This document shows, one piece after another, positions 1 through 64,000 of a stretch of 64,000 nucleotides of DNA. Source of the DNA: Thalassovita sp. Its GTDB lineage: Bacteria; Bacteroidota; Bacteroidia; Cytophagales; Flammeovirgaceae. Numbering within the stretch: position 1 is the first letter of the stretch; each line of letters opens with the position of its first letter. The position numbers and the translations under genes were made by a program. The notes below the pieces were generated by a model. The model saw only the letters and a program-made list of their open reading frames with translations, did no database searches and had not been told where the DNA came from. The stretch is taken from NCBI GenBank assembly GCA_002729595.1, contig PBYL01000086.1:1-64000 (forward strand), read 5' to 3'.

Positions 1-21
1 AGTTGTAATAGTCAGGACTTG

Positions 22-63
22 ATCTGACAGTCAAGGTAATTTATAGCTTTTTATCTGTCAGAT
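22..63. repeat. Inverted repeat at IS left end (possible hairpin)
   Basis: ATCTGACAG at 22-30 is the exact reverse complement of CTGTCAGAT at 55-63, so this end can fold into a 9-bp stem with a 24-base loop. The 10-mer CTGTCAGATT at 55-64 is also repeated directly at 1260-1269 at the other end of the element. It lies just after the transposase stop codon and could act as a transcription terminator or as a second transposase-binding site. Neither role is proven. Confidence 0.5.
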
Positions 64-75
64 TGATTTCACCTT

Positions 76-1209
76 CTAGGTCTTTTCTCTTAAATCCCTT
101 TCCTCTACCAACCCCTCCATTTTACTGCTTAAGAGGGGATTGTCATAGGACTGGTCTTTATCCTCACGCCAAGGTAATTGATCCAGTTGTTTTTCCAAAG
201 CTAATTGTTTGGATTTCATAAAAGTATCCCATGGAGTCTTTCCATTGCAATGTTTTCCTGAATGTGTCCTTTGATTGTTGTACCAATTCAGCCAAGCATC
301 AAGTTCTAATTGCAGTTCTTCTATTGATCGAAAAATCTTTTTGCGAAAAACCACAGCGTAAAATTCATCTTGCATAGTTCTATGGAACCTTTCGCATATA
401 CCATTTGTCTGTGGTGATTTAGCTTTTGTCCTAGTATGATCTATATCTTCCAGATCAAGATATAATTGATAGGGATGTTTTTCGATTTTACCACAGTACT
501 CTGTACCTCTATCTGTCAATATTCTGAGTAATCGAACATCTTGTTCTTCATACATAGGCAACACCCTATCGTTAAGCAAATCAGCTGCTGTAAGGGCATC
601 TTTGTTAGGATATAATTTTGCATGAGCAACTTTACAGTAGGTATCAATATAAGTTTGTTGATAAATTCTTCCTACTCCTTTTACATTACCTACATAATAA
701 GTGTCTTGACTGCCCAAGTAACCTGGGTGATGTGTTTCTATTTCACCTTTAGCCACTTTTTCTTCTTTAGCTCTCTCTAATGCTTGTACTTGAGATTCAG
801 TTAATACTCCTCCTTCCTGAGAAACTCTAACTTCTAAAGCTTTCAAACGTTTTTTAAATGATTCCAAATCATTCCGTAACCAGATACTGCGAATACCACC
901 TGGAGAAACTGTAATACCCTTTTTAGCCAACTCATTACTTGCGCGCACTTGACCAAAGGCAGGGTATTCAAAGGCCATTGCTACTACTTGTTCCTCAATA
1001 TAAGGATCTACACGATTTTTATGATTTGGCTTTCGTTTAGATACTTCCTGTAAAGCAGCCTCACCACCTGTTTCATACAGTTCTTTTATCCTATAATAGC
1101 TATCTCGAGAATAACCTATCGTGCGACAGGCTTGAGATACATTACGTAATTGTGCAGCTAGATTTAATAATCCTAGCTTTGTTTTAATTAACTTGTCATT
1201 TGTAGTCAT
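76..1209 (-). CDS. IS481-family transposase
   Basis: This is a DDE transposase of 377 residues that would cut and join the ends of its own element. The first 110 residues hold a helix-turn-helix region (around 20-60) and a second helical DNA-binding segment. The integrase core follows with the catalytic acids in expected contexts: D189 in YIDTY, D233 in LTDRG and E273 in NGICERFH, giving 39 residues between the last two acids. The conserved SPQTNG and the downstream NNQRTHSG motifs are typical of the IS481/IS3 group. The frame is open over its full length, so the copy may be active. The start is the ATG just inside the right inverted repeat. Confidence 0.93.
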   Translation of the reverse strand: MTTNDKLIKTKLGLLNLAAQLRNVSQACRTIGYSRDSYYRIKELYETGGEAALQEVSKRKPNHKNRVDPYIEEQVVAMAFEYPAFGQVRASNELAKKGITVSPGGIRSIWLRNDLESFKKRLKALEVRVSQEGGVLTESQVQALERAKEEKVAKGEIETHHPGYLGSQDTYYVGNVKGVGRIYQQTYIDTYCKVAHAKLYPNKDALTAADLLNDRVLPMYEEQDVRLLRILTDRGTEYCGKIEKHPYQLYLDLEDIDHTRTKAKSPQTNGICERFHRTMQDEFYAVVFRKKIFRSIEELQLELDAWLNWYNNQRTHSGKHCNGKTPWDTFMKSKQLALEKQLDQLPWREDKDQSYDNPLLSSKMEGLVEERDLREKT

Positions 1210-1275
1210 GATGTATTTGAATTTGATTATAAAAAAGTTCGCACTTTAATTTAACCAAACTGTCAGATTTCATCG

Positions 1276-2005
1276 TGACTACTTCAATTTAGTAGTACCA
1301 TACCCTTTAAATACATTCACTACTCCATAATTGAATTTTGTGAAGATTACACCACTAACTTTATTACTCAGTGGTAACTTGTAATCGAGCATACAAGAAA
1401 TGCCAAAATCTAGATTGTTTGCGTATTCTTTTTGATTGGTTTGATAATCATCATCTTCACTTTTCATTCCAGTGACTGATGGGTTGTCAGCATCTATAAA
1501 TAGATATTTAACAATTCCTTTTTCTTTTGCATCAATTAAAAAACCTATATAAGAGCCTACAGAAAAGGAAAACGGTGAATCATCTATCGGTTTATAACCA
1601 AACATAACTGGTACATTAAGAAAAATTAAAGGTCTATTTACATCTCCAATTATTTTTAAATCGTCAATTGGTGAATCATAATCTCCCTGATGTATTTCTT
1701 GAAGTATATATTCATAATCTATATGCAAATTATATTGATTAAAACTTACTCCTGATTTTAAGTATAATTTAGAATTGATATTATATTGTACGGATAAGTT
1801 AATAAAATAACCCATAGCTGGTTTAAACTATATCATAAGCGGAAATAGTTTTTTTATATGGTATTGTCAAAGTTCCTCCCGCTCCAATTTGATATTCAAA
1901 CTTCTTAATATCCTGTCCATAAATTGAATTACTTAATTGAATATAAATTACTGGAATCAGTAAAAACTTACCTATTCTTAATTGAGTGATTGTCTTATTA
2001 TACAT
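1276..2005 (-). pseudogene. Broken outer-membrane beta-barrel (PorT-like) gene
   Basis: Two adjacent reading frames make one protein. The first part (1823-2005) starts with a short signal-like segment and the barrel opening GAGGTLTIPY. It stops at a TAA near 1821, and the second frame (1279-1815) continues at once with FKPAMGYFINL and alternating strands such as GSYIGFLI and LDFGISCMLDY. Skipping one base near ATAGTTTAAACC would join them, so a single-base insertion is the likely lesion. The 3' end stops at KLK next to the IS inverted repeat and lacks the usual final barrel strand ending in an aromatic residue, so it is probably also truncated. Known relatives are small PorT/OmpW-like barrels of Bacteroidota; the original role is unknown. 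Confidence 0.7.
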
Positions 2006-2237
2006 AGCTAGTTTTTATAGTCTTTTAAGCAAATTAAAGTCAAGTTTATACCAAAATTTATATACTTTATCAACGCCCAACTCAACAATATAAATTTTGA
2101 TTTATACTAATATGATATAATTGAAAAGGAAACGGAAATGTATAACAGGTAGAGTGAAAAGATTTGAATATCTACTATTAATAACATTCTTTGGCTAGGT
2201 TCCGATGTATCTGGAAGTGTAGAGTTATTAAAGTAGA

Positions 2238-2840
2238 TTATTTTCTTTCATCTATTTTTTCTTCAGATATTTTTGTTCTGTAGTTATACTCGCGTACTAT
2301 CTCTTCCATGTCTTCATATTTATAATATTTTTCTTTTATCCTTTCAGATATAAGTGGATCATCAGCGAAATAAGTGGCCATCTCATTTTTAAAATTTCTA
2401 ACGTATACGAGCTTGAGTTCACCTTGACGTTCAATATAAAAATCAGATTTCCATGCGGAAGATACTGCCATATTTTGGTTAGGAGACCCCATTGTAACCT
2501 CATACTGATATTCATAAAGAATAATCTCCCCTGTTCGTAATATACGCATGAGGCCATTCGAACCTCCACCTATTCTAAAAGGTCGCTCTTTTGGTTTACT
2601 TATATACATATCCTCACCTCTTTTGTAGGCTGTTATCTCTTTTGTCTTAATCTTGATACGTTCTCCTTGTTGGTTGAGTAAATAAACTTTGGCGCATGAA
2701 GCAGTTTCACTAAGCATTTTTAAGCTTCCATAAATTGTATCCCCTTTAATCGTGGCAACATATCCATCTTTAAATTCTGCTTGAGAAAAAGCTGATAGTG
2801 TAGAAAAAACAATGAGATATATTAAAAGTATAATTTTCAT
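2238..2840 (-). CDS. Secreted protein of unknown function
   Basis: This 200-residue protein begins with a clear signal peptide (MKIILLIYLIVFSTLSAFSQA, cleavage near residue 20). It is followed by a beta-rich segment with GYVATIKGDTIYG, a pattern I recognise from many small exported Bacteroidota proteins of no known function. The last 40 residues are charged and helical (ERIKEKYYKYEDMEEI). It is probably periplasmic or surface-exposed. It sits among other small exported proteins on the same strand next to an IS element. I cannot assign a role. Confidence 0.75.
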   Translation of the reverse strand: MKIILLIYLIVFSTLSAFSQAEFKDGYVATIKGDTIYGSLKMLSETASCAKVYLLNQQGERIKIKTKEITAYKRGEDMYISKPKERPFRIGGGSNGLMRILRTGEIILYEYQYEVTMGSPNQNMAVSSAWKSDFYIERQGELKLVYVRNFKNEMATYFADDPLISERIKEKYYKYEDMEEIVREYNYRTKISEEKIDERK

Positions 2841-2882
2841 GTGCTAAAAAAATCGATTTTCTAAATCCTTGTATAGTAAAAA

Positions 2883-3491
2883 TTATTGTTCTTTGATCTC
2901 AAATTTTAAATTTCTGTTTTTACTTTCCTGTATTGCCAAAAGACCATACACAGTCTCTCCAGGAGCTATTACCTTGTCTATTATTGAGTTGTTTTCTAAT
3001 TCTATAAGTAGTTTTTTATTAGCTGTACTGGCTACAGTGATATTTATAATAGCGAAAGGTAATCCAATTGGTAAAGGTATGGTTGAGCAATCATCATCTT
3101 CACATTCTTGAATAAATCCCCATGCGAGTGCATATAATAAATAACCTTCTGCGGGTTGTCTTATCTGATCTTTAACTGATACAGCCTCTAAAGGGACGGT
3201 AGGGATATCTCCATCATATATCAATACGTCATCTTTAAATGATATAGTACTTTTACTATTATTGATCACTTTCACTCCAATTAAGTCTATCTTATTTTTA
3301 ACAGCTTGTCTTGCATATTTTACATTCCCACTTTCACGTAGAGCATTAAAGTCATATTCAAATAAAACATCTTTTTCGCTATATGAAGCTGTATATGTTA
3401 AGTTCATAGCGTCAATTGGGAAATAACTACTTGCACATGAACTTATAAAAATTGATATAACACAAAGGGAAAAAAGTAAGTTACATTTCAT
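2883..3491 (-). CDS. Lipoprotein of unknown function
   Basis: The 202-residue product has a signal peptide ending in the lipobox SSCAS, so it should be a lipoprotein. The mature part is beta-rich with a central LIGVKVINNSKSTISF segment that resembles an immunoglobulin-like strand pattern. A short hydrophobic stretch (IPLPIGLPFAIINITVA) could be a buried hairpin or a weak membrane contact. It lies 42 bases upstream of the preceding secreted-protein gene on the same strand and may be transcribed with it. No family was recognised. Confidence 0.72.
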   Translation of the reverse strand: MKCNLLFSLCVISIFISSCASSYFPIDAMNLTYTASYSEKDVLFEYDFNALRESGNVKYARQAVKNKIDLIGVKVINNSKSTISFKDDVLIYDGDIPTVPLEAVSVKDQIRQPAEGYLLYALAWGFIQECEDDDCSTIPLPIGLPFAIINITVASTANKKLLIELENNSIIDKVIAPGETVYGLLAIQESKNRNLKFEIKEQ

Positions 3492-3866
3492 AACTCTTCT
3501 ATTTGTAGGTTAGATTTAGATTTTAAAGTGGATTAAAAAATATACCCTAATAATAGCAAAAAATATTTTTATATAATGTTTAGGGATGATGCATGATAAA
3601 AACTCCCGGTTAATATATGTTAATAAAGTTAAGTATGTTTTTATCGGCAATTTGATTGAATAAACTAATAATAGTTCTATATAATTTAATCGACTTGTGT
3701 GAAGGAAAATTAATGGCCACGATTTGGCCATTGATTCTGCTAGAAGGTAATTATACTCCACTACTCTGGCTTTGTAGAAGAAGTGAAATAGTATGCTTGT
3801 TACAGTATCAGTATATTTACTGCAAGTTACTTTGGGTAATCCTATGAAGCAATCGCCTGAGATTTT
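3492..3866. other. Gene-free stretch with an 8-bp hairpin
   Basis: About 375 AT-rich bases separate a lipoprotein gene from a small membrane protein gene. The only structure seen is a perfect inverted repeat, AATGGCCA at 3712-3719 and TGGCCATT at 3725-3732, with a five-base loop. It has no T-run that would make it a convincing terminator. Two short frames cross the region but have low-complexity compositions and no coding character. Confidence 0.5.
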
Positions 3867-4163
3867 TCATAACACTCTAAAAATCTCAACAGAAATAGCA
3901 GTAATCACCAACAGTGGAATTATGAGTTTATAATCTTCTTTGTAAACCATTTTATAACCTATTACTCTTAATATCAGAGTTGGAAAGATTGTTATTGCTG
4001 CAAATATTAACCAATAATCAAATGTGAGTTCTTCTAAATTATCATATCCACCGATTATTATTACCCTGATTATCAAATAAATAAAAGTATAAATAGCATA
4101 CCTATTCATTTGAAATAGCAAATTGAAAGCATTATCTAACTTTTCTGATTTTACTTTTTTCAT
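3867..4163 (-). CDS. Small integral membrane protein
   Basis: This 98-residue protein has three likely membrane segments: about 22-37 (IYTFIYLIIRVIIIGG), 50-67 (LIFAAITIFPTLILRVI) and 78-96 (LIIPLLVITAISVEIF). The N-terminus is charged and probably cytoplasmic. Its start codon overlaps the stop codon of the upstream gene remnant as ATGA, so the two were once translationally coupled. No family or function was recognised. Confidence 0.6.
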   Translation of the reverse strand: MKKVKSEKLDNAFNLLFQMNRYAIYTFIYLIIRVIIIGGYDNLEELTFDYWLIFAAITIFPTLILRVIGYKMVYKEDYKLIIPLLVITAISVEIFRVL

Positions 4164-4411
4164 TCTTTTATTGAATAATCAATTTTACTCACTACCCAAT
4201 TGCCCTCAATTCTTTCTAAATAACTTTTAACTGATAAAATGTTTTTACTACCAATCATCTCGATGTTTACTGTATCTCTATTTGCCTGTGGTGAGGGAAA
4301 GTCGTGTTTGTATGAGTATTCTATCAGTCCTCCTCTTGTTTTAAGAAAATCTTGTTGATTCTCTATATAATCTAGAGTTTCTAATACTGTTTCGGGGTGA
4401 AACTCAGCTTT
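4160..4411 (-). pseudogene. 5'-truncated remnant of an unknown gene
   Basis: The minus strand has an 83-codon open frame with coding-like composition (EFHPETVLETLDYIENQ, later RIEGNWVVSKIDYSIKE) but no usable start: an in-frame TAA lies at 4412-4414, right before the protein-like sequence. The frame ends by ATGA overlap with the membrane-protein gene at 4163. The C-terminal half looks like the end of a small alpha/beta domain that measures or responds to something (WVVSKIDY resembles SnoaL/NTF2-like ends, weakly). I read it as the 3' remnant of a deleted or frameshifted gene. Confidence 0.5.
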
Positions 4412-4444
4412 TTATTAAAAATAATATCTACTGAATGAAATCAT

Positions 4445-5326
4445 TTAAAAGCCAACATTATATGCTTGAAGAATTCCTTGAAATTCATACATTTTATTTT
4501 GACCATAAATTCTTTTAATGTCATCCAATTTCCTAACTAATACAGAGTTTATATCTGCTTCATTAAATGATAGTAAAATCAAGAAAGCTTTTCTATAAGT
4601 TTTAATTGGTGTTTTACTATTGTACAAATAGCTCATTAAAATTTTTTTGATTTGCTTTTTGTATACATTTTCATGATTCTTAGAAAGATATTCGATTGCT
4701 AAAATATTCTTTTTTGTAAATGCAAGGCGCTCTATCAATGGTAATAATTCTTTATCAAAATTTAAATTTTTAAACATGGTTTCATATAATTCCCAGTTCT
4801 CGTGTTCTGAAACCATGATTAAGCTATCTAATTTTAACAATGTTAAATCTTTTTGGAGCTTCATATATCTATTACCAGGCTTAGACATGATTTCGTTACT
4901 TTGTCTTATGTATTCATAATATATTTCTGATGAGACTGAACTAGATGTATCAAAACAACCACTTTTTATACTAATTGCTCTGTCATCCTCTAAAAAATGC
5001 TGAAAAATACTTCTATACGATGTGTCACCTTTATCCATCAAAGCAAAAGTTGCATATGTGGCAACAACTGGATTATAGTCTTTTGCTAGTATGTATAATT
5101 CTTTGTTGGTTGCTGTTTGTGATAACTTTTTGTAATTCTTGTATTGGTCACTAGTAGCACCTGCGTATCCTATATATTGGTAATGAAGTTCATTTATTTG
5201 TGCGATGGAATCTCTTAATGCCAATACTTCACTTCTAATTTCTTCTCTCCTTTGATTCTCTTTTTGTATTTGGCAAGAGTATAAAAGGGTTAGCAAGACG
5301 ATAGTAATTATTTTAAGCTTAGTCAT
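4445..5326 (-). CDS. Lipoprotein with HEAT-like helical repeats
   Basis: This 293-residue protein starts with a signal peptide and lipobox LYSC (Cys at residue 18). The rest is almost entirely helical. The segment NPVVATYATFALMDKGDT (residues about 85-102) matches the pattern of exported Bacteroidota HEAT-like proteins in which residues after a proline-valine turn pack as paired helices. It probably serves as a surface or periplasmic scaffold. The gene lies on the same strand as the TlpA-like gene upstream, with a weak hairpin between them. Its function is unknown. Confidence 0.72.
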   Translation of the reverse strand: MTKLKIITIVLLTLLYSCQIQKENQRREEIRSEVLALRDSIAQINELHYQYIGYAGATSDQYKNYKKLSQTATNKELYILAKDYNPVVATYATFALMDKGDTSYRSIFQHFLEDDRAISIKSGCFDTSSSVSSEIYYEYIRQSNEIMSKPGNRYMKLQKDLTLLKLDSLIMVSEHENWELYETMFKNLNFDKELLPLIERLAFTKKNILAIEYLSKNHENVYKKQIKKILMSYLYNSKTPIKTYRKAFLILLSFNEADINSVLVRKLDDIKRIYGQNKMYEFQGILQAYNVGF

Positions 5327-5429
5327 TCTTAAATATTGATTTTCACAAATACAAAGATCAGTAATAAGAAGCTTTTTAGTAGAATGGGTTTAAAGAAAAA
5401 CTATATTAAATAGCTATAATTTAATATAT

Positions 5430-5457
5430 CCCCACCCAGAACTTGTTCCGAGTGGGG
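5430..5457 (-). terminator. Hairpin between two minus-strand genes
   Basis: CCCCAC at 5430-5435 pairs with GTGGGG at 5452-5457. The hairpin lies 10 bases beyond the stop codon of the TlpA-like gene on the minus strand. The sequence after it is AT-rich but lacks a solid T-run, so it would be a weak terminator. Confidence 0.4.
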
Positions 5458-5466
5458 GGTATTGCC

Positions 5467-6798
5467 TTAAAGTAAAGTATAGTTTTTTACATAAGTTTGC
5501 CATTCTGTGTCGAATGGAATTACTAGATACTTGCCTTCTGGTGTAATGAGTATTTTGGTGGGATAACCCTCCACTTCAAGTTTTATGGTAGACTCCTTAT
5601 CAATTTCACTAACAGGGAAAGTATAGTTATTCTTTGTCATAAATTCGGGTAGGTTTTTATCAGGAGTGCATAGAGTATAAATCTTTAACTTAGAATTAGA
5701 ATCTGCGCTATTATCCACATAAAAAGATTGCAATTTTGGTAGTTCTCTAACACATGGCGCACACCAAGTTCCCCATATATCTATAAAAATCCACTTACCA
5801 GATTTTTTGCTTAAATCTAACTTTTCATCAGTAAAGTCAAATGCTACTGCAGGTGTTGACTTTGCCATTTTATTGATATAGTTAAACCAATAGGTATTAA
5901 AATCTTCTTTTTGCGCACTGCTATTATAAATCTCTTTTAGTGTTTCTAGGTTTTCATCTGTAGGTGAGTTAAAAGTCACTTCAGTATAAAGATTTAGGGC
6001 ATCTTCAGTTTGGTTGTTTTCAATTAAATAGTTCGCATAAACAGATTTGTAGCCAATATTATCAGTATCGTCAGTAAGCAATGCTGCATCATAAAAATAG
6101 GCATGTACTACATTTAAGTCTAACATATCTGGACTGTAAGCAGCCGCTTTCACCAAATATTCTCCGTCTTTTTCATGTGAATTGTACAAGGTATAATAGC
6201 TATAAGCTAATAAATACCGATTCCAAGCACGCTCTTCGGTTAAGCTTCTACCTTGCACACTTTTAGTGAGATCGGGATATTTTTCTAGATTATTAATGAT
6301 CTTCTGAAGTAAATTTTTCCGCATTTGCTTATCTATTACAAGGCTATTTTCTAGATCGTTAATCGCCAATAAGCAATATCGCTCAGCCATTGTTTTATAG
6401 TTTGAGCTGTCGGATAGTGTTCTGCTTAAATTGATAAAAGCTTGTTCGAGTTTTTCTGGATTCTTAGTGGTTTTAACTTTTGTCCAATAATAAAATGGAC
6501 TAATTAACTCATTAATCTCCGCATTATTAGCTCCATATAGTTTGTCTACATAATTATAAATTTGAGAGGTGTCTTCTGCTGCTAGTACTTTCTGAGATAA
6601 AGTGTTATGAATCCTGTCGGTTAGAAAAGGAAGGTATAGCTCATACAGTTTTAATGAGGCTTCTAATGCTTTATCTGTTTCGCCATTTTCCCAAAGCTTG
6701 TACATGGAGTTTGTTAAGGTAAATGCCTCTTCGGGAATTTGAGCACTACTGAAGTTTGCAAATGATAAGCATAGTAAAATTAAAAAGTACTTTTTCAT
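5467..6798 (-). CDS. TlpA-like thioredoxin-fold protein with helical N-terminus
   Basis: The 443-residue protein has a signal peptide (cleaved near residue 19) and a long helical region to about residue 310 that resembles irregular tetratricopeptide repeats. It ends in a thioredoxin-fold domain of the TlpA/ResA type. The redox motif WCAPC is intact with cysteines at 346 and 349, preceded by WIFIDIWGTW, and the cis-proline region is VEGYPTKILI. Such proteins act in the periplasm to reduce or exchange disulfides of partner proteins, often in cytochrome c maturation or stress. The partner is unknown, and the helical domain probably binds it. It stands alone, divergent from the PARP gene. Confidence 0.85.
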   Translation of the reverse strand: MKKYFLILLCLSFANFSSAQIPEEAFTLTNSMYKLWENGETDKALEASLKLYELYLPFLTDRIHNTLSQKVLAAEDTSQIYNYVDKLYGANNAEINELISPFYYWTKVKTTKNPEKLEQAFINLSRTLSDSSNYKTMAERYCLLAINDLENSLVIDKQMRKNLLQKIINNLEKYPDLTKSVQGRSLTEERAWNRYLLAYSYYTLYNSHEKDGEYLVKAAAYSPDMLDLNVVHAYFYDAALLTDDTDNIGYKSVYANYLIENNQTEDALNLYTEVTFNSPTDENLETLKEIYNSSAQKEDFNTYWFNYINKMAKSTPAVAFDFTDEKLDLSKKSGKWIFIDIWGTWCAPCVRELPKLQSFYVDNSADSNSKLKIYTLCTPDKNLPEFMTKNNYTFPVSEIDKESTIKLEVEGYPTKILITPEGKYLVIPFDTEWQTYVKNYTLL

Positions 6799-7057
6799 GT
6801 AATTAGATTAAAAAGTGGGTGTATTTAAGATTTTAGAATCTTTAGTTTAAGATAGTAATAGCAAAAAAATAAAGCCAATATATTGGTATTTGAAACGGGA
6901 TTAGCGGACAAAGAGTTAGCTCAAAAACTCTGTTTATCGTAAAAAATCAAGCTTTTTTAAATTTTTCGAAAAAAAATATGATAATTTTTTTAGTTCGTAA
7001 ATAGTGTACGGACTGCCTCAATTGATTTGTAGTATGTCAACCAAAACTTAAAAGAAA

Positions 7058-8290
7058 ATGCAACAACTCGACTCTTCTCAAAATCTTAGAAAATGCCGCC
7101 TTATAATGGTGAGTGATCAAAACAATAACAAGTACTACGAAATGTCTGAAAAACCAGGTGGAATGTTTTCGGTAGTTTATGGAAGAGTTGGTGCGAAAGG
7201 TGCCGAAGCAGAATATCCGGTTTCTCAATGGAAGAAGAAATACAATGAGAAAATAAGAAAAGGTTATCAAGATCAAACACATCTTTTTAAAGATAAAAAA
7301 GAGAATGTGATTGACTTTGACGATATCACTGAAGCAACTGTAAATCTTTTAATGAAAGACTTGTACCAATACTCAAACAAGTCGATGGAAGATCATTACA
7401 ATGTAACGGCCGACCAAGTTACCAAACAGCAGTTAGAAGAAGCTCAGACTTTATTGAACGACCTTGCCGGTAGAATAAAACCAAGAATGCAGCGTCCGGC
7501 ATTTAATGTTTCTCTTCTTAAGTTGTATGGCATTATTCCTAGAAAAATGTCTAATGTAAAAGACCACTTGGTTACTACTAAAATGACACTCGATGAGATT
7601 AATAAACTCATTGCCAGTGAGCAAGAAACCTTAGACGTAATGCGCAGCCAGTTTGAGATGGTTGCTCAAAATGATGATGCAGAAGAAGTGGAGAAAATCT
7701 CTATTCTTAAAAAACTGGGAATTACCATTGAAGAAGAACACGCATCAAAAAGCATTAAAAGAATTAAGAAAATGATGGGCGTTGATAAAGACCTTTTTTA
7801 TAAAGCTTACAAAGTTTCCAACATTAGAACAGAAGGCAATTTTAACAATACACTTGCTACAAAGAGAAAGAAAAGTACAGAGCTATTCTGGCATGGTAGC
7901 CGAAACGAAAACTGGATGTCTATACTAGGAACAGGGCTTGTGTTGAGACCAACCAATGCCATTATTACCGGTAAAATGTTTGGTTACGGATTGTACTTTG
8001 CAGATAAGTTTAAGAAGTCGCTCAACTATACTTCTTACCGTGGAGCTTACTGGTCTGGCGGAAACTCAGACAAAGCTTATCTGGCTATCTACGAAGTGCA
8101 CACAGGCAACCAGTTAAAAACCAAAAACCACGAATCTTGGCACTATAACTTAGACGAAACCATGCTAAAGTCTAAAGGAGATTACGATAGCCTTTATGCT
8201 AAAGGTGGGGCTGACTTAATCAATAATGAATACATCATTTATAATGAAAACCAGTGTACAGTTAGATACTTAGTCGAAATCAGAAAATAA
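7058..8290 (+). CDS. Bacterial poly(ADP-ribose) polymerase (WGR + PARP catalytic domain)
   Basis: This 410-residue protein would transfer ADP-ribose from NAD+ to proteins or nucleic acid in the cytoplasm. Residues 10-90 form a WGR domain with YGRVG at 41-45 in place of WGRVG; in eukaryotic PARPs this domain senses DNA breaks. Residues about 110-240 are helical and match the place of the PARP regulatory domain. The ADP-ribosyltransferase domain follows with all three catalytic residues in PARP1-like contexts: H279 in FWHGSR, Y313 in GYGLYFAD and E391 in NEYIIY. Glutamate at the last position is the residue needed for chain elongation in known PARPs, so polymerase rather than mono-transferase activity is expected. 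There are no zinc fingers or BRCT domain. A small gene follows after 8 bases. PARPs are sporadic in bacteria, so horizontal spread is likely. Confidence 0.93.
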   Translation: MQQLDSSQNLRKCRLIMVSDQNNNKYYEMSEKPGGMFSVVYGRVGAKGAEAEYPVSQWKKKYNEKIRKGYQDQTHLFKDKKENVIDFDDITEATVNLLMKDLYQYSNKSMEDHYNVTADQVTKQQLEEAQTLLNDLAGRIKPRMQRPAFNVSLLKLYGIIPRKMSNVKDHLVTTKMTLDEINKLIASEQETLDVMRSQFEMVAQNDDAEEVEKISILKKLGITIEEEHASKSIKRIKKMMGVDKDLFYKAYKVSNIRTEGNFNNTLATKRKKSTELFWHGSRNENWMSILGTGLVLRPTNAIITGKMFGYGLYFADKFKKSLNYTSYRGAYWSGGNSDKAYLAIYEVHTGNQLKTKNHESWHYNLDETMLKSKGDYDSLYAKGGADLINNEYIIYNENQCTVRYLVEIRK

Positions 8291-8298
8291 AACCTACT

Positions 8299-8577
8299 AT
8301 GAACGATAGAAAATTAAATCCGCTTACTGTTGGTGCTGTAGAAGAAGCAGCTTTGTTTTTAGCCAAAGAAAAAGGCCATGTTACCACACTCGATATCAAA
8401 GAGTATTTACGAAGCGAAGGCTATTTTGCCATGCAATCAGATGTTTCTGAGTTTATGAAACAACTCGCGATAGTAGATTGCGAATGGAGCTATTTCTTTA
8501 CAGGTAGTTATCGTATCTATTTTAACATGCAATTTGCATTTCAGTACGATATAGGAATCGTATCTTCATTAAATTAA
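8299..8577 (+). CDS. Small PARP-linked protein, possibly winged-helix
   Basis: This 92-residue product is encoded 8 bases after the PARP gene and ends before a strong terminator, so the two should form one transcript. The first 65 residues predict as helices with a helix-turn-helix-like layout: KGHVTTLDIKEYLRSEG then AMQSDVSEFMKQLA. An aromatic beta-like end follows (WSYFFTGSYRIYF). This fits a small winged-helix fold that could bind DNA or the polymerase. I recognise no named family. The context suggests a regulator, target or DNA-damage adaptor of the PARP; this is inference. Confidence 0.7.
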   Translation: MNDRKLNPLTVGAVEEAALFLAKEKGHVTTLDIKEYLRSEGYFAMQSDVSEFMKQLAIVDCEWSYFFTGSYRIYFNMQFAFQYDIGIVSSLN

Positions 8578-8590
8578 AAATATTAGCTCA

Positions 8591-8630
8591 ATGCCTTGGT
8601 ACAGATTTTCAGTGCCAAGGTATTTGTTTT
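8591..8630 (+). terminator. Terminator after the PARP operon
   Basis: The stretch 8591-8602 pairs with 8612-8623 in a 12-bp stem containing two G-U pairs (core CCTTGG/CCAAGG), followed on the plus strand by TTTGTTTT. It lies between convergent genes and can end the PARP transcript; the complementary strand lacks a good T-run. Confidence 0.7.
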
Positions 8631-9015
8631 ACTCTTTGTACTCAAACCCATCGGCAATTGGAAGCATTTCCAAATCACTTATCCAGTACTTTTGCGTTTG
8701 GCAATAACTTTTGAGGTCATGATATATACCTTTAATTGACTCTTTAGATTTCCCAAAGTCGAAATTGAAAAAACCAGTACCTGAACCTCCACCAATTATT
8801 TGTATTCTTAAATAATTTTCACCTTCAATCTCTTCTTTAAAAATCACAAAAGTGAGCGTAAAAGACGAGTTATTTCTAAAGCTATATTGCTCTGTAACAA
8901 TAATGAGCATCTTATTTTTATTCATCAAATACACTGGACTATAGTTCAACTTTAAAAATCCAGCAATGTATTTTTCTGCCTGCTCTCCTTTTATTAGAAA
9001 TTGTCCTGCTTTCAT
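8629..9015 (-). CDS. Cytosolic protein of unknown function
   Basis: This 128-residue protein has no signal peptide or membrane segment. It predicts as an alternating beta-strand protein with a glycine-rich turn, IIGGGSGTGFFNFDFG (residues about 73-88), then a helix and a short C-terminal tail. The composition and length suggest a single compact domain. It is a lone gene between the PARP unit, which runs towards it, and the divergent BlaI regulator. No family was recognised. Confidence 0.68.
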   Translation of the reverse strand: MKAGQFLIKGEQAEKYIAGFLKLNYSPVYLMNKNKMLIIVTEQYSFRNNSSFTLTFVIFKEEIEGENYLRIQIIGGGSGTGFFNFDFGKSKESIKGIYHDLKSYCQTQKYWISDLEMLPIADGFEYKE

Positions 9016-9107
9016 CGGTTTATTAGTACTTGCTTACATTATTATTTACGATTAAAAGTCCTATTTGGAGGCGATTATGATAGAAAATTAAATAAATCAA
9101 CCTATCT

Positions 9108-9120
9108 ACTAAAATTTAGT
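9108..9120. promoter_or_regulatory. Palindromic operator 1 of the BlaI/M56 unit
   Basis: ACTAAAATTTAGT is a perfect 13-base palindrome about 35 bases before the ATG of the BlaI-like repressor gene. The ACTA...TAGT pattern fits the dyads bound by BlaI/MecI/CopY repressors. The identical 13-mer recurs at 10771-10783. Confidence 0.75.
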
Positions 9121-9126
9121 TGATTA

Positions 9127-9139
9127 ACTGAGATTTAGT
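9127..9139. promoter_or_regulatory. Palindromic operator 2 of the BlaI/M56 unit
   Basis: ACTGAGATTTAGT differs from operator 1 at two bases. The centres of the two sites are 19 bases apart, close to two helical turns, so two repressor dimers could bind one face of the DNA. It overlaps a promoter-like box (TTAGTTTG, 9135-9142). Confidence 0.65.
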
Positions 9140-9154
9140 TTGTATATTCATTTT

Positions 9155-9529
9155 ATGGAAGATTTAAGTAAAAATGAAGAATATATTATGTCTATCCTTT
9201 GGCGATTAGAAAAGGGATTAGTACGAGATATAATGGCACAAATACCTGAGCCAAAACCACCTTATACTACAGTCTCTTCAGTAGTGAGATTATTGGAGAA
9301 AAAAGGATATGTAGACCACAAAGCATATGGCAAGACTCACGAATATTATCCATTAGTGCAGCAAGACGAATACAGAAAAACCAGCTTTAAGCAAATGGTG
9401 AAACATTTCTTTGGTGGTTCGGTCCAAAATGTGCTTTCGTTTATGGTAGAAGAAAAAGAAATTTCTGCCAAAGAAATCGATGAGCTTAAAAAGTTGGTAG
9501 AGTCTTACGAAAACAAAGACCAGTCATGA
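9155..9529 (+). CDS. BlaI/MecI/CopY-family repressor
   Basis: This is a winged-helix repressor of 124 residues, the normal size for the family. The N-terminal domain has the family pattern NEEYIMSILW, then PPYTTVSSVVRLLEKKGYVDHKAYGKTHEYYPLV, where TTVSS is the recognition helix. The C-terminal helices would form the dimer and carry the protease cleavage region. I chose the ATG at 9155 rather than a TTG at 9140, because the TTG lies inside operator 2. The stop codon overlaps the start of the M56 protease gene (ATGA), the standard coupling for these pairs. Two operators precede the gene, so it should repress itself. Confidence 0.93.
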   Translation: MEDLSKNEEYIMSILWRLEKGLVRDIMAQIPEPKPPYTTVSSVVRLLEKKGYVDHKAYGKTHEYYPLVQQDEYRKTSFKQMVKHFFGGSVQNVLSFMVEEKEISAKEIDELKKLVESYENKDQS

Positions 9530-10752
9530 GCTCGGTTTTTAATTACTTTTTAGAAGCCAGTATTTGCCTGTGTTTCTCATTTGTATTTTTCAAGTTGATG
9601 CTAGAGAAACTCACTTTTTTCAACTGGAATAGGTTTGTATTTTGGTTGTTAATTTTAGCGAGTGTCGGAGCTCCCCTACTATCAATTTCGGTTGAGCAAA
9701 CAGTTACTGAGCTTCCAGAAAAGATATTAAATGGGATTCATACATTAGAAAATTCTACTTTTTCAGAACAGCTAAATCAAGGTCAAATATTTAACTGGCA
9801 AATTGGGCTTTTTATCATTTATATAATAGGTGTATTGATGACATTTTTCCGACTATCTATTCAACTTTATTGGGTATTTTTAAAATTAAATATTGCTGAA
9901 AAGCTAAAATACAAGAATTATCAACTGGTAATCCATCCCAATTTTAAGTATGCATCTTTTTTTAATTATATATTTCTACCCTCCTATGTTGAACAAGATG
10001 TGGAGCAACAACAAATTTTGTTGCATGAATCTGCACATGTAAAACTGTATCACTCAGCAGATGTATTGGCTATGCAGTTGTTAAAAGTGATTTTTTGGTT
10101 TAATCCAGTGCTGATTTTACTAGACAAAATGCTTAGGGAAATACACGAATTTCAGGCAGATTTTGAAGTGACAAAGTCTTATTCTCAAATAGATTATAGC
10201 AAATTACTAATCAAGCTTGCTGCTCAAAAGCATTCATTACACCTAATGAATTTTTTCAATTTTTCTCAAACTCAAAAACGAATAGTTATGATGAACAAAG
10301 CAAATTCAAAGAAACTGCTAAGAGGCAGGTTTTTATTCGCTATTCCATTAATTGGATTTTTTATGATGCTCTTCTCTTTCGATTTTCAAGGTATGAACCA
10401 GAAAGACCTCGAAGGATCATGGACGGGGACTAATCTCAGTTTTAAACAAACGCAAGGTCCAGATGTAGCAGCTATGGTAGAAGGTGGCAAATCTTTACAC
10501 ATAGGCGGAATTTTGATGTTAAAAGATGATTACACCTACCAAATTAAAGAGCCAAGTGGAAGTATTAATGGAAACGGTAACTGGAAAATGGACAACACTT
10601 CCACATTTACTACCACCGATGCCAATGGCGAAGTAACCACCTATAAAATTGTTGATTTGGAAAGTGATAAACTGATTACTACTCACAAAGTAAGTATGGA
10701 TACACCAATTGGTAAAGTGGTGGGCGAAATTACATTGAGCTATAAACGCTAA
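9526..10752 (+). CDS. BlaR1-like M56 membrane metalloprotease with C-terminal beta domain
   Basis: This 408-residue protein is expected to cleave the co-encoded repressor when triggered. Four membrane segments lie near 10-27, 35-53, 88-110 and 270-288. The zinc motif HESAH (H167, E168, H171) and the downstream HEFQAD (E208) are intact, as in M56 peptidases. The usual penicillin-binding sensor is absent. Instead the region after about residue 290, beyond the last membrane helix, is a beta-rich 115-residue domain beginning DLEGSWTG that resembles lipocalin-like domains (GSW opening, paired strands). It probably reads a different signal in the periplasm. No beta-lactamase gene is nearby. Confidence 0.88.
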   Translation: MSSVFNYFLEASICLCFSFVFFKLMLEKLTFFNWNRFVFWLLILASVGAPLLSISVEQTVTELPEKILNGIHTLENSTFSEQLNQGQIFNWQIGLFIIYIIGVLMTFFRLSIQLYWVFLKLNIAEKLKYKNYQLVIHPNFKYASFFNYIFLPSYVEQDVEQQQILLHESAHVKLYHSADVLAMQLLKVIFWFNPVLILLDKMLREIHEFQADFEVTKSYSQIDYSKLLIKLAAQKHSLHLMNFFNFSQTQKRIVMMNKANSKKLLRGRFLFAIPLIGFFMMLFSFDFQGMNQKDLEGSWTGTNLSFKQTQGPDVAAMVEGGKSLHIGGILMLKDDYTYQIKEPSGSINGNGNWKMDNTSTFTTTDANGEVTTYKIVDLESDKLITTHKVSMDTPIGKVVGEITLSYKR

Positions 10753-11093
10753 AAAAATTTTAACCTACCAACTAAAATTTAGTTGCAAAACTTAGATTAA
10801 GTAGATTAAATGCTAGTGTATTACACTGGCATTTTCTTTTGCTAGAATTAATAAACTGTCCCTTTTTACTCTGTAATCATGATCTATTGCAAATGATTGT
10901 TAGTTATATAAAACTTGTACAATTACCAGAAAAAATATGGGTTATTAAAGCACATCTATCAAAATGAATGAGTAAACGACATAAAATATAGTTCAGTCAT
11001 ATAAGCTTTATAACATTTAATTGAGTTTGTTGCGAGATTATACTTGCGTTTTTTTACGATTTCAATTTAAACTCTACTATTACTAACACTACC
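10753..11093. other. Gene-free stretch before the AhpD-like/kinase unit
   Basis: About 340 AT-rich bases without a coding frame. It contains the third BlaI-type operator near its left end. A promoter-like TATACTTG at 11039-11046 lies 48 bases before the next start codon and matches seven of eight positions of TAnnTTTG, but I found no upstream TTG element at the expected spacing. Confidence 0.45.
10771..10783. promoter_or_regulatory. Third BlaI-type operator, downstream of the M56 gene
   Basis: ACTAAAATTTAGT is identical to operator 1 and lies 18 bases after the stop codon of the M56 protease gene. It is 311 bases before the next gene, which encodes the AhpD-like protein. It may place that gene, or an unseen transcript, under the same repressor. 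Confidence 0.6.
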
Positions 11094-11654
11094 ATGAGCA
11101 GATACAAAATTGTCTCCTACGAAGAAGCTTCACCAGAAGTAAAATCTATCTATGATGAATCCATGAAAGAAATGGGTTTGCCTTTTGTACTTAACTGGCT
11201 AAAATGTCAAGGCAGTAACGCCACACTTTTAAAAGGTAACTGGGAGAAATTAAAAAACAACATGTTAAGAGGCGAAGTGCCTTTCATATTAAAACAGCTT
11301 GTCATTTATAACATATCATCTAAAAGAGGTTGCCAATATTGCAGCGTAGCTCACGGGCTAATTGCCGATAGCTTGAGCGAAAGCTTAACAGGTGATAAAA
11401 ATGTGAAATTGACAGAAAATATGGAAGCAGATTTTATTCCGTCTTCATATAAAGTAGCCATTCAGATTGTTACAAAAGCAGCTTTTGACTCCAAAGCAAT
11501 TACTGACGAAGACTTTGAAGAACTTCGTGACGAAGGCTATTCTGAAAGTGAAATTCACGAATTACTTTCTTTGGCAGATCTTACAAACATGATCAATACT
11601 TTCGCCGACATTTCAGGAATTAAAATAGATAATGAACTGATGGAGGCTAAGTAA
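11094..11654 (+). CDS. Carboxymuconolactone decarboxylase/AhpD-like protein
   Basis: This 186-residue all-helical protein carries the AhpD-type redox motif: C80, C83 and H87 in RGCQYCSVAHG. In AhpD relatives these residues reduce peroxidase partners or scavenge peroxide directly; others act as decarboxylases, but the CxxC points to redox work. The length is that of the single-domain CMD family with a short C-terminal extension. Only three bases separate it from a histidine kinase gene, so the two are almost certainly made together. That pairing suggests it senses or handles oxidants for the kinase, which is inference. Confidence 0.85.
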   Translation: MSRYKIVSYEEASPEVKSIYDESMKEMGLPFVLNWLKCQGSNATLLKGNWEKLKNNMLRGEVPFILKQLVIYNISSKRGCQYCSVAHGLIADSLSESLTGDKNVKLTENMEADFIPSSYKVAIQIVTKAAFDSKAITDEDFEELRDEGYSESEIHELLSLADLTNMINTFADISGIKIDNELMEAK

Positions 11655-11657
11655 AAT

Positions 11658-12887
11658 ATGATTGAACACCAGAAAATGCTGGAAGCTTCTTCCAGATTAA
11701 GGTATGAAGCTTTCGCAAAGCTGGCTACAGACTTAAGCCGTTCCATGACGTTTGACGAACTTGGTAAAGTGCTTTTGTCTCAGCTTAAATACATTATAGA
11801 TATATATTGTGCTAGAATTTACATTCAGTTTTTTGATACGCAAATAGTGTTTGATATTCTGAGAAATCAGGTAGCGTATTATCAAACTAACAATGCACTT
11901 CCTATAGAAAAAGAGGTACTTGTTTCTGGTGTTCCTGTTTTGGTTTCTCCTTTTGATGAAAAGATGAAGCTATTCCCAGATTTTTTCCAGAATCCGAAAA
12001 TTACCAAGACTGTAGTTTTTCCCAATAGTTTATTTGATAATCAAAACATCATTTTAACCATCAGTTCTAAAGAAGGAAAGCCATATACAGAAATGGACTT
12101 TCGTTTTTATAAATTGATTGGTGAGTTCCTATATAATAAAGCCTCACAACTATACATTCTCGATAATCTGGAAAGAATAGTTGCTAAAAGAACAGACGAG
12201 CTTAAAAATTTGAATACAGAATTACAGCAACTTTTCTACAGAGCTTCTCACGATTTTAAGCGCCCTTTAACCACCATTTCAGGTTTAATAAATCTGGCTG
12301 GTATGGTTCCAGACGAAGAAAAAGGAGAGATTTTTAGCAAAGTAAATTACGAAGTAGAAACATTTAAATCGATGCTCGATAAGCTTTCTACTCTCAGTAT
12401 TCTCGATATTCCGAAAAATGATTATCAGTTTGAAACCCTAGGAGAAATTTCTGCTAAACTCGATGCGACTTTCGAAACTGCTTTAAAAGAGAAGCAAATT
12501 CATTTGCATTGGTTGATCGATCCAGATGAGCAATCAATTATTCCCTCACCAGCAATTTCTGGTTTACTGCAAAATCTATTGGAGAATAGCATTGCGTTTA
12601 GCGATCAAAAAAAGGAGGTTAGAAACATTTGGGTTACCTACGAAAATACTGATGACGAAACTTACATTACAGTAGAAGACAATGGTATTGGTATTGAAGA
12701 GCAATATCTCCACAAGGTATTTGAGATGTATTTTCGCGCACATCCTTTCTCAAAGGGCAATGGTTTGGGCTTGTATGTAGTGAAAAAGATTGCCGAAAAC
12801 TTTTACGGTAGTTTCGATATAGACAGCAATCTTGGCAAACGAACCAAGATCACTTTAACTTTTCCAATCAACATAGAAGAGTATTAG
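11658..12887 (+). CDS. Soluble sensor histidine kinase, partner of AhpD-like protein
   Basis: The 409-residue protein has no membrane segment. Residues about 20-165 look like a divergent GAF-type sensor domain, then a short coiled coil (residues 165-192, NLERIVAKRTDELKNLNTE). The dimerisation box RASHDFKRP carries the phosphate-accepting H198. The ATPase domain has the N box near N310 (NLLENSIAFS), the G1 motif VEDNGIGI and the G2 motif GNGLGLYVV. No response regulator is encoded in the window, so it is an orphan kinase. The gene follows the AhpD-like gene by three bases. Confidence 0.9.
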   Translation: MIEHQKMLEASSRLRYEAFAKLATDLSRSMTFDELGKVLLSQLKYIIDIYCARIYIQFFDTQIVFDILRNQVAYYQTNNALPIEKEVLVSGVPVLVSPFDEKMKLFPDFFQNPKITKTVVFPNSLFDNQNIILTISSKEGKPYTEMDFRFYKLIGEFLYNKASQLYILDNLERIVAKRTDELKNLNTELQQLFYRASHDFKRPLTTISGLINLAGMVPDEEKGEIFSKVNYEVETFKSMLDKLSTLSILDIPKNDYQFETLGEISAKLDATFETALKEKQIHLHWLIDPDEQSIIPSPAISGLLQNLLENSIAFSDQKKEVRNIWVTYENTDDETYITVEDNGIGIEEQYLHKVFEMYFRAHPFSKGNGLGLYVVKKIAENFYGSFDIDSNLGKRTKITLTFPINIEEY

Positions 12888-12911
12888 GCTAGCTAGGGGT
12901 TTGCCAAAAAC

Positions 12912-13559
12912 TTAATAGTTTTTGTAATCTTCAATTTGTTCGAGTAAAGTTTGCGATTTTAGTACCGCTTGCCACTCTTTTTCTACAAAAATGAGCTTAA
13001 ACCATTTTTTGTCTTGGTTCTCAGTTTTTATGTTGATGTAAAGCCAGTAACTTAAATATATGCTGGCAAATGTTATCGCTAACTGTATCACCCAAAGTAT
13101 CGGATTTCCATATTGAATCATCCCCCAGCCCCAGTAAAATATAGTCCACAGAGGAAATTGCAAGAAAAGAATTTTAGTGATATTTAGCGTAGATACTTTT
13201 AATCTAGCAAGTTTATCTTGTACTTCCATTACATTAGAATTAATACCAACTTTAGAGATTAAAAATAGATGATAAAGGTATACGCCAATTGCCAATTTAT
13301 TAATAATAGTAAGCCCAACCGCTGATATTAATAAGGAGATATTACCAGCATAAAATGCCACAACGGCTATAATATCTAGAAAAACTACCCAAATAATTCC
13401 TGCAAGAATGGTGAAAATTTTTGTTGGTTTTAATGATACGAGATGAGACTTTATCTTCATTTTGGTTAGTTCGAGGGTATTTTGCCTGTTTATTTGAAGT
13501 GTTTCATTCAACTTACTTTCATAGCCTTTCCATATTTCCATAATATCTAGTTCTTCCAT
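12912..13559 (-). CDS. Membrane protein, likely anti-sigma partner
   Basis: This 215-residue protein starts with a soluble stretch of about 45 residues (EIWKGYESKLNETLQINRQN) and then has four predicted membrane segments near 48-68, 75-95, 128-148 and 155-175. Its start overlaps the stop of the sigma factor gene, and that arrangement is typical for an anti-sigma factor. The N-terminal helical segment could bind the sigma factor. It lacks a zinc-binding anti-sigma motif and a FecR domain. The role is inferred from position only. Confidence 0.68.
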   Translation of the reverse strand: MEELDIMEIWKGYESKLNETLQINRQNTLELTKMKIKSHLVSLKPTKIFTILAGIIWVVFLDIIAVVAFYAGNISLLISAVGLTIINKLAIGVYLYHLFLISKVGINSNVMEVQDKLARLKVSTLNITKILFLQFPLWTIFYWGWGMIQYGNPILWVIQLAITFASIYLSYWLYINIKTENQDKKWFKLIFVEKEWQAVLKSQTLLEQIEDYKNY

Positions 13560-13560
13560 A

Positions 13561-14076
13561 TCAGTCTTTTTTAATTTTAGAAAACCTGTCTTTTAATTTC
13601 ATTTTGATTCTAGCAATTTTTGTAGCTACGTTAGAAGTGCTAATGCCCAAAATTTCGGCAATCTCATTATGGCTTTTTTGATCTAGATAAAGCAGTATAA
13701 GCGCCTTGTCTAGCTCTTTTAGTTCTGAAATAAATCTTTGTAATTGCTGTAAATTCTCATCGGGTCTGGGAGATTCTTCATGGACAAGCTGTATGCTTTC
13801 TAGGTTAAGCCTGTGATGAATGTTTGCTCTTTTTTTGTATTGGCTATAAAATGATATTGAAACATTTAAAGCAATTCTATAAACCCAAGTAGAGAATTTA
13901 TATTCATTGTTATATCGTGAATGAGATTTCCAGAGTTGGGTAATTATTTCTTGAATGAGGTCTTTTCTATCCTCATCATTTTTACAATAAGCATTCGCTA
14001 TTTTGTAAATAATCCCTTTGTGCTTTTCCAAAGATTCAAGAAAATGATCAGTCTGGTTTTCGCTATCCATGTACAA
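13561..14076 (-). CDS. ECF-type RNA polymerase sigma factor
   Basis: This 171-residue protein has the two domains of an extracytoplasmic-function sigma factor. Region 2 covers about 15-85 with DRKDLIQEIITQLWKS and TWVYRIALNVSISF. Region 4 covers 110-165 with ALILLYLDQKSHNEIAEILGISTSNVATKIARIK, a clear helix-turn-helix. It would direct polymerase to a small set of promoters, released by an envelope signal. It is coupled by overlap to a multi-pass membrane protein that probably holds it inactive. The start may be the second Met (MDSENQ), two codons in. Confidence 0.92.
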   Translation of the reverse strand: MYMDSENQTDHFLESLEKHKGIIYKIANAYCKNDEDRKDLIQEIITQLWKSHSRYNNEYKFSTWVYRIALNVSISFYSQYKKRANIHHRLNLESIQLVHEESPRPDENLQQLQRFISELKELDKALILLYLDQKSHNEIAEILGISTSNVATKIARIKMKLKDRFSKIKKD

Positions 14077-14170
14077 AAATGTAATATGCTTTCAATCTGT
14101 CTCATTATTCAGTGATGCCTGCAAAATATCACACTTCAATTGAAAAAAATTTGATAAAGACATAAAAAAA

Positions 14171-14197
14171 GAGTTGAACCTCTTGCTGATTCAACTC
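14171..14197 (-). terminator. Terminator after the lipoprotein gene
   Basis: GAGTTGAA at 14171-14178 pairs with TTCAACTC at 14190-14197. On the minus strand it is followed by seven T residues (AAAAAAA at 14164-14170 on the plus strand), so it should end transcription of the lipoprotein gene at 14219. Confidence 0.8.
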
Positions 14198-14218
14198 TCC
14201 TTTTTCTTAAAAAAGCTT

Positions 14219-14908
14219 TTAGATTTTATCCTTAAACTTCATTTTTAATAAGCCTGAAAAATCGCCAGCATATTCGAAAGGCATATCATTCTTATAGAGT
14301 TTTATGTTTACATCGAAAGTAACTATTAGTGTCTGGATCGATCCCAAGTCTGGATCGTTTTCTACACCTTCTTCTAGATCGATTACTCTAAAGGAGCTTC
14401 CAGTTTGATCAAAACCTAATTCTGTAGTAAAACTCGTAATATTTTGATCGTTTAGAACTAGAATTCGGAAGGCTTCTGTTGGGTCTTCAGTAGTGGATGA
14501 TAAGATTGATTTTTCTCCTAATGCTAATTTTTCTTTAACCAGCGATATCGGATAGTAAGTTTTTACAGCATTTGTAGTAACAGTCCCCTCCACTTTTGTG
14601 AAATCAATAAAATCATTATTGAATTTAACAGGAGGTAAACCCAGTAAAATTCTTATTCCGGAATCATTATCCCGCAAAGAAAGCGTATGGCTCACGTAAG
14701 AACCATCATCAATGACCGAACTAGCATTTAGTTCATTGTCAGCTACAACGTTTACATTGTTAAAATTGGCATTTAAGATATTGCCATTAAAACCGATTTG
14801 ACCTAGGGTTGTATCTTTTTTTTCTATGTCGTCAGTTTCATTCATTTCGCAAGAAAAGCAGATTGAAAGCATCGTAACAAGAATCGAAAGAATCGTTATT
14901 TTTTTCAT
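14219..14908 (-). CDS. Lipoprotein of unknown function
   Basis: This 229-residue product has a signal peptide and the lipobox FSCE (Cys at residue 20). The mature part is beta-rich with acidic clusters, for example DNDSGIRILLGLP and DLEEGVENDPDLGS, and resembles small surface lipoproteins with an immunoglobulin-like or jelly-roll fold. It ends in LLKMKFKDKI. I recognise no family. It is followed by a strong terminator and probably is its own transcript or shares one with the lipocalin-like gene behind. Confidence 0.72.
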   Translation of the reverse strand: MKKITILSILVTMLSICFSCEMNETDDIEKKDTTLGQIGFNGNILNANFNNVNVVADNELNASSVIDDGSYVSHTLSLRDNDSGIRILLGLPPVKFNNDFIDFTKVEGTVTTNAVKTYYPISLVKEKLALGEKSILSSTTEDPTEAFRILVLNDQNITSFTTELGFDQTGSSFRVIDLEEGVENDPDLGSIQTLIVTFDVNIKLYKNDMPFEYAGDFSGLLKMKFKDKI

Positions 14909-14943
14909 ATTTAAATGTGATAAAATGGTAGATAGTTATAAAA

Positions 14944-14976
14944 ATGGGTTAAGCCATTTTGAATCGCTTAACCCAT
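14944..14976 (-). terminator. Terminator after the lipocalin-like gene
   Basis: ATGGGTTAAGC at 14944-14954 pairs perfectly with GCTTAACCCAT at 14966-14976, an 11-bp stem with an 11-base loop. On the minus strand it is followed by TTTTATAAC. It lies 14 bases after the stop of the lipocalin-like gene. Confidence 0.78.
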
Positions 14977-14990
14977 CTGTATGAGTATTG

Positions 14991-15383
14991 TTATGAGCTG
15001 ATCTTTTGGAAAGTCATAAAGCCTTCGGGGTTTCCCCTGTCTGGGCAATCTTCAGAAACTCTGCTCATTGTTAATTCATTGGTACTGGCAGTGATATTGT
15101 ACACGCCTTTTTTGTCTGGTCCGCAAGAGTAATCTCCTCCGGTATCCCAAATGGTCATTTTACCGTCTTCGTATTCATATTTGCCCATTACTTCAAGTTT
15201 ACCGTCCATATTAAAATCTACGGTATACTCTCCATCATCAGAAATGGTCAATTGAACAGCGACAGTCTGACCTTGGTCGTCAGTGTATTCTAGTTTCCAG
15301 TCTCCAACAATATCGGACTGGGCAAAAAGCATGGTTGGAAAGAATGAAATCAAAAGGAATAACTTAAGTGTTTTCATCTTCAT
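14991..15383 (-). CDS. Secreted lipocalin-like protein
   Basis: The 130-residue protein has a signal peptide (cut near FAQ, residue 22) and a compact beta-barrel domain. It opens with DIVGDWKLEY, the GxW pattern of lipocalin-like Bacteroidota proteins, followed by alternating strands (TISDDGEYTVDFNMDGKL). Two cysteines, in DYSCGP and SEDCPD, could form a disulfide. It likely binds a small hydrophobic molecule in the periplasm, or simply caps surface polymers. No substrate can be given. Confidence 0.78.
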   Translation of the reverse strand: MKMKTLKLFLLISFFPTMLFAQSDIVGDWKLEYTDDQGQTVAVQLTISDDGEYTVDFNMDGKLEVMGKYEYEDGKMTIWDTGGDYSCGPDKKGVYNITASTNELTMSRVSEDCPDRGNPEGFMTFQKISS

Positions 15384-15615
15384 TGGGTTTTATTAAAAAA
15401 TAGAGATAGCTTTCTCAATTTAAGCATTTGCATAGTTTGTTCCTATAGCCTTCTTATTAATTTTTATAATAATATTTTGGTATCAGATAGATTTTATAGA
15501 TATTATTTGATGCTTAAATTCTATTTATCTATGTGTTACTCTTTACAATTTAAGTATTTATATAATTGATTATCAGAATATTACAGGTTTATTTTAAAGA
15601 AATTTGAAAAAAGGC

Positions 15616-15648
15616 TTGACTCTTACCTTACGTGATAGCTTATGTTTG
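15616..15648 (+). promoter_or_regulatory. MerR-type promoter with 19-bp spacer
   Basis: TTGACT at 15616-15621 and TATGTTTG at 15641-15648 are separated by 19 bases, longer than the standard spacer. The second box matches TAnnTTTG of Bacteroidota promoters exactly. An imperfect dyad, CTCTTAC and GTGATAG, fills the spacer. This is the classic layout at which a MerR-family protein untwists DNA to activate its own gene, which starts at 15671. Confidence 0.7.
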
Positions 15649-15670
15649 TATCGAATTAATTGATTGAGAA

Positions 15671-16438
15671 ATGATTGAATATTCTGTTCAGAAATTGGCC
15701 AAAATTTCAGGTGTAAGTGTGCGCACGCTTCACCATTACGATCAGATAGGATTACTTAAACCAAAAGTTCGTACCGAAGCTGGGTATAGACTTTATGGCG
15801 AAGAAGAACTGCTCAGACTACAGCAAATTCTTTTTTATAAAACACTGGCATATCCATTAAAAGACATTGCCAGCATATTAGATGATCCTCAATTTGATTT
15901 AATAGCCTCATTATCTAAGCAAAAAACTGCTTTGAATGAGCAAAAGCAGAATCTCGAAACATTGATCAATACGATTAACAAGACCATTTTTAATTTAAAG
16001 AATAAGAAAATGTTAGATCACGAAGAATTATATGAAGGTCTTCCGAAAGAAAAAGCAAAAGCTTACAGGGAAGAAGCTATAAAAAAATGGGGCAAACAAG
16101 TAGAAGAAGTTGAGAACCAACTAAGGCAGTTAAGTAAAACTGAGTTACATAAACTAAAGGATGACTTTAAAGCAGTTAACGAAAAGTTGGCGAGTTTAAC
16201 AGAAGAAGATCCTACGAGCGAAATTGTTCAGCAACATGTAGCACTGCATTTCACCTTTATCAGAAAGTTTTGGGGAACTATGGACTCTGAAGATAAACAA
16301 GCCAAGGCTTATGCGGCTTTGGGTGATTTATATGTGAGTGATACTCGGTATACCGAAATTAATGGTGAGCCTAATCCGGCATTTGCCGAATTTATGAGCA
16401 AAGCCATGAAGCATTTTGCAAGTACAAACTTAGAATAA
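15671..16438 (+). CDS. MerR-family regulator with TipAS-like domain
   Basis: This 255-residue protein has an N-terminal MerR winged helix (residues 1-70) with the motif SGVSVRTLHHYDQIGLLKP and EAGYRLY. A coiled coil follows (about 80-112). The C-terminal half (about 120-255) matches the TipAS antibiotic-binding fold in length and helical pattern, with FIRKFWGTMD and GDLYVSDTRYTEI. TipAL proteins bind thiopeptide-like drugs covalently through a cysteine; I see no cysteine in this domain, so binding would be non-covalent or the ligand different. It likely activates its own promoter and perhaps a multidrug response. A shared terminator follows. Confidence 0.9.
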   Translation: MIEYSVQKLAKISGVSVRTLHHYDQIGLLKPKVRTEAGYRLYGEEELLRLQQILFYKTLAYPLKDIASILDDPQFDLIASLSKQKTALNEQKQNLETLINTINKTIFNLKNKKMLDHEELYEGLPKEKAKAYREEAIKKWGKQVEEVENQLRQLSKTELHKLKDDFKAVNEKLASLTEEDPTSEIVQQHVALHFTFIRKFWGTMDSEDKQAKAYAALGDLYVSDTRYTEINGEPNPAFAEFMSKAMKHFASTNLE

Positions 16439-16440
16439 TA

Positions 16441-16471
16441 AAAGCCTCACTATAATTTATAGTGAGGCTTT
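16441..16471. terminator. Bidirectional terminator
   Basis: AAAGCCTCACTAT and its complement ending AGTGAGGCTTT at 16471 form a long stem with a small loop around 16454-16458. It sits between the convergent MerR and amidohydrolase genes and can end transcripts from both sides. Confidence 0.82.
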
Positions 16472-16484
16472 CTATTTAAAAATC

Positions 16485-17927
16485 TTATTCCGAACCATTT
16501 AATGGTGGAGGGCCATCTGGAACGATACCTTTATATATGTAATCACCTTTTCTTTCTTTGTACTCAGCTTTTACTTCGTCTCTCAATTTTTCGTTCTCGA
16601 AAAGATCAACCATCGTCATAGAAAGTGCTTTGGCTGCATACACCATTCCTTTGTGACCGATAGACATCCCACCACAAGCAACTACAGCCCAGCTATGCCA
16701 AGGAGTTCCTTTTGGTGCTGTGGTAACTCCCAATCTAATAGTCGGAACTACCCAGCTAACGTCACCAGCATCAGTCGAGCCACCACTTGGGTGCTCTTTG
16801 GTTTCTTCTAGCGGATTAATCTTCATATCCATACCCACTTCTGGTTTGCCAGTTGCTCTTTGGATTCCTTTAGCATATTCTACTTCTGCATCAGTATAAG
16901 AGATTTCTCCTAAATATTCTAAGTTAGATTGCATAGCTGTTCCACCTGCTCTGTTTGGTAATACTTCGTGTATACCAGAGATTAATGAAATCTTGTAATC
17001 TACGTTTGCCATTATTGCTGCACCTTCCGCAATTCTTTCCACTTGTTTCCAAACTACATCCATACCTTCCCTTTTGGTATCTCTTACCCTTGTCCAAATG
17101 CGAGCGTAGTCAGGCACCACGTTTACCACTTTACCTCCATCTTGTATGTGATAGTGAATTCTTACAGTTGGTTTAATGTGCTCACGGTAATAGTTTATAC
17201 CTGTGGTATATAATTCTAAAGCATCTGAAGCACTTCTACCATTCCAAGGGTCAGCAGAAGCATGTGCTGCCTGACCGTAAAACTCTACCATAAAATCTAC
17301 TAAAGCCAAAGAGCTTTGTACGTCTGCCTTTGTATCGGCACTTGGGTGCCAGTCCATCATCACATCTAAGTCGTCGAAAAGTCCGGCTCTAATCATCCAA
17401 AGTTTACCAAAGAATTTCTCTTCTGCAGGAGTACCGTAAAATCTTACTGTTCCTTTTAGTTTTCCTTCTTCTATTAGTTCTTTAATTGCAGTAGCTGCAC
17501 CCAGTGAAGCAACACCGAAAAGATTGTGACCACAACCATGGCCAGGTTTTCCTTCGTTGAGTGGGTCTTTTGTAGGAACTGTTTTTTGAGATAAGCCAGG
17601 GAGTGCATCAAACTCTCCCATAATTCCGATGATGGGCTCACCAGAACCATATTCTGCAATAAATGCTGTTGGAATATCTGCCACTCCGGTTTTTACTGTA
17701 AAACCTTGTGCTTTAGCATACGCTACTAATGCTTCGGCTGATTTTGTTTCTTGAAATGCGATTTCTTCGTACGACCAAATTTTGTCGCTAAGTTCTGTTA
17801 ATTCGTCAAATTTACCATCCAAAGAAGTAATAACTGCCTTCTTATTTGCATCGATCTTTGGCTTTTTTTGTGCAAAAACCCAAACTGAAATAAATTCCAG
17901 TAAAACTAAAAAGTACAATTTTTTCAT
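16485..17927 (-). CDS. Exported M20-family amidohydrolase (AbgB-like)
   Basis: The 480-residue enzyme has a signal peptide (MKKLYFLVLLEFISVWVFAQ) and is expected to be periplasmic. The fold is the M20 peptidase type with inserted lid domain, closest in pattern to subunit B of p-aminobenzoyl-glutamate hydrolase. Metal-site motifs are present: GEFDALPG at 104-111, GHGCGHN at 129-135, PAEE at 168-170 and DWHPS at 192-196. Such enzymes release a free acid from amidoacylated amino acids. The natural substrate is unknown; salvage of folate pieces or acyl-amino acids is plausible. It stands alone. Confidence 0.88.
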   Translation of the reverse strand: MKKLYFLVLLEFISVWVFAQKKPKIDANKKAVITSLDGKFDELTELSDKIWSYEEIAFQETKSAEALVAYAKAQGFTVKTGVADIPTAFIAEYGSGEPIIGIMGEFDALPGLSQKTVPTKDPLNEGKPGHGCGHNLFGVASLGAATAIKELIEEGKLKGTVRFYGTPAEEKFFGKLWMIRAGLFDDLDVMMDWHPSADTKADVQSSLALVDFMVEFYGQAAHASADPWNGRSASDALELYTTGINYYREHIKPTVRIHYHIQDGGKVVNVVPDYARIWTRVRDTKREGMDVVWKQVERIAEGAAIMANVDYKISLISGIHEVLPNRAGGTAMQSNLEYLGEISYTDAEVEYAKGIQRATGKPEVGMDMKINPLEETKEHPSGGSTDAGDVSWVVPTIRLGVTTAPKGTPWHSWAVVACGGMSIGHKGMVYAAKALSMTMVDLFENEKLRDEVKAEYKERKGDYIYKGIVPDGPPPLNGSE

Positions 17928-18071
17928 AAATGAATACTATTTTTAATGAGCCTGTTAAATTACCCACAGTTGATGTGAAATCAAAAGCAGAATCTCATAA
18001 AAATTTAGATTATCTTAAAATAGCATCCAGTATTTTGAATAATTTACACTAAAAGTGGTGTATTTTTAAAA

Positions 18072-18641
18072 TTACTTCTTATGAACCAATATGTTGGTAG
18101 AAACATTCATTTGCTGAAAATTGCCCAAAAAGCTATCAATTGACTTTTGGGCAAGACTATCGTCCCAAGCATTTAGTGCCAGAGAAGTACAAAAAAATCT
18201 ATCGCTTTTTTTATTATCTACTATCTGAATATAATTTCCAGAAAACTGCAAAAATAACCAGTTTAAATATTTCCATTTAGAACTTCCAACACTCACTTCT
18301 TTGATATCACTTATTTTATAAGTGATAAATTTCTGAAAAGGAAAATTGGGATTGATTACTATTAATTCTGTTTTAGTAGTAACAAAAGAGTTATTTAAAA
18401 ACGCAGTAAATAAGTACGAGACTATTACATAAAATATAAAGTAAGTAGCATAAAAATAGATATACTTATAAGGTAATAAGTAAATAGCAATTACTAGTTG
18501 AAGTATAAACAAAATGAGCAAATCTATTAACCAACTTGAAAATGGGCTGTAATAAATTTTCACTTGTTTAATGTTATAGCCTTTTTTTTCGAGAATAGGC
18601 TCAATTCTTCTGTCTTTTATAACTGCAATATTAATATCCAT
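18072..18641 (-). CDS. Membrane protein with a PH-like domain
   Basis: This 189-residue protein has a soluble N-terminus of about 28 residues and then two closely spaced membrane segments around 34-54 and 60-82. The rest (about 85-175) is beta-rich: SFVTTKTELIVINPNFPFQKFITYKISDIKEVSVG. That layout resembles small bacterial membrane proteins with a pleckstrin-like domain. The function is unknown. A gap of 144 bases separates it from the amidohydrolase start, so joint transcription is unclear. Confidence 0.68.
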   Translation of the reverse strand: MDINIAVIKDRRIEPILEKKGYNIKQVKIYYSPFSSWLIDLLILFILQLVIAIYLLPYKYIYFYATYFIFYVIVSYLFTAFLNNSFVTTKTELIVINPNFPFQKFITYKISDIKEVSVGSSKWKYLNWLFLQFSGNYIQIVDNKKSDRFFCTSLALNAWDDSLAQKSIDSFLGNFQQMNVSTNILVHKK

Positions 18642-18993
18642 CCCTTAGCCTGATAAATACCAAAGGGCTTATTAAGCCAAATGATACTCGATTAAAAATT
18701 TAATGTTTATAAGTGATTATCTTACGTACATTTTAAGTATGGTCACAGCCGACATACTTGTTCTTAAGCTTAATTTGTTAATAGATTTATACTTACAGCA
18801 AGTATAATTATACCACTTAGAGAGAAGAGTTTGCTGTATTATATTCCAATTTGATAGCACAATAATTCTGGATATACATCAAACCTATTTAGTGGATTTC
18901 ATTTTCATATCTGTGCGATATGATTGCTTGCGCAAATCGGGTTTGTTTGTACTTTATTATTATTAGGAAACAGAGGTTTACAGAATATTAAAT
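18642..18993. other. Gene-free stretch beside a truncated GH92 gene
   Basis: About 350 AT-rich bases. The region lies just past the broken end of the GH92 gene and should hold its missing catalytic half if only a point mutation had occurred, but I see no GH92-like frame in any phase. A deletion therefore removed that part. I see no IS end. Confidence 0.5.
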
Positions 18994-20157
18994 TCAGGTT
19001 CTCGGCTCCATTTTTTCTTTTTTCAACTCACTACCTGTCAATTCTTCAGAAGAAAATTGCATCTCCCCTTCATCGTATAATAGGTTTTGCCCATTTAACT
19101 GGTCTTTTATTCCCCTACCTAAAACAGCATGATACAAGCCAGTATAAAATTTAATTTTATCTTCTTTTGTACCTCCAGAAACCTGCACTTTAGATAATAC
19201 ATTTTGCCAAGCTGCTCTAGCATTTTCGCGTGCTTGATCAAAATTGATATGAGCAGTTTCTTTTTGCATATTAAGCCATGCGTTTTCGGTGCTGGTATAA
19301 GAAAGACAAACCTGCATTTCTATCTTTTCATCCTTAATAGTAGAAAATGTAAAAATGAGTCCGTTTTCTGTTTTATCTGTTTGTGTATTTCCAGAAGTGT
19401 AACCAGTCTTGTTAAAACTACCAATTTCTTTAGGTGCCTTGCTCAAGCGCGCTGCAAAAAACATTTTCACATGTTTATCAGGGTCTTGTAACTGATTATA
19501 ATCAGGGTATGTTTCAATATAGCCTTCTAGCTCGGTATCTGAGATCATTTTCGCATTGGCATCTAACATGCTATTGCGCTCTCCTTGCTGCCTACCAATA
19601 TTAAATAATATATGAGCGTCGGAAGATGCGGGGAAAGTATACCTATGTAGCCCCACATTTTTTGTAGCCGTTAATTCAGCTTCAATATCATAGTCTTTCA
19701 GCTTAACAGCATAGTAACCGGTTGTAGCAGTTTCCTCCTTTTTCTCAAACCGACTCCTATAACCAGTATCTGGTTTTTTAAGGCTTCCGGGTGAGGTAGC
19801 TATTTTACCAGTGGTAGGCATAATGAGCAAACCTCCAATTTGAAACTCATGCATATGCCCAAAACCTTCTATAGAAGTGTGTGTATCATCGTATCCAGCT
19901 GGAAGTGATGAACCGGCATTGCCTAGAGAATTAGTATAAGGAGTTAGTTTTGCCATGCCGAAGGGCAGAGCTGCAGGAGAGTAAAATAACCACTTCCCAT
20001 CAATGGGGCCTAGGTTCGGATTGACGTATTTTGTTACGTCCTCATCTTGGTGAGTGGCATCTGCATTTTCGCGATTGGTGCAGGATACAAAATTTACTCC
20101 TGCAATTAAAAGTACAAATACCTTTAATTTAAGTGTACAGGGTAGTAGCGTTTTCAA
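18994..20157 (-). pseudogene. Truncated GH92 alpha-mannosidase gene
   Basis: The frame encodes 387 residues with a signal peptide and lipobox (VNFVSCTN). The N-terminal GH92 beta-sandwich is complete: TKYVNPNLGPIDGKWLFYSPAALPFGMAKLTP, HEFQIGGLLIMPTTG. The start of the (alpha/alpha)6 barrel, KIKFYTGLYHAVLGRGI, is present, then the protein runs into unrelated charged sequence and stops. Full family members reach about 750 residues; the acid/base glutamate and aspartate motifs are lost. It therefore should not be an active mannosidase. It sits downstream of the DeoR-type gene in the mannoside locus. Confidence 0.85.
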
Positions 20158-20390
20158 TTTATAACTGGTTATAGTAGGGGTATTATAGTTAATTCCTGCA
20201 TATTTCTTGAAGGAAACTGCATGAAACTAGCAATAAACCTGCAAATATTACTAAATTTTTCAGAATAGTCAATGGAAAAACTGGCTTTTCCCATGAAATT
20301 TTAAAAAAATCATAAGAAAAGCTAGCTTACATTAAGGAAATGTAAACGATAACTCCATTTATTACGAGAAAATTAAATAGTGTCTAAAAT

Positions 20391-21146
20391 TTAAAGAATC
20401 TCTATACCTGATCTCTTAAAAGGGATTAAAGAAGGGTGTTCTGTATCTAGCTCAGTAACAAGCACATCTAGCTGATCTATAGTATCCACTTTAAATGGCT
20501 GTATCTTACCAAGTTTTTCAGATATAGAGAGAGAAACTACTTTATTACTACGAGCAATCATAGCTCTTTTGGTAATTGCTTCTTCCCTATCATTCTCAGT
20601 AATGCCGATTTTCGTATGTAATCCGCTAATTCCCAGAAAACAAATATCTGCATGAATCTCAGAAAGGTAGTTAATCACATCTAAGCCAATCGTAAGGTTT
20701 GACTGTTTATGCAGCTTTCCACCTAATAAGCAAACTTCTAGGTCTGGATGGTTGCATAAAACCATTGCCACTGATAAGGCATTTGTGAAAACAGTAGCTT
20801 TTAAATCCAAAGGAAGAATTTTGGCAAGTTCATAATTAGTAGTGCCACCATCTATTATAATAACTTGATCGTCTTCGATGAGCGACAACGCCTTTTTTAC
20901 GATCTTAACCTTGCTGCTATGTGCATATATATTATTAAGTGACGATTGAAAAGAGGAAAAAGAGCTAGACATAGCCCCACCATGAACTTTTTTAAGTTGG
21001 CCTTTATCTGCTAATTCCTTTAAATCTCTCCTTATAGTATCTTCAGATACTTTAAGTTTTTCGCTTAAATCTATCGACTTTACCTTATTATAAGTCCGTA
21101 GTTCTTCTATTATATAATGGTGTCTTTCCTCCTTTTGCATGAACAT
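20391..21146 (-). CDS. DeoR/GlpR-family transcriptional repressor
   Basis: This 251-residue regulator has the family layout: N-terminal helix-turn-helix (residues about 8-60, ERHHYIIEELR, VSEDTIRRDLKEL, KKVHGGA) and a C-terminal sugar-phosphate-binding domain (residues 75-240, IIDGGTTNYELA, GLDVINYLSE, FLGISGL). DeoR-family proteins usually respond to sugar phosphates. The gene is divergent from SusC/SusD in the mannoside locus, with 235 bases between the starts, so mannose phosphates are likely ligands. The start could be the Met at residue 3 (MQKEER). Confidence 0.92.
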   Translation of the reverse strand: MFMQKEERHHYIIEELRTYNKVKSIDLSEKLKVSEDTIRRDLKELADKGQLKKVHGGAMSSSFSSFQSSLNNIYAHSSKVKIVKKALSLIEDDQVIIIDGGTTNYELAKILPLDLKATVFTNALSVAMVLCNHPDLEVCLLGGKLHKQSNLTIGLDVINYLSEIHADICFLGISGLHTKIGITENDREEAITKRAMIARSNKVVSLSISEKLGKIQPFKVDTIDQLDVLVTELDTEHPSLIPFKRSGIEIL

Positions 21147-21311
21147 TATATTACTGAAGCATGATGTTTTTCATTTTCAATTTCAGGAAAAAAAAATATT
21201 CCACCAAACAATTACAAGCGTTTTTTGCCGGAAAAGGAGTATTTCTGCCTGAGTCATGCAATATTTTTAGTGTGTTCGCGCACATTTTTGCAGTTTTTTT
21301 ACGCGATTTGC

Positions 21312-21343
21312 TTTGATAATTGAAAGAATATGCCTTACTTGTG
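21312..21343 (+). promoter_or_regulatory. Candidate promoter of the mannoside SusC/SusD genes
   Basis: TTTG at 21312-21315 and TACTTGTG at 21336-21343 are 20 bases apart. That matches the Bacteroidota promoter layout with one mismatch in the TAnnTTTG box. It lies 38 bases before the SusC start codon, in the intergenic region shared with the DeoR-type gene. Confidence 0.5.
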
Positions 21344-21381
21344 CATGTTTTTGATCTTTTTAATCAATTAATTTTTCTAAT

Positions 21382-24300
21382 ATGAAGAAAGGCTTACTTA
21401 TTAGTCTGATGTTTCTAGTGACTTTTGGACAAGCTGTCCTCGCACAGAGCGTCATTACAGGAAAAGTAACCGGAGCAGAGGATAGTGATCCTTTGCCAGG
21501 TGTAAGTATTGTTGTTGAAGGTAGTAATCGCGGTACAACAACAGATTTGGATGGAAACTTCACCATTCAGGCAAACAGTGAAGATGTATTACAATTCTCA
21601 TACATCGGTTTTATTACTCAAAGTATTACTGTAGGTAGCCAGTCTACTATTAATGTAGTGCTTGAGCCAGATATGCAACAACTTGAAGAAGTAGTTGTAA
21701 CAGCTTTCGGTCTTGAAAAAGAGAAAAAAGCTTTAGGTTATTCAGTTACTCAGGTTTCAGGTAAAGAATTTACTGAGTCTAGAACCATTAACTTAGGTAG
21801 CGCACTTTCTGGTAAAGTTGCTGGTGTTAACGTTTCACCTCCTTCTACTGGTGCTGCTGGTTCTTCTAGAGTTGTAATTCGTGGTGGTTCTTCTTTAGGT
21901 GGAAATGACCAACCTTTATATGTTATCAACGGTGTGCCAATGGATAACTCAAACCTTGGTTCTGCAAGTATGTGGGGTGGTAACGATAATGGTGATGGTA
22001 TGTCATCTATCAACCCAGATGATATCGAAAGTATCTCTGTATTGAAAGGTGCTACTGCTTCTGCTCTTTATGGTTCTCGTGCTTCTAACGGTGTAATTCT
22101 TATTACTACTAAGACTGGTACTAGCCGTAAAGGTGTTGGTGTAAGCTTCAACTCTAACTTTACTTTAGACAGAGTAAATGACATGACAGATTTCCAAACT
22201 GAGTTTGGTCATGGTATCAACGGAAACAAGCCAACTAACGTTGATGTAGCTCTACAAGGTGGTTCTCAATCTTGGGGTGGTAGACTTGACGGATCAAACG
22301 TAATTCAGTTTGACGGTGTTGAAAGACCATACTCAGACAACGGAGAAGGACTTAACGATTTCTACAGAACTGGTTATACTTTAACCAATACATTAGGTTT
22401 ATCAGGTGGTAATGAAAACTTCAACTTCCGTGTTTCTGCTTCAGATTTACAGAACGAAGACGTAATGCCAAACTCTGGTTTCAAGAGAAGAATGTTAAAC
22501 ACGAATCTTGGTGGTAAATTTGGTAAACTTTCTACTAAAATTTCTGCTCAGTACTCTAAAGAAACTGCAGAAAACAGACCAAGACTTTCTGACTCTCCAG
22601 GTAACGCAAACTTTGCAGTATTGGTAATGCCAAATACTATCTCTTTCGAAGACTTAAAAGGTCCAACTAGCAAATTAGGTGCTAACGAAGACGGTGTTGA
22701 ATTACAACATAACCAAGAGATTTATACTCAGAACCCTTACTGGGCTGCTTACCAATTCGAAAGAATCGATAACAAAGACAGAATTTTAGGTAATGCTTCA
22801 TTAAAATATGATATTACTGACTGGTTATACATCCAAGGTCGTTTAGGTACTGATATTATCTCAGGTGAGTACAGAGCTGTAGAAGGTTACGGTACTGCTT
22901 ACAAATCTACTGGTAGTGTAAACAACACTATTCTTAAAGTAAGAGAAGATAATGCTGACCTTTTAATCGGTGCTTCTAAGCAATTCGGTGAAATTGGAGT
23001 TGATGTATTAGTTGGTGGTAACAGAATGAGAAGAAGCTACGAGTCTACAAGAATTGGTGGTGATAACTTAAGTATCCCATTCTTCCACTCAGTAACTAAC
23101 GTAGAAAACCAAACTTATACTTATTCTTTAAGTGAAAAAGGTATTAACTCAATCTTTGGTTCTGCTAACTTCTCTTATAAAGGATTCTTATTCTTAAACG
23201 TAACTGGTAGACAAGATCAATTCTCTACATTATCTCCAGATGATAATAGTGTATTCTATCCTTCAGTTGGTTTAAGTTATGTTCTTTCTGACATGGTTGA
23301 ACTACCAGCTGCATTTACTTTCGCTAAATTAAGAGCTGCTTGGGCACAAGTTGGTGGTGGTGATCCAGATCCTTATTCTATCACTCAAACTTACAGTATC
23401 CAAACTACTCACGGAGACGCAGTATTAGGTGATATTACTAACAGTTCTATTCCAAACAGCCAGTTATCTCCATTCTTAACTACTGAAGTTGAACTTGGTT
23501 TTGATGTTAGATTCCTAAATAACAGATTAGGATTTGACTTTACTTACTATGATAGAACTACGAAAGACGATATTCTTCAAACAAGTATTTCTACAACTTC
23601 TGGATTTGGTACTACTTACATCAACGTTGGTGAGTTAACTAACAAAGGTGTTGAGTTAATGATCAATGCTACTCCAGTTCAAACAATGGATTTCACTTGG
23701 GATTTAACTTTAAACTTAGCTAATAACACTAGTGAAGTTAAAAGTTTAGGTATTGATGCTAATGGTGACCCTATCTCTTATGTTGACTTAGGTAACTCAA
23801 GATTACAACAAGAGTCTATCAGAAACTACGTTGGTCAGCCTGTTGGTGTAATCGCTGGTTACAAGCAACAAGTAATTAACGGTCAAAAAGTTTATGATGA
23901 AAACGGTTATGCTGTAAGAGGTGATTACGAAATCTTAGGACAAGGTAGACAACCATTCAGTGCAGGTCTTAGCAACACTTTCAGATATAAAAACTTCAAG
24001 TTAGACTTCTTAATTGATATGAGAAGCGGTGGTTCTTTAATGTCTGGTACTAACGTTGTTGCTTACCAAAGAGGTTTACACCAAGAAACTCTAGTAGGTA
24101 GAGAAACTGGTTTAACTGTAACTGGTGTTGATGCTAACGGTGATGCATTACAAGTTGAGGTTGCTCCAGAAAACATAGATGATTACTACAGCTACTATAG
24201 CAGAATTACTGATAACTTCGTATATGATGCTTCATTTGCTAAACTTCGTCAGTTAGCTATAGGTTACTCACTTCCTAAGTCTCTGCTTTCAAACACGCCA

Positions 24301-24474
24301 ATTCAAACTGCAAGCTTGTCTTTCGTAGGAAGAAACTTACTTCTTCTTTGGTCAAACATTCCTAACATTGATCCTGAATCTGCTTACTCTAGTGCTGCAG
24401 GAACTCAAGGTTTAGAATACTTTGCAATGCCAGCAACTCGCAACTTTGGATTTAATTTATCATTGACATTTTAA
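21382..24474 (+). CDS. SusC/RagA-type TonB-linked outer-membrane transporter
   Basis: The 1030-residue protein imports oligosaccharides across the outer membrane with energy from TonB. A signal peptide ends near LAQ (residue 21). A carboxypeptidase-like regulatory domain covers about 22-105 (GKVTGAEDSDPLPGVSIVVEG), then the TonB box region and plug (EEVVVTAFG, VIRGGSSLGGNDQPLYVINGVPMDN, KGATASALYGSRASNGVILITTK). The barrel ends in LSLTF. Codon use is very uniform (GGT, GCT, AAC, TTA), a sign of strong expression. The SusD partner follows by 20 bases; context points to mannose-rich glycans. Confidence 0.96.
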   Translation: MKKGLLISLMFLVTFGQAVLAQSVITGKVTGAEDSDPLPGVSIVVEGSNRGTTTDLDGNFTIQANSEDVLQFSYIGFITQSITVGSQSTINVVLEPDMQQLEEVVVTAFGLEKEKKALGYSVTQVSGKEFTESRTINLGSALSGKVAGVNVSPPSTGAAGSSRVVIRGGSSLGGNDQPLYVINGVPMDNSNLGSASMWGGNDNGDGMSSINPDDIESISVLKGATASALYGSRASNGVILITTKTGTSRKGVGVSFNSNFTLDRVNDMTDFQTEFGHGINGNKPTNVDVALQGGSQSWGGRLDGSNVIQFDGVERPYSDNGEGLNDFYRTGYTLTNTLGLSGGNENFNFRVSASDLQNEDVMPNSGFKRRMLNTNLGGKFGKLSTKISAQYSKETAENRPRLSDSPGNANFAVLVMPNTISFEDLKGPTSKLGANEDGVELQHNQEIYTQNPYWAAYQFERIDNKDRILGNASLKYDITDWLYIQGRLGTDIISGEYRAVEGYGTAYKSTGSVNNTILKVREDNADLLIGASKQFGEIGVDVLVGGNRMRRSYESTRIGGDNLSIPFFHSVTNVENQTYTYSLSEKGINSIFGSANFSYKGFLFLNVTGRQDQFSTLSPDDNSVFYPSVGLSYVLSDMVELPAAFTFAKLRAAWAQVGGGDPDPYSITQTYSIQTTHGDAVLGDITNSSIPNSQLSPFLTTEVELGFDVRFLNNRLGFDFTYYDRTTKDDILQTSISTTSGFGTTYINVGELTNKGVELMINATPVQTMDFTWDLTLNLANNTSEVKSLGIDANGDPISYVDLGNSRLQQESIRNYVGQPVGVIAGYKQQVINGQKVYDENGYAVRGDYEILGQGRQPFSAGLSNTFRYKNFKLDFLIDMRSGGSLMSGTNVVAYQRGLHQETLVGRETGLTVTGVDANGDALQVEVAPENIDDYYSYYSRITDNFVYDASFAKLRQLAIGYSLPKSLLSNTPIQTASLSFVGRNLLLLWSNIPNIDPESAYSSAAGTQGLEYFAMPATRNFGFNLSLTF

Positions 24475-24494
24475 GTGAGATAAAAATATAAAGT

Positions 24495-26072
24495 ATGAAA
24501 AATAAATTTATAGCTGCGGTTTTAACTACTTGCATGTTAGTTTTTTCCGCTTGTGATAATGATAAGCTTCTCGAATTAAACGAGAACCCAAATGCTTCTC
24601 TTGAAATCGACTTTGATTACCTTTTATCATATGGTATGCTAAAAGTTTCAGGAGAGAGATATGAAAGCTGGAGAGGTAACTTAATTTACTCTTCAACTAT
24701 GATCCAACACTTTGCTCACCTAGGTACTTACTGGTCTGGTGACAAGTATTTATACAACACTGGTTATAGCTCTGCACTTTGGGATGCTAACTACCCTGGA
24801 GCTATTAAAACCCTTACTCACGTTGTAGATCAAACTGCTGGTACTGAGGATGTAAATACTTACGCTGCAGCATTAATCATGCGTACATTTGCATTACACA
24901 GAATGACTGACTTATACGGTGCACTACCATACAACCAAGCTGGTAGAGGTCTTGACGGTCAAGAAAACTGGTTCCCTGCTTACGAGCAACAAGATGAAAT
25001 ATATAGCTTAATCATTAGTGATTTAAAAGAAGCAAGAGATGCTTTTGATGCTAGTGCAAGTCCACTTGGTGTTCAAGATCTTCTTTATGGTGGCGACATC
25101 GATCAATGGCAAAAATTTGCTAACTCTTTATTATTAAGAGTAGCTTTAAGAATGTCTAACGTAGATCCTTCAACTGCAAAAAGCGTATTTGAAGAAGCTT
25201 ATTCTCACTCTGCAGGTGTATTCGAATCTATTGATGACAATGCAAAAATTAACCACACTACTGGTCAAGGTATCAACAGAAACGGTAACTCAGAAGTATT
25301 TGCTAATGGTAACGGTGGTGAGTATGCTGCTGCTAAGCCAAGTGCTACTTTCGTAGATTGGATGAAAGAAAACGACGACCCTCGTTTAATGATCATCGTT
25401 GGTGGTATTGGTAATCCTTTAGATGCTACTACTTGGAATACGACTCCAGAAGACCAAGAAGGTATGCCTAACGGTTACGATTCTGAAACTATCACTACTA
25501 AAGCAGTATCAGATGGTTTAGTTGCAAGTGCAGACGATTTCGTAAGAGACGATGTTTATTCTTTCTTAAACCCAGATCTTTACGATTACGACGATCCAAT
25601 GTTCTTCCAAACTTATGCTGAAACTGAGTTTATGCTTGCTGAAGCAGTATTAAAAGGATGGAGCGTAAGCGGAACAGCTGAAGAGCACTTTAATAATGGT
25701 GTTGCAGCAGCGCTTGCAAACTGGGAAGCTTACGATGCTAGCTTTGCTATAGACGCAACTACTATTGATACTTACATTGCAAGTTTAGACTTCGCTTCTG
25801 CTTCAGACGAAGGTAAACTTGAGCTAATTGGCACCCAATACTGGGCAGCAACTTTCTTCAACCACTACGAAGCTTATGCTAACTGGAGAAGATCAGGTTA
25901 CCCAGTTTTAACTCCAACCAACTACAACGGTAATGTAACTGGAGGTACTATTCCAAGAAGATTAATTTATCCAACAGGTGAGCAGTCTGGTAACCCAGAA
26001 AACTATGCAGCTGCAATTGCAGCTCAGGGAGCTGACTTATTAACTACCAGATTATGGTGGGATGTTGAATAA
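24495..26072 (+). CDS. SusD/RagB-type glycan-binding lipoprotein
   Basis: This 525-residue outer-membrane lipoprotein should cap the SusC channel and capture sugars at the surface. The lipobox is FSACDN (Cys at residue 19). The body matches the SusD-like group with the N-terminal pattern NENPNAS, and the helical TPR-type parts include FADWMKENDDPRLMII-like and FMLAEAVLKGWSVSG segments. It follows SusC by 20 bases and shares its biased codon use. A strong terminator lies after it, which would leave downstream enzymes at a lower level. Confidence 0.94.
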   Translation: MKNKFIAAVLTTCMLVFSACDNDKLLELNENPNASLEIDFDYLLSYGMLKVSGERYESWRGNLIYSSTMIQHFAHLGTYWSGDKYLYNTGYSSALWDANYPGAIKTLTHVVDQTAGTEDVNTYAAALIMRTFALHRMTDLYGALPYNQAGRGLDGQENWFPAYEQQDEIYSLIISDLKEARDAFDASASPLGVQDLLYGGDIDQWQKFANSLLLRVALRMSNVDPSTAKSVFEEAYSHSAGVFESIDDNAKINHTTGQGINRNGNSEVFANGNGGEYAAAKPSATFVDWMKENDDPRLMIIVGGIGNPLDATTWNTTPEDQEGMPNGYDSETITTKAVSDGLVASADDFVRDDVYSFLNPDLYDYDDPMFFQTYAETEFMLAEAVLKGWSVSGTAEEHFNNGVAAALANWEAYDASFAIDATTIDTYIASLDFASASDEGKLELIGTQYWAATFFNHYEAYANWRRSGYPVLTPTNYNGNVTGGTIPRRLIYPTGEQSGNPENYAAAIAAQGADLLTTRLWWDVE

Positions 26073-26128
26073 TCTGAATAAAAAAGATAATCAGTATTAT
26101 ACTGGTTGGTAATTTCCTTTTTCATAGA

Positions 26129-26151
26129 GCCCACCCCCAAAAAGGGTGGGC
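26129..26151 (+). terminator. Terminator after the SusC/SusD pair
   Basis: GCCCACCC at 26129-26136 pairs with GGGTGGGC at 26144-26151, followed by ATTTTCTTT. It lies about 57 bases after SusD and before the GH130 gene, 211 bases from SusD in total. Leakage through it could still supply the enzymes. Confidence 0.88.
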
Positions 26152-26283
26152 ATTTTCTTTAAATAATGATATATTTACGAAGAATTATCGCATGCAAAAC
26201 GATTTAGCATCTTCGAGTATATTCTGGTTTCTATTGTATATCTAACAACTAATTTATTATTAAACCTTTAGCATTGAATAATA

Positions 26284-27489
26284 ATGGAACAAGATAGTTT
26301 TGAAAACAGGTTAAATAAGCTCAGTACAGAATACGAAGAACTGATTGCAAGAAAAAACATTGAAGAACTTCCTGGAAACGGAATTTTTACGCGATATAAA
26401 TATCCCATCTTAACAGCTGCACACACTCCTATTTTCTGGCGATACGATTTTAATAAAACCCGCAATCCATTTTTTATGGAAAGGCTTGGTATTAATACCG
26501 TTTTCAATGCTGGTGCCATGGAATTCAATGGAAAGTTTGTAGTTGCATGTAGAGTTGAAAGCAATGATGTAAAATCATTTATAGCCATTGCCGAGAGCGA
26601 TAATGGTGTTGATAATTTTAGATTTTGGGATTACCCTATCGTGATGCCAGAAACAGATGATCCAGATATGAATGTGTACGACATGAGACTTGTTAAACAC
26701 GAAGACGGTTGGATTTACGGATTATTCTGTACGGAAAGAAAAGATAAAAATGCAGCTCCTTTTGATACATCAGCAGCAAATGCACAATGTGGTATTGCAC
26801 GTACAAAAGACCTTGTAAACTGGGAGCGTTTAGCAGACTTAAAAACCAAATCTGCACAACAAAGAAACTGCGTGTTGCATCCAGAATTTGTTAATGGAAA
26901 ATATGCATTTTATACCAGACCAATGGATGGTTTCATTTCTACTGGAACAGGTGGTGGAATTGGCTGGGGATTGTGTGATTCAATTGAAAATGCAGTAATT
27001 GAAGATGAAATCTTGATCGACGAAAAAATATATCATACAGTAAAAGAGGTAAAAAATGGCCTAGGCCCTGCCCCAATCAAAACTGATGAAGGCTGGCTAC
27101 ATTTGGCTCATGGTGTTAGAAAAACCGCAGCCGGATTACGCTATGTTCTTTACGCTTTTATGTGTGACCTAGAGGAACCAAGCAAAGTAATTTATAAACC
27201 AGGTGGGCATTTTATGGCTCCACAAGGTATTGAGAGAGTTGGAGATGTTTCTAATGTGCTATTTAGTAATGGATGGGTAGCCAAAGAAAATGGTGATGTA
27301 TTTATTTATTATGGTTCTTCTGATACGCGTATGCATGTTGCTACGACGACAGTTACCAAATTATTAGACTATGTAAAAAACACCCCTGAAGATGCTGGCA
27401 GAACAGCAGCTTGTGTAAAACAACGTGTTGATTTTATATCGAGAAATCTTGAGGAAAAACCGGAATTAGCATATTTTAAAAATAAATAG
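26284..27489 (+). CDS. GH130 mannosylglucose phosphorylase
   Basis: This 401-residue cytoplasmic enzyme (no signal peptide) belongs to glycoside hydrolase family 130, and its sequence pattern is that of the subgroup of 4-O-beta-D-mannosyl-D-glucose phosphorylases. It would split mannosyl-glucose with phosphate into mannose 1-phosphate and glucose. The five-bladed propeller is visible in repeated FYTRPMDGF-type strands. The acid is likely D133 in VYDMRLV, with the conserved CRVES and GLGPAPIK strands. Known members work with an epimerase and endo-mannanase in mannan use; neither is encoded here. Confidence 0.88.
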
Positions 27490-27559
27490 TAGCAATCTAT
27501 TTTAGGTTGTTACAACTCTGATCATCATAAATTTTATAATTACCAACCTATTTATCATT

Positions 27560-29881
27560 ATGTATTTTTTATTTAGCAGAAGATTAACCTTAAGCTTAGC
27601 TGGCATACTACTAAGCACTGTATTGCTGGCACAGCAAAAACAAACATCACTTCTAGAATACGTAAACCCTTTAATGGGTACTGATTCTGAATTTTTATTA
27701 TCAAATGGAAATACTTACCCGGCTATTGCTACACCGTGGGGTATGAACTTTTGGGCACCACAAACTGGTGAAATGGGCAATGGCTGGTTTTACAAATACA
27801 GCGATCACAAAATCAATGGTATAAAACAAACTCACCAACCTAGTCCTTGGATTAACGATTATGCAGCTTTTTCTATCATGCCGGTAACTGGCGGGCTTAA
27901 GTATAAGCAAAAAGACAGAGCTTCTTGGTTCTCTCATAAGGCAGAAAAAGTAAAGCCTCATTACTACCAAGTATACATGGCTGACTATGATGTAACTGTT
28001 GAAGTTGCTCCTACTGAAAGAGCAGCTAGCTTCCAGTTTACATTCCCAGAAAACGATTCATCTTTCGTAGTGCTTGATGCCTTTAACATGGGCTCAATGG
28101 TGAAAGTGATTCCGGAAGAAAATAAAATTATCGGTTATGCTTCTAACAACCATGGTGGTGTGCCTGAAAACTTTAAAAACTACTTTGTAGCAGTTTTCGA
28201 TAAGCCATTCACTATGACTTACACTTGGAAAGACAGCGTGCTTTCTACAAATAAAGAAAGTGAGGCAGAACACACTGGTGCAGTAATTGGCTTTAAAACC
28301 AAAAGAGGAGAAAAAGTTTCGATGAAAATTGCTTCTTCTTTTGTAAGCCCAGAGCAAGCAGAATTGAATTTAAGCAGAGAAATCGGTAGCGATAGTTTCG
28401 AGACTACTTTAAGCAAAGCAAAAACCGCTTGGGAAACTGAGTTAAATAAAATTAAAGTGGAAGGTAAAAATGTAAAAGACCTAGAAATCTTCTACTCTTG
28501 CCTTTACAGAGTATTGCTTTTCCCAAGAAAGTTTTACGAGTTTGATGCTAACGAAAAAGTAATCCATTACAGCCCTTACAATGGAGAGGTTTTACCAGGT
28601 TACATGTTTACAGACAATGGTTTCTGGGATACCTTTAGAGCAGTTTTTCCATTCTTTACTTTTATGTATCCTGAGTTGAATAGCCACATCATGGAAGGCT
28701 TAGTAAACACATACAAAGAAAGTGGATGGTTACCAGAATGGGCTTCTCCTGGCCACAGAGACTGTATGATTGGCTCAAACTCTGCTTCATTAATTGCAGA
28801 TTCTTACCTAAAAAATATTCGTGGTTACGATATTGAAACGCTTTACGAAGCAATCCTTAAAAACACAAAAAGTAAAGGTCCTCTTAGTTCAGTAGGTCGT
28901 TTCGGTGCAGAGTATTACAATGAGTTAGGTTATGTTCCTTACGATGTAAACATCAACGAAAATGCTGCTCGTACTTTAGAGTATGCTTATGCTGATTTTG
29001 CAATTATGAGATTAGCTGAGGAATTAAAGAAACCTAAAAAAGAAATTGAATTGTTCGCTTCTCGCTCTCAGAACTACAAAAACTTGTACGATCCTGAAAG
29101 TAAATTAATGCGTGGCAAGAACAAAGATGGTAAATTCCAAGCGCCTTTTAGCCCAACTAAATGGGGTGATGCATTTACTGAAGGTAACAGCTGGCATTAC
29201 TCATGGTCTGTTTTCCACGATATAGATGGATTAGCGAACCTAATGGGTGGTAGAAAAGAATTTAGCCAGATGCTTGATAGCGTATTTAACCTTCCTCCAG
29301 TTTTTGATGAGTCTTATTATGGATTCGTAATTCACGAAATTAGAGAGATGCAGATTATGAATATGGGACAATATGCGCATGGTAACCAACCTATCCAGCA
29401 CATGATTTACCTATACAACTACTGTGGCGAACCTTGGAAAACTCAATACTACAGCAGAAAAGTAATGAACAAACTTTACACTGCTAATCCTGATGGATAC
29501 TGTGGTGACGAAGACAACGGTCAAACTTCTGCATGGTTTGTATTTAGTGCTATGGGAATGTACCCAGTATGTCCGGGAACTCCTGAGTATGTAATTGGTA
29601 GCCCACTATTCGACAAAGTAGAATTAACTTTACCGAATGGCAAAAAACTGAATATTACTGCCAATAACAATGGTACTGAAAATGTATATGTTGATGGTGT
29701 GAAAAGAGATGGGAAAAAATACGATCAAACCTATTTTAACCATTTCGACTTGTTAAAAGGTGGTTCTATCACTTTCGATATGAGTGCTGAGCCTAACAAG
29801 AGCAGAGGTATAAAACCAGAAAATGCACCTTTTTCAATGTCAAGAAATCCTTCTTCTTTGAAATTGGATACTAAAGAATAA
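27560..29881 (+). CDS. GH92 alpha-mannosidase, full length
   Basis: The 773-residue exported enzyme should cut mannose from alpha-linked glycans in the periplasm, with inversion and calcium dependence. It has a signal peptide to LLAQ (residue 25), the N-terminal sandwich beginning VNPLMGTDSEF, and the (alpha/alpha)6 barrel. The likely acid E541 lies in EGNSWHYSW, and D650/D652 in GDEDNGQTSAW fit the base. The motif SAMGMYPVCPGTPEYVIGSP is typical. The substrate-binding loop QTHQPSPWINDYAAF differs from common exo-1,2-mannosidases, so the linkage may be unusual. It is 70 bases from the GH130 gene. Confidence 0.93.
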   Translation: MYFLFSRRLTLSLAGILLSTVLLAQQKQTSLLEYVNPLMGTDSEFLLSNGNTYPAIATPWGMNFWAPQTGEMGNGWFYKYSDHKINGIKQTHQPSPWINDYAAFSIMPVTGGLKYKQKDRASWFSHKAEKVKPHYYQVYMADYDVTVEVAPTERAASFQFTFPENDSSFVVLDAFNMGSMVKVIPEENKIIGYASNNHGGVPENFKNYFVAVFDKPFTMTYTWKDSVLSTNKESEAEHTGAVIGFKTKRGEKVSMKIASSFVSPEQAELNLSREIGSDSFETTLSKAKTAWETELNKIKVEGKNVKDLEIFYSCLYRVLLFPRKFYEFDANEKVIHYSPYNGEVLPGYMFTDNGFWDTFRAVFPFFTFMYPELNSHIMEGLVNTYKESGWLPEWASPGHRDCMIGSNSASLIADSYLKNIRGYDIETLYEAILKNTKSKGPLSSVGRFGAEYYNELGYVPYDVNINENAARTLEYAYADFAIMRLAEELKKPKKEIELFASRSQNYKNLYDPESKLMRGKNKDGKFQAPFSPTKWGDAFTEGNSWHYSWSVFHDIDGLANLMGGRKEFSQMLDSVFNLPPVFDESYYGFVIHEIREMQIMNMGQYAHGNQPIQHMIYLYNYCGEPWKTQYYSRKVMNKLYTANPDGYCGDEDNGQTSAWFVFSAMGMYPVCPGTPEYVIGSPLFDKVELTLPNGKKLNITANNNGTENVYVDGVKRDGKKYDQTYFNHFDLLKGGSITFDMSAEPNKSRGIKPENAPFSMSRNPSSLKLDTKE

Positions 29882-29886
29882 ATTGA

Positions 29887-31620
29887 TTAGTTCCTGATAA
29901 AAACCTTTAGTGTGATGAATTCCTCATCGTTTTCCTGATTTAAAGGAAGAATACGGAATTCATCCACTGAAGCAGGAACTATAAAAGTTTGCGAATAATA
30001 CACCAAAAAAGGCTGAAAAGCTCCAGTAGTACTCTCCACTTTTACTTTACTACCTTTCACTAAATTAATTACCTGAATATTGCCTTTTGTTTTGTGCGAA
30101 ACAGGAGCAGTAAATGTGTGTTTTACAATTCTAATGAGTTGGTGTTCAACACAGCCCAGTTGTTCTTCAATCCATCCTTCACCTTCTGCAACTTTACTCG
30201 ACTTGTTTACATAGTTCTCTGCATCATAGATATCTTCATCGAAAGCAATGGTATCTAAAGCTAAGCCTCTATGTAGCATTTGTTCTTGCATAGAAACTAC
30301 ATTTGAGTTTTTTTGCCAAAGTTTAAAATTTAAAAAATCTGTAAAAATACCCACTTTCAGAAGGATGCTTTTAAAACCAGTGCAATACGGCATACCAGCA
30401 GGAACTGTAAAATGCTGATGCTCTTTTACTGGAATTTTATTAAATACCTTGGCAAATTCTGGCTTTTTCTTATCAATTACCCTTAAAATATCTGCTTTAT
30501 TTGTGCCTTTTTTTAGCCCGAATAGCATGCTGGCACCTTCTTCGGCAGCCAATACATAATAGCTCTCTTCCCCTTTGCAGTCAAAACCGAAGATTGTTTT
30601 TTTCTGCTCAGTATCTGGATCGACCTGTAGTAAAACTTCGTTGTCACTTTCATCTACAGAGTCAACAAACTTCATCCTTAAAGGAAGTTCTGCCCCAAAA
30701 ATATGATATACCGTTTTGCCCAGTACTTTTTTAGGATATAGGTAAATCACATTTACCACTGGCGACTCAAACAAAACATTTCCAAACCTGAACAAGAGAC
30801 TATTTTCTTCTGGTACACAACTGTAATACCAGTAAAAATCTTCTTCTTGGTTTTTTTGTTCTGGTTCATCCCAAAACTGAGGGTTAAAAAATGGTGCTTG
30901 TATAAATGGAGTTTGCGCAGCTACTGAAAGGCCTTCTCGAAGTACAGAGCCTTCTACCATCTTTGGTTTTTGCCAGTTGTTAGTATCAAGAATATAATCT
31001 GCTTTTTTTAATACTTCTTTTTTAATGTTATTTCCAATTTGCCAGTCTATAAAAAAACCTCTGGCAAAGTGTTTCGAATAAGCTTCCTCTTGATTATGTA
31101 GGCCAATATTTGCTATATCTTTCCTTCTAAATCTCTGCTGAATTTCATACAAAGACATATCAGCATAAATGAGAATATCTGGCTCAAATATGTGTGATGC
31201 CCCTACCCCATAGATTAGAATTGTACCTGAATCTATTTGCCCGATATTGTTGAGGATGGATTGCTTCTTCTTATTTTGAAAGAAGTCTTCGATACTAAGG
31301 CTGGCGACTTTACCGAAGATGCCGTTTTCAGGAATGTACTTGTCTACCATTTCTTTTATCTCTTTTTCATCTTTAAAGAGATCGTTGGTAAGGCAAATCG
31401 CACTTGGATTTAATCCACTTTTTAGCGCATTCAGATTTACTGACTCATAAGTTCCAGGATAGCACTCTAAGCATATAATCGTTTTCTCTTTCTTAATGGC
31501 AGAAGAAAACAAATTGATTTTCTCAACTATTTCTTCCCACCCTTCCCAACAGCATTTTTCCGTAACTTGAATATCTATAACTGGAGAATCTGCATTCATT
31601 TCAGTATACCCGAAGCTCAT
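29887..31620 (-). CDS. Two-domain phosphomannose isomerase-like protein, metal ligands altered
   Basis: The 577-residue protein has two parts. Residues 1-225 form an alpha/beta domain reminiscent of nucleoside-kinase-like proteins (GTILIYGVGASHIFEPDILIYADMS), but a P-loop is not present. Residues 240-577 match the cupin half of class I mannose-6-phosphate isomerases of Bacteroidota. There the usual zinc motif QVHP is QVDP (D334) and the expected histidine of the IPAGxxH motif is Tyr (Y412 in VPAGMPYC), although a glutamate of the middle ligand region (GEESYYVL, E351/E352) remains. Activity is therefore uncertain. It lies convergent to the GH92 gene with 5 bases between them. Confidence 0.78.
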   Translation of the reverse strand: MSFGYTEMNADSPVIDIQVTEKCCWEGWEEIVEKINLFSSAIKKEKTIICLECYPGTYESVNLNALKSGLNPSAICLTNDLFKDEKEIKEMVDKYIPENGIFGKVASLSIEDFFQNKKKQSILNNIGQIDSGTILIYGVGASHIFEPDILIYADMSLYEIQQRFRRKDIANIGLHNQEEAYSKHFARGFFIDWQIGNNIKKEVLKKADYILDTNNWQKPKMVEGSVLREGLSVAAQTPFIQAPFFNPQFWDEPEQKNQEEDFYWYYSCVPEENSLLFRFGNVLFESPVVNVIYLYPKKVLGKTVYHIFGAELPLRMKFVDSVDESDNEVLLQVDPDTEQKKTIFGFDCKGEESYYVLAAEEGASMLFGLKKGTNKADILRVIDKKKPEFAKVFNKIPVKEHQHFTVPAGMPYCTGFKSILLKVGIFTDFLNFKLWQKNSNVVSMQEQMLHRGLALDTIAFDEDIYDAENYVNKSSKVAEGEGWIEEQLGCVEHQLIRIVKHTFTAPVSHKTKGNIQVINLVKGSKVKVESTTGAFQPFLVYYSQTFIVPASVDEFRILPLNQENDEEFITLKVFIRN

Positions 31621-31731
31621 ATTGGATTAGCATTAAAGTAAAATTCGGTATTTAGTCGATTGAATTTAACATAAAATTGATAAAAAAGAATATTAAATCT
31701 TTATTTCGGTAACATTTAATTAAATAAATAA

Positions 31732-31772
31732 AAACAGGAAATCAAAGGCATAAAACCCTTAATTTCCTGTTT
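31732..31772 (-). terminator. Terminator after the GHL10-like gene
   Basis: AAACAGGAAAT at 31732-31742 pairs with ATTTCCTGTTT at 31762-31772, an 11-bp stem. On the minus strand a T-rich run follows (TTTTTATTTATTT). It ends the exported-protein gene run that begins near 41.1 kb. Confidence 0.78.
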
Positions 31773-31803
31773 TTTCAATAAACGGCAATTATAAAATGTG
31801 AAT

Positions 31804-32928
31804 TTAAGTAAGTATCTCTTTTAAAATAGGCCAATATTCGTCTTTCACACTACCTAAATCGAATAATGAAATACCACTTGCACCACCCTTCATCGACATT
31901 TTATAAGCTTCTGCAAATTCCTCTTCTTTCAGTGATGGCACATATAAGCCAGAATAAATTGGCTGATCGTAAATCAGGTCTTTTTTTCTTTCTTTAGTGC
32001 TTTTCTTAAGCCAAGTTAAATCTTCGTTGTAGAAACTATGGTAAAGCATTGGTAAAAATGCATCGAGTTTCCACTTATACCATTGTTGCCTTACATTCTG
32101 CCAGTTCGGGAAAACCGCAGCAGTAATCATTTTATCTTTCTTCTTCGCTTCTGGTACAAGCATATCGTTTACCAAGCTGCTAATGCTGTTGTATCTGAAC
32201 TCCCTCCATTCTTTGTTAGCCGATGGATCTTCTAAATCTTTCAGTGGATCGATACCAGTTTGCGCTTTAAATGCTTCTCTGCAATATGTAGAGTAACAAT
32301 AATCGTATTGTGGATATTCTTTGTCTTGAACAATATCGTATTTAGGTTGTAGTGCTTCTGCCAAAATAACATCTGGTAAACGCACATAATCCAAATGAAC
32401 TCCATCTATAAAATCAAAAGCTGCCAGTGAGCGAACATTTTCTTGCACAAAGTCTCTTACCTCTGGGTGATTTGGACACATAAATCGGTAATAATCCACA
32501 TATGCAGGTTTATCTACGGAAGATTCTCCTAGTCCATTTACCGCATACCAATCTGGATGTTCTTTCATGATCTTTTCATTTCTACAGATCATTGTCCACA
32601 TCCAAGTGTGCAACTCCATCCCTACTTCTTTACAGATTGGACCAAGTTTTTCCAGTAATTTTTCTTTTACAGGGAATCTATCCGTATCGAAAAATGCATC
32701 ACTCCCATTATAGACTTCTACTAAAATTGCATCTATACCAGCGTCTTTAGCAGTTGATAATTTCGCTTTCCAATCTTCTTCTGTAAAAGAAGAATTTGGT
32801 CTAACCCACATCCAATTTTTAGTTTGCGCTGGTGCTGCACCCAATACTTTTTGCGTAATGGTTGGAGCCATTGCTAAACCCAAACCTAAGCTACCAAGGT
32901 TTTTTATAAATTTTCTTTTGTCCATCAA
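31804..32928 (-). CDS. GHL10/family 10-like glycoside hydrolase, exported
   Basis: The 374-residue protein carries an N-terminal signal (MDKRKFIKNLGSLGLGLAMAP; resembles a Tat-type signal but lacks the twin arginine). The TIM barrel of the glycosyl hydrolase-like family 10 (UPF0748, DUF187 group) follows, with WMWVRPNSSF, then GIDAILVEVYNGS, LHTWMWTMICRN, and DFIDGVHLDYVRLP, where the aspartate would be a catalytic acid. It is likely to act on a cell-wall or surface glycan. It follows the CBM9-like gene by 24 bases in the same run. Confidence 0.82.
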   Translation of the reverse strand: MMDKRKFIKNLGSLGLGLAMAPTITQKVLGAAPAQTKNWMWVRPNSSFTEEDWKAKLSTAKDAGIDAILVEVYNGSDAFFDTDRFPVKEKLLEKLGPICKEVGMELHTWMWTMICRNEKIMKEHPDWYAVNGLGESSVDKPAYVDYYRFMCPNHPEVRDFVQENVRSLAAFDFIDGVHLDYVRLPDVILAEALQPKYDIVQDKEYPQYDYCYSTYCREAFKAQTGIDPLKDLEDPSANKEWREFRYNSISSLVNDMLVPEAKKKDKMITAAVFPNWQNVRQQWYKWKLDAFLPMLYHSFYNEDLTWLKKSTKERKKDLIYDQPIYSGLYVPSLKEEEFAEAYKMSMKGGASGISLFDLGSVKDEYWPILKEILT

Positions 32929-32952
32929 ACTATGCTTTACAAGATTAAAAAA

Positions 32953-34089
32953 TTACTTCTGGTTTTCATTCCAAACTCTACCATCTTCTCTAATTATCCA
33001 CGATTCATCTCCGTTTTTCACAGAAATTCTGAACCATGAGTCGCCTCCTGATAAAGTAAAATTGTAAGCTGATGTGTCGAAAGATTTTTTAGCAGCAGTT
33101 TCTAAAGCTTTCTTATCAGAAATATATTTGTTCTTCTTATTCAAACTTTCTTTCTGAGCATAGTATAGCTTTCTTAGAAACATCTTAATATTTTCTGATT
33201 CTGGTATCTCGAATGTTTTGCCTGCTTTCTCTGCTCCTGCTTCCTTAGAAGAAAATACCAGATAACCCCAAGTTTCAGGCTGGTGCATAGCAATTACACC
33301 TTGTGGTGACCATACCCAGTTGTATTCAGGATAGTTTTTACCAGTTTCTGGATTGATAATTTTTTGATATTTACCATCTTTCCATTCGGTTCTCCAATGC
33401 ACTCTAGAGAAATCTATTCTCCAATAATCTCCAGCAGTGGGTTTACTCTCTTTTGGTGCAGCTTCTTTTAACACCTCCCATGGGAAAGCCAATTCTACTG
33501 TCCAAGATTTATCTTTGTCTGTTCCATCGTTTAATGTTCCATCTACAAAAACACCTCTCTTTAACCCTTTAACATCCCAAGCATTAAGCCCATAACCTCC
33601 ATCTCTGTAAGGTTTTACTAACATCAAATCCCAGAAAGTGCCCAATGCATTTATCTCAAATTCATAATATTCGTGCGTATCTCCATCTGGATCAATGAAA
33701 ACTTCAAAGTCATTTTCGTGGAAAATAACCATGTCTCTTTTATCGTAGGTAGCCCACACATCTGTTTCTTCCAATTGAGCTGCGATGTAGAGATATTCAT
33801 CATCCCAAAGCATCTTTACTTTAGTTTCAAAATATGGTTTCGGCTTTTTGTCACCCTCAATATCTACAAAAGCTTTACTCCATTCTACATCTTGCCAAGA
33901 GCTTTCGTCTAGTTTGCCATCGATGTTTAAACTCCCTTTTGTTTTGTAGCACCAATACGACTCAGGGTTTGAATCTTGCGGTGTTTGCGCCAACACACTT
34001 TGACTAAAGAAAAAAATGCCTAGAATAAGACCAAAATATAAAGTCTTACCAAGGCATTTTTGAATATTATCTACCACTGCTATTTTCAT
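32953..34089 (-). CDS. Exported CBM9-like carbohydrate-binding protein
   Basis: The protein is about 378 residues with a signal peptide (YFGLILGIFFFSQSVLAQ). A CBM9-like sandwich domain follows: SLNIDGKLDESSWQDVEWSKAF, then KMLWDDEYLYIAAQLEE and HENDFEVFIDPDGD. These domains bind sugars or reducing ends. The C-terminal part (about 285-378) is an extra helical and small beta region. I chose the ATG at 34089; upstream codons belong to the FG-GAP gene, whose stop lies inside this one, a 23-base overlap. That suggests translational coupling. Confidence 0.8.
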   Translation of the reverse strand: MKIAVVDNIQKCLGKTLYFGLILGIFFFSQSVLAQTPQDSNPESYWCYKTKGSLNIDGKLDESSWQDVEWSKAFVDIEGDKKPKPYFETKVKMLWDDEYLYIAAQLEETDVWATYDKRDMVIFHENDFEVFIDPDGDTHEYYEFEINALGTFWDLMLVKPYRDGGYGLNAWDVKGLKRGVFVDGTLNDGTDKDKSWTVELAFPWEVLKEAAPKESKPTAGDYWRIDFSRVHWRTEWKDGKYQKIINPETGKNYPEYNWVWSPQGVIAMHQPETWGYLVFSSKEAGAEKAGKTFEIPESENIKMFLRKLYYAQKESLNKKNKYISDKKALETAAKKSFDTSAYNFTLSGGDSWFRISVKNGDESWIIREDGRVWNENQK

Positions 34090-37000
34090 TAATTTTTCTT
34101 TTAAGTAATTGTAGTGGGCCATCGTTAACCCCAACTAAAAATGCAGGAGATTTTTCTGTACCCAGTTTAATTAATTCTAACTGTTTAACATCGTATGGAA
34201 GGAAAACACCACTTTCAAGCACATTTACAGCTTCAAAGTTTAAGTCTCCTTTGTTTTTTAAGAGCAAACCTATACCAGCATCGCTTCGTGGAGTTTCCAC
34301 TTCTGCAACATATAAGTTACCTGCAAGTATAATATCTAGCAGTCCATCTTTGTCAACATCATCGAAGATAAAATCGTTAATCGTGGAAATTTGTGCCTCT
34401 ATCGGTAATTTAATAGGCGTGAATTTTCCATTTTCGTTTTTGAAAATGGTGCTCGCAAAAGTTTGAGCCTCGTAATGTAAAGCGTGATCTAGCTTGTTTT
34501 CACCATATACTTCTTCTAGTTCTGCGGCAGCAAATAAATTATAAGAAGTAAATTTCTTTTTGATTTCGGGCACCTGCTGAGAAGAACAAGAACGGCCTCT
34601 CAAAGGGAAATGATTTCCGCCATTGTAATATCCTAAAACAATATCTTTAGAACCGTTACTGTCGAAATCGTAATAATGTACATCGAAAGGTTCAGTTGGG
34701 GAAGTTTTGTATTTATAGTTTAAGCCAAGATTACCAGCAATTAAATCTTCATAGCCATCATTATCAAGATCGGCTTTTTCCAAGCTATACCACCAACCAG
34801 TAGAATTACTTAAACCGTAAGTCTCTGTTTGGTTTTCAAATTTTCCAGCAGTTTCTTTAAACACCTGAAGAGACATCCACTCACCCGCCAAAATCAATTC
34901 TGATGAACCATCATGTTCGATATCCATCCAAACGGCATCTGTCACCATACCAATGTTAATTAATCCCGGTGCTTTTGCTTCGGTTACATCCGTAAAAATA
35001 CCGCCATTATTTTCAAGCAAATAACTAGACACTGGCTCTGGATATGAATGAGGTTTATGCCTACCACTTACGAATAAATCTAGGTCACCATCTTTATCGT
35101 AATCATGAGCGATTACTTTACCACTGCTAATTACAAGCTTAGGTAAAGATTTAGAGTTTCTTTTGAAGTTACCTTTTCCATCGTTCAGGTACAGACGATC
35201 TTGGTATAAAGCATGGCCTTCTTCATGTTCGTTTCCTCCACTAGCCACGTATAAGTCCATATCTCCGTCACCATCTGCATCAAAAAATAAAGCACTTATA
35301 TCTTCACAAGCTTTATCGTAAAGTGGCATAATATCATTAGCAGAGAAAGTTCCTTCAGCACTCTGAGTATATACTTTTCCCGGTTGATTAGCAGCTCCAC
35401 CAACATAAAAATCGTCTAATCCATCACCATTTACATCTCCTACAGCTAATGCAGGACCAAACTGCGACATTTTATGAGGAAGTAAAACTTGCTTTTCAAA
35501 GTCATCAAAGTCATTTTCTTGATGCACAAAGTCTATAGAGGCATCAGCAGTAAGATTCTGGTAAATAGCCTCAGGTGCTTCTTCTTTATACTGCTTTGTT
35601 TTTTCTTCTGCTTTGTCGAACTCTAGAAGCTGATTAGCCTTTATATTGTGTTTTTCAGTAATTGAGCCATCTGTCCAGTAGATGCGTAATCTGTCTACTT
35701 TTTTATTTTCTCCAATTCCAAAATGCGCTACATTCTCACTTGTAGAATAAATACCTCTTACATTGGTAAACTCTATATATTGCTTTTCGCCTTCTATTTC
35801 AATTTCTGCTTTGGTACCAAACAGGAATTGATTTTTACCATCTTTTACTTTTACTCTTAAATAGTTGTTTGCTGTTTTGGTTTCAGCATTGTTTTGATAG
35901 ATATAAGCTCTTTCGTTTACATTGTTGATGATGAGGTCAAGGTCGCCATCATTATCTAAATCTGCATAACACGCACCATTTGAAAAAGTCTTTTCATCTA
36001 AACCCCACTCATCCATCACTTTTTCAAACTCCAAGTTACCTTTATTTTTATAAGCATAATTGCTCAACTTAACTGAAGGTAATAAGCTCAATCCTTCATC
36101 AATATCAATCACATCTAACTTAGTTACATTTGGATCGTTAGGATGTGCCATGATATATTCGTTGATCTTTTGAGTTACGTATTTTGGAAATGCTTTTTCT
36201 GCATCACTATTTCTAATATCGCGCAACAAACCATTTGTAACATAAATATCCTTTAAACCATCATTATCAAAATCTGCAATCAAGTTAGACCAGCTCCAAT
36301 CTGTTGAAGATATACCTGTCATCTGCCCAATATCGCTATAGCGGTTATTCCCTTGATTGATTTGAAGTGTATTATACATGTATTGATAGTGGCCTCCATC
36401 CGATACAACTTTCCAGAATTTACTTGGATCCATACCACTCATATTGGCTTTTAAGCGAAAATTATCTTCCGCAACCATATCCACAACCATTAAGTCTGGC
36501 CAAGAATCATTATTGATATCTGCTGCATCTACCCCCATACTATAGAATGAAATATGCCCCATCGCATCCTTTACAATTTCGGTAAAAGTGCCATCAGCAT
36601 TGTTCATGTATAGAAAATCAGGTGCCTGAAAGTCATTAGCTACATAGATATCCATCCAGCCATCTTTATTTAAATCGCAGGTAACTACACTGTTAGGAAA
36701 ACCCGGTTTAAGTAAGCCAGCTTCTACAGTTACATCTGTAAATTTCTGATCTGGACCATTATTTCTATATAACCTTGGGCTATACTCTTCTTTCAATAAC
36801 TCGACACCATTTAGTTTAGAGTAATTACCAGGGTTAGGTGGTTGATTTAATACAAATAAATCTAAATCTCCATCTTTATCATAGTCAAAAAATGTAGCAT
36901 GTCTTGTACGTTCATCGTCCTCTATGCCATATTTTTCTGCAGATTCGGTAAAGGTTAAATCTCCATTATTAATGTATAGTTTATTCTTTCTTAGTTCTGG

Positions 37001-37405
37001 AGAATCATCGTACAACTCTCTGGTTACATAAATATCGGCAAGTCCATCTTGATTTACATCGGCAATTACAACCCCCGAAGACCAACCTCCATTATCTTTA
37101 ATTCCTGCCTTTTTAGTTATATTTTTAAATGATAAATTTCCCTCATTCAAAAATAATTCATCGCCTGAAAGATTACCTGCAAAATATATATCTTGCAAAC
37201 CATCATTATTGAAATCACCAACTCCAACACCTGCACCTCCATAGTAGTTGGCATATATAAGTATACTTTTCTCTTTGTCGTCCTTAACCTTATTAACAAA
37301 GTCAATTCCTGTTTTTTTCTGACTTAATAGTGTAAAAAGTTTTTGGGCATCTGCATAAGACCAAAACACTAACAGTAAGATAATGATAGTAAAACTCTTC
37401 TTCAT
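34067..37405 (-). CDS. Exported FG-GAP/VCBS repeat protein with ASPIC/UnbV domain
   Basis: The protein has about 1112 residues and a signal peptide (MKKSFTIIILLLVFWSYADA). It carries many FG-GAP-type calcium-binding repeats with the DxDxDGxxD layout, such as DVNQDGLADIYV, DYDKDGDLDLFV, DLNKDGWMDIYV and DLDNDGDLDLII. A central ASPIC/UnbV domain lies around residues 555-640 (VRGIYSTSENVAHFGIG and RIYWTDGS). Such proteins fold as beta-propellers at the cell surface and may bind glycans or partners. I preferred the internal Met at 37405 because the upstream codons do not resemble a signal. Confidence 0.88.
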   Translation of the reverse strand: MKKSFTIIILLLVFWSYADAQKLFTLLSQKKTGIDFVNKVKDDKEKSILIYANYYGGAGVGVGDFNNDGLQDIYFAGNLSGDELFLNEGNLSFKNITKKAGIKDNGGWSSGVVIADVNQDGLADIYVTRELYDDSPELRKNKLYINNGDLTFTESAEKYGIEDDERTRHATFFDYDKDGDLDLFVLNQPPNPGNYSKLNGVELLKEEYSPRLYRNNGPDQKFTDVTVEAGLLKPGFPNSVVTCDLNKDGWMDIYVANDFQAPDFLYMNNADGTFTEIVKDAMGHISFYSMGVDAADINNDSWPDLMVVDMVAEDNFRLKANMSGMDPSKFWKVVSDGGHYQYMYNTLQINQGNNRYSDIGQMTGISSTDWSWSNLIADFDNDGLKDIYVTNGLLRDIRNSDAEKAFPKYVTQKINEYIMAHPNDPNVTKLDVIDIDEGLSLLPSVKLSNYAYKNKGNLEFEKVMDEWGLDEKTFSNGACYADLDNDGDLDLIINNVNERAYIYQNNAETKTANNYLRVKVKDGKNQFLFGTKAEIEIEGEKQYIEFTNVRGIYSTSENVAHFGIGENKKVDRLRIYWTDGSITEKHNIKANQLLEFDKAEEKTKQYKEEAPEAIYQNLTADASIDFVHQENDFDDFEKQVLLPHKMSQFGPALAVGDVNGDGLDDFYVGGAANQPGKVYTQSAEGTFSANDIMPLYDKACEDISALFFDADGDGDMDLYVASGGNEHEEGHALYQDRLYLNDGKGNFKRNSKSLPKLVISSGKVIAHDYDKDGDLDLFVSGRHKPHSYPEPVSSYLLENNGGIFTDVTEAKAPGLINIGMVTDAVWMDIEHDGSSELILAGEWMSLQVFKETAGKFENQTETYGLSNSTGWWYSLEKADLDNDGYEDLIAGNLGLNYKYKTSPTEPFDVHYYDFDSNGSKDIVLGYYNGGNHFPLRGRSCSSQQVPEIKKKFTSYNLFAAAELEEVYGENKLDHALHYEAQTFASTIFKNENGKFTPIKLPIEAQISTINDFIFDDVDKDGLLDIILAGNLYVAEVETPRSDAGIGLLLKNKGDLNFEAVNVLESGVFLPYDVKQLELIKLGTEKSPAFLVGVNDGPLQLLKRKINENSSGR

Positions 37406-37570
37406 ATTTTGCAGTTTTAGGTTGACTTTTTGCCTGTTATCACCAGTTTCCGGCATAAACATGCAATTTGTTACTAGTTTAAATAAAATTATTGAGAATA
37501 AAAACAGATTTTATCTGATTAAAAAACTATTTCCACAATCGGTAATTTATGTTTTCAGCTTGTATTTTCT

Positions 37571-39622
37571 CTACTTTAGCATGTTTTTAGCCTGAATCAG
37601 TTCTTTTACAGGTCGGTTGCAAATTTTCTTTCTGCAGACATAAATATTCGTTTCTCCTTCTATCAATTTGTACTGCATAAAAGGCAAAACACCTTCATTT
37701 TTACCTCCAAAAAAGACAATATTTGGATGAAATTCTTTATCCCATTTCTCAGTAAGAATCCTGTAATTATCACCTACAATAGCCACCTCAAAAGGTTCTT
37801 CTGCCATCCACAAAGCAGAAGAAGCCCAACTCGCATAATGTATTCCATTTTCTAACATCTCTTCCATTACATGGCTCATCATACTTTCGGCTTGTTCATG
37901 GTATATTTCTTCGTCAAAATACCATCCTAAAAGCTGTAGGTTTTTACACATAATGGCATTTGAGGCAGGTAAAATATTATCTCTTAGTTCCATCTGTCTA
38001 GAAACCAGCTCTTTACCTTTATTTGTAGTGTAGTAATACAGCTCAGATTTGTCATCTTTAAAATGCTTTTCTGTATAATCTGCCAATGCTTTTGCATTGT
38101 TGAGGTAAACTTCATTAAAAGTCGCCTGATACAATGTTATAGAAGCATTTATTAAGTAAGCATAATCATCTAAAAAGGCAGAAATTTCCTTACCTTCCTT
38201 ATAATTTCTGAATAGTTCTTTATCTTTTTCAAAGTGTTGCATTAAAAAAGCGGTGTTGCTTTCTGCAGCTTTTAGATAAGATGTATTACCGAAAGTTCTA
38301 TATGCATCTGCTAAAGCTTCGATCATTAATGCATTCCACGAAGTGAGTTGTTTATCATCTATTTCTGGATACAATCGGCTTGCTCGATTTTTTAGTAGAA
38401 GTTGCTTTTCCTTATTGAAGCTTTGAGCTTTTTGATCGATATATTGCTCACTTGCAATGCGTAATATATTTTTTCCCTTTTCCCAGTTACCTGCTTTTGT
38501 TATCTGAAAATACGCTAAAAACTCTGGTGTTGGTTCTCCTAATACATCTACCAATTGATTGTAAGTCCATGTGTAGTATTTTCCTTCTTCACCTTCGCTA
38601 TCTGCACTTAAAGAACTGTAAAATAAACCTGTTTCACTATCTCTCATTTCGCTTAAGAGAAAAGCCAAGGTTTCGTTAACTACATTTTTATAGAGTGTTT
38701 TGCCTGTGAGCTTATAAGCATTGGTATATAGTTTTACCAACAATGCATTATCGTAAAGCATTTTTTCGAAGTGTGGAATTTCCCAAGCTTCATCTACAGC
38801 ATACCTGGAAAAACCACCCCCAAGCTGATCGTACAAACCACTTAATGCAATATTATCTAATGTGTATTCAACAAATTCTAGTACGGCTGCATCATTTGTT
38901 GCATGGTAATACTCGAGTAAATAGTTTAAAGTAACAGGCATCGGAAATTTAGGAGCACCATTCAATCCCCCATTTTGAAAATCAAATTGGGATTGCATAT
39001 TTTCATACATAGTATGCAATATTCCAATACTCATACTTTTTTCAGAAGGCTTCTCATGAACATATGCTAAATCTCTAACTCCTTCTGTAATCATAGCAGC
39101 TTGTTGTTCTAGTTGAGCTCTATCATTCTCATATCCCTTGGCAAAAATCTCAAGAGTTTTTAACCATTTATCTTTTGGTAGATAACTCACAACATAAACC
39201 GGTTTGCCATCTGGCAAAGCGATCACATTAAGTGGCCAGCCAGCACTGCCTGTAATTAATCTACTAGCATCTACATAAATTTGATCGATATCTGGTCGCT
39301 CTTCACGATCTACTTTAATAGACACAAAATGCTCATTCATATAATTAGCAAATGTTGTATCTGCAAAAGTTTCTTTTTCCATTACATGGCACCAATGGCA
39401 AGCAGCATAGCCGATACTTATAATAATCAGCTTGTCTTCTTTTTGAGCTTTGTTTAAAGCTTTGTTTCCCCAAGGGTACCAATCGACCGGATTGTGGGCA
39501 TGTTGGAGTAAATATGGACTACTCTCATGAATTAATTCATTTTCATGCTGAGCTAATACCACTTGCGATATTGCCAATTGGCAAATAAAAAGTAAGAGAT
39601 AGTAATTATGCTTCATAAGCAT
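37571..39622 (-). CDS. Exported DUF255 thioredoxin-domain protein (YyaL-like)
   Basis: The 683-residue protein joins a thioredoxin-like N-terminal domain (residues about 30-180) to an (alpha/alpha) barrel resembling GlcNAc 2-epimerase-like folds. Its signal peptide ends at LAQ (residue 25). The family signature [21 protein letters not shown] at 32-52 and the redox motif CHWC (C75, C78) are intact. Family members are cytoplasmic or exported and of unsettled function; the sugar-like barrel hints at glycan chemistry. It starts 40 bases downstream of the haloperoxidase gene and ends 166 bases before the FG-GAP gene. Confidence 0.9.
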
Positions 39623-39662
39623 ATGTTAATTTGTCAATGATAGGGTAATTTTAATTATTATA

Positions 39663-41159
39663 TCAGATATCTTTTTCAGATTCTCCGATATGATATTTAT
39701 ATTTTTTCCACACTTCATGTGCTACATTTCTTCCTAAAACCAAGCCTTCAATATTATCTGCTTGAATATGGTAACCACCCATCACTCTTGAAATACCAGC
39801 CATTTCTCCTGTTTCAGTGAATGTAGGAAATTTTAAGGTTACAGTGTCACCAACATGGTCTGGTTCTGTAAGTATACCTGCTACTAATTTTACCTCGAAG
39901 CCAAACTCATCGCTACCAGTAAACAACTTGAGTGCTTCTGCACATGCTCCACTTATACTACTATGTCCAGAAACATATCCCGGAAATGGTGGACATAAAA
40001 ATACATCTGGTGAGTACGGTCTCCATTGTTCTCCTTTTAAAGAAACCATCCCTTTTTCAGGACCAGCCCAACCAGTAATTTCTTGACCTGCGAATTGGTC
40101 ATGAACCAATGCATATGGTCTTGCAAAATCGTAATACATTTTAGAATCCCAACAAGCAATAAATGCATCCATTGCTGTTGTCTGATTATAAAAGTACATT
40201 TTTACATCTTCATCTAAAGTATGCTGATCTCTCTCAGAAACTACCTGAGACAAAATTAACCAGTGACCTGCTTGCTGCACAGACTTTGGTCCATCACGCA
40301 TAAACTCCACTAAAGCTTTGTCTTCATCTGAGAGATTAGCTTGTAGATCGACTACTTCTTGAACTTCTTTTTTTAATTGTTCTGAACCTATAGCTGGAGG
40401 AGCTGCCGGTCTAAATTGATCTGAACTTTTTAAACCAAAAGTTTCAACTTTTTGCCAGTAAGGTGTAAGACATGGAGGAGCAAAAAAACCACCTTTGCCA
40501 TCAGCAAAATATTTAGGTTGCCACCTTTTTAGGTCTACGTTTTTCTCTGGTGTATTTACAGGTTTATAATTGGTATAATCTGAATATGGTTTTCCATTAG
40601 AACCAGGAACATCTCCATATTGATTTGAACCATCATTTTTTCTTTTTTCAATTACATTTTTTGCGGCAAGGTTGCCAATACCTGCTGGTGTAGTAGGATC
40701 TAATGAATTATTTTTTGGATCTAAACCCAAATCGACCATAAAGTCTGCAAACAAAACTGAGTCTGAGTAGAAATATTCATTCAATGCTCTATAAGCAGCG
40801 TAGCTAATCGCAATCTCTTTGTTTTCCAGTGTATGTTCTGTTACAGGTCTTTTTTCAATCTCTGCAGAGTAAACTGGAATTGCTTTTTCATCGTAATGTG
40901 CCCATGCATCAAATATGGATATAAAGACCATACCCAACATTCTTGAAGAAATAGTAGGCCTAGGTTTAAACCTTTCTGTATCCCTTGCCGTAGCTTCAAG
41001 CACTACTTTTCCCCATTTATATGCAAGGTTATTGACACCAGTTTTTGTTGAATCATTTACATTTATAGCGGCAATCTTTTCTGAATCATTCGTATTATGA
41101 TTATTACATGCAGTAAAAAGAGCCACCAATAAAAGTATAGTAAGTATTCTTTTATTCAT
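39663..41159 (-). CDS. Vanadium-dependent haloperoxidase lipoprotein
   Basis: The 498-residue protein has lipobox FTACNN (Cys at 18) and a PAP2/vanadium haloperoxidase fold. The vanadate pocket is intact: K340 and R347 in KMYYDFARP, H399 in PGYVSGHSS, and R458 with H464 in SRVMGGYH. The spacing fits the haloperoxidase group better than acid phosphatases, and R458 is followed by a six-residue gap to the histidine as in the family. It would oxidise halide ions with hydrogen peroxide at the cell surface, or serve as a phosphatase. It is first in the exported run. Confidence 0.9.
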   Translation of the reverse strand: MNKRILTILLLVALFTACNNHNTNDSEKIAAINVNDSTKTGVNNLAYKWGKVVLEATARDTERFKPRPTISSRMLGMVFISIFDAWAHYDEKAIPVYSAEIEKRPVTEHTLENKEIAISYAAYRALNEYFYSDSVLFADFMVDLGLDPKNNSLDPTTPAGIGNLAAKNVIEKRKNDGSNQYGDVPGSNGKPYSDYTNYKPVNTPEKNVDLKRWQPKYFADGKGGFFAPPCLTPYWQKVETFGLKSSDQFRPAAPPAIGSEQLKKEVQEVVDLQANLSDEDKALVEFMRDGPKSVQQAGHWLILSQVVSERDQHTLDEDVKMYFYNQTTAMDAFIACWDSKMYYDFARPYALVHDQFAGQEITGWAGPEKGMVSLKGEQWRPYSPDVFLCPPFPGYVSGHSSISGACAEALKLFTGSDEFGFEVKLVAGILTEPDHVGDTVTLKFPTFTETGEMAGISRVMGGYHIQADNIEGLVLGRNVAHEVWKKYKYHIGESEKDI

Positions 41160-41263
41160 AGATATATGTTTAATGAGTTAGTAAAACTGCTGGACTACTA
41201 GGATACTGTGTGAAAAATCACAGATGTGTGAACTAAAAGTAAACATATTTCTGGAATAAAAAG

Positions 41264-41291
41264 AAAAAGCTGCAAAAATTTGCAGCTTTTT
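41264..41291 (-). terminator. Terminator after the molybdopterin oxidoreductase gene
   Basis: GCTGC at 41269-41273 pairs with GCAGC at 41282-41286 inside a longer AAAAAGCTGCAAA stem, with T-runs on both sides. It lies about 25 bases beyond the stop of the oxidoreductase gene on the minus strand. Confidence 0.8.
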
Positions 41292-41315
41292 TGCCATTTA
41301 TATAGCAAAAGGTAC

Positions 41316-43613
41316 TTATATCTTCGCGATTTTTACTTGCACAGACTTGCTAATTGGAGTATAGCTTTTGTCTGCATAGTGGTTGTGAGGAACCAAAATG
41401 TTGGTTTCTGGGAAATAGGCAGCTAAGTTTCCCTGAGGTATATTATAAGGTATCACCAAGAAGTTTTCTGCTTTTCTTTCAATCCCTTCGTAGTAGCTCA
41501 TCAGGTTTATTTGATCCATTTTTGCTAGACCTGCTTTTTGCATATCGCTTTCATTCATAAAAACCACTCTCCGCTCATTGTGAATGCCTCTGTATCTATC
41601 ATTTAAACCATATATAGTAGTGTTAAACTGATCATGAGAACGAATAGTCATCAACAAAAATTCATCATCATTTAATTTGTGTTGAGGTAGATTACATACA
41701 GAAAACTGCGCTTTGCCATTGGGTAGTTTTGAGAAGTCTGCCACTCGTGCATTGTTAGGGAGATAAAATCCTGTGGAGGCAGATCGTTGAGAATAGTTAT
41801 TAAAACCATTTAATACTTGCTCCATTTTAGTACGGAGTAATTCGTAATCTTCGCCAAGTATTTTCCATTCCACTTGATGATTAGCACCAAAATAGGCATT
41901 TGCTATTCCTGCCACTATCTCAGGTTCGCTTTTTAGATTACCTGATGCTGGTTTCAAAACTCCCTTTGTTCGGTGCACTTTGCCCATACTATTTTCAACA
42001 GTGAGGTATCTTTGCTTAATACCCTGCATGTCTTTTTCAGATCGGCCTAAGCTAGGTAAAATGAGTGCAGTCTTGCCTGTTACCAAATGTGTACGGTTGA
42101 GCTTTGTACTAATAGAAACTGTGAGTTCACAATTGGTAAGAGCTTCAGCAGTATATAATGTATCCGAAGCAGCTGATAAGAAGTTACCCCCTAGCGCCAC
42201 GAACACTTTCGCTTTTCCTTCGTGCATGGCTTCAATCGCCCTTACTACATCAACACCTGCTTTAGTTGGTGGGGCGAAACCAAATGTGCTTTCAATGGCT
42301 GAATTTAATTTAGGAGACACATAGTGCATAATACCCACTGTTCTATCTCCTTGCACATTGCTATGCCCTCTTACCGGACAAGTTCCCGCTCCGGGTTTAC
42401 CAATGCTGCCTTTTAGCAAAAGTAGGTTTACACATTCTTTGATGTTTTCAACGCCATTTTTATGTTGGGTTAAGCCCATTGCCCAGCAGATGATAATCTT
42501 CTTCTTTTGAGCCAATAATTCAACGGTCTCTTCTATGGGTTGTGCACTAACTCCACATTCCCTCAAAAGATCAGCTTCATTGTAATTTTCTAAATCTGCC
42601 AACAAAGCTTCATAGCCACTGGTTTTTTCTTTGATAAATTCCTGATCGAAAACACCACCTTTCTCCTTCTCAAGCTTAGCCAGTTTCTTGATAATCAATT
42701 TTAGAAGGGGTACATCTTGATTGACTTTAACCTGTAAAAAAATATCTGTCAATGAAGTACCAACACCTGCAATGCCTTCTACCTGTTGTGGATTTTTAAA
42801 CCTAATTAAACCGGCTTCTTCCAATGGATTTACGGCAATAATCTTCCCTCCTTGCTTCTTACATTTTTGTAATGCCGAAAGCATTCTTGGGTGGTTCGTA
42901 CCCGGATTCTGACCAATCACCATTACTACTTCAGCTTTCTCAAAATCTTCGATAGTAACTGAGCCTTTGCCTATACCCAATGTTTCTGACAAAGCTACTC
43001 CGCTTGACTCATGGCACATATTTGAACAGTCGGGCATATTGTTGGTGCCCAATGCTCTGGAAAACAAACCATATAAAAAAGCGGCTTCATTACTCGATCT
43101 GCCTGAAGTGTAAAAAATGGCTTCGTCTGGGGAATCTAATTCTTTGAGATGTTTTGCTGTTAATTGAAAAGCTTCTTCCCAAGTGATGGGTTCGTAATGG
43201 CTACTGTCTGGCTTTAATAAAAATGGCTCTGTAATTCTACCACTTTTACCTATCTCAAAGTCAGTCCATTCTGAAAGCTCTTCAACACTGTGTTTGCTAA
43301 AAAAATCTGCATCCACCCTTTTGCTTGTTGCTTCTTCGGCCAATGCTTTGGCTCCATTCTCACAATATTCACCCAAATTAGATCGATGGTCTGGGTCTGG
43401 CCAAGCACAACCCGGGCAATCAAAGCCTTCTTTTTGGTTCATATGAGAAAGTGTAGAGAGTGATTTAAACACTCCCATTTCTTTAAATGTATGCGATAGT
43501 GCAGCCTTAACTCCGGGAATACCAGCAGCATAATCAGCTGGTTCTGTTAATGTGATTCCTGTGTGTTTAGTTGGTCCGGTTGCTGAAACCTTTCTTAATT
43601 TATTTTTTTCCAT
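41316..43613 (-). CDS. YdeP/FdhF-type molybdopterin oxidoreductase
   Basis: The 765-residue protein is a molybdenum-cofactor enzyme of the YdeP group related to formate dehydrogenase alpha subunits. It lacks a signal peptide and is cytoplasmic. The N-terminal cysteines C66, C69 (FDCPGC) and C84 (GEYCENG) resemble the incomplete iron-sulfur motif of this group. Cofactor-binding regions include YTSGRSSNEAAFLYG, NCSNMCHESSG-like DCSNMCHESSG and GQNPGTNHPRMLS, and the C-terminal MGT-like domain has RSHDQFNTT. In other bacteria it has been linked to acid tolerance. The reaction is not known. It lies 37 bases downstream of the GH29 gene. Confidence 0.9.
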   Translation of the reverse strand: MEKNKLRKVSATGPTKHTGITLTEPADYAAGIPGVKAALSHTFKEMGVFKSLSTLSHMNQKEGFDCPGCAWPDPDHRSNLGEYCENGAKALAEEATSKRVDADFFSKHSVEELSEWTDFEIGKSGRITEPFLLKPDSSHYEPITWEEAFQLTAKHLKELDSPDEAIFYTSGRSSNEAAFLYGLFSRALGTNNMPDCSNMCHESSGVALSETLGIGKGSVTIEDFEKAEVVMVIGQNPGTNHPRMLSALQKCKKQGGKIIAVNPLEEAGLIRFKNPQQVEGIAGVGTSLTDIFLQVKVNQDVPLLKLIIKKLAKLEKEKGGVFDQEFIKEKTSGYEALLADLENYNEADLLRECGVSAQPIEETVELLAQKKKIIICWAMGLTQHKNGVENIKECVNLLLLKGSIGKPGAGTCPVRGHSNVQGDRTVGIMHYVSPKLNSAIESTFGFAPPTKAGVDVVRAIEAMHEGKAKVFVALGGNFLSAASDTLYTAEALTNCELTVSISTKLNRTHLVTGKTALILPSLGRSEKDMQGIKQRYLTVENSMGKVHRTKGVLKPASGNLKSEPEIVAGIANAYFGANHQVEWKILGEDYELLRTKMEQVLNGFNNYSQRSASTGFYLPNNARVADFSKLPNGKAQFSVCNLPQHKLNDDEFLLMTIRSHDQFNTTIYGLNDRYRGIHNERRVVFMNESDMQKAGLAKMDQINLMSYYEGIERKAENFLVIPYNIPQGNLAAYFPETNILVPHNHYADKSYTPISKSVQVKIAKI

Positions 43614-43650
43614 AAAATTATAGTTCCAGAAATTAAGGCTACGAATTAGC

Positions 43651-45042
43651 CTATATTTCTACTTTAATAACACTGCAAACTTTATCTGGTGCAGTAGCTG
43701 GTAAATCAATTGAAGTATCGCTTATACTCAATTCTGAATTATCTGCCATAAGTGTTGCTTTAGTAGCAGTACCGCCAATGTTGCTTATATCCAGTTTGCC
43801 ATTTGCAGGCCAATTAAAAATATGTAAGTAAAGTGTATTTCCTTTTTTAGTTATTCTACCCCAATCAGGTGCTTCTACTGGGCTGGCTGTGGTACCATAA
43901 ATGGACTCGCCATTCACTTTCATCCATTCTCCCATTGCTTGCAGTCTCTCCACACTCGGTGCTGGAATTTCACCTTCGGCAGTAGGGCCTACATTTAACA
44001 AAAAGTTACCACCCTTTGAAGCAATATCAACTAAATTTCTAATAAGTGTTTCTTCTGATTTCCAATTATTATCGAAAGACTTATAACCCCAAGTGTCGTT
44101 CATGGTCATGCAAGATTCCCAATCTAACCCAGGCATACCGGTTTCTGGAATTTCTTGTTCTGGAGTTCCGAAATCGCCTGCAAAATCTCCCTCTTTATCC
44201 ATACCATTCATTCCTTGTCTGCCTTTATCAACTCTATTATTAATAATCACATCGGGCTTTATTTCTCTAATGTATTGATATACATCTTTACCCATCTCAG
44301 TTGTGTACTCAGGCACCCATTCACCATCGAACCAAATTACCCCAATATCTCCATAGTTTGTCAGCAACTCTTTGATTTGCGGTTTCATGTAGTTTTCTAA
44401 ATATCTTGGAAAGTTTTCGCTTAGCACAGAATCTTCTCTGCCAGTATTGTAATTTGGTTCAAAAACAGATTGTGCATCTGGATGATGCCAGTCCATAATA
44501 GAGTGATAAAAACATAGCTTAATTCCCTCCTTCTCGCAAGCATCTGCCAAAGCTTTTAATATGTCTTTTTTATATGGGGAGGCATCCATTACATCCCACT
44601 CACTCACTTTAGAATCCCAAAGCGCAAAACCATCGTGATGTTTAGAAGTAATTACAATGTATTTCATGCCTGCATTTTTAGCAATTGAAACCCATTGCTC
44701 CGCATTAAACTTTACAGGATCAAACTCAGCCGCAAACTTTTCATACTCTGCAATCGGAATGTGGAGGTGATCCATAATCCATTCTCCAATATTGTCGCTT
44801 TTGGTTCCATTCCATTCTCCCGCAGGAATCGCATACAAACCCCAGTGTATAAACATACCAAAACGCGCATCTTTCCACCATTCCATTCTGGCAGCTTTAG
44901 CTGTTTCACTTTCTTCGAGGTAGTTTACTGTTTCCATTATTGGTTGATCTTCTTCTTTAGTTGCCTCTTTTTTAGAAGAACAGGCTGTTCCCAAGAGGCT
45001 TACTATTAAAGAAAGAAGGATAAGGTGATTTTTGTTTTTCAT
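43651..45042 (-). CDS. GH29 alpha-L-fucosidase lipoprotein
   Basis: The 463-residue enzyme has lipobox LLGTAC (Cys at 21) and the GH29 barrel. Motifs in order: FGMFIHWGLYAIPAGEW (61-77), KHHDGFALWDS (134-144), then VIWFDGEW with the predicted nucleophile D239, and GGNFLLNVGPTAEGEIP (near 355). A C-terminal beta-sandwich ends the protein. It would release alpha-L-fucose from glycans at the surface, with retention. The general acid is not identifiable by eye. It is followed by the molybdopterin oxidoreductase gene at 37 bases, an unexpected pair. Confidence 0.92.
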   Translation of the reverse strand: MKNKNHLILLSLIVSLLGTACSSKKEATKEEDQPIMETVNYLEESETAKAARMEWWKDARFGMFIHWGLYAIPAGEWNGTKSDNIGEWIMDHLHIPIAEYEKFAAEFDPVKFNAEQWVSIAKNAGMKYIVITSKHHDGFALWDSKVSEWDVMDASPYKKDILKALADACEKEGIKLCFYHSIMDWHHPDAQSVFEPNYNTGREDSVLSENFPRYLENYMKPQIKELLTNYGDIGVIWFDGEWVPEYTTEMGKDVYQYIREIKPDVIINNRVDKGRQGMNGMDKEGDFAGDFGTPEQEIPETGMPGLDWESCMTMNDTWGYKSFDNNWKSEETLIRNLVDIASKGGNFLLNVGPTAEGEIPAPSVERLQAMGEWMKVNGESIYGTTASPVEAPDWGRITKKGNTLYLHIFNWPANGKLDISNIGGTATKATLMADNSELSISDTSIDLPATAPDKVCSVIKVEI

Positions 45043-45300
45043 TTCTATAAAGTTTAAAAACCGTTGTTTCTATAAATATTGATCGCTACAATTTAAGTAG
45101 TTATTAGCATTTATCCATTTTAAGGTATCATCAATCAGGATAATTCAATTGTGAAATAATATATATTCTAAGAATCCTTATATAACAACAAATACACTTG
45201 CCACTACACTTTTAGGTATACCTATAATTACACCTATTCGTATTCTGAAATTATTCTTTAATCAAGCCATCTTTAAGTATATTCACCCATAAAAAAGAAT

Positions 45301-46059
45301 ATGAAATACTCAGGTCTAGCAGGAAAGACAGCAATTGTAACGGGAGCTACTAGCGGAATAGGCAAAGGCATTAGTCTAGCATTACAATCGGAGAAAGTTA
45401 ACTTAATTCTATCTGGAAGAGATGCTAATAAAGTAAAAGATTTAACAGGTGGAAATGAAGCCAGCACTAAAATATTAGCAGGAGATATAAAAGAAGCTGA
45501 CTACAATAAAGCCCTTGTAGATTTAGCTATTAATGAATTTGGGCAACTCAATTATCTGGTACTTTCTGCCGGGCAACTTGGTATTGAAGCTTTAGACAAG
45601 TTGAGTATAGAAGATTGGAACAACACCATTGCTACCAATTTAAATGCAGTATTTTATTTATTGAAGTATGCCATACCTGCTATTAAAAATAGTGGTGGTG
45701 GAAGTATTGTAATTATTGGTTCGGTCGCTGCGCACCATGCATTCCCAAATCACCCAGCTTATTGTGCTTCTAAAGGTGCGCTAGAAGCATTAGTAAGACA
45801 AGTTGCTGCCGATTATGGCCCAGAAATAAGAATTAATTTGGTGAACCCTGCACAGGTACAAACTCCATTGTTAGATGCTTCTGTTGAGGCATTCCCGAAC
45901 CCTGATGAGATTTTGGCTGAAACAGCCAACAAACTCCCGATGAAGCGAATAGGGACACCAAGTGATATTGCTAACACAGCACTCTTTTTATTGAGCGATG
46001 ATGCCTCTTGGACAACAGGAAGTTCTTTTAATGTAGATGGTGGCTTCTTAGCTACTTAA
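45301..46059 (+). CDS. SDR-family oxidoreductase
   Basis: This 252-residue short-chain dehydrogenase has the cofactor motif TGATSGIG (14-21), a substrate loop, and the catalytic S141, Y154 and K158 in SVAAHHAFPN and YCASK. The size and pattern fit classical SDRs that reduce ketones or oxidise alcohols with NAD(P). The C-terminal segment (IANTALFLLSDDASWTTGSSFNVDGG) is typical. The gene is alone, convergent with a SusC/SusD pair; the substrate is unknown. Confidence 0.92.
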   Translation: MKYSGLAGKTAIVTGATSGIGKGISLALQSEKVNLILSGRDANKVKDLTGGNEASTKILAGDIKEADYNKALVDLAINEFGQLNYLVLSAGQLGIEALDKLSIEDWNNTIATNLNAVFYLLKYAIPAIKNSGGGSIVIIGSVAAHHAFPNHPAYCASKGALEALVRQVAADYGPEIRINLVNPAQVQTPLLDASVEAFPNPDEILAETANKLPMKRIGTPSDIANTALFLLSDDASWTTGSSFNVDGGFLAT

Positions 46060-46066
46060 AACAAAA

Positions 46067-46092
46067 AACTCCCTGAGTAAAATCAGGGAGTT
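46067..46092. terminator. Bidirectional terminator
   Basis: AACTCCCTGA at 46067-46076 pairs with TCAGGGAGTT at 46083-46092 with a six-base loop, flanked by A- and T-runs. It separates the convergent SDR gene and SusD-type gene. Confidence 0.85.
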
Positions 46093-46126
46093 TAATCAAA
46101 ACACTGTGTAAAAATATGAATAGAAA

Positions 46127-47632
46127 TTAATAACCAGGATTCTGATCAGCCTGACTAATGTTTTCGTTTGCATCTATCTCATGACTTGGGATAGGTAACA
46201 ATTCGTGTTTGTTGGCAGAGTAATTAGGCACCACTTCTGGAAGTAATCCCCATCTCTTTAAATCTCTATATCTTATTTGCTCACCGCAAAGCTCTACTGC
46301 TCTTTCGTGAATAAGCGCATCCATAAAACCATCTAATGTAGAAACCGGATAGCCAGCAGCATCCATTTCTGCAGAACCATATAAAGGCATATCTACGTTG
46401 GCTCTAGATCTGATCATATTCATTAATGTAACACCACCAGCAACATCGCCAGTTTGCGCTTTAGCTTCAGCAGCCATTAACAATACATCTGCATAGCGGA
46501 TAATCCTGAAATTAACACCAGAGTTTGTGTCTTCTCTTTCTTGCTTGTAATAGCGTTGGTATTTTCTCCAGCTTCCCAATTCATCTGGAATCGTTACATT
46601 TCCTTCAATTACAAATTCGTCGTTAGGGCCGTAAGTATCACCTGGAAAGTAAAAAGACATATCGTATCTTGGATCACCTTCTTCAAATTCTGCTAAAAGT
46701 TCGTCTGATGGAATTACGTTTCTCCAAGCACTAAAGCCATATTCTTGACCTCTAAAAGTAACTTCAGAAACGCCACTACCATCTCCGCCCCAAGCACCTC
46801 CTCCACCGAAGGTAGAGTTGTATTGTACTTCGAATATTGACTCAGAATTATGCTCACCTTCTTCTGTAAAGTTATCGTAGAAATCATCTTGTAATGAATG
46901 CTCGCCTGAATCGATTACTTTTTGTAACTCAGTTAAAGCTTCTGAATATTCTCCTCTAAATAATCTTATTTTACCTTTTAATGCTTGAGCTGCTGTTTTA
47001 GTAGCTCTACCTAAATCTGCTGATGCATAAGTAGATTTTTGAGGAAGGTTAGTTTCAGCATAATCTAAATCATCAAAAATTAGATCGTAGATTTCTGATG
47101 CAGCAGTTCTTGGATTACCAATAGGAACAGTAGCAACTTCTGTATACAATGGAATATCGCCGAACCTAGAAACCAATTCGAAATAATAAAATGCACGCAT
47201 AAATTTAGCTTCGCCTACATATCTCTTTCTTAAGGTTTCTGAGATGGCTTCTTCTGGAACAGTGTTTTCATTTTGTATAACCAAATTTGCTCTTGAAATC
47301 CCTTGGTAGTTTACATTCCAAAATGCTTGAAAACCCGGGTTTGAACCATCAAAAGAGTAATCGATGTATTGTCTTAAATCTGAACCAAGACTACCCATAC
47401 CGAAACACTCCTGAGCCATGAGGTCATTCATAAAGAAATAATACCTGTTATAGAAACCCGGAGTTTGCATGCTTGTGTAAGCAGCATTGGTAGCCGCTTC
47501 CATTTGAGCGGCAGACTCAAAGAAAGTGGAAGTAGACAATTGATTGGGGTTACTTTTATCCAGTGCATCTTCGTCGCAAGCTCCAAAAAGCAGCATTACT
47601 ACAGACAATGTTAAAAATATCTTTCTTTTCAT
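46127..47632 (-). CDS. SusD/RagB-type lipoprotein, second locus
   Basis: The 501-residue lipoprotein (lipobox LFGACDE, Cys at 19) captures a nutrient on the cell surface and works with the SusC-type gene upstream. The SusD pattern is clear: STFFESAAQMEAATNAAYTSM near the start, then YVGEAKFMRAFYYFELVSRFGDIP, and the end HELLPIPSHEIDANENI. The gap to the SusC gene is 53 bases. No enzymes lie in the pair, so the substrate is unknown; nearby fucosidase and SDR genes are only neighbours. Confidence 0.94.
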   Translation of the reverse strand: MKRKIFLTLSVVMLLFGACDEDALDKSNPNQLSTSTFFESAAQMEAATNAAYTSMQTPGFYNRYYFFMNDLMAQECFGMGSLGSDLRQYIDYSFDGSNPGFQAFWNVNYQGISRANLVIQNENTVPEEAISETLRKRYVGEAKFMRAFYYFELVSRFGDIPLYTEVATVPIGNPRTAASEIYDLIFDDLDYAETNLPQKSTYASADLGRATKTAAQALKGKIRLFRGEYSEALTELQKVIDSGEHSLQDDFYDNFTEEGEHNSESIFEVQYNSTFGGGGAWGGDGSGVSEVTFRGQEYGFSAWRNVIPSDELLAEFEEGDPRYDMSFYFPGDTYGPNDEFVIEGNVTIPDELGSWRKYQRYYKQEREDTNSGVNFRIIRYADVLLMAAEAKAQTGDVAGGVTLMNMIRSRANVDMPLYGSAEMDAAGYPVSTLDGFMDALIHERAVELCGEQIRYRDLKRWGLLPEVVPNYSANKHELLPIPSHEIDANENISQADQNPGY

Positions 47633-47685
47633 ATTAATATAGAATTACTATTTATATCAAAATTTAAATGATGAATTAAACCGAA

Positions 47686-50600
47686 TTAGAAACTGATTTG
47701 AACACCACCAAGGAAGGTTCTAGGTTGTGGATAATTACCTCTATCTACACCTAACTGCAATGTTGTATTGCTTCCTCTAAAGCCACCAATTTCTGGATCG
47801 TAACCAGAGTAGTTAGTGATAGTGAACAAGTTTTGAGAGCTTACATATACTCTTACATTAGAGATAAATCCTCCACCAAGGTTTTCTAGTAAGCTGCTTG
47901 GAAGTGTATAACCTAATGCTATGTTTCTCATTCTAAGGAAAGAACCATCTTCAACATATCTGTTAGATGCTCTAGCATTTCTGTTAGGGTCACCAGTAAC
48001 TCCTCTTGGAACTGTATTAGAAGTACCAGCACCAGTCCATCTGTTTAGCACAGCAGTACCTGCATTAAATACTCTGGTCATACCTTCTAAATCGTAGATG
48101 TTGGTATTGTAAATCTCGTTACCAGAAACACCTTGAATAAACATGGTAAAATCGAAGCCTTTATAGTTTGCAGTCGCATTTAAACCATAAGTAAAATCAG
48201 GGAAAGGATTACCTAAGAATGTTTTATCATTTGCATCAATTACACCATCAGGAGCAGTAAGATTTCCGTTTTCATCTGGAGCACCAGCTAAATCTTTAAA
48301 TCTAATATCACCTGGCTCAGCATTGTCTTGTGTAGCATGTGCTGCTATTTCGTCTTCAGATTGGAAAATACCATCTGTTACCCAGCCATAGAAATAAGCG
48401 ATCGGTTGGCCTTCAATTGTTTGAGTAATATTATCTCCTTCAAAATTTAATGAGTTAATTGGGTTACCACCACCTAAAGAAACGACTTCGTTTTTAACAT
48501 GTGAAAAGTTTGCATCAACAGACCATTGAAATTCACCTTCTGCATCTCTGTAACCGAGAGTTACTTCGAAACCTTTATTAGAAACTGTACCAGCGTTTAC
48601 ATAAGGAGAACCTGAAAGACCTAAAGAAGCAGCCAAAGGAACTTGCACTAATACATCTTGAGTTTCATTATCGAAATATTCTAATGCCATAGATACTTTT
48701 CCGTCTAATACAGACATATCTAGACCCACATTAAGCATTTCTGTTGTTTCCCATTTTAAAGCAGGATTTGCTAATTCTGTAACTGTAGAAGCAGAAGCTA
48801 ATACACCATCTTGGAAGCTATAAGCATAATTGCTATTAATAGTTGCCTGATAGCCATAGTTACCAATGTTTTGGTTACCTGCTCGACCCCAGCTACCTCT
48901 TAGTTTTAAGTCTGTGATAAAGTCTACACTTTGTAAGAAAGGTTCTTGACTAAGTCTCCAACCCAAAGAAACTGAAGGGAAAGTACCCCATTTATTTTCA
49001 GGACCGAATCTGGCTGAACCATCGCGTCTTACAGAAGCAGATAGTAAATATTTACCATCGTAATCGTAATTAACTCTACCTAAGTAAGAAATTAATGCCC
49101 ATTCTGATCTACCACTTGTTGCAGAAAGTGCTTCTGTTGTAAGCTGCTCAATAACGTTAGAAATACTGTTTTGGCTAGAAGTATTTGTATTAGTACTTAC
49201 TGATGTTTGCTTCTCAATAACACCCAATACATTTAAGTTGTGCTTGTCTGCAAATGTTCTATCGTAAGTTAAGCTATTGGTAATTAATGGAGAGATGTAG
49301 TTGCTTCTGTTTTGAGTTATAGCCGCATAATCTACATTGTGGAAATCACCATTATCGTATGCAGGTCTAAAAGCAAAATAATCTGAGTAGGTCATATCTA
49401 TACCTAATAACAACTTATACTTTAAGCCTTTAATAATTTCTAACTCGCCATATACAGTACCCAATATTTTAGTTGCATCAGTATGTTGATCGTTTAACAT
49501 CGCCACACTAACAGGGTTTTCTGCATCATTATCGTCTACTTGATCCGGCCCTTTAAAACCACCTAAGTTAGATTGCTCTAAACCTGTAATAGCTACATAA
49601 TCGCTGTAATACACTGGCAAATAAGGAGCAGATTTTATAGTATGCTCAATCTGTGATCTACCTCCATTATAAGGTTCGCTCTTAGTTTCTGAATAAGCAA
49701 TTGATAGAGTTTGACCTACTTTAAACTTTTTGCCAGCATTAAACTCACTGTTTGCTCTTATAGAATATCTCTTAAAGCCAGTGTTTAACATGGTACCTTC
49801 TTGGTCAAAATAACCACCAGAAATGTTATACATAGAATTCTCTCCACCACCAGAAACATTGGCATTGTAACTTTGAATTACACCAGCTTGAAAAATTTGA
49901 TCTTGCCAGTCTGTATTGTTATTTAGTAAGCTTGACCACTGAGTATCTGTAAATCTTGAAGGAGCTGTTAAACCAGCATTGGTTTGTAGATCGGTAGCGT
50001 AATCGATATATTGATCTGTATTTAATAAGTCTAGTGTTTTCCAAACTTTTTGTACACCAGCATAAGAGTCTATAGAAACCCTTGTTTTACCTCTGGTTCC
50101 TTTTTTAGTAGTAATTAGAATTACTCCGTTTGCTGCTCTTGAACCATAAATAGCTGCTGCAGAAGCATCTTTTAATACTTCCATAGACTCAATGTCATTC
50201 GGGTTAATCTGATTAAGATCACCAGATGGCATTCCGTCAATTACATAAAGTGGTGAGTTATCGTTTGGTGTACCTACCCCTCTAATGCGGACTGTTGCTC
50301 CTTGTCCTGGAGCACCGTTGTTAACTACTGTTACACCTGCTGCCCTACCCTGTAAGGCTTGGTCTGGACTAATTACCGGAACAGAAGTAATCTCTTCTGA
50401 CTTTACTGAAGAAATTGCCCCAATCACTTTAGCTCTTTCTTGTGTACCATAACCAACAACCATTACTTCTTCTAGTTGCTGTACATCTTCATCTAATGAG
50501 ATATCGAAAGTAGTTTGATTGCCAATTGTAATTTCTTTTGATACATATCCGATATAAGAAATTACTAATATTTCGGCATTTGGAGGTAGCAGTAAATCGA

Positions 50601-50799
50601 AGCTGCCATTAACATCTGTAGATGTGCCTGATGTAGTGCCTTTTACAAGTATACTTGCCCCTGGAATTCCCAGCCCGTCTGAAGCGGCCACAATTTTACC
50701 TGTAACCCTCTTATCCTGCGCGATAGCCATGCTAATTGCTGAAAAAAACAAAAGTATTGCGACAGCGATACTTTTAGAGTAACAATCATTCATAATCAT
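47686..50799 (-). CDS. SusC/RagA-type TonB-linked transporter, second locus
   Basis: The 1037-residue outer-membrane transporter has a signal peptide (SIAVAILLFFSAISMAIA), a regulatory domain about 30-110 (GKIVAASDGLGIPGASILVKG), the TonB plug (EEVMVVGYGTQERAKVIGAIS, VRIRGVGTPNDNSPLYVIDGMPSG, ASAAAIYGSRAANGVILITTKKG) and a barrel ending VQISF. It imports a substrate captured by the SusD partner. The start could be the Met two codons in. The gene is divergent from a GAF histidine kinase gene. Confidence 0.96.
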   Translation of the reverse strand: MIMNDCYSKSIAVAILLFFSAISMAIAQDKRVTGKIVAASDGLGIPGASILVKGTTSGTSTDVNGSFDLLLPPNAEILVISYIGYVSKEITIGNQTTFDISLDEDVQQLEEVMVVGYGTQERAKVIGAISSVKSEEITSVPVISPDQALQGRAAGVTVVNNGAPGQGATVRIRGVGTPNDNSPLYVIDGMPSGDLNQINPNDIESMEVLKDASAAAIYGSRAANGVILITTKKGTRGKTRVSIDSYAGVQKVWKTLDLLNTDQYIDYATDLQTNAGLTAPSRFTDTQWSSLLNNNTDWQDQIFQAGVIQSYNANVSGGGENSMYNISGGYFDQEGTMLNTGFKRYSIRANSEFNAGKKFKVGQTLSIAYSETKSEPYNGGRSQIEHTIKSAPYLPVYYSDYVAITGLEQSNLGGFKGPDQVDDNDAENPVSVAMLNDQHTDATKILGTVYGELEIIKGLKYKLLLGIDMTYSDYFAFRPAYDNGDFHNVDYAAITQNRSNYISPLITNSLTYDRTFADKHNLNVLGVIEKQTSVSTNTNTSSQNSISNVIEQLTTEALSATSGRSEWALISYLGRVNYDYDGKYLLSASVRRDGSARFGPENKWGTFPSVSLGWRLSQEPFLQSVDFITDLKLRGSWGRAGNQNIGNYGYQATINSNYAYSFQDGVLASASTVTELANPALKWETTEMLNVGLDMSVLDGKVSMALEYFDNETQDVLVQVPLAASLGLSGSPYVNAGTVSNKGFEVTLGYRDAEGEFQWSVDANFSHVKNEVVSLGGGNPINSLNFEGDNITQTIEGQPIAYFYGWVTDGIFQSEDEIAAHATQDNAEPGDIRFKDLAGAPDENGNLTAPDGVIDANDKTFLGNPFPDFTYGLNATANYKGFDFTMFIQGVSGNEIYNTNIYDLEGMTRVFNAGTAVLNRWTGAGTSNTVPRGVTGDPNRNARASNRYVEDGSFLRMRNIALGYTLPSSLLENLGGGFISNVRVYVSSQNLFTITNYSGYDPEIGGFRGSNTTLQLGVDRGNYPQPRTFLGGVQISF

Positions 50800-51151
50800 A
50801 TTTAAGTTAAAATAAGGTAAATAGAGTATGATAAAGATTGCTTATTTTATTAATAACACTATCCTGTACTTACATGACTGCATCCTGTTTAACAAGATAC
50901 ATCCATACATCACCAATTATTATGAGACTTAAATACTTGAAAAGATATCCGCCTTTTAGCTAGTTGTCTGGTTATATTATTTTAATTAAATTTAATCGCA
51001 GAATAAGCATCAATAGTGTTCAATCATATTCATCTTTTAGTTTTCTAAATCTCAGAATCAATTAAAATAAAATCAGCAACAAAATGTTGTTTGATGTATT
51101 TGGTTAATTTTATTCAGACATCCATGTATAGGATGAATATTGTTTATCTAT
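50800..51151. other. Gene-free intergenic region between SusC and a kinase
   Basis: About 350 AT-rich bases with divergent genes on both sides, so it should hold two promoters. Only a tiny dyad, CAACA-AAA-TGTTG near 51079, stands out. I found no confident promoter. Confidence 0.45.
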
Positions 51152-52354
51152 ATGATAATACCAGAGCTACCAGAGAATGAACAGGAGAGATTAAAGGCAC
51201 TTAGAGCATACCAGATACTCGATACAGAACCCGAACTGGAATTTGAAGATATTACAGAAATAGCTTCACAAATATGCGGAACACCTATATCTCTAATTAC
51301 TTTTTTAGATAAAGATCGACAGTGGTTAAAATCTAGAAAAGGAGCTGATATAACTGAAACTCCCAGAGAGGAGGCATTTTGCGCACATGCCATCTTAAAA
51401 CCGAATGAATTGCTTATAGTGCATGATGCAAAAAATGATGAACGCTTTAAGGAAAACCCTTGGGTACACAAAGAGCCAAATGTAATTTTTTACGCAGGAG
51501 CTCCTCTGGTATCGCCTACAGGTTTCCCATTGGGTACATTATGTGTAATAGATCACAAACCCAATTCACTTAGTGATGAGCAAAAGAAAGCATTAATTGC
51601 CCTTGCCAGACAAGTTGTTGTACTCTTAGAATTGAAGAAGGTAATTGCAAAACAAAAGGAAGATCAATTAAAACTGAATAAGGCAAATGAAGAGCTAAAC
51701 AAGTTTGCATATATTGCTTCGCACGATATTAAAAACCCTTTACAAAGTATGATCGCTCTCAGCGATATTATTTTTGAAGATCATGCTCATCAACTAGATG
51801 ATGAAGGGAAGCGATTATTTAGCTTACTACAGCAATCTGCAAACAACCTGTCTTTATTAGTAGACGAAATTTTGGAGTATTCTAAACTTCCAGATATTAT
51901 CAATCTTAACAAAGAATACATTGATACTGAAGTGCTAGTAAAACAACTATTCGATTTAATAAAAAAGTCTGATGTTGTTAAGCTTAAAATTAAATCACCA
52001 CTTCCAGTAATTTATTCTAATAGAATGGCACTAACTCAGGTGTTCCAAAACCTGATGAGCAACGGAATAAAGTACAACGATTCTAAGAACCCTGAGATTA
52101 AAATTAAATGTACCGAAGATAAAGAGTTTTACCTATTTGAAGTAAAAGACAACGGAATAGGTATTCCCAAAAAACACCAAACAAACATTTTCGGAATGTT
52201 TCAGACACTGGGTAAGAAAGATCGCTTTGGGAAAAAAGGTACTGGAATTGGACTGGCCACCGTAAAAAAACTGGTTGAAAGTATGGCTGGAAAGATTCAA
52301 TTAAAATCTAAACTTAATGAAGGTAGCACCTTTAGTTTTAGTGTAAAAAAGTAA
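51152..52354 (+). CDS. GAF-domain sensor histidine kinase, soluble
   Basis: The protein has 400 residues with no membrane segment. Residues about 25-160 form a GAF sensor domain (YQILDTEPELEFEDITEIASQIC is its characteristic opening). A helix connects to the dimerisation box IASHDIKNP with H191. The ATPase domain has N304 in LMSNGIKYND, then KDNGIGI and KKGTGIGLATV. No response regulator is encoded in the window. I chose the ATG at 51152; the upstream TTG alternative adds only four residues. Confidence 0.92.
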   Translation: MIIPELPENEQERLKALRAYQILDTEPELEFEDITEIASQICGTPISLITFLDKDRQWLKSRKGADITETPREEAFCAHAILKPNELLIVHDAKNDERFKENPWVHKEPNVIFYAGAPLVSPTGFPLGTLCVIDHKPNSLSDEQKKALIALARQVVVLLELKKVIAKQKEDQLKLNKANEELNKFAYIASHDIKNPLQSMIALSDIIFEDHAHQLDDEGKRLFSLLQQSANNLSLLVDEILEYSKLPDIINLNKEYIDTEVLVKQLFDLIKKSDVVKLKIKSPLPVIYSNRMALTQVFQNLMSNGIKYNDSKNPEIKIKCTEDKEFYLFEVKDNGIGIPKKHQTNIFGMFQTLGKKDRFGKKGTGIGLATVKKLVESMAGKIQLKSKLNEGSTFSFSVKK

Positions 52355-52425
52355 TGTATTTATCAATTTAAGCTTCAGTGATTTTTGCGCATATTTGCTT
52401 TTTTAGAACTAAAGCAATCAACTTT

Positions 52426-53919
52426 ATGCAAAAATTTAAAGTCAATTATTTACCGTTACTACTCATCATTTTTATTACTTCCGGCTTTCTACAAACAAAT
52501 GCGCAAAACAAATTAAAAAAGAGCGAATCTCTTTCGGTTACCTCTCACCAAATTACAGTTAATGGCAAAACAATTAACTACGAGGCCACTACTGGTTATA
52601 TGACGATGAAAGAAGAAGATGGAAAAGAAAATGCCAATGTCTTCTTTATTGCTTATACAAAAAAAGGTGTTGAAAACGCTGCCGAAAGACCCGTTACATT
52701 TGCTTACAATGGTGGTCCGGGTTCTTCTTCTGTTTGGTTACACATGGGTGCATTGGGCCCTAAGAGAATTTTAATGACAGATGAAGGTGAATCACTACCT
52801 CCTCCTTATAAACTAGCCGACAACGAATATACTTGGCTAGACGAAACAGACTTGGTTTTTATTGATCCAGTTATGACAGGCTACAGCAGACCAGCTGATA
52901 GTGTGAAGAAAGAAGAATTTCACGGTTTAAGAGAAGATTTAGCTTCGGTTGGCGATTTTATAAGATTATACTTAAGTAGATATGAGAGATGGAGTTCACC
53001 AAAATTCTTAGCAGGTGAATCTTACGGAACCACTCGCTCTGCAGGATTATCTGGCTATTTGCAAGACAGACATGGTATTTATCTTAATGGTATTGTTTTA
53101 ATTTCATCAATCTTAAACTGGCAAACAGTTTCTTTCGATTTCGGAAATGAACTACCTTATGTACTCCATTTGCCGACTTATGCTGCTATTGCATGGTATC
53201 ATAAAAAAGCGGGTACATCTTATAGTTCTGTACAAGAGTTTTTAAAAGAAGTTGAAGAGTTTGCGCTTAACGATTACACTGTTGCCTTAATGAAAGGAGA
53301 TAAATTACCAGCAAACGAAAAACAAGAAATAGTTAGCAAGCTCAACAAATACACAGGTCTTTCAGAAGAATATATTAAGCAAACTTTGCTAAGGATAGAA
53401 ATTGGCAGGTTTACCAAAGAGTTACTTCGCAGTGATATGAAAACTGTAGGTAGGCTAGATGGCAGATTTACTGGAACTGATTTAGATGCAGCAGGTGAAA
53501 GATTCGAATATGACCCAAGCTATAACAAAACGATATATGGCCCATATACCCGAGCAATTAATGATTATGTGCGTGCTGAGTTAGATTACGAAAATGATCT
53601 CCCTTACGAAATTTTAACTGGCAGAGTAAGACCTTGGAATTGGGGTGTAGAAAATGAGTATGTAGATGTTGCCAATACATTGAGAGCATCGATGAATAAA
53701 AACCCACACTTAAAAATTTTGGTTTGCAATGGTTTTTACGACTTGGCTACTCCATACTTTGCCACTGCTTACACTTTTAATCATTTATTCTTAAATGAAG
53801 AATTGCAGAAAAACATCTCCATGACTTATTATGAAGCTGGCCATATGATGTATATTCACATGCCATCTCTACAACAATTAAAAAAGGACGTAGCTAATTT
53901 TTATCAAAGCTCTAAATAA
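52426..53919 (+). CDS. S10-family serine carboxypeptidase, exported
   Basis: The 497-residue enzyme has a signal peptide (LLLIIFITSGFLQTNAQ) and the S10 alpha/beta-hydrolase fold. The serine lies in GESYGTT, the aspartate in NGFYDLATP and the histidine in EAGHMMY; the oxyanion motif YNGGPGSSS is intact. It trims C-terminal residues from peptides in the periplasm. It precedes an M28 aminopeptidase gene by 14 bases, so a peptide-degrading operon is likely. The upstream kinase gene is on the same strand 71 bases away. Confidence 0.93.
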   Translation: MQKFKVNYLPLLLIIFITSGFLQTNAQNKLKKSESLSVTSHQITVNGKTINYEATTGYMTMKEEDGKENANVFFIAYTKKGVENAAERPVTFAYNGGPGSSSVWLHMGALGPKRILMTDEGESLPPPYKLADNEYTWLDETDLVFIDPVMTGYSRPADSVKKEEFHGLREDLASVGDFIRLYLSRYERWSSPKFLAGESYGTTRSAGLSGYLQDRHGIYLNGIVLISSILNWQTVSFDFGNELPYVLHLPTYAAIAWYHKKAGTSYSSVQEFLKEVEEFALNDYTVALMKGDKLPANEKQEIVSKLNKYTGLSEEYIKQTLLRIEIGRFTKELLRSDMKTVGRLDGRFTGTDLDAAGERFEYDPSYNKTIYGPYTRAINDYVRAELDYENDLPYEILTGRVRPWNWGVENEYVDVANTLRASMNKNPHLKILVCNGFYDLATPYFATAYTFNHLFLNEELQKNISMTYYEAGHMMYIHMPSLQQLKKDVANFYQSSK

Positions 53920-53933
53920 TATAGAATAGCATT

Positions 53934-55568
53934 ATGATGAATTTTAAAAACTTTAGTTTAGGCACCATCTTCCTATTTGCCATGGCCCTTACTGCATGCG
54001 ATAAAGGAGAAGATAAACCGCAAACAAGTAAGATAACTGCCGACGAAATATCTTATTTTCTTAATATACTTGCCTCAGACGAGTTTGAAGGTAGAAAACC
54101 ATTTACAGAGGGAGAAACTAAAACGGTAAACTTTCTGGAAAGTGAGTTTAAGAAAATGGGCTTAGAACCGGGAAATGGGGATAGCTATTTTCAAGAAGTA
54201 CCTATGGTAGAAATTACTGGTACACCCGCAGAAACCATGGAAGTTAAAGGAAAAGAGTCTTTTACTTTTAAGCTGAAAGATGATTTTATAGTCTATACTG
54301 AAAGAGAAACAGAAAGTGCTTCTTTAAAGGATTCTGAACTTGTTTTTTGTGGATATGGAATCGTGGCTCCAGAATACAACTGGAACGATTACGAAGGCAT
54401 AGATATGAAAGGCAAAACAGCAGTGGTATTGGTAAATGATCCCGGCTTTGGTAGCGAAGACAGTACTTTCTTTAAAGGTAACATTATGACCTATTATGGC
54501 AGATGGACTTACAAATATGAAGAAGCTGCTAGGCAAGGTGCTGAAGGAGTCATTATTGTGCATGAAACACGTTCAGCGGGGTACCCTTGGAGCGTGGTTG
54601 CTAACTCTTGGTCTGGGGCTAAATTGAATTTAGTTAGCGAAGATAAAGGAGCATCGAAATGTGCCATTCAAGGTTGGATAACACTTAAAACTGCTGCTCA
54701 ACTTTTTAAAGCCGCTGGTATTGACAATTATACTGGAAAAGCAGCTACTCAGGGTTTTAAACCTGAATCTATGGGCATGTCAATTTCTACTTCTTTGGAA
54801 AATAAGCTTAATTACGCTGAGTCTAAAAATGTATTAGCCAAAATATCGGGTAATAGTAAAGCCGATGAAGTCCTTCTTTATAGTGCTCATTGGGATCACT
54901 TAGGAATTGGCTTAGCGATCGATAATGACTCTATATATAATGGTGCGCTTGATAATGCCAGTGGTGTAGCTTGTATGATGGCAATCGCTCAAAACATAAA
55001 AAAATCAGGTATAAAACCAGAAAGAACGATCTTATTCAACCTTGTAACTGCTGAAGAACAAGGTTTATTAGGCTCTGCTTATTATGTAACTCATCCAGTG
55101 TATCCGGTAGAGAAAACTGTTGCAAACCTCAATATCGATATGATGGCTGCATTTGGAGAAATGAAGGATTTAACGGTGATAGGTTATGGACAATCGGATA
55201 TTGAAGATTATGCTGCTGAAATTGCTAAAACACAAGGTAGATATATAATGCCAAATCAGAATCCGGGAGCAGGTTTATTCTTTAGATCAGATCACTTCAA
55301 CTTTGCCAAAGTAGGTATTCCTGCATTTTTTGCAAGTGGCGCTTACGATCATAAAGAAAAAGGGAAAGAGTATGCTACTGAGCAAATGAAAGCCTTTACT
55401 TCTAATGATTATCATAGACCATCAGACGAGTATAGACCTGAAACTCAGGATTTGGGTGGAATGGTGCAAGATGCTCAATTGTACATGGATTTAGGATTGA
55501 AACTGGCGAATGAACCTATTTACCCTAAGTGGAAGGATGGTTCTGAATTTAAACAGATGAGGCCATAA
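53934..55568 (+). CDS. M28-family aminopeptidase, lipoprotein
   Basis: The 544-residue zinc peptidase has lipobox LTACDK (Cys near 22). A PA-type inserted domain (about 140-260) is followed by the M28 catalytic domain, with metal ligands in YSAHWDHLG, GALDNASG, AEEQGLLG and NLNIDMM. The final histidine ligand lies in DYHRPSDE. It cuts N-terminal residues from peptides in the envelope. It follows the S10 gene in the same transcript, and a terminator follows it. Confidence 0.94.
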   Translation: MMNFKNFSLGTIFLFAMALTACDKGEDKPQTSKITADEISYFLNILASDEFEGRKPFTEGETKTVNFLESEFKKMGLEPGNGDSYFQEVPMVEITGTPAETMEVKGKESFTFKLKDDFIVYTERETESASLKDSELVFCGYGIVAPEYNWNDYEGIDMKGKTAVVLVNDPGFGSEDSTFFKGNIMTYYGRWTYKYEEAARQGAEGVIIVHETRSAGYPWSVVANSWSGAKLNLVSEDKGASKCAIQGWITLKTAAQLFKAAGIDNYTGKAATQGFKPESMGMSISTSLENKLNYAESKNVLAKISGNSKADEVLLYSAHWDHLGIGLAIDNDSIYNGALDNASGVACMMAIAQNIKKSGIKPERTILFNLVTAEEQGLLGSAYYVTHPVYPVEKTVANLNIDMMAAFGEMKDLTVIGYGQSDIEDYAAEIAKTQGRYIMPNQNPGAGLFFRSDHFNFAKVGIPAFFASGAYDHKEKGKEYATEQMKAFTSNDYHRPSDEYRPETQDLGGMVQDAQLYMDLGLKLANEPIYPKWKDGSEFKQMRP

Positions 55569-55585
55569 TGAAAAACAAGAGAAAG

Positions 55586-55604
55586 AAAGGCTCAAAGAGC
55601 CTTT
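55586..55604 (+). terminator. Terminator after the peptidase operon
   Basis: AAAGGCTC at 55586-55593 pairs with GAGCCTTT at 55597-55604 with a three-base loop. A run of T residues continues after it, so it should end the S10/M28 transcript. Confidence 0.88.
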
Positions 55605-55717
55605 TTTCTCACCCTAGCACATTTAAATTAGCGCTATCTCTGATCATTGACACTATTACCATCAGAAATAATCTTGAGTTTGAATGTCAATCATTCTAAA
55701 ACATATCAAACTTTTTA

Positions 55718-56590
55718 TTAGTCATTATCGCCTTTATGGCGCCTAGACCTTTTATTTATTCTATAATTCATTGTTATCTCTTCTGTTCCGTCTGCTGTAG
55801 TAAGTGTTGCTGTATTATCACATTCTCCATCTCCAAAATCTAAAGTACTTGTTTCTCCATCTACCACTGTTTCAATAATACCACTTATTATCCACGGACA
55901 ATCATTTGATTTTACCAGCGCTTCGGTAATCGTTTTTGAATACGATACACCTTCTGCTGAAACACCACTTGCAGAACCTGTTATTTCAAACACATCGTCA
56001 CTTCTATCGTCTGTGTCTGCACCAGAAGTTTGAGTATAAGTTCTGGTAGATTCTCTTGTAATTACATCACCGTCTTCAGTAGTAATTTTACCTCCTTCTA
56101 AAGTACAGGTGTAAACTGTTTCGCTTACAATAGTTCGTGTTCTGGTACCTTCAATCAAATTTCCATTTACATAAAATTCTTCAAAAGTTTCAATTACCTG
56201 AGCTCCAACTACACTCATAGAATCTGTGATGGTTATAATAATCTTTCCGCTCTTTTCCATACCGTAACCATTGTCACAATCTTCTCCATACTCGATGGTA
56301 ATTACCTTCGGGTAGCCACCATCTTCTGGTTCTTCTACCGTTCTGGTTGCACAAGCTCCTCGTCCAAAGCCTTTTCCATATCTTCCATTACTCATTTCTG
56401 AAAGGTCAACTGCATCGTCAACATCAGATTTGAGTTCCGTAAATACATTCTCTGTAAAAGCAGTTTCTTCTAATACAGATTCCGGGTCAACGTTTTCATC
56501 TTCAGTATTACTACAAGATGCAAAGACAAACATTAAAATCAAGGAAATCCATGTGGTTCCTATTAAGATGCGTGAGTCTGTTATTTTCAT
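55718..56590 (-). CDS. Acidic threonine-rich lipoprotein of unknown function
   Basis: This 290-residue lipoprotein has lipobox FASCSN (Cys at 26). The mature part is rich in threonine, glutamate and aspartate, with several repeated strand patterns (GDVITRESTRTYTQTSG, EEFYVNGNLIEGTRTRTIV) that suggest stacked beta sheets on the cell surface. Four cysteines, as in RGACATR, GEDCDN, CTLEGG and NDCPW, could form disulfides. It ends with a basic patch (NKRSRRHKGDND). It lies downstream of the TonB receptor gene on the same strand and may be part of that system. Confidence 0.72.
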   Translation of the reverse strand: MKITDSRILIGTTWISLILMFVFASCSNTEDENVDPESVLEETAFTENVFTELKSDVDDAVDLSEMSNGRYGKGFGRGACATRTVEEPEDGGYPKVITIEYGEDCDNGYGMEKSGKIIITITDSMSVVGAQVIETFEEFYVNGNLIEGTRTRTIVSETVYTCTLEGGKITTEDGDVITRESTRTYTQTSGADTDDRSDDVFEITGSASGVSAEGVSYSKTITEALVKSNDCPWIISGIIETVVDGETSTLDFGDGECDNTATLTTADGTEEITMNYRINKRSRRHKGDND

Positions 56591-56786
56591 CTTTTTTAAT
56601 AGTTAGTTGTTTAAAGTTAAGCTAGTCTTGATTTCACAAAACACATTTATATCCAGCCCATGAAAATCTCAAATTTTGATTTTTCATAGTTTTCTAAACA
56701 CCGCAAAACACAATTTTAACTTATCAGGATAGCTATCCGGAACAAAATAACACTAGGACTGTATTGAAAATACTTTGTTATAAAAG

Positions 56787-59540
56787 TTAAAATTTCAAAT
56801 TCAGGAACAAACTAAAAGATCTACCTAACAGGTATTGATCATATGAAAATAATTTATTTATCTGTTGTTCTTCCTGATGGTTGTTATAAATATCTTGCCT
56901 ATCGTAAATAAAAGACCTACTACCTACATTTTTTCTATTGTACAGATTGAAAATAGAACATCCCACATTGCCAAATACATTACCTATTTTCAAGTCGTAA
57001 CTAATCGAAGCATCCATTCTGTGGTAAGGAGGTAATCGACCATTATTTTTTTCTGCATAATCTATCGTAGTTATCGTTTCGTATCGACCGTCTTTTTCAA
57101 TTTCTAGAGTAACAATTTGAGTAGGTAGTGAATAAGGTAATCCAGATCCAAATACCCAATCTAGCGAATAATTAAATTTACCAGATTCTAAAAAGTACAT
57201 CAATTTAACCTCATGTCGCTGATCGTTATCTGCATAGAATTCTCTACCCTGATTTAGATCTGCAAACTGGTTCTTTACACTAGCTAAACTGTAAGTTGCA
57301 GAAACTGCCGAATTATTAAACTGCTTACCAAGATAAATATCCATACCTTTAGCTACACCAGTTCCATTTTCTATCAGTTGTTCAAATTCCCATTCTGAGC
57401 GCAAAGCACTTGCATCCATAAAGTTTTGGTAATCTGCTCTTACCAGCCCGTCTATATTTCTGTAATAAAACCCAATTTCTGCAGTCCAGTCATTTTTCTT
57501 GTATAAAAGACCAGTTTGATAATGCTCTGCACTAAGCAAAGAAACATTTCCATTTCCCGAAAGCACCCAAAAATCCTGATTAAAGGTATTTGGTAAATCA
57601 CTTCCGGCCTGACTGATAAACTGGTAATACCTACCAGCTGAAGCATTAAATATTAAGTCTGATGACAACTCCCAGGTTAATGATAGTCTGGGAGCAAGGT
57701 AAAATTTGTTAGTGGCTGAGTAATAGGTGTTTCGCAATCCTGCTGTAATACTCAAATTATCAATACCTTTAAAAGTATTCTGGGCAAAAAATCCTGCCTG
57801 CATACCTTCGGTACCAAGTATTTTTGTATTAGTACTACCTACTACATTGTCTTCATAGCTGATGTCATTATTCACAAGGAATACACCGAAGTCAATCAGA
57901 TTGTTAGTATTTACATGATATTCAAAATCAAGTCTGGCCGCAAGCTCTTTCAGTTCGTTATTTCGGGCAATGGTAATATCTCTAGAATTTAAACTGTCGT
58001 ATTCTGCAAATGAACTCGAGATATTCGTATAGTAATCTTTATTGTATTTAGAATACCCAACACTCGCTGTACTGAATAGTCTTTCGTTCCAATATCTACT
58101 CCATTTTATACCTGCACCAGTATTTGATAGTATATAGTCTTCAGATTTAGTTTCTAGTGCTTCTTTGTTAAGAGACTTAAGCCAAATATTTTCGCTTTGG
58201 AAATAATCGTCTTTCCCTCTGTAGAAGCTAAAAGAAATTACATCTTTTTCAGTCGGATTCCAGCTGAGTTTAGAGTGTACATCATAATAGTAGTAATTAT
58301 CATCTACATCTTCAGGTGTTTTCCTCCTGTTAAAACCTACACTAAGCTCTGGTACATCGAACTCTGCGTAATTATATATCTTGTCAAAGAGCGGCGTCTG
58401 CACTATATCTGTATATGACCTTCTGAAAGAAACTAGTGCAGTAAGGTTCTTGCTTAATGGCGCTTCAGCTGTAACATCTGCACTCAGCATATTTAAACCT
58501 ATATTCACAGAAGGTTTGTATTTATTTCCTGTTTTGCCTGTGATATCCAATACACTGGATATTCTGCCACCGTATCTGGCATCAAAACCACCTTTGTACA
58601 TTCTTATGTCTTTTACAGCATTCATATTTATGGAGCTGAAAAAACCAAAAAGGTGATCTAGGTGATATATAGTGAAACCATCAAAAATAACCAGGTTCTG
58701 ATCGGGTAACCCTCCTCTAACTTGCAAGCCAGAAGCATTTTCGTTAGAGATACTTATACCTGGTAACAGTTGTAAACTTCTGAAAATATCTTTCTCTCCA
58801 ATTTGCGGTAACTTAGAAACCTCTTTCGGATTTATAGTTACTTGCCCCGACTCACCATTCATATCGATAATTTCAGGTGGTGTATTCGAAACCTCAACTT
58901 CTTTTAAGTAAGCGGGAGAGCTAGTAAGTTGCACCTCCATTAAATCTTGCTTAAAAGCTTGAAGACTGATGGTATTAGACTGATAACCCAAATGGCTAAT
59001 TCTAATACTATCTGGATTTCCACCACTGGCAGTTAAGGAGAAATATCCTTCCTGATTTGCCACTGTCCCCTCTTTTCTGTCTGGCAGCCATACTGTCGCA
59101 TATGGTATTGCCTCACCTGTTTCACTATCTTTTATTATACCAGTTAGTATAAACTTATTCCCGTTTTCGGAAACCGATAAACCGGAATCTTTTACTTCAG
59201 TATTTTTACTTCTTCTTATTACTAATCTATTCTTTGCCAACATGATGTACTCTAAGCCTGTCGCACCTAATATTTGTTCCCAGGCTTTTTCTACAGTAGC
59301 ATTTTTAATGCTGGCATTTATTTTTATTTCTTCTATTACTGCCTTTTCAAAAGCTATTTCCAGATTATAGGTTTGCTTCATTTTCTGGATTACTTCTGTA
59401 AGCGGCACTTGGTTAAATTTTTCGTTTACCTCAACCTTATCCTGCGCTTTAATCGGGCATACTCTTCCCATTACACTCAAAATTAAGAGTGTTATAACAA
59501 AGTGTAGTTTGCTTTTCAGCTTATAGCCCGAGAATTTCAT
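56787..59540 (-). CDS. TonB-dependent receptor with STN signalling domain
   Basis: The 917-residue receptor ends a cell-surface signalling system. After the signal peptide (to IKAQ, about 33) an STN domain covers 37-108 (VNEKFNQVPLTEVIQKM), then a regulatory domain at about 130-210 (IKDSETGEAIPYATVWLP), a plug near 235-340 (LQLLPGISISNENASGLQV) and the barrel ending LFLNLKF. The STN domain touches the FecR anti-sigma factor across the periplasm. The gene lies 17 bases after FecR. The substrate could be a siderophore or a glycan; the plug looks like non-SusC receptors. Confidence 0.93.
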   Translation of the reverse strand: MKFSGYKLKSKLHFVITLLILSVMGRVCPIKAQDKVEVNEKFNQVPLTEVIQKMKQTYNLEIAFEKAVIEEIKINASIKNATVEKAWEQILGATGLEYIMLAKNRLVIRRSKNTEVKDSGLSVSENGNKFILTGIIKDSETGEAIPYATVWLPDRKEGTVANQEGYFSLTASGGNPDSIRISHLGYQSNTISLQAFKQDLMEVQLTSSPAYLKEVEVSNTPPEIIDMNGESGQVTINPKEVSKLPQIGEKDIFRSLQLLPGISISNENASGLQVRGGLPDQNLVIFDGFTIYHLDHLFGFFSSINMNAVKDIRMYKGGFDARYGGRISSVLDITGKTGNKYKPSVNIGLNMLSADVTAEAPLSKNLTALVSFRRSYTDIVQTPLFDKIYNYAEFDVPELSVGFNRRKTPEDVDDNYYYYDVHSKLSWNPTEKDVISFSFYRGKDDYFQSENIWLKSLNKEALETKSEDYILSNTGAGIKWSRYWNERLFSTASVGYSKYNKDYYTNISSSFAEYDSLNSRDITIARNNELKELAARLDFEYHVNTNNLIDFGVFLVNNDISYEDNVVGSTNTKILGTEGMQAGFFAQNTFKGIDNLSITAGLRNTYYSATNKFYLAPRLSLTWELSSDLIFNASAGRYYQFISQAGSDLPNTFNQDFWVLSGNGNVSLLSAEHYQTGLLYKKNDWTAEIGFYYRNIDGLVRADYQNFMDASALRSEWEFEQLIENGTGVAKGMDIYLGKQFNNSAVSATYSLASVKNQFADLNQGREFYADNDQRHEVKLMYFLESGKFNYSLDWVFGSGLPYSLPTQIVTLEIEKDGRYETITTIDYAEKNNGRLPPYHRMDASISYDLKIGNVFGNVGCSIFNLYNRKNVGSRSFIYDRQDIYNNHQEEQQINKLFSYDQYLLGRSFSLFLNLKF

Positions 59541-59557
59541 ACAACAAAAGTAGTTGT

Positions 59558-60601
59558 TTAATCCTCTTCGATTACAATAAGCAGGCTGTCCTCAGCTATC
59601 TTATATTCCAATTCCATCGGCAAGCAAATCATTTTTAATGCTTCATCAAGATCCTCACTAGTAAATGACCCCGAATATTTTCTATCCTTAATATCTGTGT
59701 TCACTTTCACTTCAAAACCGTATTGTCTTTGCAACTCCTCCAGCACTTCTATTAAAGAAACATCTTCGAACCTGAATACGCCTGTTCTCCAAGCTACTGT
59801 GCCTTCTGGCTCAAAATCGCTGCGCTGAACTTTGTTGTTAACAATCGATACCTTATTTCCCGGAATTAATATTTCTTCTATATCTTCTTTAGCATTTGTT
59901 ACCCCAACTTTACCTGTATAGCAAGCCACTTCAAATCTGTGTGCTCTCTCAAATACATTAAAGCTAGTACCCATTACTCTTACACTTCCCTGAGACGTTT
60001 TAACTGTAAATTTCTCTCCCTTCTTTACTTCAAAGAAAGCTTCTCCGTCTAGGTTTACTTTTCTCTCGTCTTTCCAGCTTTGCTCGTTAAAGCTAAGTTT
60101 TGAATCTGCATTTAATGTAGCTACAGATCCATCTGGCAAAGTAACAGCCAATTGCTCACCAACTCCCGTCGCAAAATTTTTGTCGGCACTTGATGACCAC
60201 CACCAGAAAAATCCTAAAAGCAACAAAATGGAAGCCGCAGCAGACATGGCATATTTCCACGTATTGCTATTGTTGCTTGATGTAGTATTATTCTGATTTA
60301 ATTGTATAACAGGTGTTTCAGTCTCTTTTTCTATCACAGTATTGTCATGCATGCCGGATTGTATTCTTGACCACATGTTGTCGATCTTGTCTTGACTGAT
60401 GTCAAGCTCAGTATCTTTTGCATGCATTAAAGAAACCAGACTCTTTGCCTGTTGTACTGCCTGTTGCTTTTCAGAATGCACCGATAACCAGCTCTCCCAA
60501 TCACTCCCTCCTTTGCCTGATTTTACCCAAGCCAGAAAAGCTTCATCGGCAGCGAAATCTTCTGCTTCGTATTGGCGATATTTTTCTGAATTATTTAACA
60601 T
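59558..60601 (-). CDS. FecR-family anti-sigma regulator
   Basis: The 347-residue protein spans the inner membrane once (about 113-133, MSAAASILLLLGFFWWWSS). The cytoplasmic part (1-110) contacts the sigma factor. The periplasmic FecR domain has GVGEQLAVTLPDGSVATLNADSKLSF and VKTSQGSVRVMGTSFNV, and a C-terminal domain (about 265-347, GVFRFEDVSLIEVLEEL) is close to DUF4974. It relays the receptor signal to the sigma factor. The gap to the sigma gene is 92 bases. Confidence 0.94.
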   Translation of the reverse strand: MLNNSEKYRQYEAEDFAADEAFLAWVKSGKGGSDWESWLSVHSEKQQAVQQAKSLVSLMHAKDTELDISQDKIDNMWSRIQSGMHDNTVIEKETETPVIQLNQNNTTSSNNSNTWKYAMSAAASILLLLGFFWWWSSSADKNFATGVGEQLAVTLPDGSVATLNADSKLSFNEQSWKDERKVNLDGEAFFEVKKGEKFTVKTSQGSVRVMGTSFNVFERAHRFEVACYTGKVGVTNAKEDIEEILIPGNKVSIVNNKVQRSDFEPEGTVAWRTGVFRFEDVSLIEVLEELQRQYGFEVKVNTDIKDRKYSGSFTSEDLDEALKMICLPMELEYKIAEDSLLIVIEED

Positions 60602-60693
60602 TCTTTTCTTATTTAATCAGGTAAGACTAGTTTTTAAACTATGTACTCACAAATTTTCAAAATTTCTCAAAATAATTATTAAACCACTGATAT

Positions 60694-61275
60694 TCAGATA
60701 AATAAATTTATAAATAATATTATTATTACATTAATTATCTGAGGTAATACCGCTTTAATCGACTTTAAAGCATTATGCAATAGGTTTCTTACCGATTGGT
60801 AATTGATACCTAATGCTTCTTCGATTTCTTTGTAACTGAGTTCTTGATAATATTTAAGGTAGATAACTTCTTTTTGCCTTTTAGACAATTTTTCGAAGGC
60901 CTGAGTAACCTTTCTTCTTTTCTCGTCTTGCAGTTCTGAATTAATGAGGATTTCTTCGAGATTGGCTTCTAATTGAAAGTCGTAATTTTCTGTATCCACA
61001 TGTGAATTTAGTGGTGTTTTTTGTTGAAGTTTACGAATAATACGCCTTCTAAGTGCACCCAAAAGATACCTCTTTACAGAATCGGTATCGCCAATTCTGT
61101 CTCTTTTATTCCATAAATCGAGAAAGAGCTCTTGGATGCAATCTTCAACTAATGCAGAATCTGTAGTAAAACGACTACCATATTTATACAAAATACGGAT
61201 GTGGTCATTAAAAATCTTTTCGAATGCGAGTTTGTCACCTTTCCTGAACGCGTTCCAGGCCTGAATTTCTTCCAT
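60694..61275 (-). CDS. ECF sigma factor with hydrophobic C-terminal tail
   Basis: This 193-residue sigma factor starts the FecR/receptor set. Region 2 spans about 15-85 (VEDCIQELFLDLWN) and region 4 about 120-170 (QKEVIYLKYYQELSYKEIEEALGINYQSVRNLL). The last 18 residues, after KAVLP, are almost fully hydrophobic (IINVIIILFINLFI), so the protein may attach to the membrane. It would direct transcription of the receptor operon and perhaps other genes when FecR is triggered. Confidence 0.92.
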   Translation of the reverse strand: MEEIQAWNAFRKGDKLAFEKIFNDHIRILYKYGSRFTTDSALVEDCIQELFLDLWNKRDRIGDTDSVKRYLLGALRRRIIRKLQQKTPLNSHVDTENYDFQLEANLEEILINSELQDEKRRKVTQAFEKLSKRQKEVIYLKYYQELSYKEIEEALGINYQSVRNLLHNALKSIKAVLPQIINVIIILFINLFI

Positions 61276-61374
61276 CTTAAAAAATTATCTTACTCAATTC
61301 TTCACAGCGTAAAGGTAAGCAATATCAAAATTCAATCCCTAATTTGACTTTCAATCTGTTGCTTTTTATTTTAC

Positions 61375-62847
61375 CTACTGGTTTCCACTGTCAAAAACAA
61401 CTTCTCCTAAATTGCTATCGTCCCTTCTGCTGGCTCGAATCGATTTTATTTCTTCCATTTCTTCTTTCAGATTCTCAAAATAGTAAGCAAGTTCACCTTC
61501 TTCACTCACTTTTAGCTCACCTCCCAAATCGTAAATCAAATCTTCCATAATCGCCTTTACCTGATCTCTATCTAACTGCTCTTCTCCCTTCTCCGCCTGA
61601 TTTACAATTTGCATCAATCTTTCTTCTTGAACAATTCCGTTTGGAGACTGAAAAACAACTTTCATCAATCTTTTACGGATGTTGTTTAAATGTATTTTGT
61701 TGTTCTTTTTCTTATTCTGAAAGTATCTCACTCCCGGAACTAAAAAGAATATCAAACTAAATACAAATGGCACATAACCTAAAAAGATAGTAGCCAAACT
61801 AGCTGTATCCATTGGTATGCCCGGTAAAATTTCTAATAGCCAACCTTGCATAATTTTGAATGAAACCACAAGGTTTACGGCATTCATCCCTCCTATAATT
61901 ACATTTCTGGTAGATTTGTTGCCCGACTGTCTGTAAGGAGCTTCATATTCATCCCAATACCATTCAACTTCTTGCTCGTTTGATAAGTCTCTGTTACCTC
62001 TTACCAAGTCATCAAAAGCACCATATAAGATCCCTTTATCTGTAATTTCTGCTTTGCCATTGTATTTCACCAGACATTCAGTGAAGAAGTCTTCTGCCTC
62101 GTCTTTTTTCCAGCCTGCTAAGCCGATAATTTCAGACTGTACCATTACAGCTTTTTTCTCGCGCAGGTAAGTGGCAACTTCTTTGTAATTTTCGAGTGGA
62201 TTGGGTTCTACTCTTTGTGGTCCGAAAACGAAATCGTATACAGAAGCAACAAAGCTTTTCTTGGTTTCACCATTTTTAGCTTTTCTGCCAATTGGTTCAT
62301 ACTCTTTGTAGCGGTAACCTCTAGGGTCGGTTCTGTAAATGGTTCTTCGGCTTACTGTATTGTACATAAATAGATCGCTGAATAAATCCATTATTAAATA
62401 CATTCTGAAGAAGCCGATTCCTCCTCCTCCACTACCACCTCTATCAAATGGGCTGTCGTCATCATCTCCACCTTTAGAAAGACTTACTACCACCAAGCCG
62501 ATCATTAAAACCAAAAAGATTACGAAGTACACAACTAGTGTGATGGTAATCCAAATACGGAAAAGAAATTTAAAAACCTTCCAAGATGTTGCTTTTACTT
62601 CTTCCCATATTTCTTTGAAAGACTTTTTACCTCTGCGTTGTAGGGTTTTGCCGAAATCGTATATAAGGTCACCGTTTTCGGTAACCTTTAACCTACTTTC
62701 GTATTTTTCTAGTAACTGATCCAAAGCGTGTTTGGCATCATCCATATTAATTGCTGAAATAGATGCTGCATCGCCTATGGTTAATTGTTTTTTACCGGAC
62801 TTCAGTTTTTGTTCCAGTGTTGTTAATCCTGTTTGTATCTCGTCCAT
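61375..62847 (-). CDS. Membrane protein with three winged-helix-like repeats
   Basis: The 490-residue protein carries a repeated module of about 50 residues at 20-67, 231-281 and 403-460. Each ends with a similar strand: ENGDLIYDFG, DKGILYGAF and EEGELAYYF. The helices before these endings resemble small winged-helix domains. Membrane segments lie near 97-123, 318-340 and 351-373. A low-complexity stretch with acidic and glycine residues is at 127-144. I recognise no named family. It lies 99 bases upstream of the sigma gene, perhaps in the same transcript, and 50 bases downstream of an amidase gene. Confidence 0.75.
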   Translation of the reverse strand: MDEIQTGLTTLEQKLKSGKKQLTIGDAASISAINMDDAKHALDQLLEKYESRLKVTENGDLIYDFGKTLQRRGKKSFKEIWEEVKATSWKVFKFLFRIWITITLVVYFVIFLVLMIGLVVVSLSKGGDDDDSPFDRGGSGGGGIGFFRMYLIMDLFSDLFMYNTVSRRTIYRTDPRGYRYKEYEPIGRKAKNGETKKSFVASVYDFVFGPQRVEPNPLENYKEVATYLREKKAVMVQSEIIGLAGWKKDEAEDFFTECLVKYNGKAEITDKGILYGAFDDLVRGNRDLSNEQEVEWYWDEYEAPYRQSGNKSTRNVIIGGMNAVNLVVSFKIMQGWLLEILPGIPMDTASLATIFLGYVPFVFSLIFFLVPGVRYFQNKKKNNKIHLNNIRKRLMKVVFQSPNGIVQEERLMQIVNQAEKGEEQLDRDQVKAIMEDLIYDLGGELKVSEEGELAYYFENLKEEMEEIKSIRASRRDDSNLGEVVFDSGNQ

Positions 62848-62897
62848 TGCTTATTCTGTTTTTCTCTTCTTTATCAGTAGCAGGAATCTCAAAAAAA

Positions 62898-64000
62898 TTA
62901 CTCCATTTTCAGCGTTGGAATAAATTTAGGTGCTTTTCTTACCTTTGTTGCCTGCTCAAAAGCATAAGCCATTCCAATAAGCTCAGGTTCCCTATAAGCC
63001 CCAGAAAATATGGAAATTCCGACTGGTAAGCCATTTATAAAGCCTGCTGGCACTGTAATATTAGGATAACCAGCTCTTGCCGCAAGCGAAGAACTGCCTC
63101 CTCCAAAATGATCTCCATTAATTACATCTATCGGCCAAGCAGGACCACCTGTTGGTGCGATAATGGCATTGATACCATATTTTGCTAAAGCTGCATCAAT
63201 TCCTTCTTCTCTTGAATACTTCAATACATTCTCAAGTGCCTCTTTATATTCTTTGCTTTCCAAATCTCCTTTTTCTTCTGCTGCCTCTAATATCTCCTGC
63301 TGAAAATAAGGCATCGATCTGTCTGCATTTGCTTTGTTAAACTCTATTACTTCTTTTAGGCTTTTTACTGGTGCATTTTCACCCAAACCTTTTAAGTATT
63401 TATTTACACCATCTTTAAATTCGTATAATAATACTTGATAACCTGCTCTTCCATATTCTCTACTAGTTTCAATCTCTACAGGGTCTATAATTTCAGCTCC
63501 TTGGCTTTTCATTGCTTCGAAAGCCTGCTCCATTATCTCATCCACCTTCTCATGAAAACCCATTGAACTTCTTAGCACTCCGATTTTTTTGCCTTGTAAT
63601 CCATTGGCATCTAAAAACTGTGTATAGTCTTTATAAACTTTTCCTTCGCTTTTAGAAGTCACAGCATCTTCACTGTCTATCCCGATTAAAGCACCTAACA
63701 AAGTGGCAGCATCTGTAACAGTTCTTGCCATTGGGCCAGCAGTATCTTGTGTATGAGATATAGGAATAATACCTGAGCGACTCCAAGTACCTACAGTTGG
63801 TTTAATGCCCACCACACCATTTGTTGAAGATGGACATACAATTGAACCGTTGGTTTCTGTACCAATAGCAATGGCACATAAATTAGCAGAAACGGCTGCT
63901 CCTGAACCAGAACTTGAACCACATGGGTTTCTATCTAATATATAAGGATTGCGGGTTTGGCGCCCTCTCCCACTCCATCCACTAGAAGAGCGTGAAGAAC
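62898..64000 (-). CDS. Amidase signature-family enzyme, cut by the window end
   Basis: At least 367 residues are visible; the gene continues beyond the right edge of the window. The frame is open to the edge, and a GTG at 63815 is not the start because clear family sequence precedes it. The amidase signature is present: GSSSGSGAAVSANLCAIAIG, GTETNGSIVCPSS and VGIKPTVGTWSRSGIIP. The serine of GSIVCPSS and the cis-serine of GSSSGS are intact. The C-terminal part ends PKFIPTLKM. It hydrolyses amides; the natural substrate is unknown, as in related bacterial amidases that are often exported. Confidence 0.93.
   Translation of the reverse strand, partial: SSRSSSGWSGRGRQTRNPYILDRNPCGSSSGSGAAVSANLCAIAIGTETNGSIVCPSSTNGVVGIKPTVGTWSRSGIIPISHTQDTAGPMARTVTDAATLLGALIGIDSEDAVTSKSEGKVYKDYTQFLDANGLQGKKIGVLRSSMGFHEKVDEIMEQAFEAMKSQGAEIIDPVEIETSREYGRAGYQVLLYEFKDGVNKYLKGLGENAPVKSLKEVIEFNKANADRSMPYFQQEILEAAEEKGDLESKEYKEALENVLKYSREEGIDAALAKYGINAIIAPTGGPAWPIDVINGDHFGGGSSSLAARAGYPNITVPAGFINGLPVGISIFSGAYREPELIGMAYAFEQATKVRKAPKFIPTLKME

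Follow-up and report, generated by a model that had tools for sequence, protein, structure and literature searches.

The window analysed here, a 64,000-nucleotide stretch of a Thalassovita sp. contig, carries a PARP gene on its forward strand and, directly behind it, a second and much smaller gene that the initial annotation had overlooked (Table 1). The second open reading frame begins 8 nt past the PARP stop codon and encodes a protein that we refer to as the partner. The hairpin behind the two genes adjoins the end of a convergent gene (8629-9015). A complete integrase-core (rve) transposase-like gene (76-1209, minus strand) occupies the window's left edge. A BlaI-type repressor and a BlaR1-type M56 peptidase, a common arrangement in Bacteroidota, are encoded as a pair at 9140-10752 on the plus strand.

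Table 1. Features of the PARP-partner locus, in window coordinates.
Feature	Position	Strand	Basis
PARP gene (WGR - helical - PARP catalytic), 410 aa, ATG start	7058..8290	+	ORF list, Pfam, family alignment, profile comparison
WGR domain, residues 18-74, motif YGR	7109..7279	+	Pfam PF05406, 26.2 bits, E 8.6e-6, cut-off 22
Helical domain of the PARP regulatory type, residues 90-232 with approximate limits	7325..7753	+	Alignment to PARP1/PARP2, without Pfam call
PARP catalytic domain, residues 235-409	7760..8284	+	Pfam PF00644, 81.9 bits, E 5.9e-23, cut-off 26.7
Catalytic His279 codon	7892..7894	+	Alignment of relatives, motif LFWHGSR
Catalytic Tyr313 codon	7994..7996	+	Alignment of relatives, motif GYGLYFAD
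Catalytic Glu391 codon	8228..8230	+	Alignment of relatives, motif NNEYIIYN
Partner gene, 92 aa, predicted winged helix, uncharacterised family	8299..8577	+	Conserved position, co-occurrence, fold model, dN/dS
Hairpin and U-rich tract, probable transcription terminator for both genes	8586..8627	+	MFE -19 kcal/mol, z -4.1 vs shuffles

Both the WGR and the catalytic domain of the PARP gave Pfam matches above the cut-off, and the three residues assigned as the catalytic triad in the initial annotation (H279, Y313 and E391) lie in the correct motifs; the identity of the gene as a PARP was thus upheld in the profile search. The triad showed no variation across 26 aligned relatives, phage proteins among them, and the same was true of the YGR form of the WGR motif. 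YGR is the usual bacterial form according to PMC5966428. A profile of the 26 relatives gave human PARP2 as its top match (6e-36), followed by PARP1, and its alignment with PARP2 ran as a single stretch spanning the WGR domain, the helical region and the catalytic domain. Because the family profile aligns through to PARP1/2, a helical regulatory domain is present despite the absence of a Pfam PARP_reg call. The lack of zinc fingers, remarked on initially, was borne out and is usual among bacterial PARPs. With its H-Y-E catalytic domain, WGR domain and helical domain, the protein can be placed by sequence among the clade 1 PARPs. The intact triad makes poly(ADP-ribose) chain formation plausible, in that E391 would permit chain synthesis. 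Searches of the PARP protein against NCBIfam and PADLOC returned no family match and no defence-system match, respectively.

A list of 2014 holds 28 bacterial PARPs, mostly of WGR plus PARP composition (PMC4245714), and 72 were treated in 2018, including a Cytophagales clade with the WGR plus PARP_cat architecture (PMC5966428). A restricted genome scan yielded 33 relatives of the window PARP, and 37 of the 341 Cytophagales genomes had a PF00644 match. A tree built from 109 PARPs placed 42 host PARPs of Bacteroidota in one clade (SH-aLRT 95); the window protein grouped inside it with the Cytophagales WGR-PARPs, beside three PARPs of its own family. Phage PARPs fell outside this clade and two Clostridium PARPs fell among the phages, the rooting being arbitrary, so that the direction of phage-host transfer cannot be read from the tree. 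Within these Bacteroidota the PARP appears to be an inherited lineage that has undergone losses, and not a set of scattered recent imports. The window PARP is therefore an ordinary member of an already described Cytophagales group; with such proteins described in 2014 and 2018, numerous relatives and a partner gene adjacent, the special interest first attached to it as a rare stand-alone, full-length copy does not hold.

The partner gave no significant match in Pfam and no family in NCBIfam or PHROGs; the DNA-binding domain of ArgR was matched weakly. Its AlphaFold2 model (pLDDT 90.9) is a winged helix, judged by the helix order and the beta wing. The Foldseek neighbours in the PDB were mostly winged-helix domains, with the Hop2-type 2mh2 first, none below E 1e-3, and they include PadR, Fur, ArsR and MecI types. 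Homologues of the partner have in common the motifs TTTLxVKxxLR, a central Q...S and a W....NGxxRxY wing; T30, L31, K34, R38, Q46 and R72 are among the conserved residues. The window protein is acidic (pI 4.8), its third helix included, and in most family members the third helix is neutral to acidic while the overall pI ranges from 4.6 to 10.9. An acidic third helix makes ordinary sequence-specific binding of the DNA major groove by that helix doubtful; the partner may bind protein, or DNA through the conserved K34, R38 and R72. Both genes are under purifying selection, with dN/dS values of 0.04-0.19 for the partner and 0.04-0.12 for the PARP in species pairs of relatives.

The partner is tightly associated with the PARP across genomes. 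Of 37 host loci, 30 carry a homologue less than 400 nt downstream of the PARP and in the same orientation. Among the 341 whole genomes of the order, it was found in 32 of the 37 with a PARP as compared with 12 of the 304 others (Fisher p 8e-30), and counting by genus gave 18 of 22 PARP-bearing genera as compared with 2 of 99 others (p 1e-15), both tests treating genomes as independent and ignoring relatedness. A relative of the same genus (92% complete) has neither gene. In 8 of the 32 two-gene genomes the partner is unlinked, lying on another contig or 160 kb off, with fragmented assemblies possibly concealing linkage in some; retention of both genes in these eight genomes despite the lack of linkage means that linkage drift alone is no explanation. 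When the partner profile was scanned over the phylum, four genomes outside the class matched, and in all four a gene for a full-length PARP immediately precedes the partner on the same strand, one of these genomes possibly being the source of a seed row (L023), which would leave fewer than four truly independent cases. The PARP-partner association is thus well supported.

Exceptions occur on both sides. Five PARP genomes gave no partner call, and in three of these (G542, G577 and G590) the PARP match is weak or unlike. The other two, G512 and G517, have good PARPs in fragmented assemblies in which the partner was not found. No partner was seen near the PARP in the Clostridium loci or in six plasmid loci of other phyla. 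Conversely, eleven genomes keep a clear partner with no PARP detected, a figure that may miss distant PARP-free members since most of the seed sequences of the profile came from genes next to a PARP. A divergent PARP hidden beside the partner in such genomes was considered and rejected: inspection of ten loci revealed nothing beyond a WGR remnant (G650), and a whole-genome protein search agrees. The literature searched, which was mainly open-access papers without preprints, yielded no report of a PARP-associated winged-helix protein, of the pairing or of its occurrence in phages.

In several lineages the partner is longer, about 300 aa, and bears a WGR domain C-terminal to the winged helix. 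Pfam recovered this WGR domain in 7 of 11 long partners, and a long-partner model (pLDDT 92.5) matched in Foldseek the solved Bacteroides fragilis protein 2ra8, a WGR protein. After the WGR domain, long partners (L024:11477-12349, L005:3526-4473, L132 and others) continue for some 150 aa to the C-terminus in an uncharacterised, beta-rich region for which no clear structural counterpart was found.

The Spirosoma group presents a series of versions of the same locus, running from full PARPs through 277-279 aa forms and a 207-aa remnant (G710) to partner-only loci. The 277-279 aa proteins (L130:1727-2557, minus strand, and L131:2954-3790, plus strand; genomes G692 and G307) are without the helical domain, and their catalytic Tyr is replaced by His (GYGIHF). 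Between the two, dN/dS was 0.086 at a dS of 0.8, which argues that they are not simply decaying and that a catalytically altered WGR protein seems to be kept; on this one pair, they probably represent a PARP, inactive or altered, that is conserved next to the partner. Spirosoma-type partners without a PARP scored a mean of 92.9 bits against the family profile, compared with 118.6 bits for PARP-linked ones, a comparison biased by the presence of some PARP-linked rows in the seed alignment.

Relatives of the PARP are encoded on 167 viral contigs. WGR-PARPs are far commoner in large phage contigs (L139-L218) than the few of older surveys, and their best identity to the window protein is 49%. In the cultured Cellulophaga phage phi4:1, a partner homologue is the gene directly downstream of the PARP and belongs to PHROG 33401, of unknown function; in phage LR756500 the partner lies about 9 kb from the PARP. 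Of 84 phage PARP loci, only 7 had a partner homologue within their 6 kb flanks, and a scan of the viral contigs with a single phage partner sequence matched only the query itself. Phage PARPs, of which phi4:1 gp031 is an example (PMC4245714; a viral PART family is treated in PMC9503650), have the same WGR-PARP architecture as the window PARP and differ from it in lying outside the host clade and, at most loci, in having no partner within 6 kb.

The initial annotation had noted no gene able to reverse the modification. This stands for the window, where no eraser was recognised among the proteins examined, but not for the genome. The search for PARG and macrodomain genes elsewhere in the assembly (78% complete) found a PARG_cat_microb gene on another contig (C272), three Macro genes and three ADP_ribosyl_GH genes. 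Judged by gene presence, the genome would thus hold a gene set for complete reversible poly(ADP-ribose) metabolism. PARG was present in 16 of the 37 PARP genomes of the order as compared with 17 of the 304 others (p 4.5e-9); it is enriched with the PARP yet not obligatory. Microscilla has a macrodomain-like gene in the neighbourhood of its PARP (L013:14563-15015), as do two Clostridium contigs (L032 and L033) whose PARPs group with those of phages.

The closest described proteins are the bacterial PARPs of clade 1.1, which come from the same order and agree with the window PARP in having a WGR, a catalytic and a helical domain without a PARP_reg call, the YGR motif and the H-Y-E triad (PMC5966428; bacterial PARPs also in PMC4245714); the account of this clade in PMC5966428 says nothing of a partner. 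The DNA-dependent human enzymes PARP2 and PARP1 (clade 1) align with the window protein end to end over the WGR, helical and catalytic domains and likewise have the H-Y-E triad. Unlike them, the window PARP has neither zinc fingers nor a BRCT domain nor a basic N-terminus, and the adjacent gene specifies a separate winged-helix protein; the DNA dependence of the window PARP is suggested by homology. According to PMC5966428 and PMC4245714, the PARP of Herpetosiphon aurantiacus (HaPARP) is a characterised bacterial enzyme that makes long chains; HaPARP and the PARP of Clostridioides difficile CD160 are characterised, DNA-active WGR-PARPs with a PARG in the same genome, and belong to other clades (2.3 and 2.2, respectively) than the window PARP.

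HPF1 is a cofactor of eukaryotic PARP1/2. A likeness of the partner to it would be one of working only, each being a dedicated protein that goes with a DNA-dependent PARP. HPF1 was not found among the 50 structural neighbours listed for the partner, a 92-aa winged helix that differs from HPF1 in size and fold.

That a winged-helix protein accompanies the PARP across many Bacteroidota and some phages suggests that bacterial PARPs probably have a dedicated partner. We consider it fairly probable that the locus encodes a DNA-break-responsive PARP together with a dedicated accessory winged-helix protein, and infer an accessory role, a physical interaction and a DNA-break trigger. By homology to PARP1/2, the WGR domain would engage broken DNA, and the helical domain would restrain the catalytic domain until a break is bound; the catalytic domain, once released, would modify acceptors using NAD+. 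The winged-helix protein would most likely bind the PARP and/or DNA near the break and steer or license the modification, standing in for the additional modules with which eukaryotic PARP1 reads DNA and for cofactors such as HPF1. The PARG, macrodomain and ADP-ribosylglycohydrolase enzymes encoded elsewhere in the genome could take off any polymer that the PARP makes. More tentatively, and as a wider generalisation for which we see a reasonable though not a strong case, a two-component PARP may be common to Bacteroidota and some phages, in which a winged-helix cofactor, sometimes with a WGR domain of its own, sets the site or target of the PARP and would be a functional, non-homologous counterpart of the eukaryotic PARP cofactors.

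The fold of the partner is also the commonest one among bacterial regulators, and the adjacency of the two genes, the PadR, Fur, ArsR and MecI types among the structural neighbours and the weak ArgR matches would all suit a transcriptional regulator of the PARP operon, for example an autorepressor, with no part in ADP-ribosylation. We regard this as unlikely. A regulator would usually lead its operon, whereas the partner comes after the PARP at the host loci examined in which the two genes are adjacent; its persistence apart from the PARP in eight genomes would be unexpected; the third helix of the window protein is acidic; and a regulator has no need for the WGR domain, a break-binding module in PARPs, that the long partners add. 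The patchy distribution, the phage copies and the small size of a protein beside an NAD-using enzyme raise another explanation, a toxin-antitoxin or anti-phage module in which the small protein holds off an NAD-consuming PARP effector, and systems of this kind often have ADP-ribosyltransferases as their effectors (PMC9503650). Such a module is improbable here, as the supposed antitoxin sometimes lies on another contig or 160 kb off, the PARP occurs with no detected partner in the two fragmented assemblies mentioned above, PADLOC gives no match for it, the genes around it are metabolic or regulatory rather than defensive, and the host PARPs form a single coherent clade instead of a pattern of rampant transfer.

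The initial annotation had in effect treated the PARP as standing alone, which would make the small neighbour a hitch-hiker. The PARP by itself does have every catalytic feature, some PARPs have no detected partner, and known bacterial PARPs were active when assayed without one (PMC5966428 and PMC4245714). Genome-scale co-occurrence that includes unlinked cases, the predictions borne out in four of four genomes outside the class and the phage pairs far exceed what hitch-hiking would produce, and we hold this reading to be very improbable. A PARP with an accessory winged-helix protein, as we favour, would offer a concrete handle on bacterial PARP function in the form of a second protein to study. 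If the partner controls the PARP, helper proteins for DNA-dependent PARPs would exist outside eukaryotes too. With the pair common to phages and hosts, a role in replication, repair or conflict becomes testable, for instance in phi4:1.

Some further arrangements around PARP genes were seen. L237:1709-4039 and L238:1624-3960 each encode a second PARP, 777-779 aa long, whose N-terminal tail is helical-repeat-like and which resembles a long Microscilla PARP mentioned in PMC5966428; fusion of PARP and partner as an explanation of the 777-779 aa proteins (genomes G494 and G448) was rejected, the tail being helical-repeat-like and not the partner. At two Saprospiraceae loci a SWIM zinc-finger gene lies directly upstream of the PARP (L007:8126-9748, with a Pfam match, and L005:8-1642). 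PARPs of other phyla are carried on very large non-mobilizable plasmids of 0.3-0.9 Mb (L230-L235), where some of them adjoin repair genes, for example those for a helicase, SSB, a Rad52-like protein or an exonuclease.
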